From contig JASFAU010000001.1 in NCBI GenBank assembly GCA_039704465.1, forward strand, positions 1,426,001-1,490,000: 64,000 nucleotides of DNA. The letters run 5' to 3'. Below are positions 1 through 64,000 of this stretch, piece after piece. A model generated the notes under the pieces. The model had not been told where the DNA came from. It made no database searches and saw only the letters and a list, made by a program, of their open reading frames with translations. The position numbers and the translations under genes were made by a program. Positions within the stretch are counted from its first letter, which is position 1. Every line of letters begins with the position of its first letter. The DNA is from Plasmodiophora brassicae (Eukaryota > Endomyxa > Phytomyxea > Plasmodiophorida > Plasmodiophoridae).

Positions 1-119
1 TGCGCAGCGGCCAGACAGACGTGTCGGGTATACACAGTACGACGGGTAACTACGTCCAGACCGGCCATACGCAACGATAATAGGTTAAACGTTTACTGCA
101 TGGTTCGACGAGGCGGTGG

Positions 120-1100
120 CTATGCGACACGGTTTTTACAGATCGGGCAGGAGTCGTTCGAGGCCAACCAGCGGTCGATACAGTCGACATGAAACACGTG
201 GAAACAGGGCAGCGTGCCTGGACAGAGATACGTTCAATGAATGCGAAGCGAGGGGAAACAGGTCGAGCCAACTGACGCAAGAGATCATCCTGTTCGTATT
301 CAGAGAGGCAGATTCGGCAACTATCGGCGGAAAGGTTAATCGGGCGACGGCATGCGAAACGATCGCCGCACTGACGTCAGCTGCTCAGGATCAACTGAGT
401 TCGATGCCGTTGGCGCTGAGAACCTCCTCGTGGGCAGCTGCGATATCCGAGCAGGGTCTGCACCCGTTGCCGCGTTCTCCATCGAAAAGTTATTTGCAAA
501 TATGCTCTGGAGCAACCAGTGAGCCAACACAATGCGAAAGAAAATGGCCAAACGTACCTCGAAGAACATATCCCTGGGAATCGGTTGACCGCCTCCATCC
601 TGCATACGGTGCTGCTGGCGTGCAAGGTTCTCCTGCAGGAACGTCATCATGGGCCGTGCTTCGCTATCTGCTGGCATCTGGGCCAGGAGATCCTACAATC
701 CGTTAAGCAGACAGTAGGGCGACGGTACAATGAACTAACATTAACGCGCAACTGTAGATTGGCATAAAAGTCCCGATCATTGCGAACGACGATGGGAAAT
801 TGACGGCGCTGTCCCCAGCCACCCCTGGACTCTTCCATTTGCAGGCGTCGCGCCAGCTCTTCGTCCTCCGCCAGCTGCTGGCTTCGGATGTCATCTGACC
901 ATGGTGTCAGATGACCGTATGGCTGAGGACTTTTCGACTACCATCGTGAAGAGGATTTCCATGAGCAAATATGGTCGTCTGATTGGTAACGATTCCATTA
1001 GGGGGTTCTGCTGCAACCACCTGGATACAATGTCAGCGCCGCCCTGCACTGGAGGTTCCCAGTGCATACCTTGAAATCCACTCCCGCTATAGAGACTTCC
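120..1100 (-). CDS. RING-H2 finger protein, probable E3 ubiquitin ligase
   Basis: The C-terminus is a clear RING-H2 domain. [12 protein letters not shown] is followed by a 59-nt GT-AG intron (218-276), then [15 protein letters not shown] and a final CPIC close to the stop at 120-122. A second intron joins the residues before CRIC to the upstream exon. Further upstream is an acidic segment with [13 protein letters not shown], which resembles a ubiquitin-interacting helix, followed by a Q-rich linker. RING-H2 proteins bind an E2 enzyme and transfer ubiquitin; the substrate is unknown. The domain is certain, but the internal exon joins are by eye and the start is not resolved: open frame continues to about 1140, so the 5' limit is approximate. 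Confidence 0.72.
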
Positions 1101-1826
1101 TGACCCTGCGAGAGTGATCGGAAATATCCTTGAAAATAGGGCCTACCGTGACCAGGGCATCAGGGAGACACAAGAACGATGCACCTGTGGTGGGTTAGGC
1201 CTACCCTAGATACTTCGCCCATACGTCTTGTTCAGAAATTGACTTTTCCCGATTGGGTAACCTGATGACTCCCAATTAGCCTACTGGTAATAATCGAGTC
1301 GTGCAACCAATGTACGATTCATAGATCGGAAGAATGTGAATGCGAACTAGATCAGGAAGTGGCTCTGATTCGCACACCAGTCGCGTATTCGATGTCACTC
1401 GGCCAACTTGAGGATTACACTGCGACCAATTCAGATGCGTCCCAAAGAAACACACACGGGATGCCACTAACATGTACGACTTTGAACTGAATACTTGACA
1501 CGATAAAGGTGTCGTCGTGGCTCACGAGACGCTCATCAGCAGTAAAGTACGGCATTAGAAGGTTGTCCAGGAGCGTACTTTGGGCGCGCTAAAACACACC
1601 AGGACATCAGGACTTCGGTATACGAATCGCCAATACAGTTCTTACGTCTTGCCGCATAGTCGCTTTACAAGACGCGACAGTAAGTGTTGCAAGCTCTTGC
1701 AGAGCCGGAATCGACGATTCAACAGTCACAACGGACTGTCGATCAATAACGCCCGACGGCGGGCTACACACAATGACATGCCAATCAACGGTGTCAATCT
1801 GCAGTCGGTCACCTGCGAAACCCTGG
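1101..1826. other. Intergenic stretch, no gene seen
   Basis: About 700 bp between the RING protein and the next minus-strand gene. The short open frames on both strands have no recognisable domain or splice logic. It probably holds the promoter of the RING gene and the 3' region of the next one. Confidence 0.4.
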
Positions 1827-2424
1827 TCAGCTTTTCATCGAGCCATTCACCATAGCAGCCAAACCTCGACGAATGACGAGATCAGGGTGCTGGCTCATGA
1901 AGGGCTTGATGTACTTATCGAGCAGCAATCCCCGGTTGTGCTCGCCCCGTTCAGATTCGGGCAGAGATTCCTCGATGGGCGCCAGGAAAATGCGCTTAAT
2001 CGAGATGCGAAGTTGGCGCTCGTCGTCGCCCGGCGAACTACAAGGCGGCACACGTCAGTATCCGAATCTCAGCCGCCAAATGTCGACCGAACTTTGTCAC
2101 TAATGCGCCACATCGTTTGCAGACCGGCATTTGATCGACCGTGTCAATGGACGTCAGCCCGTCGGCACAGGACCAGCAGTTAAACCCATATCCGGACGAC
2201 GACTCTCGCCTAGAATGCAGGATGCCCATGGTCCAGATCCGACGCCGACTGACCGCCTCCGATTCCGCTTGGATCCAGTCACGTATCAAGCATAGCGCGC
2301 GGCGATCCGGATTCTGGAACGCGATCCCGCCCACGCCCGCAGCCAGTGTTGCCCAAAACGAGCACCGCAATGCGAGAAAATACTCCGCATAGATACGATC
2401 GCCAGGGCGCCCAGTCGCGACCAT
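1827..2424 (-). CDS. Unrecognised protein with a CxxC...CxxC motif
   Basis: The first ATG after an in-frame stop (2422-2424) opens a frame with a hydrophobic stretch near residues 10-35, then CWSC and, about 20 residues later, CKRC, which could be a small zinc ribbon. A short intron probably lies around 2020-2100. It would join this to a second frame with an acidic/basic segment (FLAPIEESLPESERGEHN) that ends at 1827. I do not recognise the family. The next gene upstream, PP2A B56, is on the same strand. The exon join is not resolved because several donor sites fit, and a small unknown membrane or zinc protein is as far as I can go. Confidence 0.4.
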
Positions 2425-2662
2425 TCACGAACGATACGCCAGCCCCCGTCCAAGCATACGAGCATGGTTGTCACCGGTCAACGGTGACCGAAACCACAAA
2501 CCAGATACGCGTGATCTATGAAGTATCCGGTGTAGGGTGGGGGGCGCATTCACGTTCCACGACATCATCGCGCTCTGATAATAAATGGCAGTGATATTAA
2601 CGAGTCTGTAGTCTGAAGGTATAATCTATAGATGTTAATTGATGGGCTGGCAGGGGCAGACT

Positions 2663-4451
2663 CTAGGCCACACCGGCCAGCTTCTTCTGTTGAGCTTGCT
2701 TTTCAAGCTGGTCCCACATTTCTTCCCGCTTCTTGGATAGCTCCGCGTTGCTTGATGTTTCCTCTGTGTACTGGTCGCGGCACCGTCAGACCTGCTGGAA
2801 ACGAATTCATCGGTCGTAAGTTACCTTCTTCGATCGCGAGTCAAACAGGTCTGAGTCCATCTCCATAAACATGCGGATGACGTTGAACGTAAGAGAATGA
2901 ACCGTTGAGTTCCAGTGCTTCTTGCTGTTCGCATGCAATGCCGGGTACAGAATGGGTAGGATTCGCTTGCGGAAATCGGTCGTCAGCGAGGATATATATT
3001 CGTTGTTCCACATGAAAAGCGCACGCTCAGCAACCTGCAGTCGGATTGAGTGTCCCCAGTCAGAAACAGCAACATCTATCACAAACCTGGAAATGTGGGC
3101 TCGCAATCGACTTGGCAATTTGTCTAAACAGTGGGTCAATGACCAGCTGGAATTGATCCGGCTGCGTCAGCTCCAGAATTTCTTCAAGTTCGTTGAGGAA
3201 GAGCACTTCTTTGGAGCTATTGGTTATCGGCCAATATTGCAGAATTCCTAGAATGAGAGTAGGTGCCAGGAGAGGATCCTTGTCGATGAATTGCGTTACA
3301 CAGTAGGCCAGCTGCTGGTGAAACAGAGCAAGCATCCGCACCTGGATACCACCCGTTAAAAGCTGTTCAGTTCTCAGTCTTGTCGCCCAACCTTATGAAG
3401 TGGGATAAGGACGTTCTTAAGAAACCTCTTATGCTCCTCTTTGAGGGGTAAAGCGAACCCATTGATGATCGAGCCAAGAATTTCAAGAAGTTCACCGACG
3501 CCGTTGTGCCTTTCGCTGTCATAAATGAACGTAAAGAACACGTTGTTGATCGCCTTCCGGATAAAGGACCTCAGGGACATAAATTTGCCATATATCCTGC
3601 ATGGGCGTGTCAGCTGACATAAGGAGACAGGAAGCGTAGTCGGACCGATGCAAGATTGTCTTGAGATAATCTCTTTCGCGGGGGTCTTCGGACATAAACA
3701 AGTCCAGGATACGAAGAACAAATGGGCCGTTGATGTACTTTTTGACCAATTTCGTATCGGTGTCGGACGAGACAACGAATCTGAATTTGAAGAATGAGCT
3801 CAGTGACACTTGAACGGCAATGTTTGGTAGACCTGAGGAGGAATTCATATACAATCTGCAGATGAGCCCACGCTGGATCCAGAACGGGGTCGTCTTCCTC
3901 AGGGTCCCAAACAGCATCAGTGGGTGACGGCGGAAGAGCTCTGAATAAATTCGCCTGAATCATATTGATGATCTCTTGAAGGACAGCCTCAGAGAACCAG
4001 GCTTTTGTTGTGCCTGCGGAACCCATTGTCAGGAACTAGCTTTTCATGGCGGCAGCCAACACGGAAAGCTGACTGATATGGTCGACAAGTTCCAGGAGAA
4101 CCTGACGTTTCATCTCCTTCCCAAGATTGTCCTTGCCAGGGTCCGAGGCCGGTGAAAAGTCGAAAACAATTGAACAGAGTTTGAGCTTCTTGATCATCAG
4201 AGCCTGCCTCTCCGAGGCAGGACACTCACGGAACGAAGGTAACGGCTGCAGTAAATCCTTTTTGTTGAGAGCACCTAAATAACATCAGAATCCTGATACC
4301 GATACCAGGCGCGATTCTCCATCATACCATCGCCGGAATGTGCACCTCCCGATGCGCCACGCTGGAGCGACCCACTGCCGCTACCAACGCCCAGCGACGA
4401 TTCTTTCGAGAATCGTCGCTTGAATGTCTGCAGTACGCCCTTCATAGCCAT
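2663..4451 (-). CDS. PP2A regulatory subunit, B56 (B') family
   Basis: A B-type regulatory subunit that directs the PP2A A/C core to its substrates. The frames match the B56 HEAT-like repeat domain end to end. They include [82 protein letters not shown] and [14 protein letters not shown]. The protein ends in a short charged helix rich in K, E and Q. I see about six short introns. One at the N-terminus (near 4270-4340, about 66 nt) joins GASGG to ALNKKDLLQ. The start is the ATG in a GCCATGG context at 4449-4451, with a second Met two codons later. It is divergent from the HEAT gene, with about 450 bp of shared upstream DNA. Confidence 0.93.
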
Positions 4452-4904
4452 GGCCGGGCGATGTGGTCGGCGCCTGCCACCTCCACGATCAGTTCCTCGT
4501 TCGCGCCCGCTCCCGTAACGCCGGCGTTCAGTGCCGGGGCCACTCTGACAATTATCGCCCCGAAAAAAATAGCGCCTCCGTCGGTGCCCAAATAGCAATC
4601 CCAGCTGCGGCGACGGTCGTGTTTTGCTGCGGCGGCCGACAGCCGTTGAAGTCCAGACCCGGCCTCTCTCGCGTGTCACGCCCAGGGGCTCAAACGTTAC
4701 GACTGGCTACCGACGCCAATCAATTCCGAGGTTCGGGCAGCTTCGTCACACACCGTGGGTGACGACGCCTGCGCAGGCGGTCATACGGAAGACCCCTCCT
4801 ATAATGCTGACCGGAGCCCTCACGGTACCTTCGCCGGACGATCCCGATCCACACTGCAAATCTCACACGTCGGCTTTCAGACCTGAGTCCACGAGGTTGT
4901 AATT
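4452..4904. promoter_or_regulatory. Divergent intergenic region, B56 / HEAT gene
   Basis: GC-rich stretch between two start codons that face away from each other. An open minus-strand frame runs upstream of the B56 ATG but is Arg-rich and looks like 5' leader. I see no clear TATA box or repeat. It is presumed to hold both promoters by position only. Confidence 0.35.
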
Positions 4905-7900
4905 ATGCGTCGACCGCGTCGACAGGATAATCTAGAACACGTTGAACAGCTCCTGGTCACGGATGGTGACATTGGAGGAGCGCTGGCTGAACTGGGACCG
5001 CAAATTGGCAAGGCGCCTCTGAGTAGGCTGCATGCGCTCATCCAGCCGTTGGCTGCCCGTATGGGCCCTGGCGCTGATATTGAAATTATTGCTTCGTTAT
5101 TGGCTACGATTGCCGCAAACAACAAGCCTCTTACCATTATCGGTTAGCGGACAACAGTGGCAACGTCGGACTATCACGTCACCTGAGTGCAACCTTGCAG
5201 AATCAAGTAACGTGTCCTCCCTGGTGCAAGCGTGTCTGTCATACTGTAACACTGTGCATCACCGGGTTGGCGTGCTACGAGCGCTGGAGAGCATTGCCAC
5301 GAACTATCCTCTTAAATTCGTTTGCGCCGACTTGCGACTGGCGTTAGTCCAGCTGGCCCGTACTGGCTCGGCCCAGGAGCGTCCGCCCGCTCTTGCCTGC
5401 ATTGGTCTGCGCCAATCTGCTGCATGTAGATCAACATGGCACTCATGTAGTTAGTTTGCCAGGTAAACTATGTGCTAAGGCTCAGACAGGTCCTGTCGAT
5501 AACGAGATGAAGCTCGTTCTCGCCATCCTTGTTGATATCAAAGATTTTGAGGACCCGAGTGTTGAAAGTGGCCTCGGGTGCCTGCTATCTCTACTCCGAG
5601 TTGCTAAACAATCGGTACGCTTCGGGTGACGACATTAGCCATGCTGAATATACTGATCATCTTCCCAGGCATCCGCTTTTGCAACCTCGGTGTTAATGGT
5701 CCTGCGTCGGTTTATGGTTGCGGGGCTTGATGCATCTCAGATGCCGCCTAGTGTAAAGGCTGTCTCAGAATCAGACGTATCAGGTACGGCGTATCGGCTA
5801 TTGGACGATGCCACGAATTGATTTATGCCTCGACAAACAGATAGCGAATGTGTACCGCACCGTCGATACCTTCAAGTTCGCTTGCTGTCGCTGCAGTGTC
5901 TACATGCCATTGCGCAAACGATGCCATCGCTGTTCTCCCCACAGTGGGCCATAATGGTTCCGTCGGTTCCGTCGTCAATCCATTTGCGGCGACCTTTTGG
6001 TGGGCCAACGGTCGTAACAGCCCTGCTGTATGATCCGTCATCTCGAGTCAGGTGTGGCATTTTCGTGTGAACTGTCTGCCCGTTCAACGCTGACCATATG
6101 GCAGATCTGTCGCTGCTCAGGCACTTGCAGCAATGATTGAACACTCGCCAGTCCCTGTTATTCTCAGCACTGCGACGTCAGGTACGTTTCGGCGCGCTGT
6201 GGAGATACTTGACAGCAAACGAATGATCCGGCAGGTCATCCATCTGGCGCTTTCAAACCTAGCTCGGATAGAGCCAGAGACGTCCTTCAATGCATTCATA
6301 TGACCATTCGTGATTTCCTTCGTCGCACCCGTGAAGATCCAGCTCTAGTCTACGTTCTTCACGCCCTTAGTGCATTGGCAAGCGCTACTCCCTACCAGCA
6401 ACTGCCGACGTTTGCCGTTTATTTAACTGATGCTGTTTCGCAACTGTCTTCTTTGCTCGCATCGCAGAGCCGATTCCATGTTGCCATGCGTCATGATTTG
6501 TATTCCTGCACAGCTGCCGTTCTTTCTGTCCCGTGTCAGCACGCCCATGGCGTAATTGGTCGGTCGTATCCTGCGAAAGTTCGCGCTTGATGGTTCTGAA
6601 ACAATAACGTTAGGGACCTTGACCGACCTGCTGATCGAAGATCAGGAAGCGCAGTGTCGTGCCCCTCCCAATGCGTTCACCGTTCTTGGTCACATCGCTA
6701 AGCATCATCGTGCAGCTGGTTTTGATGCAAGATGGCTTCGCGTTCACTCCCTGCTGGCCAAATCCCTATCTCATGGAGTCGACCATGTTCGCATCAGTGC
6801 CTTGACCTTTTTAGGCAATTGGCTTGGTAAAGCTGCCTATTTCGGATGCAAGACATTTGCTGATCTCGTTTGTCTAGACACATGTCCACAGCTGTCGTCA
6901 TTTCATGGATCAGCAGAACTTCTTGCGAGAGACCTGATTGGGTGTTGGAACGTAAGGTTCCCGTTAGCGTGACCGTGCGGCGTTCTCACAGGTCTCTCAG
7001 GTCCCATCGACTCGTTTGCGTTCGTGTTGCCTTACGACTTTAAGCCATATACCGCTGGAAGTGTGGCGACACGGCCTCTCGTATGAACAGCGACAGTCTA
7101 TCTTATCGTTCCTGGAAGACAGTGTTGCATCCGATGAACAACTGGATTCGTCACGTTGTCTCGTTTTGGGGGTTATCAGTGCTTATGAAGTTAGCGCCCA
7201 CTGTTGTGTGACCCAAACCCTTGCTAATATGTATTTTGCATTAGCCAACGTCTCCATTACTGGATAGCGCCATTCGAGCCGTCGCCTACACATGCACGGC
7301 GTCTGGTACCAGTATGTCAACGAGAGCCCGTGCGTGCAACGCCTTGGCCAACATTCTCGACCAGGCGGAACCATGCAACGAGCGTAAGTTCGATACGGTA
7401 TCAATTACAGTCATCTTCCTTAATGTGGGCCGTGGCAGTTCTCAAAGCTGTGGAAACCTATCAAGTCAACATCGCTGCAGTGGTCTGGTGCGGCCTTGAT
7501 ACGCATCGGACGGCGCCGCTGGCAATTTGCGCTTCCCGAATTCTAGCTCAAATCGTTTATCATCAGGACCTGGGACGCTGTAAGCGACGTTCCACCGTGC
7601 TTGTCCCCATTCGTCTAAGAGTTGTCCTGTATAGCATTAGCGCCTTCATCCGTTTGGGTTCCCCTTGTTCGCCAGCTCATTTCGCTCGCGAGTGCCGACG
7701 AGAGGCATGCCAAAGTTAAATGGAACTTGTGCCGCTGCCTTGGTCGGTGCCTTCGGGTTCACAACGAACTGTGTGACGACGACGTCAAGTCCATCGTTGA
7801 TCTGCTCGTCCACGTGATCCGAGTCTGTCCCAACGACAAAGTTCGCTCAAGTGCCATTACCGCCGTCTTCGGGGAACACGATGCGCTCCATCGCGTGCCG

Positions 7901-8053
7901 TCGTTCTGGGAGCACTTTGACTCCATGGTTCGGGACTCGCGATCGACCTGGTCACCCAGTGTCCGGGACCTGCTCGAGGCACGCGCCGCTTCTCTCCCAG
8001 AGCTTCGTTCCATTCTGGATCGGCTCTATGATCATCTTGATGACTCACGATGA
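4905..8053 (+). CDS. HEAT/ARM-repeat protein, possibly HEATR6-like
   Basis: A long multi-exon gene of helical repeats. The first exon opens with MRRPRRQDNLEHVEQLL and later exons are Leu/Ala-rich. The last, from about 7622, reads KVKWNLCRCLGRCLRV, then SIVDLLVHVIRVCPNDKVRS and so on to the TGA at 8051-8053. That C-terminal region resembles the end of HEATR6-type proteins (a KVRWN-like repeat followed by a KVR-x-S-A repeat), but this is my recollection, not an alignment. Short introns break the frame every 200 to 400 bp, as frame changes around 5150, 5630, 6060, 6960 and 7260 show; I did not fix each one. The role is unknown beyond a likely protein-binding scaffold. It converges on the kinase gene, with 5 bp between stop codons. 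Confidence 0.7.
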
Positions 8054-8058
8054 TGTAT

Positions 8059-9201
8059 TTACACTGCAATAGACGTATGCGCCACTGGAGCGTTCACATT
8101 CGTGTTAAGGTATCGTTGAAATTCGCTTAGCAGGGCCTCGACTCGAAGACTTGGAATCCTAATCCTGGGCGGGTCTCTGAGGGCACGAGGCATGAACCCT
8201 GATGTCCAGACTGATGCATTGATGGCGACTTCCATCTGCGACTGGCACGTCCGGCATGGCCGCGTCATGAACGCGGCTATAGCAGCCAGCGTGGAGCCGC
8301 GCTGCGAGACGATATGCTTGACGGCAACGGAGCACAGCAGGTACGTCAGGATGGATGAGTTGTCAATATCGAGGTCTTGCAACACGCCAACGTCGCTCAT
8401 CGGGTCGAGACCCGCGACGTACGCTTTCGTGGAACGCGAAAACGGAACGCGGGCCTGGGACCAGGACGCCCAGCAGAACTGGATGTCGTCCAACGCCTGC
8501 CATGACGGCAGGCTGAACCCATGGTCAATTGGTATCAGGCGGGCGAGGCGATCTGTGGATAGCAGAATATTCGCCGTCGTACGATCCAGATTGGCAAGCC
8601 TCGCGTCGAGTAGGCCTGTTCCAGTACCAAGGTCAGCGATCGCGTCGTACCAGACACCACTTCGCCATGTACCAATTCTATGGACGTTGTCAATGTTGAA
8701 ACGGAATATCGTATCTGGTAGCTGATGCGCACGGTCGCTAGACGGCCCGGCATTGACGACATAACGTTGAAGTGCACCATAGCGAACCTTAGTACAGCCC
8801 AGAAGCGGGAACCGTATTCGGACGTATGCAAGCATTGCCTCAGGAACGCCAGCGAACCCGTCATGGTCCAAGAGGGATGCTGCAACCTCTTTCTTAGCTG
8901 CGTCACCGTAATGCACCCCCGCCTTGACAGCGACCCCTTCTGTGCTACAGTACTCTCCATCAGCGAGTTTGAACACGAAATCCGGGACGTCCTTGCGCGT
9001 CCAGCTCTCCAGAGTCTGATACAGCAGGAACGATTCCGAGCATGCGTCCATGCAAATGTCGTTCGCTCGGCCATAGAGGTCCACCGGTGCAGCCCAAATC
9101 GTAGAGCCGTACGGGTCCCCTGGATTGCTGGACGCAAGCCGCAGGGCGACGAAAAGTGCGGCAACTGCACATGCCCGTTGGTGCGCCCCGACCGACGGCA
9201 T
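8059..9201 (-). CDS. PI3/PI4-kinase family protein (PI4K-gamma-like) with N-terminal hydrophobic leader
   Basis: The kinase core resembles plant type II gamma PI 4-kinases. KKEVAASLLDHDGFAGVP is followed by RYGALQRYVVNAGPS, VHRIG-LLDARLANLDR, a NIL segment, LIPIDHGFSLP (metal-binding DHG) and WSQARVPFS. HRIG and LLDAR are separated by a 57-nt GT-AG intron (8616-8672) that is a multiple of three with no stop, so it looks coding until removed. The chosen start (9199-9201) begins MPSVGAHQRACAVAALFVAL, which reads as a signal peptide. That is unexpected for a cytosolic lipid kinase. The family usually reads NLDRHAGNIL; here the middle is TTA, so activity is uncertain. Upstream in-frame codons exist but there is no better ATG. 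Confidence 0.75.
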   Translation of the reverse strand: MPSVGAHQRACAVAALFVALRLASSNPGDPYGSTIWAAPVDLYGRANDICMDACSESFLLYQTLESWTRKDVPDFVFKLADGEYCSTEGVAVKAGVHYGDAAKKEVAASLLDHDGFAGVPEAMLAYVRIRFPLLGCTKVRYGALQRYVVNAGPSSDRAHQLPDTIFRFNIDNVHRIGTWRSGVWYDAIADLGTGTGLLDARLANLDRTTANILLSTDRLARLIPIDHGFSLPSWQALDDIQFCWASWSQARVPFSRSTKAYVAGLDPMSDVGVLQDLDIDNSSILTYLLCSVAVKHIVSQRGSTLAAIAAFMTRPCRTCQSQMEVAINASVWTSGFMPRALRDPPRIRIPSLRVEALLSEFQRYLNTNVNAPVAHTSIAV

Positions 9202-9409
9202 TGGGAGCACCGTCTGGCAGCCTGCCCTCAACAACGCAGCCGGACCCCACTCCCGTCCGCAATTCCGCGCCTGGTTTAGCAACTGACGACCAGAAATCGC
9301 AAGCTTGTGACACTGCTGCAGCCGATGGCCAGCCAGGTTGCCGACGCCCGTGCTGTGTAGTAGGCGCCGTCACCGTATGTATCAACCGAGGCCGAGGCCT
9401 CAGAGCAGC

Positions 9410-10819
9410 CTATATTAGTCGAAGCCGGCGTTTCGCTGGAGCGGGTTCCACAGGTTTCAGCTCCTTTTGGAACTCCACCCGGATCGCTTCGTTCAACAGG
9501 CGATCGTCCGCCTCCGAGAGCGGGCCATACGTGCCGACGTGCCTGCTGCGGACAGCCATCTCGATAGAACCCTGGCTATCGGCATGTTTGTCACGGGGCG
9601 CCGGTCTGGACGTCGCCTTGATGGCCTCCTTGGGCTTCTCGTCGAACGCCTTCTTAGGGGCAAGAACCTCCAGGAGAGCAGCGTCAGAGAGCCATCAATT
9701 GCATTGTAGTCTACGACCACACCTGGCTCTGTTGTTCGATCTCAGGATCATCGGTATCGAGCATCTGGTCCAACTGGGATTGCCGTTGCTGCTGCTCCAG
9801 GTCCCATTGCTCACGATCCCTCTCTAGTTCTGCACGCAACGCTCGTCAGATCGCCATCATCCGACATCCCTACGTAGGTACACAGCGTCACCCTTGCTGA
9901 GCTGCTCGCTGGTCTGCTGCAGGTTCTCGAGGAACTTGCTCGCCCGTGTCAGGACGGCCGTGTGCGCCTTCACAAACGCTTCAACGGACCGGTCGGCCGC
10001 GTTATCGGGCCGGTCGGCCGCCAGCACGTCCTGGTTCGCCTGCCAGTCTCGAGCAATCTCCGCCTCCGAGACATCCCTCAACTGCTGGGAATGCGTTCTG
10101 CCGTTCGCGTCAGACATACGGTCAGGCAGACGGCAACGCGACCGGGTACCGGTTCTGCTTTCGTAGCATACGATCACGTTTCCTCAGCTCCAACCTCAGC
10201 CTGGAGACTTCCTCCGATTCCCTGGGCGATGGCTGCGCCGACGATTCCGTTTCCGATATCGGCGTGATCGCCATGCCTGAAAGCGGACTGGCCATGGCGC
10301 TGTCGCGTTCCGATTTGACCTGTTGCAATTCCTTGCGAAGCGCATCGATCTCGGATGTGAAATCCTTGGACCCGCCCTGGCCCACGCTGATGGACCCGGG
10401 CCGGGACGCTCTGGATCCGGCTCTGACCTCCTTCTGCAGGGCCTCGATCCGATCTGCGTCCGCCTCACACTGCGCTTCCAATGCACGAATTCGTTGCCGT
10501 TTCGCTTCGGTCTCCTCCTGGGCAACGGCCAGTTTCGCTCGGATGTCTACAGGTGGAGTCGGTCACCACTCCCAATCGACCGCCTCGTCTACACCTGACC
10601 TTTCAGCGCCTCAAGGAGCTCGGTATTGGCTGAATCAACGCGGTCAAGCCACAGGCGAACGTTGGCTAGCTCATGCTCGAGTACGTCCTTGTCCATCGTC
10701 GTCTTCGACAGCTGCTGCTGCAACTGTTCCAGGTACACGCGGCCACCATCGCGAAGGCCCTGCAGATCGGCCTTGGTGACGGTGCCGGTGCCCCTGAACC
10801 GGGAATGCGCCTTCCCCAT
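9410..10819 (-). CDS. Coiled-coil protein, function unknown
   Basis: Starts at MGKAHSRFRGTGTV (ATG 10817-10819). It continues with heptad-rich helices: GRVYLEQLQQQLSKT, LEHELANVRLWLDRV, then EIDALRKELQQVKSERD and SRLRLELRKRDRMLRK. A later exon adds ASKFLENLQQTSEQLSKG. The C-terminal exon (from about 9720) is basic and Pro-rich and ends KPVEPAPAKRRLRLI at 9410. At least three introns are needed (near 10560, 10140 and 9850). Long alternating charged/leucine helices suggest a structural or tethering role. I recognise no family, and nothing in the context points to a partner. A 277-codon plus-strand frame across it is a shadow of the regular codon pattern. Confidence 0.6.
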
Positions 10820-10981
10820 TCGCAGGCCAACGCCTGCCGAGTTAAATGCACGATGCGTCAGCATCGTCGACGGCGCGCAGGCACGTGCCACCCCTTGGGC
10901 ACTAATACAGACCGAAATCGGACGACAGGGATACACAGGTCACGGTTGTATTTTCAAGGACGACGACGACGATAACATGGC

Positions 10982-11312
10982 CTAGGCGTCGCTCTTGTAG
11001 TGGAAGCGGTCCGGGTACGTTGGCGGCGCCATCGGACGCACCGTGTTCTTCTCGCAGTGCCAGGCCACCAGGGTGCACACGGCGACGAACCCGGCGCTGA
11101 CGATCGCCGTCCTCTTCTTCCATCCGCTACAACGCGCATGGTCAGCACGAATTACGATGCCGACTGTCGGGCATACCGCGGGTAGCAGTACGGCCCGCCT
11201 ACATCCACCACAATCAGACATGCGTGGCCCACGATGACCCAGCGATCCGCGTCCTCGTACCCATCGGCGTCCACACATACTTCGGGAAGTCGATATGTGG
11301 AACGCCACCCAT
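10982..11312 (-). CDS. Small single-span membrane protein (72 aa), maybe mitochondrial
   Basis: Three exons join cleanly: 11261-11312, 11177-11198 (22 nt) and 10982-11126, with introns of 62 and 50 nt. The total is 219 nt, exactly 73 codons. The product begins MGGVPHIDFPKYVWTPMGG, continues YCYPRGWKKRT, then one hydrophobic helix (AIVSAGFVAVCTLVAW), and ends RPMAPPTYPDRFHYKSDA. Size, an MGG-W-P-GG-W start, one helix and a Pro-rich tail recall accessory subunits of respiratory complex I, but I cannot name the subunit. An unspliced 79-codon frame from 11221 shares only the C-terminus; the spliced model is preferred because it restores the conserved-looking N-terminus. Confidence 0.55.
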
Positions 11313-11785
11313 CTCGTAGCTGCTGCTGCTGTTGCTGCTGGCAACCGTCCCAGACGAAGTCAACCGCGACGAGTTACTGCGAACCGCCCCAAAAAGTGGA
11401 ACGTTGAAAAATGTGTTTTTTTGGGGGTGCCCGCAGCCGCCACTGGCCGTGCTGGCGACGGCGGCAGATGATTGCGTCCTGCCACTTGTAGGGACCGGGA
11501 GGGTGGCGGGCTGGGATGCCGCGTGCGCAGCAGTCATCACGGCGTCGGGCAGGGGGTTGGCACACCCACCCACCCACCGCTCGTCCGTGTTTGTTCGCGA
11601 CGACTGTCCGCGCAGCCGCTGATGGATCGGACCGCATGGGCGCCCGGCAGAGCGCGATTATTAAAACGAAAACGGGCCGCAGTGGCTTTCGACCATGGGC
11701 CCCATGATACGGCTACGCCACCTGGCGCGTACTATCTTGACGTTGCACACGGGTGGCATTTGGCGGCGCCAGCGGCCGTAAATAA
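11313..11785. other. Intergenic, no gene seen
   Basis: Between the small membrane protein and the transposon. It contains a short GCT/GTT trinucleotide run near 11320-11340, a T-run near 11410 and GC-rich DNA with open frames on both strands that show no domain. The ATAA at 11782-11785 is the left target-site duplication of the outer transposon. Confidence 0.4.
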
Positions 11786-11801
11786 CCCCAAACTCCGTGG
11801 A
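11786..11801 (+). repeat. Outer element terminal inverted repeat, left
   Basis: CCCCAAACTCCGTGGA, the exact inverse of 17929-17944. It is followed at once by the near-palindrome ATGACATACTATGTCAT. Confidence 0.95.
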
Positions 11802-11870
11802 TGACATACTATGTCATGCAGGGCTCGGGTGTCAGAAATAGCTTTTCCGTTGTATGACATAGTATGTCAT
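11801..11870. repeat. Subterminal near-palindromes, 5' end of outer element
   Basis: Two copies of the 17-bp palindrome (11801-11817 and 11854-11870), about 50 bp apart. The inner element's 5' end has the equivalents at 17387-17403 and, imperfectly, 17440-17456. Confidence 0.85.
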
Positions 11871-12004
11871 GTATGGGGGTGATTTCCGGTGGCCTGTTGC
11901 AACGGCTAGACTGACAACTATGCTGTCTGAATCGGTTCGAATGGCGTAGTCCGCCGTGCGGCGTTACCTGCGGACTTTCGTCCGATTTGAAACCGAGTGG
12001 GTTC

Positions 12005-13620
12005 ATGGAGGAAGACCGCAAAGTGTGGGGAGGCGGCTGTCCGCATGCTGGGGCTGCATATGACGATGATCATGTCCGAGCACAGTGGTCTCAACCCGAC
12101 GACGAGGTCAACGATGATGGGCAAACAATGTACGTAGGTTTTCCGGTATGACTACGAGAGCAGCTGCTCTCGTGGCCGAGTTGGGCGGTCCGGTCTACAT
12201 GATATATGATAACAGGGCCTATGAACACTTCTCGAGCGAAGCAAGTTTACAGTGTCGATGCATGGCTTCTTGCAAATGCGAGGCTCGTCGTACCTATTGT
12301 TTGCGACGACATCAAAATAGTCGTTGAACAAGACGTCCGCGACCAGTCGCATCATGGTGTCGGATGTTAGCAACCTGTGTCTACAGTACTCTTGTTTCTT
12401 TGATGTTCCGGTGCGTTGCCTTCTGACATCCTTGCAGGCCATTGTTTTCGCATCTGTCGACGGCTGTTAACAGCCAACGGGCTGCCGCCCATTTGTCGCG
12501 CTTGAATCCCGATGCGATATGGGCGATGAGCCTCTACGCGACGACGCCGACTGATACCTTCGACCCTGAGTGGTCGGATTCGTATCCACTGGCGTTTGCC
12601 GTCGAGAAACAAGCATGGTGGGATGTACATCGAGCACTTCAGTGCTGTGTGCTGTCTTGGTAACCGTTCCTGGCGTTTTGCGTGAACACGTGAACATTAC
12701 TTGCTTGCTTGTCAGCGCATCGGGGACAAACATGCTGGACCTGCGCAGATCGACGCTTTACCCGTACCCACTCTGGAACACGCGGTTGATCACCACATTG
12801 TTAAGTTCTGGCGACAAATGAAGCAAGCGCTTCTTCAATGCCGAAGCCCACCTCCTGCCCACGAAATCGTCCCAGCCGCTGTCTGGTTCTGAAATCATGT
12901 GAAAGGCGGCCAGGACGTTGTCTCGAGAGAGAGAGAGATGAACAATGTTAAGGTATGCAAATACCGCGATGTATGAGATCCATTACTGAACAGTGGCACC
13001 AGGTCGATTTCCGGCGACCGTCCCAAGACGTTAAATTGGCAACGGCTTTGTTTCGTGTGCATGCTAAATGCGCACGAGCTGTGGCGTCTGCAGCAGCTGC
13101 AATCCCGTATTGCCGATGTGTCCAGTTTCGACAAATGGAAACATTTGTTGAACGATGAGGGTCCTTCAAATATTTTCTTCGGCTGGCCTGCCTGAGTGCC
13201 TTCTGAATTGCAGCGTGCAGCAGAGGCAGCTGACAATCCAGTGCCGCTCCTCCAGCCACCTAAGCGGAATCGTCGGTTGTTCTTCCTGACTGAGGACGGT
13301 CGCGCGCTCCGTTTCAGACAGGGCATACGTTGTCCAGCGCTCTGGCAATAAGGGGGATGTTTACTGGGACGTCAATATCGGGAACCGAATGGGACATGTC
13401 GACAATGCAGCACGACGGTGTGGTGCAGCATTTGCCAAGTGCCGTTATGCAAGACGAGATTCGGTTCAAATACGTTATCATGCTTCGACAGATTCCATGA
13501 TCCCGGTGATGTCAACCTGTCTGTCCAGTTCCGCCCTGACAGTCGGACCGGGGAACGTGTATTCGACTTGGGCGTTCTGACGAACGATCGCCGTCCTCTC
13601 CTGAAGGTGGTTTGGACGCA
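12005..13620 (+). pseudogene. Decayed transposase of the outer transposon (continues at 17476-17621)
   Basis: The same gene as the inner transposase, on the plus strand, starting with the matching ATG at 12005. It has lost a 21-bp in-frame piece near 12520 (equivalent to NYIRGLW) and about 1.5 kb at 12640-12650. The latter removes the D-D part of the transposase domain, the SAP domain and most of the nuclease. After that the frame is shifted and contains stops (for example near 12888). The Cys-rich tail is still recognisable near 13370-13540. The inner element inserted at 13621; the remaining codons and an equivalent stop lie at 17476-17621. Confidence 0.88.
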
Positions 13621-13624
13621 TTAC

Positions 13625-13640
13625 CCCCAAACTCCGTGGA
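13625..13640 (+). repeat. Inner element terminal inverted repeat, left (3' end of its gene)
   Basis: CCCCAAACTCCGTGGA after TTAC at 13621-13624. The subterminal sequence (13641-13665) matches the outer element's right end, so each element has two distinguishable ends. Confidence 0.95.
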
Positions 13641-13884
13641 TTATGTCATATAATATGACATGCATGTTTGACAGGATGTAGCGAAAAATGAGGACCTTGG
13701 AGGCAAACGGTAGCTTTCATCCTGGATAGTCCATTCCAGCCTCCACCTCGTCCCGAAGGTTCGGACTCCTGTCGACATTGTGGTTCATTCCAGTGCTCTC
13801 ACGAAATCAGGCTCTCCCATGCTTCTATTTTGGGTGCATATGACATAGTATGTCATGCAAAGGCAGCATGACATAGTATGTCAT
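13640..13884. repeat. Subterminal near-palindromes, 3' end of inner element
   Basis: An AT-rich palindrome at about 13641-13662, then two copies of ATGACATAGTATGTCAT (13840-13856 and 13868-13884), each a perfect inverted repeat around one central base. The matching end of the outer element has the same set on the other strand (17685-17701, 17713-17729, 17908-17926). Repeated palindromes inside transposon ends usually act as transposase binding sites; that role is inferred here. Confidence 0.85.
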
Positions 13885-13947
13885 GCAACACGCTTTTGCC
13901 TGTATTGATACTCTGGTGCATTCTCAAGTGGATCAAAGGGGATACGA

Positions 13948-16900
13948 TCAACGACTGGACTGCGAGCGTGTCACTGGTCCACGCGAGCGGCTTCCGGAAC
14001 GATTGCTTGCCGGGTTCTCCGAAGGTAAATTGGCCACATTGTGTCGTGGGCGCCCGCCGATGGACTGCACTGTAGGTCCTCCACTTGCAAGCAGTAATGC
14101 GTCCAAACCACCCGCAGGAGACGTCGGCGATCGTTCGTCAGAACGTCCACGTCGACCGAATGCTCGTTCCCCGGTCCGACTGTCAGGACGGAACTGAACA
14201 GACAGGTTGACCTCATCGGGATCATGGAATCTGTCGAAGCACGATAAGGTATTCGAACCGAATCTCGTCTTGCATAACGGCACTTGGCAAATGCTGCACC
14301 ACACAGTCGTGTTGCATTGTCGACATGTCCCATTCGGTTCCCGATATTGACACAGTAAACATGCTCCCTTATTGCCGGATCGCTGGACATGTATGCCCTG
14401 TCTGAAACGGAGCGCGCGACCGTCCTCAGTCAGGAAGAACAACCGACGATTCCGCTTCGGCGGTTGGAGGAGCGGCACCGGATCGTCAGCTGGATCTGCT
14501 GCACGCTGCAATTCAGAAGGCACCCAGTCACGGCAGGCCAGCCGAAGAAAATGTTTGAACGACCCCTCATCGTTCAACAAATGTTTCCATTTGTCGAAAC
14601 TGGACACATCGGCAATACGGGATTGCAGCTGCAGCAGACGCCACAGCTTGTGTGCATTTAGCATGCACACGAAACAAAGCCGCTGCCAAATGTATGCGCG
14701 TGGGGACAGCCGCCGGAAATCGACCTGGTGCCACTGTTCAGTAATGGACCTCATACATCGCTATTTGCATACCTTAACATTTTTCATCTCTCGAGAGACA
14801 ACGTCCTGGCCGCCTTTCACGTGGTTCCAAAAGGCAACCACGGCTGGGACGATTTCGTGGGCAGGAGGTGGCCCCCCCGGCATGTGAAGAAGCGCTTGCT
14901 TCATTTGCCGCCAGAACTTAACAGTGTGGTGATCAACCGCGTGTTCCAGAGTGGACACGGGTAAAGCGTCGATCTGAGCAGGTCCAGCATGTTCGTCCAC
15001 GATGCGCTGACAAGCAAGCAGGTAATGTTCACGAAAATCGTCAGGAACGGTTACCAAGACAGCATACAGCACAGTAACCGTATCGGCAACGACATACAAG
15101 GTTGCGGAAACGTTCAGAACAGCGGCATGGTGAATAACCTGGCATCGGTGTGCGGGATCAGGGATTAGCGCTTCGAAATCGGCATCGCCAGCAATGCAAT
15201 CCGTAAATCGACTGTTTGCATCAAGATGTCGATCACGAAGATCATCGAATGTCGCGAGTGTAGCATGAGACGTCTTAGTTTTGACTTCAACAGCAGCGAA
15301 AATATTCGTATCAGGATAACGACGATCAATCAGGTGGATGACGCCATCCGGCGAGGTTGCCAATCTAGTGTACTGCGACCGTGATGGCCGAACAAGACCC
15401 CTGCGCAGCGACAAATGCAGACGATGGTGTTTGCCGAACTCCTCGAAAAAGTGTCCCAAACCGTTGATGACGTTCAGTTCGTTGGCGGAGCCGACCTTGG
15501 TGGAACTGGAGACGAACGGCTTCAGCCACCACCGCTTCATTAGCAGTGGCAGACCTTCCAATGGCACAGACGGAAGACCCAGTATGCGGTCAATCAGTTG
15601 GGATTTGCGCATTGTACTGGCACCTTCATCAGCATCGCGGTCTCTCAGAATTTGGCGGAGCCTGGAAACGGTCAAATTCTTGAGTCGCGCCTGTGTGTAC
15701 GGAGGGTGGAACCTGTCACATGGGCGAATGCCGATGATGTCCAGGATGTACATGTGATCAGGGGCAAGTTCATTTTGGAAGACTTTCAGCGCGGTGAACG
15801 ATATTGTACTGGTGATGGTCTCGATCCTTATAAAGAACCATTCTACACCTCCCTGACTCCTCGTCAATGAAGCCGTGTGCGTGTCGAGATGACGAACAAG
15901 CGGTTCGTCTTCCGGTTCCTCATTGTGAGTCATCATCGTTTTTGGTTCCAGTATGAACCGGGTCTGCGATAGCCATGGGATGTTTGTATACATCAGTGCC
16001 ACCGAGCCGCCTCCAGTTCGATAGGCAAACGACTTGGCACTGTTGCACACGGCCACATAAAGGCTCTTCGCGCCATCTTCTTCAACGACAATCTGCGTCG
16101 ATTTGGGACGCGATGATCCATAGTGGAACGGTGCGCCGTCTCCACGTTTCTGCGTTCCAACAATCAAGCCACCCTTGTCCTCGATGGACTGTTTCAAAGC
16201 AGCGCGTAGGTAACCTCGGTCCAGGGCTATCACAGTCCGATGCAGGTGGACATGGTCATCGTGATCAGCTCCAACAAGTCGCCGAAGCAGCACATCAACG
16301 GTCTGAACCGGCGTCTCGGACCGACCGCTCATCCTTAAACACATCACTGTGCCCAGGAGTACACAAACACAACCGGTTGAAGTTGGCCCGAAGGTCTTCT
16401 TCGGGTTGTTGTGCCTTGGAAATCCAAGAGTCTCGACGAGCGCAGAGCGGAGTCGGTACTGGTCATCATCGATAGACAGGACCGATTTTCCAGGTACGTA
16501 GAGCAGCCTAGAGAAGAAGTTCCCGATAGAAGATTCCGCTTCGCGGATTGATCGATCTTCAGCGAACGGCTGGGACCAAACCATAAGTCCAGAAGCGGTA
16601 TCAGTTCGAGTCTGAAGTGCTCGATGTACATCCCACCACGCTTGTTTCTCGACGGCAGACGCCAGTGGATACGAATCCGACCACTCAGGGTCGAAGATAT
16701 CAGTCGGCGTCGTCGCGTAGACGCTCATCGCCCAAAGTCCCCGGATATAATTCCATATCGCATCAGGATTCAAGCGCGACAAATGGGCGGCAGCCCGCTG
16801 GCTGTTAACAGCCGTCGACAGATGCGAAAACAATGGCCTGAAAGGATGTCAGAAGGCAACGCACCGGAACATCAAAGAAACAAGATTACTGTAGACACAG

Positions 16901-17251
16901 GTTGATAACATCCGACACCATGATGCGACTGGTCGCGGACGTCTTGTTCAGCGAATGTTTTACATTGTCGCAAACAATAGGTACGACAAGCCTCGCATTT
17001 GCAAGAAGCCATGCATCGACAGTGTTAACGTGGATGCCTAAGCCTGCAAACGCATCGCTAGACAAGTGTTCCCAGACCCTGTTACCATATCAGCAAAGCC
17101 GCACTCATACCGGAAAACCTACGTACATTGTTTGTCCATCATCGTTGACCTCGTCGTTGGGCTGAGACCACTGTGCTCGGACATGATCATCGTCATATGC
17201 AGCTCGCAGCATGCGGACCGCCGCCTCCCACACTTCGACGTCTTCCTCCAT
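13948..17251 (-). CDS. piggyBac-like transposase with inserted SAP and YqaJ-type PD-(D/E)XK nuclease domains
   Basis: Four exons: 17127-17251, 16890-17078, 14773-16837 and 13948-14733, with introns of 48, 52 and 39 nt. The total is 3,165 nt, giving 1,054 residues. piggyBac-like signs are an LSIDDDQY motif (about D228-230), ALDRGYL (D311), FWNHVKGGQD (D783), and a C-terminal cluster C918/C921, C930/C933, C939/C942, C947, C958/H963 like the piggyBac Cys-rich DNA-binding domain. D228 to D311 has about the family spacing, but D311 to D783 is some 370 residues too long. That extra part holds a SAP-like helix pair (about 491-526, LKNLTVSRLRQIL...SQLIDRI) and a nuclease signature: E558 (VGSANE), D602 (SPDG), E622-x-K624 (VEVKTK). 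The 39-nt third intron was chosen over a 60-nt alternative because it keeps the KGGxD motif. Joins and residue numbers are predictions. Confidence 0.82.
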
Positions 17252-17455
17252 GGAACCCACTCGGTTTCAAATCGGACGAAAGTCCGCAGATAACGCCGCA
17301 CGGGGGACTGCGGCTTTCGAACCGATTCAGACAGCATAGTTGTCAGTCTAGCCGTTGCAACAGGCCACCGGAAATCACCCCCATACATGACATACTATGT
17401 CATATACCGGAAAAGCTATTTTCGACACCCGAGCCCTGCATGACATAGTATGACA

Positions 17456-17471
17456 TCCACGGAGTTTGGGG
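17456..17471 (-). repeat. Inner element terminal inverted repeat, right (5' end of its gene)
   Basis: TCCACGGAGTTTGGGG, followed by TTAC at 17472-17475. The subterminal sequence matches the outer element's left end. Confidence 0.95.
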
Positions 17472-17928
17472 TTACTGCTTGCAAGTGGAGGACCTACAGT
17501 GCAGTCCATCGGCGGACGCCGACGACACGATGTGGCCACTTTACCCTCGGAAAACCCGGCAAGCAATCGCTCCGGACGCCGCTCGCGTGGACCAGTGACA
17601 CGCTCGCAGTCCAGTCGATGATCGCATCCCCTTTGATCTTCTTGAGAATGCACCAGAGTATCAATACAGGCAAAAGTGTGTTGCATGACATACTATGTCA
17701 TGCTGCCTTTGCATGACATACTATGTCATATGCACCCAAAATAGAAGCATGGGAGAGCCTGATTTCGTGAGAGCACTGGAACGAAACACAACGTCGACAG
17801 GAGTCCGAACCTTCGGGGCGAGGTGGAGGCTGGCATGGACTATTCAGGATGGAAGCTACCATTCGCCTCCAAGGTCCTCATTTTTCGCTACGTCCTGCCA
17901 AACATGCATGTCATATTATATGACATAA

Positions 17929-17944
17929 TCCACGGAGTTTGGGG
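17929..17944 (-). repeat. Outer element terminal inverted repeat, right
   Basis: TCCACGGAGTTTGGGG, preceded by an AT-rich palindrome (about 17908-17926) and followed by the ATAA duplication at 17945-17948. Confidence 0.95.
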
Positions 17945-18013
17945 ATAACAGAGGAACGGCGCCAGAAGCCGTGACGTGGCCGCTCTGCGCGGAACGTCGG
18001 TCGTCGCCGCGCC

Positions 18014-18875
18014 ATGGCGGTCGCTCTGGTCGACGTGGCCCTGACCATGACGCATCGGATCGTCCTGGTCGTCGTCTCCGTGATCCTCATGCTGGAGCGA
18101 ACCGTCACCGGCATGGTGTCGGTGGCGGAAGCCGTCGCCGGCCACGTCGATGCGCCGTCGTCGAAGAAGAAAGTCCCACGGCACGTCGCCGTGGGCGCCG
18201 GCCCGGACCGATCGGCGACGCCCGCCCAGGTTGTCAGACTGTTCCGAATGTGCCTGGCCGCCGGCGTTCGTGAGGTCACTGTGTTCAACGCAAACGCATC
18301 CGGCGCGCTCGTCGCCGAGCGACTCGTCAAGCACGGCCTTGGCGGCCGCGTCGTCGTCATTGGCCAGGACGACGACGACGTCTGGCAGGTCGACGACGGC
18401 CATTCGGTACGGTTCGTCCCCGCCTGGTCCAGCGCTGAATAGTCATCGGCGCGCCCCACAGGCGCAGCTTGACGTTCTGTCGACTGACGACGACGGCGCC
18501 GTTCTGCGTGTCATGCCATGCACGGGCGGCCAGCGGCACACGCTCTACAACGTCGTTGCGGAATCTCCAAACCCGAACGAGCGCCTGCGAGGTCAGCAGC
18601 CGTGCACCCGGGGGAGGGCGTCCGGGAAATCTACTGACGAGACGTGCGTCGTTGCAGAGATATGGCGGATCCGATCGTCGTCGTGCCTGCCCGATCTGGT
18701 GCTGATCTGTGGCGGCGAGCTCTGCAACAACAGCATGACGCTGTTCGGGTTCCCGTCCTGGCTGCTGCTGCAGGCTGAACTCGGCGTCCTGCCGGCCCTC
18801 CATCGTGTCACGCGCGCCGACCTGACCCGCCAGCTCTGGCTGTACAGCAGGACAACGCAACGGTTTGGCAAATGA
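18014..18875 (+). CDS. NUS1/NgBR-like subunit of dehydrodolichyl diphosphate synthase
   Basis: Accessory subunit of the ER cis-prenyltransferase that makes dolichol backbones. Exon 1 starts in a good context (GCCATGG), has a hydrophobic N-terminal segment (THRIVLVVVSVILML), then PRHVAVGAG and AGVREVTVFNANAS, the divergent cis-prenyltransferase strand pattern. Two introns fit: one of 55 nt after DDGHS, resuming at AQLDVLS, and one of about 64 nt after NERLR, resuming at EIWRIRS. The C-terminal exon has PDLVLICGG, FGFPSWLLLQAELGVLP and ends SRTTQRFGK, matching the RxG tail by which NUS1 subunits support catalysis. Length (about 245 residues) fits the family. Overlapping frames on the other strand are shadows. 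It lies just beyond the transposon. Confidence 0.85.
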
Positions 18876-19045
18876 CAAGCGGATGGCTCGCTGAATACAT
18901 GCGTCTACCTACGTGGCAGGTCACCACCGCTGCCTGGTCTGGATCCTACTAGCCGGTCCGTTAAGCGCAGGACGGTCCGTTTGATCTTCACCGCCCATGC
19001 TGCCCGTCAGGAGGGCGAATCCTAATCGCGCATAGGCGGACGACG

Positions 19046-20086
19046 ATGTCCAGCGGGTACACGTCGCCCGGGGCCATCATGCCGACGCCGCTACGCCTGC
19101 ACGTAGACGCCATCCTGAACCTGCTAGGCGCCGGGCGCGACGTGGCCCGCCTCCGGCGCGTCTGCCGCCTGTTCGAACAGATCGGGCGCAGCGTCCTGGG
19201 ACAACGCGGCCTGTGCGTCATCGTGGCCGGCGACCAGGACGTTGTCGACGTGTTCGACCGCACGAAACGATCCTGGACGCACCTGTCACCCCTGCCTCTC
19301 AACACGACCGACCACACGCGCGTCATCGCGTATCAGGGGCGTATACTCGTGGCGGCTGTCGAGGCCATCACCGAACGCTCGCTCTGTGTTACGTACGACG
19401 CGGCCGCGTCGCAGTGGGTCCCGATTCACAATCAGACGTTGATCAACGGGACACAGTGCGGTGCCACGTTGTCGTGCCGGCCCGATGGATCCCGCCTGAT
19501 CGCCATCGACTGCAGGCGGGTCCAGGAATGGTTGCCGTCGACCGGCACCTGGCGGCGGCTGCCCGTCCAGCAGCAGCCGCGATCGTTCTCGGCGTGCCAG
19601 TGGCTGCCGATTGACGGCCAGGAACGGTTGGTGTCGGTTGGTGGCCGCGACGCCAAGCAGGTCTCCAGCTGCGCCTGCGAATACCTGGACGATGATCGGC
19701 AGGCATGGGTGGCGTTGCCGTCGTTAGCCGTCGGCCGTGTGTTCTCCGGGAGCACGGTCTGGCAAGGGCGCTTGGTCGTTGCCGGGGGCATTACCAAGGT
19801 CGATGACGTCGAGGTCAGCCTGTGCAATGTGATGGTGTTCGGCCCGGATGGTTGGGAGGAGTTCCCGATGATCGACAGCCAGTACCCGCAGGACGTCTTC
19901 GTCGTCGACGGGAACGTCTTGATGATGAGGACGGTCCAGGCGGACCATGCGTACGAGGAGTCGCTGTGGGAGTGGATGCCGGAGGTGAACGCCTGGCGTC
20001 AGCACGTTCCACCGGCGCGCATGTACCACATCGGCATTGGCGCCAACGTCGTCGTGCTCCCTGCCGCTGCCCTGAATTTGCAATAG
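19046..20086 (+). CDS. F-box-like / kelch-repeat protein
   Basis: Single exon of 346 codons. The N-terminus (LRLHVDAILNLLGAGRDVARLRRVCRLF) has the hydrophobic helix pattern of an F-box. It is followed by about six kelch-type blades, visible as GG or RVI then W, for example VVDVFDRTKRSWTHLSPLP, RLVSVGGRDAKQ, RQAWVALPSLAVGR and RLVVAGGITKVDD. Such proteins usually act as substrate receptors of SCF ubiquitin ligases, which is an inference here. An alternative start at Met12 (19079) would begin right before the F-box-like helix. Codon use is GC-rich like the neighbours, and no intron is needed. Confidence 0.78.
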   Translation: MSSGYTSPGAIMPTPLRLHVDAILNLLGAGRDVARLRRVCRLFEQIGRSVLGQRGLCVIVAGDQDVVDVFDRTKRSWTHLSPLPLNTTDHTRVIAYQGRILVAAVEAITERSLCVTYDAAASQWVPIHNQTLINGTQCGATLSCRPDGSRLIAIDCRRVQEWLPSTGTWRRLPVQQQPRSFSACQWLPIDGQERLVSVGGRDAKQVSSCACEYLDDDRQAWVALPSLAVGRVFSGSTVWQGRLVVAGGITKVDDVEVSLCNVMVFGPDGWEEFPMIDSQYPQDVFVVDGNVLMMRTVQADHAYEESLWEWMPEVNAWRQHVPPARMYHIGIGANVVVLPAAALNLQ

Positions 20087-20291
20087 ACGGTCGAACATAC
20101 TAAACAGCATAGCTGACGATGTGTAATGCAGAGTGGCCTTGGGGACTGTTTCCCACTGGCGACCTGTCGTGAACCATATCACGGTGCCCCAGGTGGCAGG
20201 CCTGGCTGCTACTATACCACGTACTGCTGATGACGGGCCGGGTGATCTCGGTCACAGAGATATCCTGCGCTTGCAAACAGACGCCAGCCCG

Positions 20292-21146
20292 ATGGACGTC
20301 GACGTGTACTTCGAGCAGCAGGACGGTTCACAGTTATGCGCCGTGCACTGCGTTAATAACCTGCTGCAGGGGGCCGTGTTTACCGAGTTGGATTTCGCAG
20401 CCATCGGTCAGCGACCGTGCTCTGTGAACGGACGCACGCCGGTTCGTTGACCGAAGCTATGTAGCCCTGGACATCAACCGGCAAGAGTCCGAGCTGATGG
20501 GCAATTCAGTCCAGCCCGATATTGACGAGCTTCCCAACGTGAGCATGAGCGGGGAATTCTCGATTCAAGGTATCCCATCCCCAAGGCGTTATTGCATGTG
20601 GGGAACCTTAGACGTTCATCGGCGCAGTCATTAGCAATGCCATGCGGATCATGAATGTCGTGCTAGAACGCTGCCGTATGCAGGGATCCATGTGCTGGCC
20701 CGATGCGACAGGTCGTTGACTGTGGTGTAAACGTAGGTGACTTCAGCGCAGCCGCGCAGGAAGACGCATTCATCATCAACCGGGAGGACCACTGGGTCAG
20801 TGCGAGACGGATCGCCGGATGCTGGGTCTGTTTCGACTCGCTGCAGGACCGCCCAGTAAGGTGCTCAGAAGTATACCTCGAAGCACTGCTCCACCAGATG
20901 CACAACGAAGGTCAGTGCATGTCCCAACTCGGTAGATCTGCAGTTGACGTGTACGCCACAGGCGCATCCATATTTGCGGTTAGAGGGCTCACCTATCAAC
21001 AACCGGTTGCTGAAGGGCGAGGGATTCTGATACCCGTCTCTGCAATAACTGGCCCGTCAAGAGAGGGAACACCCCTGTCGCGCCCGCAGTCACCAGGTGC
21101 TGACAACGACCTAGAACTCGCAATTGCCTTGTCGCTTCAGCAATGA
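20292..21146 (+). CDS. Josephin-domain deubiquitinase, ataxin-3-like, with C-terminal UIM
   Basis: Cysteine protease that cleaves ubiquitin. The N-terminus reads VYFEQQDGSQLCAVHCVNNL, with the catalytic Cys in LCAVHC as in ataxin-3. Later exons give SMSGEFSIQ and VISNAMRIMNV, then REDHWVSARR with the catalytic His. The third catalytic position is Asp (CFDSL) where ataxin-3 has Asn (NLNSL). Four GT-AG introns were fitted, joining FAAI to ALDINRQES, GEFSIQ to the TFIGAV region, LERC to DFSAAAQ, and HNEG to ASIFAVRG. The tail DNDLELAIALSLQQ is a textbook ubiquitin-interacting motif just before the stop. It converges on the carrier gene, with 8 bp between stops. Confidence 0.9.
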
Positions 21147-21154
21147 AGGGCGGT

Positions 21155-22470
21155 TTATTCGCGGGTCAAGGCCTTCTTCGCAGTCTCTGTGGAAGAGTCA
21201 GCCTGGGCAATTGCATTTGTCCACAACTAGGCGCACCGAATCCCCAGAAGCAGGTCGCGTTAGCGGGGAACGCTCGGATCATGCAGGGAGTTAAACCTCG
21301 GAAGAAACGCGATGCCCCGCCTTGCTTGTAAAGCTGGGTCGCACAGTCCACGATCCCTTTATACCGACGGGCAGGCCTATCAACAGCGTCCGTCTGCAAT
21401 GCTGACTTGATCTGCCAGGTGCAAGCGTCAGGGTTTCATTGTCAACGGTGACTGTTGAGCGGGCAGCGTTGCACAGACGATATCGGTTGGATACGTAAAC
21501 AGCCAGTAGCAAATACCGGCAAATCCACCAGAACATAACAGTTCGACGTCGGACAGTTGGTCGACGTTGCGCGACGGTCCAACAAGTTGATTCTTCGCGA
21601 ACTCGTAAGCGCCTGCAAACGGTGAACCAGCCATTCCGGCGACGCTAACAGAAGTTATCACCGAAGTAGAGGCCGACTGCAGGAATGTTTCTGAGAAGAG
21701 TCCCATTCAGGCCCTACACTCCCTGAATGAGTGAAAGGACGGAAAAGGACACGGGGCACACACACAAAACCTGATATACACCACGAACGCCATTGTGGCG
21801 CCAAATCTGCACCGCAGCGTCGAGAGCACCAGTGAACCGGAACTGTTTCGCCCCAGGCTTAACTTCCGCAGGCTTCTCGAATACTTGAACTTGCACTTGG
21901 GATTTGACTGAGGCGCACGTTAATCAGATCACAGTTGGATCGGTCATTAGGCAACAAAGAAACGGGCAATAACATAGATCCATGGGAGACTCGACGGCGC
22001 TAACGGCAACCCCGGTCAAAGCACCGCATAGAGCATATTGCTGAACAGTTAATCGTTTCGAATGGTCCCCAGGGAATGATGTCCGAACGACTTCAATCGC
22101 CTACGCGACCCTTTGGGTTAAACGGCCATCGGATGGTATCGAGAACGCTTGCCTGACTTGACCGTAAGCGAAGAATTGCACCGAGTTGAACAAGACCATT
22201 CCAATCACAGGGGATTGCAGACCTGGTTGGCAAGCAATATTGTCGGCATAACACTGACACGATGCAGAATGCCCACCGACCTTTGTAAAAGCCGAGCAGG
22301 CCCTCACCGGACGCCGTCTGCCGAACGCAGTCGAGGAACCCGGTATAGAGCGGCGGGTTTGTTGGCTGCGTCTGCAGGCGCACCTTGATGGTGTCGAACG
22401 GGTGCCCGACCAGGGCAGCCAGCAGGCCGCCAGCCGAGCCCGCCGCTATGTCCACGACCCCGGACGCCAT
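21155..22470 (-). CDS. Mitochondrial carrier family protein (SLC25)
   Basis: Six-helix inner-membrane solute carrier. All three signature repeats are visible: GHPFDTIKVRLQTQP with YTGFLDCV and EGLLGFYKG; the ESPMDLFKSQ type with FTGALDAAVQIW and GVRGVYQ; and TYPTDIV with RYKGIVDCATQLY and ASRFFRGLTPCMIRAFPANA. The last exon is joined by a 50-nt intron to give FWGFETAKKALTRE and a TAA at 21155-21157. The start at 22468-22470 (MASGVVDIAAGSAGGLLAAL) begins the first helix. The second-repeat motif suggests a carnitine/basic-amino-acid-type carrier (the SLC25A20/29/45 group), but the substrate cannot be read from motifs alone. Confidence 0.9.
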
Positions 22471-22933
22471 CGCGGCGCCCAAACGTGAAATAAAATGGCA
22501 CTGCTCTGCATTGTTTTTCGCCCTGATGCCGACGGGCGGTATCGTACCTGCTGACAGCGACGACGCCACTCACCACGCACGACGGCCTGCGGTGTCCTCA
22601 AGGGCTACGTCTGTTTGATTTTTACTGAGGAAACGACGTCGCGTCACCCTGAAATCACGCCACATCCCGCACCAGTCGCGTTTGCTCTACGTGAATGAAA
22701 TACAAGTCCCCCTTCGCCGATCCACTGATGCGCTCCTCCGAGCGTGCTGGGTGTCGCCCACTCTGACGAGAGAGAGGCCGCCCGGATGATCACCACCGAA
22801 AGTACGATCGTGGTGCTGCTGGACGCGCTGTGAGAAACTCGAACGTCACTGTCCAGGAGAATACGATACGTGCTGGACAGGGGCCTGAGGTTCTGAACGA
22901 ACCTGCAATGATGATCGTCCCACAGATACGTTT
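22471..22933. other. Intergenic, no gene seen
   Basis: About 460 bp between the carrier start and the RPA2 stop. Open frames are short and featureless. It presumably contains the carrier promoter and the RPA2 3' end. Confidence 0.4.
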
Positions 22934-25900
22934 TTATTTGACTTTCAATTCGATCTTGACGTTCATAGCAGCGAGCTCATTGACGAGGTACGTAAATACA
23001 TAGGGGACGTTGATCAGGGTGCACGATGACTTCGACCGACAGGATACGCAGGATACCCCACGCCCGTCACGATCGGCCATGCTCGACAGAATACTACCGC
23101 ATTGCCGGCATACATTCGCTGCGCGAACACATAACCCAGATCAGTACTCGTTAATGTGACAGCCAACAGCAACCCCGGACCTGTGTGGAAATCGGAACAC
23201 TTCAACAGACGATCGTTCAGGAGGAATGCGGCTCCGTGTCCCAGTAGAGAGTCACGCTCCATTTCACCGAATCGAATACCGCCCTTCTTCTTACGCCCAT
23301 GAACCGGCTGATGCGTTAGCTCATTGATTGGCCCGGTTGAACGGACCTAGACAGCAGCAGGTTAGGGAGCGCTACCCATAGCGAACTCACGGGTTACGAT
23401 CCCAACCTGAGACTTATCGGACACCATGTGTCGGAGACGCTGGTAGTAGACGACCCCGATGAATACGTCAGCCTTGAACTGCATGCCAGAGACGCCCGAA
23501 TACATCTCCTCGTTACCGACGTGGCTGAACCCAGCAGCGGTTAGCTGGCGACCAAAGTAATCCATAGCCAAGTCGTCTTCGCCGAACTGGAACGGTGTCC
23601 CGTCGGCGAAGACACCATGGAGGCAGCCGGCCTTGCCGGCCATCGACTCGATCAACATGCCGATTGTCATTCGCGAGGGGAACGCGTGCGGGTTGATGAT
23701 GATATCAGGCGTCAGTCCTTCGCCAGTGAACGGCATGTCGATCTGCTTCCATAGTTGAGACAGGACACCCTTCTGGCCGTGCCGCGACGAGAACTTATCA
23801 CCGAGCACGGCGTTACGATTGTACCGGAGCGTGATCGCAATCGCGAACGGGATACCGTTGCCCGTCTTGCCAATGACACGAACCTGGTCGATGTAGGCTG
23901 GCTCGGTGGACTTGTGCCTAACGACCTTGACTTCTTTGGAGACATTGTTGAGCGTGGCGTACAGAGGGTCGTCGGGCTTCAGATAGGAGCCAACAGAAGG
24001 AAGCCCGTCCGCACCGAGCATATCACAGACGCGGTTGCCGGTGCCAGGATCGACGTTGCCGAACGTATAAGGGGACTTCTGGCCAACTTTCATGTCATCC
24101 AGATCGATGACCTTGGTGGTGTAGACGGACCCGTGCCCGAACCCGCGTTCGAAGGCAGACTTGTTGATGATCATGGCGTCTTCCATGTCGTATCCGGTGT
24201 ATGACACGACGGCAACGACGGCATTGCACCCGAGCGGGTACCGATCCATGTCCAGCTGCTTGTAGGCGCGATTACGAACCACAGGTGTCTGCACGTTCTG
24301 GATACGATAGACCTTGTTATCAGCACGATGTGGATGTGAATGGTATGGAGTCCCCATTGTTTGCTTTCCCATCTGGCACTGGTACCTACACAAGCCGTTA
24401 GCAACGCGGTCGCTGGACGACCGCTACAGTACGTACATGTTTCTGGGGGACTGGTTGAAATCAGAGAAGGGCGTGAAGCTCGCGATCACGCTCAGCATGT
24501 TGCATGGATCCAGTTCGATGTGAGAGGTTTCCCCAGGTCTTACGTCACTGACATCGATCGCAATGTCGAGGAACACTTGCTCAAGTGGAGAAATCCATTC
24601 CTGAACGGGATAAGTCGGCACAGGAGCGCAAACAAACGAACGCACGGGTGGTACCTGACGCTTCGCTGGCAAGTACTGAACCAGGCGGATGAACCTGGCA
24701 GCGTTTGACGCGAGAAACACACCGGGGTACGCCCCACACTCGTAATGCTCAACTGAGGTAATCTCCAGCGTCTCAGGAATGCCATGTGCAGCAGGATCTG
24801 TAGCCTACGACAAAACGGATAAGCATGCAAGTCCATGTGTAAGTCACAACGCAATCACCTTCAGGTACCGAAGTCGTTCGGCGAAAGTACGCATCGATTT
24901 GACGGGGACGAATCCCACTAGAATACCATCAACCATAACGACGCGGTCAGAGTGAGGAATGCGACGCCGGTCGTGTAACCGGGAGGATGACATGCCTGCG
25001 GGAACACAGACCGGTACCCCCAAGAGTTCCTGTGATGACGTACCGATTGAAAACAGTGTGGCAATCAAACGTTCGCGGTCGAGGGCGGGTGCATGACAGA
25101 GGACCCGACATGGTGCCGCGAGGTGATTTAAGAGACCGCAAGGGCTTCCATCGGGCGTGTGCACTGGACACAGGAACCCAAACGATTCGGGAAGCAGTTT
25201 ACGAACTGACAAACATCGTTAAAGGTGCAGGAGCAGTGTTCTTATGTGTACAAAAACTTACCTGTAGTTGTCTTCATTTCAGCAAAGAACGCACCTCGAT
25301 GAATAGATCGGAAATGGCCTAAATATCGGTAGTAGTTCCTGTAAAATGTTTGTGTCAGTGATTACACATCAGGATGAGCTCCGAGCGGCGCATACAGTTT
25401 TTCAGCAATGATGGTGAACCCGGACGTCTGCATCAGATCGAGGCCAGACTGGGATACCAGGTTTCCCGTCGAAAGCAAGTAGTGCAATTTCTGGCCAATG
25501 TCTCCTCCACTTGACCCCAATACTGACTTCAGGTACGCGTCGTCATCAACGGAAAATTTGGGGTGCTTGCTTTGGTCGTCCTGCGAAGCAACGTATTAGC
25601 TCCAAGCTGGTTCCTTAGAGGACAGGTTGGGAGCACAAACCCGGATCATTCGCGCCTTCAAACTGTACAGTAGTTCTTGGCACCTCTCTTTCAGAACGTT
25701 GCCATATAGGTGCCCAGGAAGCAAACATTCATGTGCAGATAGTGCATCAGGGTTGTCAGGACCAATATGCCCTAAGGAACGCTAACTTCAGGGCGTCGGC
25801 AAACGTAGCTTGTGACAGAATCAACCTTGAACAAGAGCAAACAGCTTCTTGATCATCAGGGCTAGGACATCGAATTTCTCGAAATCAGTACTGCAGTGAA

Positions 25901-26979
25901 CTAAGAAGTGCCTCTGCAGAAGGATACGACCAGCATCTGCATCGGATACCTGACATGACGCGTTAGTAAAATGCATTGCTCGAAACGCGGCCGCAGTGGA
26001 CGGTACACTGTCATTCAGTCGAAGTATGAAACGGAAGCGGGAGCCGAGGTAGGCTTGGTAGTCGGAAGGAGATCGCAGGTTCAGTACTTTCACTGGCGGA
26101 CGTAATCAGACGCTGGTATGGCAGAGTCGCACATAAGAGGAGGGACTCACCGTCGCGTAGCATTCGTTCCATACGGTCCGCAGCAAAGGTGTCGCCTTCA
26201 GCACACACAGCCTGGAAGATTTCAAAATCCGTCGTTGACATTAACGCGTGGAACATTAACGCAATGGGCGTTAGGAATCTAGGTCAGGACATGGGTGGAA
26301 ACATCACTATGCTGTTACGCGCGTGAACATACTCTTGTTTGCCAATTGTCACTCGAACAGTGCATGTCCCATCCGAGAGGTAATGCACAGTGAGCGTCTG
26401 AGAGCTCTGGTCGCGGCGAACGCTGCGAATGGCGGTCGCATATTCCGTGTAGAACGGCCCTCGATTTGTGAACGACGGCCGAACCAGAGCAGTAATGTAG
26501 TTGCGTTTCGGCATGACCAACAGACGAATAACCTTCTCGAGACCGTTGATAATGAAGTAGCCGCCCATTTCGGTGCCCTCTTCACGGTGCTTGATAAGAG
26601 CATCGTGGTCCATGTTCCTCAGGTGGCATGCTGCCGATCGGACCATAACAGGAGCGTCCCCGGCACGATACTGCATATCAACCGTGTTCCCATCATTGAT
26701 TCGTCGGCTGATTGTGACCGTCAATGCTCCTGAATAGCTCCGGTTCCCTTCGCGACACTCGTTTGGCAGCAGGCGGTTGTCATTGCTGTCGTCGTTCTTG
26801 AACGGTGAACTGATGTGGACCTTCTTAATCCAGAAGCGGGTGCGTGGACGCCCGGTTTCTTCATCGGCGGGAACCTCCACCGGGTGCAAGTCTTTGACAA
26901 TCAGGCCAAGGCCCTCGTGTAACAGCCAATCAAACGATTCCACATGGGGGCGCACGAAATCGTGCACTTCACTGGACAT
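22934..26979 (-). CDS. RNA polymerase I second-largest subunit (RPA2/RPA135)
   Basis: Catalytic subunit of the nucleolar polymerase that makes pre-rRNA. The N-terminal exon reads [30 protein letters not shown] and [16 protein letters not shown]. The middle has [17 protein letters not shown]. The long exon 23362-24393 carries [33 protein letters not shown] and [19 protein letters not shown]. The C-terminus has [19 protein letters not shown], a zinc finger (VCRQCGSIL...CVSCRS), and ends [24 protein letters not shown]. The GL-K-VIR-LL spacing and the short C-terminus favour Pol I over Pol II or III. Several short introns interrupt 24400-26280. The start is taken at 26977-26979; an upstream mini-exon beginning MWQLA (near 27080) is also possible. 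Confidence 0.92.
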
Positions 26980-27596
26980 CACGGCTGAACAAGCTGGCAG
27001 GTTCCCTATTCCAGCAGGATTCTGTGAAGTCCGTCACGGAGTCCGTCGCGCGTACGCGGACTTGCCAGTTGCCACATCGACTGCGTTATTGCCAAGCGTA
27101 AGTAGGTAGGTACTGCAAGACGTCTGCAACCCCAGATGGCGATGGCATTGTGTGTACGGGAGGGCGCTGCGTAAATGCCTGTTAACCACCGTCAGTAGTC
27201 TGGATACTACGATGGAGACTTACCGGATGCTACAATGGAAGTGTCCGTGACCTTTCTTAGTCTCACCTGACTGTGGTTGAGATGCGTTTACGCTGCGCCC
27301 ACCCACACACACATTTAGAGACGCCGAATCCAGATAAACATATTCGACTCATGGTGAACATGAGGAAGTAGAATTTAAGCGTGAGCCCCATCTTTGGAAA
27401 GCTTAGTTTACTCCAGCGCGAATCACAAATAAATTAAAATAAAGTTTATTCCGACAACGAACCAATGGTATTATGATTCTGGTCTTCCAGTGATCCGTCC
27501 GTTGCGAGCGTCTCCCGGTTCCGGGAGCTCTTGTGATTGTGGATTGGCTCCGACTGACCGAACTCCGCATGACCAGATCATATATTCATCCGTGGC
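26980..27596. promoter_or_regulatory. Divergent intergenic region, RPA2 / ankyrin gene
   Basis: About 600 bp between divergent starts. The middle (27300-27480) is AT-rich, with a run resembling AATTAAAATAAAG near 27431. No open frame is convincing. Promoter content is inferred from position. Confidence 0.4.
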
Positions 27597-29017
27597 ATGT
27601 CTGCTTTGCCTGTCGACTGCCTCCGCCTCGTATCAGACTTCCTCGTACGCCCATTATTGCTCCACTACGATTTGCGTTTGTCATGAAGCACGTCACTATA
27701 GGAAGAACATGAAGTGATACACTGGTTCGTGGCCGTCGGATCGTTGGAGTCGTTCCGATTTACGGAAGACGTGTTCGCGGCCTGCCTGGCACGACTGCTG
27801 ATACGGAAGTACGGTTACATTGCACTAGCGCGCCTGACAGGTTACATTCAGTTCTTGCCTCCAACGACATCAGCTGTCATCGCCACAATGGAACGAATCT
27901 TGAAGGAATATCCTGTCGTTGAACATAATCCCGTGCTGACGACTTGGGCACTCCATGGAGACCTGGACGTTTTGAATTGGTTGGTTACCGTTGCGGGCGT
28001 CAGCCCAGTGACTCCTGGGTCACGCGCTCTGGAATCAGCGTGTCAGCATGGGATGCTGGATGTTGTCCGATTGCTGGTCACCCACGGTCTGTCCCATTAC
28101 AATCGTGGTCCACCTATACGCTATTCCCACTGTTCAAATCAGGGGCAAATGTGAACGAATACGATGACAGGGCGCTACTGTCGGCCGCGCTGAACGGCCA
28201 CCATCGCCTAATGGATTTCTTGTTTGACGTTGGAGCCATCATCCCTGTGTGGCAGGATGGCTGCGTCAGCGACAACACGACATGGAGCCACGAGTTCCAC
28301 AGCAAATGGGGCAGGTGCATGGCAGAAGGCGACTTCGAGGTAGCTGCCGCCCTGGTTCGTGTGGGATTTGACGTCGCCGCCAATAACAATTCGGGGTTGC
28401 GACGCGCTGCCGAGCTCGGCAACGAGGCCTTTGTCCAGCTATGTCTCCTGAGTGGGACCTCCGATCCAGTCGACATACACGCCAAAGACGATGAGGCGCT
28501 ACGACTCGCATCGGCGAACGGGCACGTGAACGCCGTCCGCATCCTGCTGTCATCGGGGGCGACTGTGTCGGCACTGGACAACGAGTCGCTGAGGAAAGCC
28601 GCAGAGAATGGTCATGCGGCCATTGCCGAGGAACTAATAACGTGGGGCGCGGACGTCCACGTGCTCGAAGGTGATGGCGTCCCATCTAGCTCGGTACTGT
28701 GTTTCTGATCATTGTTTTCTGCAGATGAACCCATACGGAAGGCCATCGAGAACCGTCACTTCGAATGTATCCGAGTGCTACTCGCGCGCGGCGCTGATGT
28801 ACACGCGAAATGGGAGGCAGCCCTGCAGGGCGTCGTCGCCCGTCGCGACAACGACATGCTAGGCTGGCTCGCCGTCAACGCTGGCTGCGATCGCCTGGGA
28901 CCGAAACTGACCTCGAAGATCATCACTGGCCTGAAACGAACATGGGAATGCACATCCGCCAGCGTTGCCGCACGGCTCCAGAGACCCGCGCCTCCGAGCG
29001 ACCATCCGCAACCGTGA
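27597..29017 (+). CDS. Ankyrin-repeat protein
   Basis: Four exons. Exon 1 starts MSALPVDCLRLVSDFL (F-box-like helix). A 39- to 42-nt intron joins LRL-type sequence to LIHWFVAVGS. A 57-nt intron joins VTHG to ANVNEYDDRALLSAA, and another joins VHVLEG to EPIRKAIENRHF. Ankyrin repeats are plain: ALESACQHGMLDVVRLLVTHG, DDEALRLASANGHVNAVRIL, NESLRKAAENGHAAIAEELI and RHFECIRVLLARGADVH. The repeats bind other proteins; an N-terminal F-box-like helix would make it a ubiquitin-ligase adaptor, but that part is weak. The stop is TGA at 29015-29017. Confidence 0.85.
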
Positions 29018-29164
29018 TGGGTATACTACGGGCAGGTGATATGATTCTTCGACAATGTAGAGTTTCAAAACATCGAGTTGGTGAGACTTGTGTGTGTGTG
29101 TGCGGTTCTAAATATATGCGCGACGCGGTGGTGGTGGCGACGTGCGAAGCGGCGGCGCCCGAGT

Positions 29165-29237
29165 GCGCGCGTGGCGTCAGTGCGTGGCGGACGCCGTGAG
29201 GGTAAGCGCGCGTGGCGTCAGTGCGTGGCGGACGCCG
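29165..29237 (+). repeat. Tandem 32-bp GC-rich direct repeat upstream of the cold-shock gene
   Basis: Two exact copies of a unit starting GCGCGCGTGGCGTCAG (29165-29196 and 29206-29237), 41 bp apart, about 105 bp before the start codon. Each copy contains GCGTGGCG twice. A TG dinucleotide run lies at about 29085-29103 and a TATA-like AATATATG at 29111-29118. Confidence 0.85.
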
Positions 29238-29341
29238 CGAGTGAAGGCCCCAATCCGGGCGGTGCGTGGGGTCCGTACCAGTGGGGCGCGCGTGCGACAA
29301 ATTCGTTATTTGTCGGTGGGTCGTCGCTCGGCGTTTGGACC

Positions 29342-29680
29342 ATGGCGGAGCACCAGAAGAAGACGGGCATCGTCAAGTTCTTCAACAACACCAAGGGGTT
29401 CGGCTTCATCACGCCGGACGACGGTAGCGAGGAGCTGTTCGTCCACCAGACGTCGGTCTATGCGAACGGGTACCGCTCGCTGGCCGATGGCGAGCCCGTC
29501 GAGTTCGACGTCGAGGTCGCTCCTGATGGTCGCACCAAGGCGGTCAACGTGACCGGCCCCGGTGGCTCCTACGTCAAGGGCCAGCCGCGCGAGCAACGTC
29601 AGGATACTGGGTACGGTGGTCGAGGTTACGGATCGGGTGGCGGCGGCGGCGGCGGCTACGGCGGCGGTGACCGCTGGTGA
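29342..29680 (+). CDS. Cold-shock-domain, glycine-rich RNA-binding protein
   Basis: Single-exon, 112-residue protein. Residues 7-70 form a cold-shock domain with both RNA-binding motifs: GIVKFFNNTKGFGFITPDD (RNP1, KGFGFI) and ELFVHQTSV (RNP2, LFVHQ). The tail is Gly-rich with Tyr and Arg (GYGGRGYGSGGGG) and ends GGGDRW. Such proteins bind single-stranded RNA or DNA and act as RNA chaperones in the cytosol or nucleus. The start is ATG in a good context (ACCATGG). Tandem repeats lie immediately upstream. Confidence 0.95.
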   Translation: MAEHQKKTGIVKFFNNTKGFGFITPDDGSEELFVHQTSVYANGYRSLADGEPVEFDVEVAPDGRTKAVNVTGPGGSYVKGQPREQRQDTGYGGRGYGSGGGGGGGYGGGDRW

Positions 29681-29954
29681 TCGGCATCGTTTCGCGCGAC
29701 ACAAGATCTGTCTCCACCTGCGCTCCCTGCATCGCGAACGTTCGTTACTATATTTACCGCTTCGGTGAATCTGTCTCTCTCTCTCGATACGTATTCCTGT
29801 CGGCAGCAATGACCGCCGTGTCTGTGACATCAAGGTAAGCATTGATCTCCTGTCATGCGACATCACCTCTCTGTGATCGTCGATCCGTAGCCGGATGCTA
29901 TTAACCCCTCATATTGGAGTTGCCTGCCGACAGGATACAATAAGTTTATTCGTG

Positions 29955-30452
29955 ATGGCCGTCGAATGGAACGCTGTGCATCGTGTGCGTGCCGTCTGGT
30001 GTGCGTCCCAGATCTTCGTGATATGCCAGACGATGGCGGCGATGAGTGCCGTCGGCAAGGACGACGTGGGCGCAATGCGACCTGGCGACGCCGTGTCGAT
30101 GCAGTACGTGGCATGGTGGCACACGATGCTCTGGCTGGTGTGCTCCATCTGCTCGGGCGTCGTCGTCGGCGCCAGGCAGCGCATGTCCGAGATGACCTTC
30201 GGCATCCTGCTGTGCGCAGCGGCCGCGTTCGCCAATCTCGCCATGGACGACTGCGTGTTCTGGAGCGCGCACGCCGGTGCGTTCGCCACCTACGCCGCCG
30301 CCTTCTTCAACGCACTGCTCTGCGCCGCCAACATCGCCCTGTTCGCCTGCCTGCGGTCCGCTCAGCCCGACCTGGTCCTAGGCAGCAACCTGGCCGAGTT
30401 CCTCCGCCCTAGGATCAAGAATCCCGGCGTGGACATTGTTCCACCCGTGTAA
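29955..30452 (+). CDS. Four-span membrane protein, unknown
   Basis: Intronless, 165 residues. Four hydrophobic helices are visible at about 11-33 (VWCASQIFVICQTMAAM), 53-77 (WWHTMLWLVCSICSGVVVG), 85-105 (FGILLCAAAAFANLAM) and 115-140 (AAAFFNALLCAANIALFACL), then a short polar C-terminus. The layout resembles MARVEL or tetraspan proteins, but the Cys pattern of tetraspanins is absent. The chosen ATG (29955) lies just before the first helix. No functional clue comes from its neighbours. Confidence 0.7.
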   Translation: MAVEWNAVHRVRAVWCASQIFVICQTMAAMSAVGKDDVGAMRPGDAVSMQYVAWWHTMLWLVCSICSGVVVGARQRMSEMTFGILLCAAAAFANLAMDDCVFWSAHAGAFATYAAAFFNALLCAANIALFACLRSAQPDLVLGSNLAEFLRPRIKNPGVDIVPPV

Positions 30453-30757
30453 CATAGATACAGGCCGACATCTACATATAAGTTCAGGTCGGAGTGTGCC
30501 GGCCAGGGGACCCAAGAAGAAGAAGATATTATTGTCGAATGACGGCGCGCGGCCCGCCGGTGAAGCCACCGCTCGTCAATCGTAACATGGATCGCGGGCG
30601 TATCTCCCGGCCTGGCACTGGTAGCAGCAGCAAATTTGAATTGGCGCCAGCGTTCGACTCTATGAGGGGTGGGCTTGGGGGAACTTCGGGGTCGCTCGTT
30701 GCAGTCGCCTGGCAGCCATAAACGAGATTCGTGTCTCGCGAGCGAACGTTATCCATC

Positions 30758-32146
30758 ATGGACGCAGTGGAGTTTCCCAGCGGGGAAGGCAACGACACGG
30801 ACGACTCGTGGTTGTCGGCGTCCGAAGGCGAGCAAGAGGCCTGGCTGCGGTCCGCGTTGCATGAATGCGTCACGCAGCCGCTGGTCGTCGACCCGCGCTA
30901 CGAGATCCCACTGGACAGCGACACCGCGCTGGAACTGTCTGACCGGGCGACCCCAAAACCACCCGACACCATCAAGAACCCGTTCACCGACGATGACGAC
31001 AACGTCGGCGATGACGATGACGACGGTCTCGTGACGGATGTCAGCCCCGTTCGTCGGCCCGGGCCCGGGTCATCATCACCGGCGCAAGCGTTCCCTGTGT
31101 CGGCGTCAATGCCCAACTTCGACTTCAAGCGGGTGCTCGCCGACGAACGCGCCCTGAAGCTCGAGGCCATCGTCGGCAACGCTGGCAAGTCGAACTCGTT
31201 CCCGCGACGTCGCTCGTCCGGCCACCTGGTCAAGTCCAGACAGTCGACGAAGCGTCGCGTTCCCGGCTTCATGCGCGACACGGAGGCCTGGGCCAAACGA
31301 CGATCCAGCGCGTCGTCCTCAGCGGCCCCCACGCGTGCTCGACCAGCTCCAACACCCTTGTCCCGATCGGTCTGCGCCCTGCCAACGTCGGCAGCAGCGA
31401 AATCACGACGTCCTGCTGTTAAACGGGGACCTGCACCCGCTCCGGTCCTGTTCCGAAAGAAGCCGACATCAACGAAACCGACGACGCAGCGTCGTCGAAA
31501 GCCGCTGGTCAGGACAAAGGACCGGCCACCGATCGGGAAGGTGCTGGGCGACGTCAGCAACAGCGTTATGTTCGCGGCCGGTACCTTTAGTCGATGGTCG
31601 AAGGCGTCGGTGACGTCATCATCAACGGAGTCGATCCAGGCGGCGGCCGCTAGCGGGACGCGAGCACGTGTTCGTCGGCCCATGGCCCAGCGACCGACAG
31701 AGGAGCCCGGGAGGACGCAGGCGTGGCTCCCAGTGGACGAGTTCGCCCCATCGCCGAGCGAGCGCGGCAGCAGCAGCGACGGGCGGGACGACAGCGAGGG
31801 GTTCGAGGACGAGGACATGTGCAGGATCGGATCGCACGACGACTACGACAGCAACAGCGAAAAGCGCATCGCCGACCTGGAAGCGCTCGTGCGCCACCTG
31901 CAGGTCACTGTCGAGCAGATGAAGGGCGACAAGCACGACGTACCGTCTGTGAGGTTCGCAGACCTGCCGAAACCGATTTCGAAACCGCGACCGGATCCCA
32001 AGACCGCACAGGTACGCGACAGCAAGTGCCCTTCTAGATCGGGCGTTCTCAGACACGCGTCGCAGGCTCGGCTGCATCGTAAGGAGGCCGAGGGTCTAAG
32101 GCGCCGTCTGGTGGTGGGGTCCGGTTACCAGCGGCACGGTAGGTGA
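30758..32146 (+). CDS. Large disordered, basic/serine-rich protein with C-terminal coiled coil
   Basis: One long frame of 462 codons from MDAVEFPSGEGND. The N-terminal third is acidic (FTDDDDNVGDDDDDGL). The middle is strongly basic with Ser, Pro and Arg (KSRQSTKRRVPGF, KKPTSTKPTTQRRRK), and the end has a short helix, EKRIADLEALVRHLQVTVEQ. A 54-nt segment after PDPKTAQ starts with GTACGC and ends with GCAG, so it may be an in-frame intron; removing it joins the sequence to ARLHRKEAEGLRRR. I do not recognise the protein. The composition suggests a nuclear or cytoskeleton-associated protein. Confidence 0.62.
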   Translation: MDAVEFPSGEGNDTDDSWLSASEGEQEAWLRSALHECVTQPLVVDPRYEIPLDSDTALELSDRATPKPPDTIKNPFTDDDDNVGDDDDDGLVTDVSPVRRPGPGSSSPAQAFPVSASMPNFDFKRVLADERALKLEAIVGNAGKSNSFPRRRSSGHLVKSRQSTKRRVPGFMRDTEAWAKRRSSASSSAAPTRARPAPTPLSRSVCALPTSAAAKSRRPAVKRGPAPAPVLFRKKPTSTKPTTQRRRKPLVRTKDRPPIGKVLGDVSNSVMFAAGTFSRWSKASVTSSSTESIQAAAASGTRARVRRPMAQRPTEEPGRTQAWLPVDEFAPSPSERGSSSDGRDDSEGFEDEDMCRIGSHDDYDSNSEKRIADLEALVRHLQVTVEQMKGDKHDVPSVRFADLPKPISKPRPDPKTAQVRDSKCPSRSGVLRHASQARLHRKEAEGLRRRLVVGSGYQRHGR

Positions 32147-32304
32147 CGCTGCCGAACCATCGGTTTGCATGAGCGTCATCGCTGATCGGTTAGCAAACAC
32201 CACGAGCCGTTGGTCGAATCGGATCTGTATATTCTAGATTGCACAATATACTGCAGTCAGCGCGCTGCCTATTAACAAATAGATAGGCGTGTGGCGGTCA
32301 CCGT

Positions 32305-33101
32305 TTAGCGGAACAGGAACTGGGGATCCCGTTTGAATTTGGCCTCGAACTTGACAAGCCACTTGTCGATAGCGTCGGGCGGGACCTGAAGCATGCCGTT
32401 GGCCGGGCTGACCTGGAACGAGCTGAGGAAGACGGACAGGTCACGGGCGATCGCGATCCCTAATGTTCCATGCGTGGCCGCCTCGTCGCTGACGACCTTC
32501 TCCGAAAGGTTCTGCAGGAACATGTCCGTCTCGATCGATATGCCGATGACCTGTAACAATGGTGCCCATTGTCAGCCTGTAACGAAATGCCGGCCCGAGC
32601 GTCCGACACGACCAGTTCCATAGGTTCGCCAGCTATATAGTACATCGTCAGACAAGGTTGAACCTACAATTGCATTCGATTGAGGCGTACCTGCACTGAT
32701 TGCCATACTGGTGGCGACGGTTGTTGATGGGCCTATATTATAACCGCTGTCATGTGTGGGGTTTCAGGTTCAATAGCCTGAGAGCGTCACAAACAGGTAG
32801 GGCTGACAGAACCGACGAAGGTAAAGTTCTCCACTGGCATGTTTGCTACTTGCACATTCGCATAGATGGCGAGCCCATGCCCAACCGGGATACGTTCCGG
32901 GCGCAGAAGACACACAGCGACGTTCTGGGGCCCTCTGTCAATTGTGGCGATGCAGACCCACAGCGGCGAGCGTACCCCAAGGGCTTTCGTCGATATCGTC
33001 GGGGGCAACGCTATCCTGCAGACAGCTTGCGTCGGCCCCGTGCTCTCCAGATGCGTCTGCAGGGGCAGACCTGGAACAATGACGGCCAGCAGATCATCCA
33101 T
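32305..33101 (-). CDS. Hikeshi/OPI10-family protein
   Basis: Hikeshi imports Hsp70 into the nucleus under heat stress. The C-terminal exon reads VIGISIETDMFLQNL, then IARDLSVFLSSF and FQVSPANGMLQVPPDAIDKW, and ends KFEAKFKRDPQFLFR. This parallels the IGISVEL...FIPANVVLKWYENFQRRL pattern of Hikeshi. The N-terminal exon starts MDDLLAVIVPGLPLQT and includes RPERIPVGHGLAIYANVQV with PVENFTFVGS, matching the FP-G-...-F-GF region. At least two introns lie between 32560 and 33060. The start is ATG 33099-33101. It shares its strand with the DENN gene upstream. Confidence 0.72.
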
Positions 33102-33266
33102 TGTGGCTGTGCAGTTTCCACGGAGTGCGTACGCCCGACGCCGGGGCCGAGGGGCGAGACCGGATTGCACACCGAGTGCACATTCCCTTAACCGAGTATA
33201 GCATAAACCCGTGTATACGTACAAGGTCACGAGTGATGAAATCCAGTCGTTACAGATAGTTTACGG

Positions 33267-35907
33267 TTACGATCCTGCGACAACGTCAGGCCGACTGGCC
33301 ACGCCGTTCATGATGAATCGACTGTCCGTGACGAGGCGTTTGCTGAGCAGGGCGTTCAGTTCCGCGACGGTGGTTCGGGTCGGCCGCGCAAGCGACGGCC
33401 GCGTTGCTGGAATTCGCATCTCCGTCACCGAACCCGACGGTGCCAGTCTCCTCTGGTTCACTGCCAGTCGATATCGAAGGTAGCGGACCCAGACACGTCG
33501 TTCCGATGCCGTCCGGGCGCATAGCTCGATCACTGATCCATCAGCGTGTCGGACACCAAACGCGTAAGGCGTTGGGAATCGTTGGTCACAGTGCTCGGGA
33601 ATAAACACCTGCAGGGAACCAGGTCGCGTCAGGCATGTTTTCACAATCTGAAGACAGCAACCTCACCTTTGTACGGCCGGCGGGGTCGTCGATTGAGAAC
33701 ATGACCGACTTGAACGCCGAAGGCTTAATCCTGTCGAGTTCGTCCTCGACCCGTTTCACGGCCTTCATCTGATGTGACGACAACCTTCTTGGGTCGATGC
33801 CCACAGACGTTGGCGTGACGGCAAGTCGGTGAAGTTCGTTAACGAGTTCGACCATCGGGGCGGTGCCTGTCAATCGTAAACACGCAGCAAGGGAGACACA
33901 ACGACCAAATGCATAATGATGTCCTACCTCTATAAAGGTTGACGTTGTTGCGCCGGTCGACATGTATGCATCGTGTGATCCACCTCCGGCTCATCGACCG
34001 ACGGAAGACGATGCCCCAGAATGCACGCTGCGTAGAAGCATCTACAACACAGTTAACCCACAGGTTGCACGAACGCATGGGGAATGGCGTAACGTACCAA
34101 TTCGGCTTCGGATCCGATTCGACAACGAGTCCAGGCGTCGATGGAACCATATAGTTTCATCACGATGCTGGATGAAGAAGGAGAACATCTGCGATGCGAC
34201 AAAGCTCGAAAGGAACTCCTAAGCAATCAACAGGCGTTAGCAACGCCGACCGGATTTACCCCGACGAAGCAATACCCTCTTGGATTCATCGGCATTGACG
34301 AGAAATTCGTCCTCGTTGAAGACGCCGTTATGCACACAGTCTGAGTATCCGGCCAGCAACGACACGAAAACGGATGCGAACTGTGAACGTAGAGATGTGA
34401 CACTGCCTCGGTCAAGAACAGGGTGCGTCAGCGGACACGACCCGCCCTCACGGGTCCATTCCTGCTCCTCCGCGCCAGAATACAGCTCGTTGACAACATC
34501 GATGTCAAGCAGACCTGAGCAGCCAGGCGCACGTGAGCACTAGTGATCGTACGGGAGTCGACAAGCCTACATCGATAGCGGGAAACGTTTGGCCGAGGTG
34601 GAGGAATGGCTTCCGGGTAGACAACCGCATTGTCGGGGATGCCAGGCAGGCGTGCCTGACACGCGTCCGGATGGCGAACATGGTACTGGGACCAGTACCG
34701 TGTTATGAAATCGCGCAAACGCCACCGAAGGCGGGACGGCAGCAACGGCTTCAGGTCAAGGTACCCGGACAGGCGATTCCTGTCCAGGTCGACAACGAGC
34801 GCGTGCTCAGGCGCCGAGATCGGCGTGTGCGATACAATGCCGACCACGTAAGGCTGCGGGACATGCAGGAAATCAACCAGGTTGGACGGAAGTATTGGAA
34901 TGTACAGGAACGGCCACTGCATTGGGTACAGCAACGACAGGAACGCTTCCTGAAGACACGCCGCAAGCCACGATCAACAAACGAAGTATCGTCCCATGAC
35001 GGCAGACACGAACCTGGCACGGCGCAAGGGCTTCGGCGAAGTGTGAAACGAACGCAACGGGTGTCTCGTTCAGGAGGGCGTTGAAGACATGGATGATGTT
35101 GGTCGGATCCAGCTTCCTGAACAAGAACGGGTAATTCACCTGCCCGATGTTGTCAACGATACAATGTCACAAACGATCGGCTGGAAGCATCATACGTCAC
35201 TCAGCGGCAACCCTTGACGATGCTCCGGCAGGGCGAATCGGAATTCGGTGTTGGAATTCAGTCGTGCATAAACGGGTGAATCAGCGGAAAACGTCTGATT
35301 GCCGAGCAGACGCCAGATGCGCTCCAGGTGCTCCCCGGTTACGTCACTGGCACAGTGCGCCATGGTGAACGCTTCCAGAAACTGTCGCATCGTTTGGAAG
35401 AAGGGGTACTGCGACAGGATGCAGACGGCACGCGGAACGAATCTGTTCTCTGTGCGATTCTCGCACCAGGCGATGGCGACGAACCCGAACGACCTCGTAC
35501 CGTTCGCGCTCGTCAGCGCGAACTCGTGGAACGTCCGGCTCGGGGACGGTTTGCGGTCACTGGCCACGGGAGCGCCATTCGGGAACACGAATTGCCCCAG
35601 GGCGCACGGCGCCTGGTACCCATCGGGTACGACGCTCACAATCCGCCCCTGGAACCGATCCGGGCGCAGCGCCGCCGACCGGTCGATTTCGATCAGAATG
35701 CAGCCGTCGATCAGGCACGACATGGCATTGACCCGGCGCCTGCGTTCCTCCTGAGGCGAGTCTATTTCGGGCAGGAATGCAGGAAACTGCGTGCGCCAGC
35801 TCCGCCGTTCGCTGTACGTAGTGCTGCGCCAGTGCGCCCGACCCGTCCCTCTCTACACAACAGTCTACAAATCGGGGTGTCGGCCCGCGAACCGTCATCG
35901 GGTACAT
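33267..35907 (-). CDS. DENN-domain protein with C-terminal PH-like domain (Rab GEF-like)
   Basis: DENN proteins exchange nucleotide on Rab GTPases at membranes. The upstream DENN part has GQFVFPNGAP, TFHEFALTSANGTRSFGF and RAVCILSQYPFFQTMRQFLEAF. The central part has HVFNALLNETPVAFVS, then PMQWPFLYIPILPSNLVDFL, PQPYVVGI and LVVDLDRNRL. The last exon is PH-like: YAFGVRHADGSVIELCARTASERRVWVRYLR. The N-terminus is less sure. ATG 35905-35907 opens a frame with GALAQHYVQRTAELAHA, which must splice into the one containing MSCLIDGCILIEID. Many short introns are needed. The stop is TAA at 33267-33269. Confidence 0.82.
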
Positions 35908-35970
35908 GAAGGCAATGGAAAGCGATGGGGAGGGTGCGTTCAGCGAACACTGATCGCATGGGGTGTGTTG

Positions 35971-37428
35971 TTACGGTGTCGGGCTCGCGTACGGAGCGAA
36001 CGACGTGGCCTGTCCGATGGTGACCGGCGCGGGGTTGCTGCTGCCTCGAGCGGGTTGGTAAGGGGTCAGTGGGACGACCAGCGGGTTGACCATGGCCGCG
36101 AACGATGCCGATACTGCGGGCGCTGGATTCAGCTCCCACTTTGACGGTCCTTGCGATTTCATTGACGCCAGATCAGAACGGCCTTCCCGAATGACCATCG
36201 CCGATCCGGCGACGAATGCCAGCAGCGCTGTATCGACAGCGATGGTGGTTACCGTTGTGTTTGACAGGTCCGACGAAGTGACAATGAGGAACGCGGTGGA
36301 CAGGTACATGAGCGTCAGGCGCTCGACAGCTTCGATTCGGTACGGTTGGACCAGCAGGACGCCGATGGTGATTACGGCCAGGAGTAGCACGGCGCAGGGC
36401 ACCTGTTCCTGTCGAGGCATGAACGCCGGGGCACATATCACCAACGTTTTGAGCAGCGCCTCCGCATGCATGACAATATACGGGAACTGGTCGTAGACGG
36501 CGACGTGATCCGTGCCCGGGTTGTCATATAGGAACAGGGCAGCGGGAAGGCCGACAAGCTGAACGGCAATTGACGTGCCAGCGACGAGGACGTTGAATTG
36601 CGATGGGTTTGCTGTGATCAACTCGATGGCTGCTTGGACGGCGTACGCCTGCGTCTGGAAGCTGACAATCGCCACTGCACAAATGGTTCACTCAGTTCGC
36701 CCCCGAGCGATAAGCAGTGTCATGCTGGACGCACCAAGCAGATAGGTGAGGTGCACCGTCTTTTGTCGATCCGCCCATTGGGCCAGAGAGGGAACCGTCA
36801 GTGTGGCGAGTATGGTCCCAATGAGAGCGACCGGCAGGGCAGAGTACACTAGGAACGTTATCCATGGCTCCGATGACCAGACCAGGCTGACAACGCGTGG
36901 CGACCCGGCCAGCGATTCGATGGCAACGATCAGCGGGGCGACCCCAGAGGGTAACGACTCCCCGACCAAGGTGCCCATGGCGCCAATCATCTGCACGCTT
37001 GCAATGGCCACTCGAATCACAGCGAGGTGGAACGGCGAGTCGTTTCGAAACGCGTTAGCCGTTGCGAAAGGCACACTGATGATTCCCAGTAGGGCCAACG
37101 GGATGACGTACAGCGCCGTTGACGCTGAGCAATTGCCAGCGGGATCGGGCCGGCCTCCAGTTAGACAAATCGAGCAGCGAGGCCCTGTTCGGTCAGGCGA
37201 GCACGCGTTCCCGACTGTGGGGCAGTGCTCCGCTGCATCGCAGGTAAGGTACTGGCCCGAATCGTCCTGCCAGTACCCAACGGCGGCAGGCAGAGCGAAC
37301 GAGTACGCTGTCGTGGCTGAGCAATCCGCGCCGGTCGGGCATGCGTCGAGCGAGCGATTCAGGTGCGCATCCGACCTGGCCGACAGACCAAGGAGCAGTG
37401 CCAGGAGCGGCAACACGCGGCTCAGCAT
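35971..37428 (-). CDS. Secretory-pathway multipass membrane protein with Cys-rich ectodomain
   Basis: Two exons joined by a 59-nt intron (about 36674-36732), giving LTYLL-VAIVSFQTQAYA. It starts with a clear signal peptide (MLSRVLPLLALLLGLSARSDA). A short extracellular part with about 11 Cys follows and ends in an EGF-like CSPDRTGPRCSICLTGG. Then come roughly seven to nine hydrophobic segments and a Pro-rich cytosolic tail. The layout recalls receptor-like proteins of protists in which an EGF-type region precedes a polytopic domain. No specific family is recognised. It lies back to back with a class C receptor gene, about 520 bp away. Confidence 0.72.
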
Positions 37429-37950
37429 GCTGAGAACAGGTCCACCGCGTCTTCCGGCGCCGACGTGAGTGGCATGGATAGTACGTACCCGTCGATCCAG
37501 GTTAACCCAGGGTCAGCTGTGTAGGAAGACGACCCTGGCCGTTGCCGCCCATTGCGCCAACGCAGACGTTCAGTATAGGCATGGCGCCCATCTGTCGACA
37601 CAGACGCGCAGACGTCTGATGTCACGAAACACACGGGCGCCTCCTGCATCCTGCGTCATGTGACTGCGCTCGTTGCTTCGATGCCGGCGAACGAGTGCAC
37701 CAGAGACGTCGGCGGTGGCCCGCCCCGGCCAACACCCAGTGCGCCCAGTGGATCGATGAGCGCTTTGCTGGCCCAGATGCGAGTCAGCAACGTTACGGGA
37801 GCCCGCCACCCAGACGACAGCCCCGACCAGTGGACACTGACTGGACTCTGACGCCAGGCGGGGCCTGCAACAAGTAACAGGCGTGGTCAGTCGAACCGAA
37901 GTTCGACCAGCCAGAACCGTATTCGCTGCCGGCGAATTGAGGAGTAACCG
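37429..37950. promoter_or_regulatory. Divergent intergenic region between two membrane-protein genes
   Basis: About 520 bp with GC-rich open frames on both strands. A 75-codon minus frame (37422-37649) ends overlapping the ATG of the Cys-rich gene and has no domain, so I leave it unannotated. Promoter content is inferred from position. Confidence 0.35.
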
Positions 37951-40792
37951 ATGCCGATCCAGGCGTTGTTCGTAGTGCTCTCCCTCATCGGGGCGTTGTC
38001 GCCGGCGTCAGGGACGCCGTTCTGCGACCCGAACCCGTGCTCGTACCTGGGAACGACATGCTGTTCGCATTACCCGTGCACGACGCCGCCCGGCGTCCCG
38101 CTGGTAGAGATCGCGGTGGCCGACAACTTCGAGCATGGCAACATCCGCGCCTACCAGATCGCTGTGGACGAGATCAACAATGCGAGCACGATGTTCCCGG
38201 GGAAGATCGCTCGCGTTCGCTGGTACGACTCCCAGCGCGACCTGATCCCTGCCGCCAAGGCGTTCGTCTGCGCCGGCCTCAACAATGGGTCGCTTACCAA
38301 CCCACCCGATTTGCCGATAATGATCACGGCGACGTGGTCGTCTCAGAACGTAAGATAGAGGGACGAGCATATCGCTACGATCGATGGGGTATCTGACTAT
38401 TGGACGCACAAGTCACTCTACGCCCACTATGGGCAGATCATCAAGCTGCCGATGGTACGTCGACATACCATGCGCGCCCAAGCTGGACTAACATGGGGAC
38501 GACGCTAGATATCCGGATACGCGTCGTCTCCAGTGTTCTCCGACAAGAGCATGTACGAAGCGTTCAGCCGTTTGATCCCGCCAGACAACTTCCAGGCAGG
38601 CGCCGTAGCGCAACTGGTGTCCCACTTCGGCTGGAAGAAAGTCGTCGTTATCGCCACGAGCGACTCGTACGGGACGGGCCTGGCAACACAGTTTGCCACC
38701 GAAGCCAAGCAGAGGAACATCGAGGTCGTCCTGTCGCTGCAGTATCAATCGTCTTTGGGCCCCAGCACACAGCTCGACTCCATGTAAGGACAACCCGTCG
38801 CCTGTTCGTCCGTTGAGGACCGTTGTGACAGTGCTTGGTCCCGACAGAGTCCAATCTGGCATCCGAGTTATAGTCCAGTTCACATCGGGTGACGACTCGG
38901 ATGCATTGGCTACCATAGCGAAGAAGAAAGGGCTATACGCGCCACAGTATGTATGGATTGGGTCGGACGGTGTCACCCCTGCAAATCCTCCCGAGGGGTT
39001 GATGGCCGTGTTCGCGTACCAGAACTCGAGCGACCCGAACTTCATCCGCTACTGCAAGTGAGGAACAACCCACGAAGGCGGGCGGCTGTGTCCATGTGCT
39101 GATGATACGCTGTAGGCACTGGCAGACGTATTACGAGAAGAACCCGTCGCTCGGCTACCAGAGCTGCGACTTCCACGGCAACTACGACGCTGCACAGTTC
39201 GCGTTCACGATCATACGCAACCTGATGCAGGCGAACGTTCCCCTGACCTACGGTAACGTCTTGACGGCTATCCGCACGACACCCTACGATGGAGCGGTAC
39301 ACAGCCGTGCGTCACGCTCCATAGCAGTGTGCTGACGGCTGTGGGCAACAGAGCGGCCATGTCGAAATGACGTCAGCGGGTGACCGAATTGGTGACCTGC
39401 ATCAGTGGCATTCTGCGCGCGCGTCTTCTTACTCATATACAACAATGCTCCCACAGGTCAGTACAGTCTGTCGAACGTACAACGGGATTCGTCCGGCAAC
39501 CTCAAGTACGTCATGGTCGGAGCGATATCGTCGAGCATCACCGACATCGCCGGCGTGAAATTCGGCGGCGGCCGCACGACCACCCCAATCGACTCGCCGC
39601 AGACAACCTCTGTGGTCCTGACCGTCTCCGCTGGAGCGTCCATCGCCATGACCGTGCTCAGCGCGATCGGCATCATCGGTGCTGCCGGCGTCCTCGTCTT
39701 CAACATCTACTACGCCAACGTCCGGTTTATCAAGATGTCGACACCAATCCTCAAGTCGGTATCGGTCCACACATTGAAACGGGCCTGTTGCACTGAGTCT
39801 TCTTCCAACAGCGACGTCATCGCGTTTGGATGCATCTTGGCGTTCGCTGCCGTCATCGTCCTGGCCCAGGCACGCTTCACAAACGACCCGGCAGCCTACA
39901 CGTCCAACTGCCAGGCGCGTATCGCCCTCCTTATCTTTTCGTTCTCGTTGACGTTTGGTGGACTGTTCTCCAAGACGTATCGCGTCCGTACACCGACATG
40001 CCCAGGCGGTCCCGTTTGCGCGAAACTGACCCCATAGCGATGTAGGTCAGCGCGATCTTCGGTACATCGGGCGATGGCGTCGGTAAGGTCGTCAAGATCA
40101 AGAATTCAACACTGCTGCTGTATGTCGGCGCGCTTATCGCCATCGACGCCGTCATCATCCTGGTGTGGTTCACTGCGGACCCGCTCCAGCTGCTCGTCGT
40201 GAACCTGCCGGCCGTGCCCGACCCGAACAACCCCCTCGACTACATTCTCAAAGCATCGGTTCGCACATGCAGCTCTGCCCATATGGGCACCGTTCTGCTC
40301 GGCGTCTATGGCTACAAGGGGTTCCTGATCCTACTGGGATCGTTCCTCGCATGTCAGTGAGCCCTTGCGGTTGTTCCTGTGTCGATCGATGGGTTTCCGT
40401 TGACATGGACGCTGGTGTCAGTTCGGACGCGGCACGTCAACATTCCGGCGTTGAACGACTCGAAGCAGATCGGGATTGCAATCTACACGACCGGCCTGAT
40501 CTGTTGCATAGTCATCCCGGTGCTGAGCTTCATCCAGGTGGACCAGCCGGATGCGACCTTCCTGATGTCATCGGCGGCGATCGTCTTCCTGGCTGTCAGC
40601 ACCCTGGCCACCCTGTTCGTCCCAAAGATCGTCGCCGTCTACACGGGCACAGCCGATGCCCAAACCAAGACAGTTGTGAAGACATCGCTCCCCAAAGATA
40701 CTACGAAACCGGATTCTGGGTCGCAGCCGGCCGCCGGGGCGACCCATTCCGCAGGTGCGAAAACTCAGGCAGGCGGCGGCGCGTACGCTTGA
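37951..40792 (+). CDS. Class C GPCR, GABA-B-receptor-like
   Basis: Starts with a signal peptide (MPIQALFVVLSLIGALS). A Venus-flytrap ligand-binding region follows across several exons: RAYQIAVDEINNAS, then ISGYASSPVFSDKS, HFGWKKVVVIATSDSYG and YVWIGSDGVTP. The seven-helix part begins near 39590 (VVLTVSAGASIAMTVLSAIG), continues with FGCILAFAAVIVL and LLLYVGALIAIDAVIILVWF, and ends with AIVFLAVSTLATLFVPKIVAVY, a sequence very typical of GABA-B receptors. The tail is Ala/Gly/Lys-rich. About eight short introns interrupt it, for example after SSQNV and KLPM. The ligand is unknown; such receptors signal through G proteins at the plasma membrane. Confidence 0.88.
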
Positions 40793-41024
40793 ACTTCGGA
40801 TGCTGGTCATGTGCCGCGTCGCCCTCTAATAAACACAAGTGCTGGTCGCTCTGTTGTCGCCATAAAGCGCTTCGCATCCGTTCGCCTCACTGCATCGGAA
40901 CGCAATGGTGGTCCCAGGAATGGCCGAGGCACCCATCCCGCAAACAGTTTGCCTACCATTTCAACCAGGTACTGTTGCACGGTCCACACGTCCAAGGGGC
41001 CGTGTTCCACACTCTTATTGATGC

Positions 41025-41884
41025 CTAGACGCGGGGATGCGGGCTGAACGAGCTCGGTACGTAGGGACGGTTGGGAAAGTGCTTCCTGAACCGCCAGGTA
41101 GTGCTGGTGTCTGAAAATTTCAGGGCATCGTGGATGGCGCGACGAACCCCATTGCACGCCGCCCAATCAGAGGCGTCTTTTACCCAGATGGTCAGCAACT
41201 GTGTCAGCATGCGTCAGACTGCGATACGTGACAGCCGTTACAACGTGGATGTTTCCATACGAGTTCACCCTTCGCCGCACTGGAGCCAACTCCGCAAATG
41301 TGTTCACTGAACTCGAAATCTTCGCCAATTACAACGCACGCCTGTTTGCGGATGTGATCAGCGCTGCCCGTCTGCATTCATCAGGTATGGCATTACAAGA
41401 GCAATCCAATGGTCGTCGGACGTTTCGTTGGACTCGATCGTCCACTGACCGCCGCTGGCATTCGCTTCGTGCTCCCAAACGGGCTCGATATCTGACTTGA
41501 ACAAGTAGTACTTCAGTTTGTCGTGCCTCATCTCCAATGGTAGCTTGACGTGGTTCATAACGCTGTCCACTACACTGAACGTTCGCCGGGAACTCCAAAT
41601 GCCACGCAGACATACCCCCAGAACCCCTCGACGGAATCGAAGACCGCCACCTTGCGCGTCAGCATCTGCCAGACTTGCTCGCTAATCGGTGGCCCGCAGT
41701 ACTGCTTGGTCAGCCATAGCGTCCACTGCGACAGCAGCATCATGGACATCGCAACCCGTCTTGGTCCCCAGCTGCCTCGATGCGCGCCCCCCACCCGAAT
41801 AATGGGAATAGGGGGGGCCCTGAGAACTGCAAAACGCCGCGTCGATGTCGTGCACGCCGGAGCCCCCGCCGGAGCCCCTGACAT
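41025..41884 (-). CDS. Translation initiation factor eIF4E family
   Basis: mRNA cap-binding protein. WTLWLTKQ is followed by EQVWQMLTRKVAVFDSVEGFWG, a 41-nt intron, and VVDSVMNHVKLP. Then come FKSDIEPVWEHEANASGGQW, DDHWIALVMPYL, IGEDFEFSEHICG and IWVKDASDWAACNGVRRAI. The two cap-stacking Trp residues (in EQVWQ and EPVWEHE) and the acidic residue after the second are kept. The tail is unusually Arg/Pro/His-rich and ends SFSPHPRV at 41025. Two further introns lie near 41170-41330. The start is taken at MSGAPAGAP (41882-41884); a later Met (VAMSMMLL) is possible. Confidence 0.85.
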
Positions 41885-41937
41885 CGACGCTGATGCGATC
41901 GAATGCCGTTCTCGTAAATGGATTACGTTATGATGTA

Positions 41938-43411
41938 TCATATCTTCGTGGCTTCGCGAACAAGGTGTTCCAGCTGTTCTTCGCGGTCCATGGCCCGAAG
42001 CTCGTCGATGAACTCGGTCAACAGGGTGCCGTTCATCATGTCTTCGATGCCGAACTTCGTGACCTTGATGCGGTGGTCGGTGATGCGCCCTTGCGGGAAG
42101 TTGTACGTGCGAATGCGCTCGTGACGATTGCCACTGCCCATCTGAGAGTTACGTTGGCGACGCTGCGTTTCAAGAGCGGCTTCCTTCTGTTGTGAGTACA
42201 GCCGGGATGCCAACACCTTCATAGCCTTCGCCTTATTCTTGTGCTGCGACCTATTTGCGGTTCTCAGCGCGGTATGTAACATCGAAGAGTACGAACAATA
42301 CCGCTCATCTTGCATGCATACAGAAACGCCAGTCGGTATATGCACGATGCGCACTGCGCTGTCTGTGGTGTTCACACTCTGCAATAGCGTAAACCAAAGG
42401 AGATGAGACGCGGAATAATGGTCACCAACCTGTCCACCGCATCCTTTGCTTCTGTAGACGTCGATACGAAGATCGGAATCGAGAATCTTACAATCTATAG
42501 CACCGGCCTCTGGCAGAATTGCTACTGACATCGCCGATGTATGAACGCGACCACCATTTTCCGTAACGGGGATACGTTGGACCCGATGTACACCGCTTTC
42601 GTATTTTAAATCTCCGAATACTCCACAGCCAGTGATTGACGCAGAGCCTTCTTTGAAACCGCCCGCGTCTGATGCCGACGACTCTGGAGGTAGTCAGTAA
42701 CGACCTGGACGGCAGCAATTAACCGGTCTTACCCAGGACTGAGAACCTCCATCCCTTGATTGCTGCGTACTTTTCGTACATCCTGAACACTTCCTGCAGA
42801 TGTTCAAACGTGTGTGCGAAGTGTTATGACGACCCACACCACCGGACATACCTCAGCAAAGAGTGCAGCTTCGTCACCACCCGTTCCAGCACGAACTCTA
42901 CAAAGCGTTGAGAGGCGTTCAGCACGAACGAGGCCGGTGACTTACTCGAGGATCGCAGACCGGCTGTCATCAGCATCAACAGGCACAAGGCAGTCAAGAG
43001 CTTCCTTCTGAGAAAATAGACAAAACGGTTACCTGCCTATGCTAATCCCAGCGATCACACGTGGCAACTAACGTGCATGGATTGCAACTCCTCCCGCTTG
43101 GCAGCAATCTCATCGTTTACGAGTTCAGCAAGCTCGTTGTCGCTGAGTAGCACAGTTCATACAGTGGAAGATACGACAAACGTTCGCGAGTTTTACCTTT
43201 CTGATTCTTTCTTAAGCATTAATTCCAGATCGGTAATCTCCTCATGGATTCGGTTTATGTCCTTGAACGCTTTCGCAGCGGGCGACAACCGCTTCAGAAC
43301 CTCAGTCGATGTCGTGCCTGCTGCTGTCTGCATGTCGGCGAACCTGAAGCTCAGTTGTCGGACGAGGTCGCAAGTCGACATATATCGGCGCCACAACCGC
43401 CCAGCCAGCAT
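41938..43411 (-). CDS. Mitochondrial peptide chain release factor, RF1 type
   Basis: Releases finished peptides from organellar ribosomes. The N-terminus ([20 protein letters not shown]) is basic and amphipathic, like a mitochondrial presequence, followed by the helical domain. The catalytic core reads [20 protein letters not shown], then [15 protein letters not shown], a GT-AG intron, and [17 protein letters not shown]. Next is CMQDE, an intron, and [23 protein letters not shown] and the [13 protein letters not shown] order favour RF1. The GGQ loop is GCGGQS where nearly all relatives have GAGGQH. Stop at 41938. Exons in 42530-43190 were not all resolved. Confidence 0.88.
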
Positions 43412-43531
43412 CGTCGCCCCGATCCCGGCCCTTTGGAACGAAGCACGTTTGCGGACCCCGCGTCGATTCCGGCAGCCGGACAGAGGTTAATGCATGTGAC
43501 GTATAGGACGGCGCGGCCATCGACACAAAAG

Positions 43532-44480
43532 ATGGAAGGTCCAGGTGGCGTCGGGAACGATCATGGGCCGTTCTACGACCCGAACGAGTTCGACTGCGTC
43601 GTGGAGGTAGCGTCCAGGTGGAAGGAGATCCTGGAGGAGTTCAGGTCGCTGGATAGCGGCGCGGAAGTGCACCCATGGCCCGAGATGAACTTGTACCAGT
43701 TGAACGACACATCGCAGAACAGGGTTGTTCGTGGTGCCGGATGGGATGTATTTGGCCTGCATGCATTCGGAAAGAAGAAGGTTCGATCGTGGATTGCCAT
43801 GTGATGTACTAGCAGAGCAGCACTGTAATGCTGGCGGGACAGGAAGCGAATTGCAGGATGTGCCCAGTGACTGCAGGAATCATCAAGAGATGCAAAGTGC
43901 CCTTAACTACGGCGACGTTTTCTATACTTCGCCCGGGCGTCCATGTTCTGCCACATTCAGGCTACGTGGGATATTCAAACTCAATCCTTCGAGCACACAT
44001 TTGCCTAACCGCTCCACAAGAAATATCAAGTTGCGTCCCCGATCCAGATGTCTGGAAAAAGTCTGTCCCCAGCGACCAGGTATGCAGGCCACACCGGTAC
44101 ATGACGAGATTCCTGAACAAGCGGATGGCAGTGGTTCTCCAAGTCCATATTCCCATACGACCCTTTGCAACCTCGTACGGGCTGCATGTTTCGAGTTGAC
44201 GATTTGCAAACGTCATGGTGACCGGGACATTGTCTCGTGTTCGACGATTTGCGAATGCACGAGGTATGGCACTCGATTGGCGACGCAACAACCGGATTGA
44301 GCTCAACCGCAGGCATGGAATTTTACGTCAGAGCCTCGCGTCAACCTGATGATTGACTTCCCGCGTCCAGCGAAATACAGAGTTCCTGGATACGACGATG
44401 ACGAAGTGTTGGATGGTCTCGAGAAGGGCGCCAAGTATCTCGACAAACTGACCTCCAAACACGGATGGGAACCTATCTGA
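43532..44480 (+). CDS. Aspartyl/asparaginyl beta-hydroxylase domain protein
   Basis: Fe(II)/2-oxoglutarate oxygenase of the AspH type. Exon 1 is MEGPGGVGNDHGPFYDPN, then RWKEILEEFRSL and FGLHAFGKK. Next is NCRMCPVTAGIIKRC, then ATFSILRPGVHVLPHSGYVG with SNSILRAHICL, which matches the PGTHI-x-PH-G-...-LR-H-L pattern. A later exon reads VFDDLRMHEVWHSIGD, the second iron-ligand His in HEVWH. The final exon ends RVNLMIDFPRP...HGWEPI. Three or four short introns lie between. The enzyme hydroxylates Asp or Asn side chains. There is no signal peptide at the chosen ATG, so it may be cytosolic, unlike animal AspH. Confidence 0.8.
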
Positions 44481-44521
44481 CTTGCAGACGCATTCAGTAA
44501 AGGCTAACAGCTAATGCGTGT

Positions 44522-44770
44522 TCACTTTGGACATTGCTGCAGAAGGATGTCTCGGGGTTCGCTTGCAACATCGATGGTGTCGCCCTCGACAACGGCGCAC
44601 GCAACAACGCGTTCGAGAGCGACAACGGAGAACGACTTGTCTTCGTGCAGAAGTAAGGCCATGTTGCTTGCAACGTCGACCTCGTAGAGATGCCCTTCCA
44701 CAACGATGCCGTGTTGGCAGTCGATGCGGACCGCAGCGCCCGTCGGGACAGATGCGAGCGCGTGCGACAT
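44522..44770 (-). CDS. Small LSm/Sm-like protein (82 aa)
   Basis: A single open frame: AAVRIDCQHGIVVEGHLYEVDVASNMALL and a following strand pair fit the Sm1 motif (G at the bend, D then N-x-x-L). The Sm2 motif is weak. The GxVVEGxLYEVDxxSNMAL style is closest to the N-terminal part of LSM12-type proteins. It starts at ATG 44768-44770 and ends at 44522, 41 bp from the stop of the hydroxylase gene. Further exons on either side cannot be excluded. Confidence 0.5.
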   Translation of the reverse strand: MSHALASVPTGAAVRIDCQHGIVVEGHLYEVDVASNMALLLHEDKSFSVVALERVVACAVVEGDTIDVASEPRDILLQQCPK

Positions 44771-45755
44771 GCAATGCGCACACGACAGTTGTTGGCTGGT
44801 AGCGCAGTTACTGATGATGTAAATTATTGGCTCTGGCTCTGGACGCTCGTTGCGAACCTGTACTTGACGGCTACGTATAACGACGTGTTTGAAACAACGC
44901 GCTGCTTGCCCGCAGTGTCAGTCAGTGCTCGTCGGTAGTGTAGGTAGAGAGGCTCGCGAACACTACGTACATAGGTGGGTAACTATATGCTTGGCGTTGC
45001 AGATTCTCTTGACTGGCGAAGAATACGAGTTCAGGGATTACCGCTCCGATCCTGTAATCATCAAAGGTTGTGTCAAAAGATTGCCCGTCAGCAAGTGGTT
45101 GAGGAGCTCGATGATGAATGCAGGATCGCTTCATCATTTGCTAGACGTTGGAATGGTTCGTCGTCATTGAGCGGTTCAACAGATGTGGTATAGTCTCTCT
45201 TCGGCCGTAGTTCGTGAACGGTATCCAGAGCATGTTGCTGGCCGCTGTCCATGACTATCATCCCGAAGGGTAAGCAAATCATTTACCAACGAGGACCATG
45301 TATGAAGAGTGGATACATGGTATATTGGTATATAAGCACTGTGCGGACGGGCTACCTACAGTATAGTTGCCCGTTGCTCTCAGACGCCCCACGAAAACGT
45401 TGGAATCTTCAGATTCCATTCAGAAACAGAAGAATATAAAGCAATGTGCCATCGTTGAGGAAGCCTCGATCGTCAAGGCTGACGATCGACGCGAGCCGCA
45501 GCCGTCGCTCTTGATTGCCTACGTGAGCCTGCAGCATTGGGGAGCCGGAGACCGTTAGACGGGCCTCGGCCTCGGGATATCCGAATTGCTCCAACAATGT
45601 GGTATCCGGTTGCTTGAATGCTTCATTCTCACGCAGCGAAGGCACGCAAAGGGTCAGTATTCTGTATATTCAGGACCAGGAATAGGACTGTGGAAGATGG
45701 CTGGCTGGCCAGATGCGGCAGTTTTTGGAGAGCGAACAAGCGCCAGCTAACGGGG
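44771..45755 (-). other. Unresolved minus-strand exons, probable gene
   Basis: Several short minus-strand frames look protein-like but I could not join them. 45409-45645 contains ENEAFKQPDTTLLEQFGYPE. 45088-45282 contains VHELRPKRDYTTS and SVEPLNDDEPFQRLAND. 44922-45137 contains TTFDDYRIGAVIPELVFFA. A candidate intron (GTAGGC...GTCAG) sits near 45480-45525. No family is recognised. This may be one small multi-exon gene or ordinary intergenic DNA. Confidence 0.3.
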
Positions 45756-46031
45756 CTACGCCTCCCCATTGACCGGAAATTCAACAGGGGGCACGCCGCC
45801 TTCTTTGTACGAGTTCATCGCTTTCGTCATGCTCTTGTAACGAGCCATTATCTTGTCCTTCTCTGCGTTGGCAATCGCGACGATCCTCGAATTGTTACCC
45901 TTGGTCAGGTCGATATGCGGAGTCGCGTCTGGTGACGTCGTTGGCGGAGGAGGCGCTGCAGCCAGCGCGTATTCTTCGCAGTGCGTCCAGATAACAAGGA
46001 GAAACACAAGCACGAGCACGACGCGGGCCAT
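45756..46031 (-). CDS. Small secreted or membrane-anchored protein (91 aa)
   Basis: Single exon. It begins MARVVLVLVFLLVIWTHCEEYA, a signal peptide or N-terminal anchor, then a Pro/Thr linker (AAAPPPPTTSPDATP) and a charged helix (NAEKDKIMARYKSMTKAM) before the stop. No family is recognised. It is divergent from the first RAP gene, with about 370 bp between starts. Confidence 0.6.
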   Translation of the reverse strand: MARVVLVLVFLLVIWTHCEEYALAAAPPPPTTSPDATPHIDLTKGNNSRIVAIANAEKDKIMARYKSMTKAMNSYKEGGVPPVEFPVNGEA

Positions 46032-46404
46032 GATGTCGGATGGAATGCAAAGGTGCGTTCGGTGGCTCTCCTTTGGGAATGGCTTTCAAGTCCTGCCCGG
46101 AGACCCGGAAATCTCTCCTGGCGTGACTCACGACCAGACAGTAAGACGCGAGCACCTGACCCTTTACCCAGCGTAAGGCGCGATGTGCCTGTAGGTTTGA
46201 AGTTCCAGCGTAACATTTCAACTTCCTGACGTACCAATAGGCCGTGTGTGCACATGTTTTCAAGCCTCGCACGGCTTGGTGCAATGCGGACGCTGCAAGT
46301 AGGTAAACACTAGGTAGTAGCGCGACATTTGGGGGGATCCCTCTTCCCAGGGCCCGTCGCGGAGTGCGATTGCCGATTCGCTACGGCTGCACTGCGACCG
46401 CACC

Positions 46405-48438
46405 ATGCGGACCACCCTGAGCCGATGCGTGTCGCTTGCGAACCGGCAGTGTTTGGCCCGGCGAACCAGCGTCCAATATCGGGCGATCTTTAGCAGCGAA
46501 CTTCGCACGCCGCCCGCAATGGCCGACTGCCAGGGTCCACTGGAGGTGCCATCCGTGCGGCCACACCGGGTCGTGTTCGAACCGGCTAGCAATGCATCAG
46601 CGCTAATGGCTGAGTTCCAGCTGCGCCCCGAACAGCTGTCGGAACTCCTGCTTCATACGCTGATGCATCAGACCGACCACGACAACCACGCTGCCGAGCT
46701 GGCTGAGTTCGCCAACCGGTTAGTGTCCTTCGATCTGCGAGCCATTTCGATGCGGACGGCGTCCACCATTCTCACCACCATTGTCAAGTACGACAAACGG
46801 TTCAGAGGATCCTTTTCCAAGGTTATCCCGTTCATCGCAGAGGCCTTGAAAGTCAATGCACACCTGCCTCTGGTTGATGCCAGGCACCTGTGTCAGGCGG
46901 TCCACTCGATCGCCAAATTAGGTTTCGATGGCGCTGCCGCTCGGCCCGCCTTGCCTGCTCTTGCAGCGGGGGCCATCCCCCATCTGATGCGGTTTCGCTG
47001 CCAAGACCTATCGATTTGCGCGTGGTCCTATGCGGCCGCCGACGCGAGGGCTCCTGCGTTATTCGACGCCATTGCCCGAGAGGCTGTTGGACGTGTCAAG
47101 CAGTTCAACGCGCAAGGTCTCTCCAACATCGTCTGGGCGTTCGCCAAGGCGCAGGACCCGTGCACGGATCTGTTCGATGCCATCGCGGCTGAATCCGTCT
47201 CTAGACTATACGAGTTCCAGCCACAGAATATCGCGAGCATGGCATGGGCATTCGCGAAGCTGGGACACTCAGCCCCTGCTCTATTCGATGCGATCGACAA
47301 TGCTGTGAAGGCGCGTGCGGAGGAGTTTAGCGCCCAGGGTCTCGCCAATATCGTCTGGGCGTTCGCGCGCGCCGATATCGCATCCGGCAACCTGTTACAT
47401 CTCATTGCCAACCTAATCGTCAGAAGCGAGAGGCTTCAGAACGAGTTCGTCCCTCAGACCCTGTCGAACGTGGCTTGGGCCTATGCAAAAGCTGGCGTGT
47501 ACTCGCCCGAGCTCTTCGGTTTCCTATCACGTGCAACAATTGCAGCACTGCCAACTTGCAACAGCCAGAACATGGCCATGACTGTGTGGTCATTCTCTGT
47601 CGCAGGAGTGTCAGCGCCGGATCTGTTCACAGCGGTCGAGAAGGAGGCGTTGAAACGAATTCGTGAGTTCAATCCACAAGACCTGTCGAATACCGCATGG
47701 GGATTCGCAACGTCATGTACTCCAGCAGACGATCTGTTCGAAGCCATTGCTCACGCCATGGGCAACTTCAAGTCATCAGCTCACATCAGCGACCAGATCC
47801 TGATCAACACGCTGTTCGCATTGGCGATCGCCGGTCATCCTGAACTTGGAATCTCTTCAGGTGTTGCCCGGATGCTGCCCGAGAAATTCAGTCAAGGATT
47901 CGATCCTGTACTTGCATCGCATGTCCACATGTGGCGCATGTCATTATCAGACGACGATGTCGCGAATTTCGAGGCCACTGTCCATGGGGCAGCGGACGTG
48001 CTTGCACGATGTAAAGCGTTGTTTTCTGAACGCGGATCCAGCCCTGATTCGGCCCTTTTCAGCGATATCGCTAAAGCGATCTGGAAAACGCGATTCGCGA
48101 GCCTCTTCGTTCGACGGGTCCGCTGCAAAGTCACATCGTACTTGGTCGACTTCGCATATGAAGGCCAGGCGTCTGGGTTGAAGATTGCCCTGCTCATCAA
48201 CGGGAAGTCCAGTTTCATGCGTAACGGAAACCAGTATAACGCAATGACGCTTCTCAAGCAACGCATCCTATCTGCGCACGGTTGGCATATCGCGAACATC
48301 GACTACCAGGACTGGGACGCCGTCGGCGTCAACGAACCTGATCGCATCGCCTTCATCAACAAGGCGCTCGGATCGGTCATCTCCAAATCCCTCGATTCGT
48401 CTGCCAGTGCCACCAGAAGCAGTTCATCTTCTGTTTAA
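46405..48438 (+). CDS. Mitochondrial RAP-domain protein 1 with helical W-x-F/Y-A repeats
   Basis: Intronless, 677 residues. The N-terminus (MRTTLSRCVSLANRQCLARR) looks like a mitochondrial presequence. Residues about 150-480 hold about nine tandem helical units of roughly 35-37 residues marked by WSYA or WAFAK, for example GLSNIVWAFAKAQDPCTDLF, NIASMAWAFAKLGHSAPALF and L-NVAWAYAKAGVYSPELF. The C-terminus is a RAP domain: KSSFMRNGNQYNAMTLLKQRIL followed by HGWHIANIDYQDWDAVG. RAP proteins with such repeats bind organellar RNA and are common in apicomplexans and algae. A second copy follows in tandem. Its stop overlaps the stop of the next minus-strand gene. Confidence 0.88.
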   Translation: MRTTLSRCVSLANRQCLARRTSVQYRAIFSSELRTPPAMADCQGPLEVPSVRPHRVVFEPASNASALMAEFQLRPEQLSELLLHTLMHQTDHDNHAAELAEFANRLVSFDLRAISMRTASTILTTIVKYDKRFRGSFSKVIPFIAEALKVNAHLPLVDARHLCQAVHSIAKLGFDGAAARPALPALAAGAIPHLMRFRCQDLSICAWSYAAADARAPALFDAIAREAVGRVKQFNAQGLSNIVWAFAKAQDPCTDLFDAIAAESVSRLYEFQPQNIASMAWAFAKLGHSAPALFDAIDNAVKARAEEFSAQGLANIVWAFARADIASGNLLHLIANLIVRSERLQNEFVPQTLSNVAWAYAKAGVYSPELFGFLSRATIAALPTCNSQNMAMTVWSFSVAGVSAPDLFTAVEKEALKRIREFNPQDLSNTAWGFATSCTPADDLFEAIAHAMGNFKSSAHISDQILINTLFALAIAGHPELGISSGVARMLPEKFSQGFDPVLASHVHMWRMSLSDDDVANFEATVHGAADVLARCKALFSERGSSPDSALFSDIAKAIWKTRFASLFVRRVRCKVTSYLVDFAYEGQASGLKIALLINGKSSFMRNGNQYNAMTLLKQRILSAHGWHIANIDYQDWDAVGVNEPDRIAFINKALGSVISKSLDSSASATRSSSSSV

Positions 48439-49064
48439 TTATTCGACGTCCACGACCCAGCAGCAGTCAATACAATTTCGGAATCCTGAGCGCCCCCGCC
48501 TTGGTTCACATCACGTAGACTCTTCTGATAGCGGGTCCACATCCTCCTAGCGATTGCATCGCGCTTCGCCACCCTGATAGGGTCACCCTCGCAAATGTAG
48601 CGCTGCCGCATGTGGCCGCCAGTACTCATCCGACTCACCCTTCTGCAACCGCGTTGAGTACTCTCGGAATTTTAGCGTGCTTGCCGTCTTCGAAGTCGGC
48701 GATCACGTTGCATGTGTATGCGCAGACAGCATGGTCCACACGGACCTACAGGATGATCAATGTCGAACGGTCTCAGCCAAAGCACGACCTGACATACCTG
48801 CGCTGGCATCGAGTATTCCACGGCAGGCGACAGAATTGGCAGTCGCGTTTCCAAAATCGCGACATTTCTTTGAACGACACTGCGTGCTGCAGAGTGTCTG
48901 CGATCGAGCAGCTCCTTCGCAGGAAGCCAATCCAGGTTGGCCCCACGCCTCACGGAGAAACTGCAGACGGTCAACAGGAACTGCCCTCGTCTTTCGCAGT
49001 TACACGCCGCGGGGGCGCCACCGGCATGTGGGTGCGGCGGCTGCAGCCGGGCAAGTGGGGTCAT
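48435..49064 (-). CDS. Unrecognised small protein between the RAP genes
   Basis: Three exons fit well. The first gives RRHSAARSVVQRNVAILETR, then PAVEYSMPAQ. After a 52-nt intron comes VRVDHAVCAYTCNVIADFED, then AKIPRVLNAVAEG. After a 65-nt intron comes VAKRDAIARRMWTRYQKSL, ending AAGSWTSNN. The frame and residue pattern are coherent, so I think it is real, but I do not know the family. The first ATG in frame (49062-49064) lies inside the second RAP gene if that gene starts at 49026. The two may overlap by 39 bp, or the true first exon differs. The stop (48435-48437) overlaps the stop of RAP gene 1. Confidence 0.5.
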
Positions 49065-50804
49065 CGAGGTTCATGGGCCAGTCTAACTGTTGCAGCGGAA
49101 CAAAGCGGCGGCAGCAGCGTTCCGTCGGGTGGGGCCCGTCACGGCAGCGTGCCGTTGGCAGATTTCGGGGCCGCCCCGCACGTGAAACGATTCAAGCCTG
49201 CGCCGGTGCGGTTTAATCACACGACGGATGTCGCAACGATCTTGTCGCAGCCGGCGGAGGTCGTTCCCGATGATCTCATGCGAATGTTCCGGCATAGCAT
49301 CTGTGAGCAGATTGGGCAACCGAATCACGATCGCAGTCTGTCGCTGCTTCTGGAACGGTTGCGTCGCCTTGCTCCTTCTCAGTTGGGCATGCGTGCGACG
49401 TCGTCGATCCTGACGGGTATGGCGAAGTACGATCCCCAGTATCGCGCATTGTTCGACACCGTTCTTCCGATCCTGACGGATTCTGCTGTTCTCCATGCCA
49501 AATTCCGCCATCCGACATGTCGCCACCTGGCGAATTGTGTTCATGCTGTTATCAAGTTGGGATGTCTGGACGCGCCACGTGTCCTCGCAGCACTGGCTCC
49601 ATCTATTGAGGCGCGTATTGACGAATTCAAGGCAGTGGAGCTCGCGAACATTGCCTGGTCTTACGCTAAGCTGAACGATGCTGTTGTGCGAACACGTGTC
49701 CTAGAAGCGGTCGCTTCGGCGGCCAGGACGCGCTTGACCTCACACAACGATTTCAACGCGCAGGGCCTCTCTATGATGGTCTGGTCGTATGCAACGGCGG
49801 CTCTGCCCATGGTTTCGCTTTTCGATGCGTTTGCCCCCGTGATCATCGAACGAATAGGAGAGCTAGCGGCACGTAACCTCGCTAACGTTGCATGGGCGTA
49901 TGGCAAAGTCGGGCTCGTGAACCTGCCTCTGTTCCGGGCTATAGCGTCTGCTTCGAAATCTCTGGTGCTGCAGTTCTCGACTCAAAACTTGGCAAATACT
50001 CTGTGGGCGTTTATGAAAGTGAATTTCCGCGACATCGAACTATTCGAGTCGTTTGCACCCGTTGTCATACCGCGCCTTCGGGACATGAACAATTTGGAGC
50101 TGACGAGCAGTGTCTGGTCCTACGCAATGATCGACATCTACGTTCCAGCGTTGTTTGAGGCTGCCGAAGCAGAGGCAGTGGCTCGGAAAGGGCGTCTTGG
50201 TTCGCAGCAGATCGCTAATCTTCTGTACTCGTTTGCCATGGTTGACCGTCGTCCGGAGAATGTCCTTCCGCTTATCGAAACGATACCGGCAGCGTTCGAA
50301 CGCGAGAAATGCGATGGCCTGTTATCTCAGATGCATCAGTGGCGCCTGATGGTATCGGACGAGTCCTTCAACGAGCACATGGCAAGCATTCCTGGTGTCA
50401 GAGAGTTGTTTGCTCGGTGTGCACTAGCGTTTCAACCTGTGCCACCGCTGAACGCTGCCCTTGTTGCTGACGTTAGACGGATATTGGAACTGACCCCGTT
50501 CTCAACTATGTTCCAAGCACCAACGAAATGCGAGCGGACCGGGTTCACGACATCGATGGCGCACTACACAAGTGATGCGTTCAAGGTCGCTGTTGAAATT
50601 CTTGGCCCAGCGCAGTTCATTACGAAAACTGATCAGCTGAAACCGTCGATTCGTCTCAAGCATCGCATCCTGGCGAAACACGGCTGGACGCTGTCCCTGG
50701 TAACGCACGCCGATTGGCACGGCCTCGAAACCGACCGCGACAAAGTCCTGTTCCTCAGCAATAGACTCGAGACGACACTTCGTGCGGAGAACATGTTGAT
50801 GTAA
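49026..50804 (+). CDS. Mitochondrial RAP-domain protein 2 (paralogue)
   Basis: Intronless. The same architecture as RAP protein 1: IRAR-type basic start (MWVRRLQPGKWGHRGSW), then helical repeats with VELANIAWSYAKLNDAVV, LSMMVWSYATAALPMVSLF, NLANVAWAYGKVGLVNLPLF and LANTLWAFMKVNFRDIELF. The C-terminal RAP domain has TDQLKPSIRLKHRILAKHGW and HADWHGLETDRDKVLFL. The open frame extends back to 48612, but that part overlaps a likely minus-strand gene and looks non-coding, so I chose the Met at 49026. The tandem arrangement implies duplication. Confidence 0.85.
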   Translation: MWVRRLQPGKWGHRGSWASLTVAAEQSGGSSVPSGGARHGSVPLADFGAAPHVKRFKPAPVRFNHTTDVATILSQPAEVVPDDLMRMFRHSICEQIGQPNHDRSLSLLLERLRRLAPSQLGMRATSSILTGMAKYDPQYRALFDTVLPILTDSAVLHAKFRHPTCRHLANCVHAVIKLGCLDAPRVLAALAPSIEARIDEFKAVELANIAWSYAKLNDAVVRTRVLEAVASAARTRLTSHNDFNAQGLSMMVWSYATAALPMVSLFDAFAPVIIERIGELAARNLANVAWAYGKVGLVNLPLFRAIASASKSLVLQFSTQNLANTLWAFMKVNFRDIELFESFAPVVIPRLRDMNNLELTSSVWSYAMIDIYVPALFEAAEAEAVARKGRLGSQQIANLLYSFAMVDRRPENVLPLIETIPAAFEREKCDGLLSQMHQWRLMVSDESFNEHMASIPGVRELFARCALAFQPVPPLNAALVADVRRILELTPFSTMFQAPTKCERTGFTTSMAHYTSDAFKVAVEILGPAQFITKTDQLKPSIRLKHRILAKHGWTLSLVTHADWHGLETDRDKVLFLSNRLETTLRAENMLM

Positions 50805-50939
50805 AACAATCTGGGTATACATCTGTTTCAGCAGGCAACATCCCCCGCTGTACAGCCGTGAAATGACCCAGAGGATGGTATGCGAACGTGAGCGCAAAAG
50901 TTGCGCCAGTCGCCGCGGAGGTCGAGAGCTACACTCCCG

Positions 50940-53857
50940 ATGACGGCGACGGTGATGGCCGAGTTTGCGAAAGCGGCGTCGTCGGACCTTTTCCCTGAAG
51001 ACGTATCGAGCCGATTCACCCCACAACTGAAGCTGGCGGCCGCATCGTTGTGTGCCGATGTGTACGACACGGCGGCCTGGATGGTCATCATGCGGCATTA
51101 CAACTCCGTACCCGGTATCAACGACGAGGCTCGCTCAGTATTCGAGGCGTTTCTGAACGTCTTCCCAACCGCTGCCGACTATGTACGTTCCTGGACAGAG
51201 ATGCATATAAACGATGACGCGGGATTGTGGGCTGATTCAATGGATGCAGTGGAAATTCTATCTAGATAAGGAAATGGAGGCCAAGAATTACCGTACAAAC
51301 GTAATTTGACAATCCGTCGCCGTTCCTGACTGGTGTATTCCCAGAAATGGTAGAGACAATATTCGCAAGATGTCTTCCGATCTGTCTCGATGTCGAGTTG
51401 TATCGCACCTACATTCATTATCAACAAATTATCAAACGCAACCAGCCCGATGAGCGAGCAGCTCTCTGTATTACTCGATCGTCGATTCAACCAGTGAATG
51501 CTTGCTGACAAGCTCCTGCAGGCAATGCGTTCGAATTCACTCTTGAGCACGTTGGCGTCGATTTCAATGCTTCCCAAATTTGGATGGATTATATCAACTT
51601 CCTGGTTTCGTCTGAGGTCGGTCTTGTATAGACGTATGACGGTCCGTTTGTTTGACGAGCGCATCCTAGGCTGCCAATGCTATTGAGGAAAATGAAAAGT
51701 TGCTCGTTATCAGGAAAGTGTACCAGCGTGCGATTGCTGTCCCGCTCAGCCAGATTGAAACTATTTGGAAGAACTACGATACGTGGGAGCATAAACATTT
51801 CAGGGTTCGCTTGTTCTCTGCTGTACGGATGGAGCTCGTTCGCTGACAACCAGTCCAGGATCATGCAGCGGCAACACTTAATCTGGCGCATCCCATCTAT
51901 CTGAGATGCCTTAACGTAAAGCGGGAACTGAAGAAGAAACGTGAAGGACTGCTTCTGGACATGCTCGCGAAGCCGACGCCCTCAGGTCGCTGTTTCGGGC
52001 TCCACGTGTGCTTGTGTTCGAGGTCTAAATTGCTATATGCAGGACTGCATGCACAGATTCGTGATTATCGCCAAGTCTTACTCTGGCAACGACTACTGCA
52101 TTATGAACTGGGCAATCCTCTTCGCCTAGATCCGTCTGTTTTTAAAGCTAGAATGACATACCATTTCAAGCAAGGACTCTGCATCTTGCGGTTCTACCCT
52201 GAGGTCTGGAACGCCTATGCTTCGTTCCTCAACGAAAAGGGCACACATGGTTCGTTCAGTGTGTTCTGATCGGTTTCCACCACAATTTTCATTTGGTTCA
52301 CAGACGAGGCTGTTCGCGTCTACGACAACGCCATCGAAGTGATGCCGGATAATCTTATCGTTCACTTTCTTTATGCCGACTTCCAGGAGCGGAAGCGCAA
52401 CTTCAGTGTATGGCAGGATCCTGATTCAACAGGAATGCGCTATTTGAAATGTTAGCGTCTAACTAATGGGACAGGAAGCCCGCACGATATATCAGAATCT
52501 GTATGAGAAGGCTGATCAGGCGTCATCACCGCTTTGCGCCATCGAGCTGCTTCGTTTCACCAGACGGGCGGATGGTGTCGAGGCAGCGCGCAAGATTCTC
52601 GTCAGTTTGATTAAGTCGCCGAATTGCACGTACCACGTTTACTGTGCTGCAGCGCTAATGGAATGTAAGCATGTTTTGATGCTCTGGTTTATAGCTTGTT
52701 CTGACTCTTATCCGCGTTAGATCATGTCGACAATGACGCAACAGTCGCCAGCAATATCTTCAAGCTAGGTCTCAAGAAGTTTCCAACCTGTGTTCCGTTT
52801 CTGGTACCCAACTCGCCATGAATTAGCTGCACCCGTAATCTGACATTGTCGTGATAGTGCGAATACCTCGACTTCCTTTATGCAAGGAATGACCATCAGA
52901 ACATGCGACTGATATTCGAGCAGTGTTTCCGGGAAATACCCTCGGCTGAGGCGGCGCCAATACTTGATCGCTACGTCGACTTCGAGCGCATGGTTCGTCG
53001 GAAGTGCTCACGCGAGCGTAGGTTTCCTTCTTATGCCGTCTCAGGTATCGGATTTCATAGCCGTTGAAGCTGCGGAATCTCGACGGAATGCTCTCCTTCA
53101 CCCAGAACGAGCTGTGACACGTCACACTCCGAGCAGCATGGTGGCCCCCGTTCGTGCAGTTATCGATCGAAGGCACTTTAAGGTACTTGGTTTTACAGTC
53201 AGGATTACGCGAACCTAATGTCTGCCCAAGGACCTGTATCCATGTTCGGACGCGTATCAGAACGCTATCTCGCTGGGGCCGTCAATCCTGACCAATAAGC
53301 GAGCGGCGCTTGCTGCCGGTGTTGCTGGTGGTAGTGCCCCGACTGGGGTACAAGTTGAGGCGGCTCCATCGTCGACGTTGCCGAGTCCCGATATCGGGCA
53401 AATGTGCAAAGTTAGTGCCGCCGCATGTGACCCATCAAGGAGAGCGTTAATGGGGGTAACCTCCAGGTCCTGGATAATGGCCGCCCAATTGTTACGCTAA
53501 GACTCGAAATTGGAGACGCTCTGCGTTCGTTGTTGCTGCGTCTGCCTAGCTATTCCGGTCCCGAAATTGCGCAAGTTGATCTGCTGATGTCTTGGATTAT
53601 GATGGCAGAACCGAAAGTGATACACGTACGTGGTGTGCCAGAGCGCTTTGCTTTCGTCTGGCTAAACTGTGTTTCAGATACGGCCAGCAGGTACTACAGG
53701 TGACGCTGTACAACATGCCGGCGTCAAGCGGGAACGTGATGCCCCTGCAGAACAACCTGTCGCGAACGGATCAGGCTCGGCAGGTCCACGCCCCGCCCCG
53801 GTTACTGATTTGTACAGGATCCGCATGGCGGGGAAGGTTGCCAAGACGCAGCAATAA
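50940..53857 (+). CDS. Cleavage stimulation factor subunit 3 (CstF-77/Rna14-like)
   Basis: HAT-repeat scaffold of the pre-mRNA 3'-end cleavage machinery. Exon 1 has YDTAAWMVIMRHYNSVP and ARSVFEAFLNVFPTAADY; a 65-nt intron leads to WKFYLDKEMEAKNYRTN. Later exons read IFARCLPICLDVELYRTYIH, FEHALEHVGVDFNASQIWMD, AIAVPLSQIETIWKNYDTWE, RLWQRLLHYELGNP, AVRVYDNAIEVMPDN and VDNDATVASNIFKLGLKKFP. The C-terminus has LRLPSYSGPEIAQVDLLMSW and ends VTDLYRIRMAGKVAKTQQ, the usual CstF-77 tail. More than ten introns of about 45-65 nt. ATG 50940 is one of two close Met codons in the first exon. Confidence 0.9.
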
Positions 53858-53916
53858 CGTTTCCATATACAGCAGGACAACGTTCCACACATGCATAGAA
53901 TATTTACGCCTATTGT

Positions 53917-54774
53917 TCAGCGAAGGAGCGTGATGCCAATGACAGTGACGACGATGCCGAGGCCGACAGAAAGCGACGACGCCTGTGATGGCATCGGAGG
54001 CGGGCGTCGTAACGCGTCAGCGGCCGCGGCGGCTTTCCTGATCTTCTCCGCGCGCGCCACCTTGCCATTCTCGACAATGTAACTGACGATGGGTGCCCCG
54101 ATAGAAGTTGCCAAGACTAAGGCGCCACCACCCTTGAGCAGGAGCTTGTTGCGCGCCTTCTCGTACTGTTGGTGACGGTACTGCGCGCGTCGGGCCAGGT
54201 AGGCCCTGATGACGTCCCTCGCAATCGCACCCACGCCTGTCACAACGGTGGCGCCCATCACAATCGAGCCTGCCTGGTTCATGAACTTCTCGCCCGAATT
54301 CCGCAATCCGATTTTGACAGCGTCCCTGACCCAGGTGCCGGCGGCTGAGACACGGCCACCGACGTCGTTGCCTAAGTCGCGGAACGTGCCTGGCTTGGCA
54401 CCGACGCCGTCGACCACTCCCCTCACGAAAGGCCTTACCTGGCTGGCAGCCAGCTCCGGCAATGTCACATTCTTCGTTCGACGTATCCGCTCCAGCTTGG
54501 CGGCGGCGGCATTGCACACCCGGGTGAGATCGACGTCGACTTGCTCAGCTACGCTCCCAGCGCAGCGGGCGACAAAATCAACGATAGCATCGGGGGATAC
54601 AAATCTGTTCCAGGCTTCGGCCAGCGCCCGCACAGTCTGCAGATCCGATTCCTCTGCTCGCTGTCGGTCGGAGTCAAGTGATCCCACATCCTGTGCCGTG
54701 GCGCTCGACGAATTCCGGGCGTAGGTAGTGAACGCGCAGGCATAGCACACGACCAGCAGGACGCGGAGATGCAT
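53917..54774 (-). CDS. Signal-peptide membrane protein, unknown
   Basis: Single exon, 285 residues from ATG 54772-54774. The signal peptide is MHLRVLLVVCYACAFTTYA. A helical domain with spaced Cys follows (AWNRFVSPDAIVDFVARCAG, LTRVCNAAAAKLERI), then Gly/Ala-rich hydrophobic segments (SIVMGATVVTGVGAIA, GGALVLATSIGAPIVSYIV) and a C-terminal anchor (LSVGLGIVVTVIGITLL). The two inner segments resemble pore-like or glycine-zipper helices. No family is recognised. The frame extends upstream by 46 codons without a better start. Confidence 0.65.
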   Translation of the reverse strand: MHLRVLLVVCYACAFTTYARNSSSATAQDVGSLDSDRQRAEESDLQTVRALAEAWNRFVSPDAIVDFVARCAGSVAEQVDVDLTRVCNAAAAKLERIRRTKNVTLPELAASQVRPFVRGVVDGVGAKPGTFRDLGNDVGGRVSAAGTWVRDAVKIGLRNSGEKFMNQAGSIVMGATVVTGVGAIARDVIRAYLARRAQYRHQQYEKARNKLLLKGGGALVLATSIGAPIVSYIVENGKVARAEKIRKAAAAADALRRPPPMPSQASSLSVGLGIVVTVIGITLLR

Positions 54775-55027
54775 ACCGACGCGCGCGCCGGCACGGGTGG
54801 CAGCAATTTCCACGACGCGACCAGAACGGCGATCACCGATCTTGCAGGTCCGACCTGCCTGCCGGAATTTTCTAAATCCGGCACACTCTGTAGCACTATA
54901 TTTAGAGGACACACAGTGGCGGCCACAGAGCTGTCGCCAGTCGCCCAGCGAATTCGTTCGGCGTTGAACGTATACGGAGCAGAGTATCGCATACCGTACA
55001 AACCTTCAGCGCAACAAAAATCCTTGG

Positions 55028-56357
55028 TTAGGTTATATTGTTAAACACGGACGACCATGCGTTCCGCGCTTGACTTTGCAAAGTGTTCGCTAGCGCGAGC
55101 AGATGATCGATGTCCAAATTGGGCAGTTGCTGCAGCGATGCCTGCGCAACGATGTCTGAGAACCGCACGCGCGTACATTCGAACACAGCAAACGAACTTT
55201 AAGTTCACAGTATTCACATTCCAGGAGGGTCTCTTTGCACAGGTTGAGGATTGCTAGGCAGACGAACACATGAAGATCGGCGTCGGCATGTCGGGCAAAG
55301 TACGTGTCCCAGAGCCTTAGGACGCACTGAAACGGGAGCTCAGCAGAAAGGAGATGCCTTAGCCTGCCATGTTCATACGTTAGTGCCCACGCGGCGCCAA
55401 CGATACACATGAGTGCAACCATTGCAATGCCCATTCATTGGGTCGAAGTTCCTCATCCTCAAAATGACTGCATAGGTCGGGTTCGAACGTGCGAAACAGC
55501 ATCATGAATTTGGCCAGAAGCCGGTCGATGCCGACGCTCTCAATCGCCTCGACGTACTCCTGCAGGCTTAAAAAGGAGAAATAGATGGAGCACGGATCCG
55601 ACATGCAATGCATGAACGGCGACATGAGATAGACGGCAGACAATTGGAACTCGACGTTGTTCGCAGAAAAGTACATCACGAGTAGTCGTTCTGTTCACGC
55701 GTCGACCAAATGAGTACAATACGGTCCCGTGACGGATGACAGTCGTCCGAACCAAGGAGAAGGAGCCGATCGGCATCGTAGGTCATGGCGGACGAGGCCG
55801 CTACTGTCGACCCACACGACGATAGTTCGGTGGTATCGCCACTGTCCTCTGTAGCCGACGCCGTGACGTTGGTTCCGTCGGCATCATGTTGCCCAGGTAT
55901 ACCAAACACGCCTCGCGACACGCTCTCGGACCATTCCTCGTACGTCTCCTCCAGCTGCCTTTGCAGGTTCGTATAGTGTCGGCGAATCTCGGCTCTCAGT
56001 TGTTTCAAAAGATCGGGCGATAGCCTTCGAACGGGATCGACATCCTGCGCAGCGGTGTCAGCACGCGTCATGAAACAGTACGAAGGGACAGACCTCAAGC
56101 GTCCGCTGTTGAATCGCGACGAATTCGCTCTGCATTCGCCGCTGCGCCGCGAAATTCTCGGCATGATCGGGCCGTGCCACGCCGAGCAGGTGTTTCCAGA
56201 CGTCGCCGCGCACGGCCAACGGCACGCCCATGCGGCTGGCCTCCCGCAGGCGCTCGATATCCACGGGGCCATCGGCGCTCATGATATCCTCGAAATCGGC
56301 CAGCGAGAACGCGCAACTGTCTGCGGGCTGGTAATCGCCGACGGCCGTTTCGCTCAT
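55028..56357 (-). CDS. TBC-domain Rab GTPase-activating protein
   Basis: TBC proteins switch off Rab GTPases. Exon 1 starts MSETAVGDYQPADSCAF and has the domain start, SRMGVPLAVRGDVWKHLLGV. The next exon reads VDPVRRLSPDLLKQLRAEIR, then an acidic Ser/Thr linker. Then come YLMSPFMHCMSDPCSIYFSF and RPNEWALQWL-x-LTYEHGRLRHLL, and finally ELPFQCVLRLWDTYFARHAD, the TBC motif with RLWD. The last exon reads QLPNLDIDHLLALANTLQSQ and ends at TAA 55028-55030. The arginine-finger and glutamine-finger exon between about 55650 and 55780 is not clearly resolved. Large acidic insert. Confidence 0.78.
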
Positions 56358-56782
56358 TGGCGCCGCGTGCTTCCTGTGGCGCAGCAGCAGGGCATGGGTC
56401 AACTGGCCGGGCGCCGGCCCACGTGTCAACGGCAACAGTGTCGCTGCAGCGACGCCGGGCCCCGTGCAACGGCGATGGTGCCAGGACGGCCGCGACTGAC
56501 GGCAGCAACAAGAATAGATCGCGGACGGACGGACGGACGCGCGACCAGCCCCACCGGCACACTGGCACTGGCCGCTGGCCGATTCTCGATTATGGAATTT
56601 GTGGTGCTCCCACCACTGCGCATCTGGGACCGGACAGTGCCGCGTGACACATTGCCGAGCGTATCACGCGGCTCAGGTTGTAATCATTGAAACGAACCCC
56701 GTCGTTAGGGGACAGTACTCGGCTTAACGCGGCGATCAACGCGAGTACCATCGCGACGTACGCACGCGAAAGACGTTATTCA

Positions 56783-57399
56783 ATGGAGATGGGGGCGGGG
56801 TCGGAAGGTGCCGCGCTGGCGAGGGACTACCTGACGAAGCCCATTGGGACGTCGATTGGGGGGAGCCGTCAGAAGCGGAATCCAGGATCCCGGCCAGATG
56901 CGCCGCAGACGCGTCGGGCGCCGATGCCGCTGGAACAGCAGGTTCGGATTCTGAGGTCGGCGAGCAAGAAGCTCGAGGCCAAGCTCAATGACGCCAAACT
57001 GCTGTCTCGTGACGACTACCGAGTCAAAGCCATACATAATCTTCGCGCCAACCTCAGAATAGTGCAGGTCTCCCGGTTCTGTTTGGGGTCATAGCCGAGA
57101 TGCTCACCCCGGTTTAGGCCGAAGCTCACATTCTTCGACAAATACTTATGGAGCGTGGGGCAACAGCGGATGAAGTAGGGACATCGTTGCCGTCTGACAG
57201 TCGAGCACTGCTAATCAACGTTACAGGTCGATTCCTTGCTCGCACTGAGGCTACGAACCGTTCGCCTTTCTTCGAGTACCAATATAGGTCAAGTTTGACA
57301 ATGGTTTCTGTACGTTTCACTTTCCGCTTGATGTGCCCTTGTTCGCGCCTGTCGGTCGACCTGGGCCAGACGATTGCGGATGTGTTAGCGGTTCGGTAA
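56783..57399 (+). CDS. Small basic helical protein, unknown
   Basis: Begins MEMGAGSEGAALARDYL and has a basic linker (GSRQKRNPGSRPD), then an amphipathic helix (RILRSASKKLEAKLNDAK, DDYRVKAIHNLRANLRIVQ). A 50-nt intron leads to AEAHILRQILMERGATADE. Two further short introns join VDSLLALRLRT to a last exon that could read TIADVLAVR and the TAA at 57397-57399. The final joins are tentative. Family not recognised. Confidence 0.42.
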
Positions 57400-57657
57400 A
57401 TGGACACGTCAGAACACGTCGCCGATGTTCATCGCGTGTTGTTAATGCCGAGTGACGTACCAAGAAGTAACTGGGAGACAGAACCCTGTCTGTCAATACG
57501 AACTGGGCGTGACGGTTCGTGTTGTGTGCCATCCTGAAGAAAATAGACGTGATGCGCACAGGTAGAGAGAATTCGTTCCCGGTCGTAAACCGTATTCCAC
57601 AGCGTTGGGGTTGGCACTACTGAACATGTATTTGAAGGGACAACAAAACTGAACCTC

Positions 57658-58482
57658 CTAGTTAGCGTTTGAGGTGGTTGGTCCAGCACCTTCCTGCTGC
57701 GCTCGAAGCTGACTAGCTATCATATCCATTGCGGTCTCACTAATCTTGTTCGCCAGGTGCTTAGCAGTTGGCTTGACAACTTCCGCTTCCATCTGGGCAC
57801 CGAAAGTCTTCGCTGCCTGGACGGAGATACTTAGCCTGCAGGACGCCCTGTGAGACACTCGGCGACGTACCGCAATGGTTTCCTGGATCTCCTGGCTGTG
57901 CTTCTTCATAAATGGTGCAATGAACTGCTTGAACACGATCTGTGCGCCTTTGGTTTGTGGAGCGTAGAGCCATACGAGAATGATACATTTCAGGAGGTTG
58001 TATAGAGGAATCCAGCCCAGAATCAAATCGCCAAAGCTCTCCACAAGCTGGAAGACGCTATACTCAGAACGTCTGTTAAACTCTGACACGATAGGACAGT
58101 TGGAGCAGACAATACTGACCCAAATACAATCCAGTATGTCAACCAGTAGGCGTCATCTTCAGTATCCTTCGATTTGACGGCTTGGAATGACATGATGGTC
58201 GGATAGATGAACCCAACACAATTTGTTAAGGCCTTCCCGCCAATAGCCTAGCGTACCGACCACTGTCAGGGAACCCCTGCCGAACAACCGCAGTCTGCGG
58301 GCACCGACGGAGAGTAGAATCAGGAAGAACACGCCGGCAGACAGTATGGCCGCATGGGCATGCTTCAGTCCAGTCCTGTCCTTCACGACACCCAGCACCT
58401 GTATCTTGCGACTGACGAGCGCGGCGTCCAGCTCCTCGACCCAGACGACGACCTTGGTCTTGAGTATCTCGACCTGATCCAT
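57658..58482 (-). CDS. REEP/HVA22 family ER-shaping protein
   Basis: Membrane-curvature protein of the tubular ER. Four short introns restore the family pattern. Exon 1 is MDQVEILKTKVVVWVEEL with DRTGLKHAHAAILSAG. A 61-nt intron gives LILLS-AIGGKALTNCVGF, then IYPTIMSFQAVKSKDTEDD, AYWLTYWIVFG, a 47-nt intron, RSEYSVFQLVESFGDLIL, GWIPLYNLLKCIILVWLYAP, GAQIVFKQFIAPFMKKHSQE. A 54-nt intron follows QETIA, and the tail is AAKTFGAQMEAEVVKP. The KS-K-xEDDxxWLTYWxVF core is diagnostic. Start ATG 58480-58482. Confidence 0.9.
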
Positions 58483-58687
58483 GCCGGTCCCGCGCGCCCC
58501 ACTGACTACGGACAATGGCAATCCACCCCAGTCCGTCCCGCGTCCGGCTCCGGCCTCCAAAATCGCAACATCACATTGCCATTTGGCGACTCGCGCAGCT
58601 GTCGCCGTTTTGGCATTTGTAGCAAAATAGCAATATGTATTGCGTTACCTATCGTCAATCGTCCCGCGGCATCGGTCACTGCCGTCG

Positions 58688-59041
58688 ATGGAGCAGTTGC
58701 TACGCGGGTTGCTGGAGAAGGTACCGGGCGCGCTGGCGATTCTGGTGAACGACAAGGATGGCGTACTGCTGGCGCAGGCGAGTTCGTCGTTCGATGTCGA
58801 CCCGTGGCTGTCGACGACGTTCGTGAACGCGTTGGAGCAGGCGAACAAGCTGCAGCTGGGCGAGCCGCAGTCGATCACGAGCGAATTCGACAATGCAACC
58901 GTCGTCCACTTCAACATGATGCCGCTGATCGTCACGTTCTGCATGCGCCCGGACGCCAACATCGGCCTCGTCTACGCCGTATTCCCCAAACTTCGATCCT
59001 GTCTCGAACCAATCAGAATTAAGCTCGAATCACGATTCTGA
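58688..59041 (+). CDS. LAMTOR3/MP1-like roadblock-type subunit
   Basis: Single exon, 117 residues. MEQLLRGLLEKVPGALAILV is followed by NDKDGVLLAQASSSF, then FVNALEQANKLQLGEPQSIT, VVHFNMMPLIVTFC and NIGLVYAVFPKLRSCLEPIR. This matches LAMTOR3 over its full length; LAMTOR3 is a longin/roadblock subunit of the Ragulator complex that anchors Rag GTPases and mTORC1 at lysosomes and scaffolds MAPK signalling. The start is the second Met of the open frame (58688), matching the family N-terminus. Confidence 0.9.
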   Translation: MEQLLRGLLEKVPGALAILVNDKDGVLLAQASSSFDVDPWLSTTFVNALEQANKLQLGEPQSITSEFDNATVVHFNMMPLIVTFCMRPDANIGLVYAVFPKLRSCLEPIRIKLESRF

Positions 59042-59256
59042 CGATATATCCCGTGTCGACGCTTGTGTGTCGGGAGTGGCCTTGCTTCGCTTCACGTCAA
59101 TGTTCGTTTGCTGGTGCGATTTGCAACGTTGTTCCCAAGAACGCCGTCCTTGGCGGCCACGAACCTGCTCGACCCGAACAGGCATGCCCAGTCCGACCGT
59201 ATCCAGCAATGTCCCATCGCGTTACCGACAATGGGTAATTTATTACGACAAAGCAT

Positions 59257-60157
59257 TCACCCGGACCTTGTGATGCGCTCGTAGTCTTTGCTGGCCATCT
59301 GACCACAGCGTCAGTTGCGAACAGAATCAGAGCCCAGTCCGATTTCGTTCCATACATGGGTGAACGTGACGAGAACGTGCCTCACGCAGCGTACCGAGTT
59401 CTTCAGCGCTTCCGGATCAATCCCCGCCTTCTCTTCCTCGGACATCTCCTCGAACGCGAAGAGGATCCTCAGGTGCTCGATGAGCCCGGAAGGAGTCACC
59501 TCGACAGTTTCTCCATAATCTCGCAGCCATCTGCATGGCGCGTGAGAAATCAAGGCCGAATGAACGTTCTGGATCCCATATTATACACCGCGGCGAACGC
59601 CTGACAGAACAGATGCAACTGGATCCGGTTGGAGTCAAAGATCATGATCTGCTCGAACTCCTCCAGCGACAGGTCGGTCGCTTCTCCAAACGCCGCCTTG
59701 AGCATGTCGTAGGCGGCCCCAAGTTCCGACATTTGAACGGTCTCGAAGCCGTCCGCGTCCTGGCTGCCGCACGGGTAGAACATTTTGAAATCGGAAATCG
59801 TCGCTCCAGGCAGCTGATACAGTCGTGACAGCAATGCAAAGTTCGTCGTGAACGCCAATATGTTACTGGGGGGCACAGATGTCAGACGGGCGCGCACCGG
59901 ACCGCATACCGTATAGCTCACAATATGGTCTGGTCGAACTGGCAAAGGATCGTCCCTATCAACTACATTGCCGCGGTCACGTCAGCTGCCGACCACGACG
60001 ACACGACGGTCGTGCTCACCGTCAGGTTCGGCGGCAGTTTGTCGAGCGGGAAACGCTCGAGTACAGACACATTGCCGGTGTGCACTTTGGACAGCAAACG
60101 GGGCATGTTGGCCTCGAGATCCTTGGCCTGCGGCGCACACTCCGTTTCCACCGACAT
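59257..60157 (-). CDS. Unrecognised cytosolic protein
   Basis: Three or four exons. The first is MSVETECAPQAKDLEANMPR with FPLDKLPPNLTVSTTVVSSW. The next has SNILAFTTNFALLSRLYQLP, ISDFKMFYPCGSQDADGFET and TDLSLEEFEQIMIFDSNRIQ. The next has YGETVEVTPSGLIEHLRILF and EEMSEEEKAGIDPEALKNSV. A 58-nt intron then leads to MASKDYERITRSG and a TGA at 59257-59259. Helical, acidic and without membrane spans. I do not recognise it. Confidence 0.5.
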
Positions 60158-60337
60158 CGTGTTCGTCACTGCGCAGCGTCACCGCAACAGCGCCGCAATC
60201 GGCCCAGCCGACGACGAGGTCACGACACGTGGACGACGGCGTCCCTTGCTCTGCCGACAGCTAACGGGAACTGGCAGCGTGTGTCACCACCAGAAACACG
60301 CATCAGGTCGGTTTGCTGGACGAAGCTACCCGACACT

Positions 60338-62349
60338 TTATTGTTGTGGAGGCGTGCGCGCACTGCCGATGGCATAGCGAATCAGGTTCAGGTCGGTGAT
60401 GAACGATAACGGCACATTCAAGATGAGGTTGACGGGGAGAGACAGAACGAGGTGGAACTTTCGGAAGCGTTGCGCTGGGTCGTACGTGTGTGAATATAGC
60501 GCACGCGACGAGGACGTGGGCACCCGCCAGGCCTACCTGCGAACGTGACGATGAAGATATAGCACGGGATGAAGAGCAGGAAGATGTAGGCGCACGCGAA
60601 ACGAGTGCCTCGCCCGGTTATATATTCCAGCAGGAAGATCTCTGTGTACAGGGCAGTGTGCGGGTTCATCAGCGCTCCGATCATCTTCAGCACACACAGG
60701 CCCGGCGAAACCTCCCACGCCTATGCAGGACACGGCAATAGGATCGGCATGGTGAGGCGACTGAAGTCACTGGAGTTCGTCTACGTACATGCCGATCCAT
60801 TATAGCGTTGACACTGGCGAACGTGCCCGAGATGAACCTGTCCCGCGCGTTGGCGAGGACGTCGCCGGCGCCGATGGACTCAGCACTGTCCTGATGTGAC
60901 GCCGCCGCACCTGCGATTGGACGTCAGGGTACCTCCGAAGGGCACCCGTAGGCCAGTGGGATGTCGCTTCTGACCAAGGCAGACGCCAGCGCGGTGCCTG
61001 GTGTAGTTGGATCGCATCAGGGCCATGGCCACCTTGTTCTTGTCCAAGATCGACGCCTCGTCACGACCCTTGATCGCGTTTATCGTCCGCATCGCCTTGC
61101 GCGCAGGCCGTCAATCCCACAGGGTGACGTTCCGCATCCAACGCAGACCCGACCTTGAATTTCGTCGCCGTCATCATGCACGGCATCTCGGTGACGTTGC
61201 CGGCGTACTGCTCGGCGATGGGTTCGACGATGTCGTCCATAAAGTCCAGCGACTGAACGAACCGCGCCGGTGTGAACCGTCGACCGTCGTCGATCACCAT
61301 CCCCGCCAGCGCATCGCAATGCGGGTCGTCCAGGTCGTACACGAAGCTGGCATCACGGCGCCTGCTCAGACCAGCCATGGGAGGGGGGCGCAGACACGCT
61401 GTCACGCTACTGTGCAATGGTGAGCTTGCTCAGCAGGACCGAGTGGTGCAGCAGGCAGATGATCGGCCTGTAGTGCGCATCGTCCTCGTAGATGACCGAC
61501 ATGAGGTTCATGGCGCGCGTCTGTGCTTCCGCTACCGGCACGGGGCCGTACCTGAGCATGGATACCTGATGGCCGTTGGACGTCAGTGGCGTGACCCAGG
61601 ACAATATCAGGCCGTGTACCCGAACGGATTGCTTCGACATGCAATTCTCAATGGGGGACAGCTGCTGCGGGACACCGTCCTGGCCAGCGTTCGCGCTGGT
61701 GAGGAACGTTCGATGAATGCACTGCTCCGTCGCCGTCGTGTCGTCGCCGTGGAACACCATCACCAGCCGCAGGCGGTGCTTGGGGAAGTCGGACTCCAGG
61801 ACGCTGGCGATGGAGGCGACCACCTGGTCCAGCGGTTCAGTGCCGCGCAGGCACATCATGACGACAAAGTCGCGGTGCCCCTTGATGAACTCGTACTGGT
61901 CCCTGAACCTCACCACTGGCGCGATCTCGTTTCAGAGGTACGAACGTGGCGTCGTTCCCGCCGCCATTCGTACCTTCCGATTCAGCAGGCATGCGACGCC
62001 ACGCGTCCACAGAGCATCCGACCTTGAACCATGCCGCAAAGATAATGCAGAACGATTCAAAGTAGAACCAGAGCGACCATGCCCCACGAAACTGGAAGGT
62101 GGACGGCGGCCAGCGCTCCGAGTCGAACAGGTTAGGGAAACGCACCTGGCTGAAAAGCGCAACGTAGAACACGGCACTTAGGCCGACCATCGCGACAGCG
62201 ATGCCAACGTGCTTCCAGTGGATGCGGGATCTCTCCGCGATCGTCGACAGAACGTACACGATGCAGGCCAGCGTTGCGAACGTTGCGACAATCGCATGGA
62301 AGACCGCTATCACGATGTAGACGCCCAGCACGACTTCGAATGCAGACAT
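60338..62349 (-). CDS. Chitin-synthase-like GT2 glycosyltransferase
   Basis: Polytopic membrane enzyme. ATG 62347-62349 opens MSAFEVVLGVYIVIAVF and two more N-terminal helices. The GT2 part has VVMMCLRGTEPLDQVVASIA then FPKHRLRLVMVFHGDD, the nucleotide-binding 'tl..S-l...-V-v-D' layout. Later exons have VIDDGRRFTPARFVQSLDF and KGRDEASILDKNKVAMALM. A further exon reads GAGDVLANARDRFISGTFAS, which lines up with the QRRRW-x-N-ST region of chitin synthases but lacks the canonical residues. C-terminal helices follow: LKMIGALMNPHTALYTEIFL, ACAYIFLLFIPCYIFIVTFA and LSLPVNLILNVPLSFITDL. The 251-codon plus frame across it is a shadow. Confidence 0.55.
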
Positions 62350-62476
62350 GGTCTGGCAAATATGATGGGTATCGGCCAGGCACGCGCCCATGCTGGACTA
62401 CTGGCTAAACGAATCAACACGCACACACACCGGATCGCTTTCACCAAATGAGGAACCGCGGTGGGCCTGCGTTATG

Positions 62477-63684
62477 CTATCCAACTCGTGTACTATCTGG
62501 TTCGGAAGGGACCTCGATAACGACATGGTTGTCGGGACGGGATTCCTGGGCAGGCACCGGGGCGGCCTCGGCTACGGCAACGGGAGGCGCCACCTGGACC
62601 GGGACAATGACAGACGGCCGGCTGACGACGCATCCATGCTGGTCCGCCTGGGCCTTCAGGTCCACGAACGATTTCGGCATCGGGCTGCAGAGCAGTCTGT
62701 GGAACTTCGTGCAGCACGACGGATTCTCGCCTGACACAACCCTGTCAACGCCGTCCCAAACGCATCGGGGACCCCTGTCGCCTACCGGAGAGGGCGGCGA
62801 GGTCCACGCCCCTGACGTGCTCGTGCGTTGTCCGCATCTGAACGACGAGCCAGACGTGGTACAGCGCCAGGGGCACCAGCCCCCATGCCAGCACCAACGT
62901 CATCAGGCACAGGGCGAAGCAGACACCCGACCGCCTGTACGGGGGCAGCGTTAGTCGACCGGCAATCGTGGGGCGTTCCTGGCGTGCCACGTACGGGACA
63001 TCGGTGTTGGTCCATGGTGTCAACAGACTAACGGACCTGGCGGTGCTCATGGCCAGGACGTACAGGTCGAGCAGCGCTGGGCAGGGTCAGACGACGCCTG
63101 CGGCAACGTGCGCCTCCCGCATGCTTACTGGTCAGCCACACGAACAGGACGTAGAACCGATAGTTTCGCGCCCCGACACAATTCGATATCCCTGGGAGGA
63201 GCACGCGCAGGTCAGTGCCGCCCGCCGGGTGGCGCCGTTGCACGCGATCGTTACACGGGCAGTAATGGTCCATCTCCAGGACGCAGCAGTCGATCTCCCG
63301 GCAGTGCCGCGCCCGAAGAGGCTTCCAGTGCAGGCACGTGTGGCACCACTGCAATGGGACGCGGGTGGCGCCGACCAGGACCTCGGGCGCGACGTTGTCC
63401 GGCGGGCGCGACCTCTGCTGCCTCGGGATGATGCCCGGCTCGACGAAGGCGGCGCACAGCAGGAGCAGGACGACGGCGGCGGTGACCGGGACGGTGACGG
63501 CGACGGCCGCCACCGTGTTGGGGACGGCGTTCGACCACAGCGCCAGCGTCGGCAGCGCAACGACCAGCGCGAACGCTGTGCACAGGATGGCCGGATCCGG
63601 CCCGATCAGGACCGGCAAGCCGCAGCGCGCCGGCCGATTCCGCCCTGGCCAGACGTCACGCAACGGGAACACGTTCGCAGACAT
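62477..63684 (-). CDS. DHHC-type protein S-acyltransferase (DHYC variant)
   Basis: Four-span palmitoyltransferase. ATG 63682-63684 (MSANVFPLRDVWPG). Two helices precede WCHTCLHWKPLRARHCREID, CCVLEMDHYCP, a short intron, and WISNCVGARNYRFYVLFVWL, the zinc-binding Cys-rich domain with DHYC instead of DHHC. A 51-nt intron and two C-terminal helices follow (GVCFALCLMTLVLAWGLVPL), then the TT-x-E motif (MRTTHEHVRG). A 54-nt intron leads to GENPSCCTKFHRLLCSP (an NP-type motif). A Pro/Val-rich tail ends at TAG 62477-62479. Confidence 0.9.
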
Positions 63685-64000
63685 GGCGAGCGAGGGCAGG
63701 CGATCATGCCCCGATGTGTCGTACGTACGGCACTGGGCCCGACAGATGGGCGCGTCACACACAGGACGAGAACGCGCCAACGGAGACGTTCCTCGCGCCC
63801 CCTGTACGTCGATCTGAGCACGGCGGTCGATGGAGAACAGGATGCCGCCGGAACGTACGGAACGTCGGGGACCTCGTTGCCGCCGCCGTCAGGAAAGCGC
63901 CCGTTCCCGTTCGGGCATCGGGGAGGGGGTCCTGTCGCCCGCGTTGGGACCCGGGGAACCTGCCAGGTTGCATCAGTCACACAGCTGCTGGCCGGGCGGA
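63685..64000. other. Window end, no gene identified
   Basis: GC-rich DNA upstream of the palmitoyltransferase start. Open frames on the minus strand are Arg/Pro-rich without a domain and are probably 5' leader. Confidence 0.4.

Follow-up and report, generated by a model that had tools for sequence, protein, structure and literature searches.

A piggyBac-superfamily transposon of Plasmodiophora brassicae whose transposase holds a nuclease between its second and third catalytic aspartates

The piggyBac transposon is widely used in genome engineering because it excises seamlessly. The locus described here raises the question of whether a transposase of this superfamily can carry a second nuclease within its catalytic core and, if so, what that nuclease would do. 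The locus lies in a window of 64,000 nt from Plasmodiophora brassicae (assembly GCA_039704465.1, contig JASFAU010000001.1, positions 1,426,001-1,490,000, forward strand), and "the window" refers to this whole stretch throughout. A sequence-only reading had proposed a gene at 13948-17251 for a piggyBac-type transposase that holds a SAP motif and a YqaJ-type nuclease. From its N-TA-N target duplications, its invariant nuclease residues and the dN/dS ratio of the nuclease, we conclude that the element is a transposon of the piggyBac superfamily whose transposase carries a nuclease between its second and third catalytic Asp.

Gene model and catalytic layout

The gene is on the minus strand, with its ATG at 17251 and a stop codon that ends at 13948, and its four exons encode 1051 residues. 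This model is a prediction from the reading frame and GT-AG splice sites. The location and the three introns of the sequence-only reading were recovered in the model, with GT-AG boundaries for all three introns (17126-17079, 16898-16838 and 14772-14734). The window copy belongs to family A; families B-D, the locus L026 and the database protein P0001, mentioned in the list below, are relatives. The features are as follows.

17127..17251, minus strand: exon 1, from reading frame and GT-AG sites
16899..17078, minus strand: exon 2, from reading frame and GT-AG sites
14773..16837, minus strand: exon 3, with the three catalytic Asp, the SAP motif and the nuclease in one open frame (688 codons)
13948..14733, minus strand: exon 4, with the C-terminal part, Cys-rich domain and tail, from reading frame and GT-AG sites
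16468..16470, minus strand: D225, first catalytic Asp (SIDDDQYRL), aligned by hhalign on piggyBac D268 and invariant in the 4 rows of alignment A8
16219..16221, minus strand: D308, second catalytic Asp (ALDRGY), aligned by hhalign on piggyBac D346 and invariant in alignments A2 and A8
15580..15684, minus strand: SAP motif, residues 487-521, sub-threshold here and above the cut-off in P0001 and L026
15001..15537, minus strand: YqaJ/lambda-exonuclease-type nuclease, about residues 536-714, with E555, D599, E619, K621 and Q668, from invariant residues and a profile match to family D
14803..14805, minus strand: D780, third catalytic Asp (WNHVKGGQD), aligned by hhalign on piggyBac YNQTKGGVD
14224..14361, minus strand: C-terminal Cys-rich domain, residues 915-960, aligned by hhalign on the piggyBac Cys-rich domain

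The codon positions of the nuclease residues within 15001..15537 were verified. D225, D308, the SAP motif, the nuclease and D780 share one uninterrupted frame of 695 codons, while no stop-free run exceeded 287 codons when the element was shuffled 300 times. The catalytic residues had been placed in the region of D228, at D311 and at D783, and each was found three residues away from that position. The first spacing had been described as close to that of the family and the second as too long. D225 and D308 are indeed 83 residues apart and D308 and D780 are 472 apart, compared to 78 (D268 to D346) and 101 in piggyBac (PMC7351741). The order in exon 3 agrees with the proposed site of the nuclease between the second and third Asp, and its motifs in the window protein are GSANE at 551, SPDG at 597, VEVK at 618 and RCQVIHH around Q668.

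Structure prediction, which had been suggested as a check, was too weak to help in recognising a nuclease fold or an RNase H-like core split by an insertion domain. The AlphaFold2 model of the whole exon had a mean pLDDT of 34.5, and the model of the SAP-nuclease part had a mean pLDDT of 53.5. Since the fold of the whole exon was not predicted, the order along the chain is used to place the nuclease tentatively within the complex.

Element ends, target sites and past mobility

The gene is contained in a full-length element, which in turn interrupts a second copy of the same family. The nested arrangement is given below.

13625..17471, minus strand: inner element, a full-length family-A transposon, with terminal inverted repeat (TIR) tips CCCCAAACTCCGTGG at 13625-13639 and 17457-17471
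13621..13624, plus strand: target-site duplication TTAC, left copy, from the flanks and an exact paralogous empty site
17472..17475, plus strand: target-site duplication TTAC, right copy, from the same evidence
11786..17944, no strand given: outer element, an internally deleted family-A copy in the opposite orientation, interrupted by the inner one, from TIR tips and flanks
11786-13624 and 17472-17944, no strand given: the two pieces of the outer element, from inverted-repeat pairing with the inner copy
11782-11785 and 17945-17948, no strand given: ATAA flanks of the outer element, from TIR tips and flanks
13840..13884, no strand given: subterminal palindrome ATGACATAGTATGTCAT, two copies close to one end, with a further copy starting at 17387 close to the opposite end

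The inner element has the ends CCCC...GGGG, and the exact tip CCCCAAACTCCGTGG occurs 11 times in the genome, compared to 0 occurrences of the reversed control pattern. The empty site around a single TTAC is given by the homologous stretch of the inner element itself. Past mobility is thus established by the nested insertion with its exact empty site together with the identical target duplications. One internal deletion, equivalent to window positions 15073-16611, is common to the outer copy and the copies on C10 and C18; it takes out the first two Asp, the SAP motif and the greater part of the nuclease. Complete target duplications of their own were seen for at least two of these deleted copies (the outer one and that on C10) and, therefore, the deleted derivative was presumably mobilised in trans.

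The ends start with CCC in families A, B and C. Identical 4-bp flanks were found in 14 of 15 paired copies (A 3/3, B 5/6, C 6/6), the exception being the C2 copy of family B, with TTAG on one side and CGTC on the other. The central TA is present in all 14 confirmed duplications, which gives the pattern N-TA-N, and just three of the 14 are TTAA, with T still favoured at the outer positions (12/28). Among unpaired ends, 7 of 10 have the central TA. For family B, the target-site counts are drawn from 16 of 23 matches to its tip pattern. In Daphnia, 88% of the target sites of the piggyBac element Pokey are TTAA (PMC3849761), and at that rate three or fewer TTAA sites out of 14 would have a probability of 1.7e-8. 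Palindromes are found near both ends in families A and B and near one end in family C. With at most one mismatch, ATGACATAGTATGTCAT has 8 copies in the window by raw count, all within 11786-17944, and it resembles the palindromic repeat that is bound by the Cys-rich domain of piggyBac (PMC7351741).

Two other frames were seen in the window, as judged by eye: one at 18965-20086 resembles a kelch/F-box protein and one at 20127-20450 resembles a Josephin-type peptidase.

Related families, piggyBac identity and selection on the nuclease

When this genome (25.3 Mb, 21 contigs) was searched at the protein level, 47 stretches matched, including families B and C, which are about 25-37% identical to the window protein. 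Copies compared within these families are 98.8-99.7% identical (6 loci of B, 4 of C), which shows that their amplification was recent. The genome holds at least four diverged families with this architecture (A-D), and on other contigs the domain order recurs in B, C and D. Family D is the single place in the genome listed by the YqaJ model. At this locus, DDE_Tnp_1_7 scores 24.4 bits against a cut-off of 22.4 and YqaJ scores 34.7 against 22; DRGY lies between the two matches, and KGGVD and Cys pairs follow. The Pfam SAP model had no match at the family-D locus, and the family-D pieces are separated by one in-frame stop and one frame change, which may be introns or decay. Families A-C were linked to family D by profile in the N-terminal part (E 8.3e-4) and in the C-terminal part (E 5.7e-7), with none of 100 shuffles as good in either case.

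Three database proteins from elsewhere, on one contig each, share parts of the architecture (P0001, P0002 and P0003, with source labels ena, lgn and jgi); P0001 was matched with an E value of 2.6e-109. Their starting points differ: P0001 sets in near the second Asp, P0002 shortly ahead of the SAP motif and P0003 within the nuclease. None of the three therefore shows all three Asp.

The Pfam check suggested by the sequence-only reading had a divided outcome. The window protein matched neither YqaJ nor DDE_Tnp_1_7, and family D passed both cut-offs. DDE_Tnp_1_7 (PF13843) was also not matched in Pfam by any of the four N-terminal pieces of families A-C. In hhalign, the piece of families A-C with the first two Asp aligned with Trichoplusia ni piggyBac so that LSIDDD fell on LTIDEQ and IALDRGY on ITCDNWF (3 of 200 shuffles as good, hhalign probability 1.1%). 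The third-Asp piece placed WNHVKGGQD on YNQTKGGVD (0/200 shuffles, probability 17.5%), and profile A2 aligned with the Cys-rich domain of piggyBac (0/100 shuffles, probability 4.3%). One of the six members of A7 matched the Pfam model zf-Tnp_2 at 2.8e-4. The N-terminal piece of family D, when compared directly to piggyBac and piggyBat, was aligned to the wrong place, although Pfam recognises it. As the hhalign probabilities against piggyBac are low, it is the shuffles and family D that support this relationship. The DDD order, the WNxxKGGxD motif, the Cys-rich domain, the CCC...GGG ends, the 4-bp N-TA-N duplications and the DDE_Tnp_1_7 match of family D together bear out the piggyBac type that had been claimed.

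The SAP motif of the window protein scores 15.3 bits against a cut-off of 23.9 (E about 0.016-0.022). The cut-off is exceeded by P0001 (38.4 bits) and L026 (36.2 bits), P0002 is just below it at 22.5, and L029 had no SAP match in Pfam. The helix pair described as SAP-like is therefore sub-threshold in the window protein itself and recognised in two relatives. The Pfam YqaJ cut-off was not reached by the window protein, L026, L029, P0001, P0002 or P0003. Five residues, E453, D497, E517, K519 and Q566 in exon-3 numbering, are invariant in the 6 rows of alignment A1 and the 4 rows of A2. We take E, D, ExK and Q to be the catalytic motifs of the YqaJ/lambda-exonuclease family. A nuclease profile made from families A-C and P0001-P0003 matched the YqaJ part of family D in hhalign at an E value of 1.8e-17, with 0 of 200 shuffles as good. 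The conserved residues and this match agree with the GxANE/SPDG/VEVK signature that had been read as a YqaJ-type nuclease. Purifying selection acts on the nuclease, whose dN/dS is 0.19 (187 codons, bootstrap 0.12-0.30); for the part with the first two Asp it is 0.11 (240 codons, bootstrap 0.07-0.18), both values coming from one pair of copies, one of which is interrupted by an insert. We regard it as almost certain that a SAP motif and a nuclease are nested between the second and third Asp of a piggyBac-superfamily transposase.

Families A and B both include copies with internal deletions. The family-B derivatives L023, L024 and L032 (C13, C2 and C7) are without the first two Asp, and their open frames of 558, 443 and 445 codons retain the SAP motif, the nuclease and the third Asp, so that the nuclease is still encoded. 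L029 (C9), also of family B, has a similar frame of 634 codons that is interrupted upstream. A family-B2 copy has an insert of about 2.1 kb in its nuclease region (L053, 3371-5510). Inside or beside the family-B copy of L029 is a frame (2768-4141) that we presume to be like a Gypsy-type retrotransposon integrase, and beside family D is a presumably retroelement-like frame with a chromodomain-like tail (L054, 5496-5999).

Known systems and the role of the nested nuclease

Known systems were compared with the element. Trichoplusia ni piggyBac and piggyBat share its DDD order, the YN/WNxxKGGxD motif, a C-terminal Cys-rich domain, CCC ends, a 4-bp duplication centred on TA and an insertion between the second and third Asp (PMC7351741). 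They differ in having 101 residues there, with a three-stranded insertion domain (372-433), instead of 472 with a SAP motif and a nuclease (PMC7351741), and a strict TTAA rule does not hold here (N-TA-N, 3/14 TTAA). KolobokE is likewise a eukaryotic DDD/E transposon that makes TTAA-type duplications and encodes a lambda-exonuclease-like PD-D/ExK nuclease. However, its nuclease is described as downstream of the transposase domain rather than before the third catalytic residue, and Kolobok has 5'-RR ends and a core that ends in E with C/DxxH, where this element has 5'-CCC and D as the third acid (PMC9587614). ISL2EU, of the PHIS/Harbinger-like superfamily, also encodes a YqaJ exonuclease domain, but as a separate ORF of unknown role, whereas the nuclease described here shares its open frame with D225, D308 and D780; the ISL2EU transposase has THAP/HTH and its target is A|AT|T (PMC4482050, PMC9179366).

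Herpesviruses encode a lambda-type alkaline nuclease. In the Teratorn-like fusions of piggyBac and herpesvirus in fish, a piggyBac-like transposase gene is joined to a larger foreign cargo, but these are whole-element fusions with separate genes, and the account of them names no nuclease inside the transposase (PMC5822658). PiggyMac of Paramecium has a piggyBac-derived core and 4-base sites in which only the central TA is conserved; it is an immobile, domesticated host gene for genome rearrangement, and its accounts name no nested nuclease (PMC3408717, PMC8086355). The sequence-only reading knew of no earlier description, and our search agrees: in the titles and abstracts of the open-access literature searched, subscription journals being mostly outside this scope, we found no account of a YqaJ or lambda-exonuclease domain within a piggyBac transposase, and the papers that name both piggyBac and YqaJ describe no such fusion where these words stand. 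Given ISL2EU, KolobokE and the Teratorn-like elements, a nuclease accompanying a transposase is already known. As far as the searches reach, its nesting inside a piggyBac transposase is apparently undescribed.

Lambda-type exonucleases digest from the 5' end. The solved structure of piggyBac places the insertion domain along the channel in which the target DNA lies, and on excision the transposon ends become hairpins while the donor site is left with 4-nt overhangs (PMC7351741). Based on this channel, on the donor overhangs and on the expected 5' digestion, resection of the donor break appears the most likely role for the nuclease, with the result that repair which restores the lost copy would be favoured; we put the chance of this role at about even. 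End processing, resection and targeting had all been proposed for the nuclease in the sequence-only reading, and each is still a hypothesis. The DDD core would carry out piggyBac-type excision via hairpins and integration at N-TA-N. The nested nuclease would face flanking or target DNA, the transposon ends being shielded as hairpins, and its likely substrate would be the donor break, with the SAP motif keeping hold of this DNA. Resection from the 5' end could then steer repair from seamless re-ligation to homologous repair from the sister or homologue. The identical 4-bp duplications imply complementary donor overhangs, so seamless repair should be possible without a nuclease. The internal deletions in families A and B fit abortive gap repair without proving it, and deletion derivatives arise in ordinary transposons too.

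An alternative is that the SAP-nuclease part serves to capture or open the target, with the SAP motif gripping AT-rich DNA and the nuclease fold, whether or not it is active, helping to widen TTAA to N-TA-N. The low share of TTAA (3 of 14 confirmed duplications, against 88% in Pokey; PMC3849761) and the place of the piggyBac insertion domain along the target channel (PMC7351741) speak for this explanation. It is nonetheless unlikely, since PiggyMac also cleaves at 4-base sites that conserve just the central TA and no such nuclease is named for it (PMC3408717), there is still a preference for T at the outer positions, and invariant catalytic residues would be superfluous for mere binding. Slightly less probable is that the nuclease processes the element's own intermediates by opening or trimming hairpin ends or by removing 5' terminal nucleotides of overhangs. 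piggyBac excision does go via hairpins (PMC7351741), and an unidentified enzyme removes 5' terminal nucleotides after PiggyMac cleavage (PMC3408717), but the piggyBac transposase opens its hairpins by itself (PMC7351741) and the duplications are clean in 14 of 15 cases, so no trimming is visible at integrated ends.

It seems improbable to us that the cassette rides along as a selfish or structural passenger with no catalytic use in transposition. The three family-B derivatives that keep the SAP-nuclease-third-Asp frame without the first two Asp would suit a passenger, yet the catalytic residues are invariant across families that are about 25-37% identical, the nuclease has a dN/dS of 0.19, and nucleases of like kind accompany two other transposon groups. 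An artefact, in which two genes or a chimeric assembly were read as one, is the explanation we hold least probable by far. The gene is joined by reading frame and GT-AG sites only, and the SAP motif and nuclease of the window protein are by themselves below the Pfam thresholds. Independent copies contradict an artefact, as other contigs carry the same order in families B, C and D, and it is found from the second Asp, from the SAP motif and from inside the nuclease, respectively, in P0001, P0002 and P0003.

The full explanation, a piggyBac core with a nested SAP-nuclease that resects the donor break, is therefore our preferred reading, at a probability of roughly 0.5. The nested arrangement is under selection and recurs in several families, suggesting that the element shapes the repair of its own breaks. 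More tentatively, and with the odds somewhat against it, this may be an undescribed piggyBac lineage with a transposase of two active sites, in which DDD catalysis at a relaxed N-TA-N target is combined with an insertion-domain exonuclease that resects within the transpososome, copies being gained by directing host repair.

If this is true, it would show that large catalytic insertions can be accommodated and put to use between the second and third Asp, and the element would offer a direct way to study how copies are gained in cut-and-paste transposition. The N-TA-N target, relaxed from TTAA, links mobile piggyBac elements to the TA-centred cleavage of the ciliate PiggyMac. The finding would also add a third transposon superfamily with such a nuclease after KolobokE and ISL2EU, which would point to a general strategy, and a shared reason for these nucleases in Kolobok, ISL2EU and piggyBac becomes testable.
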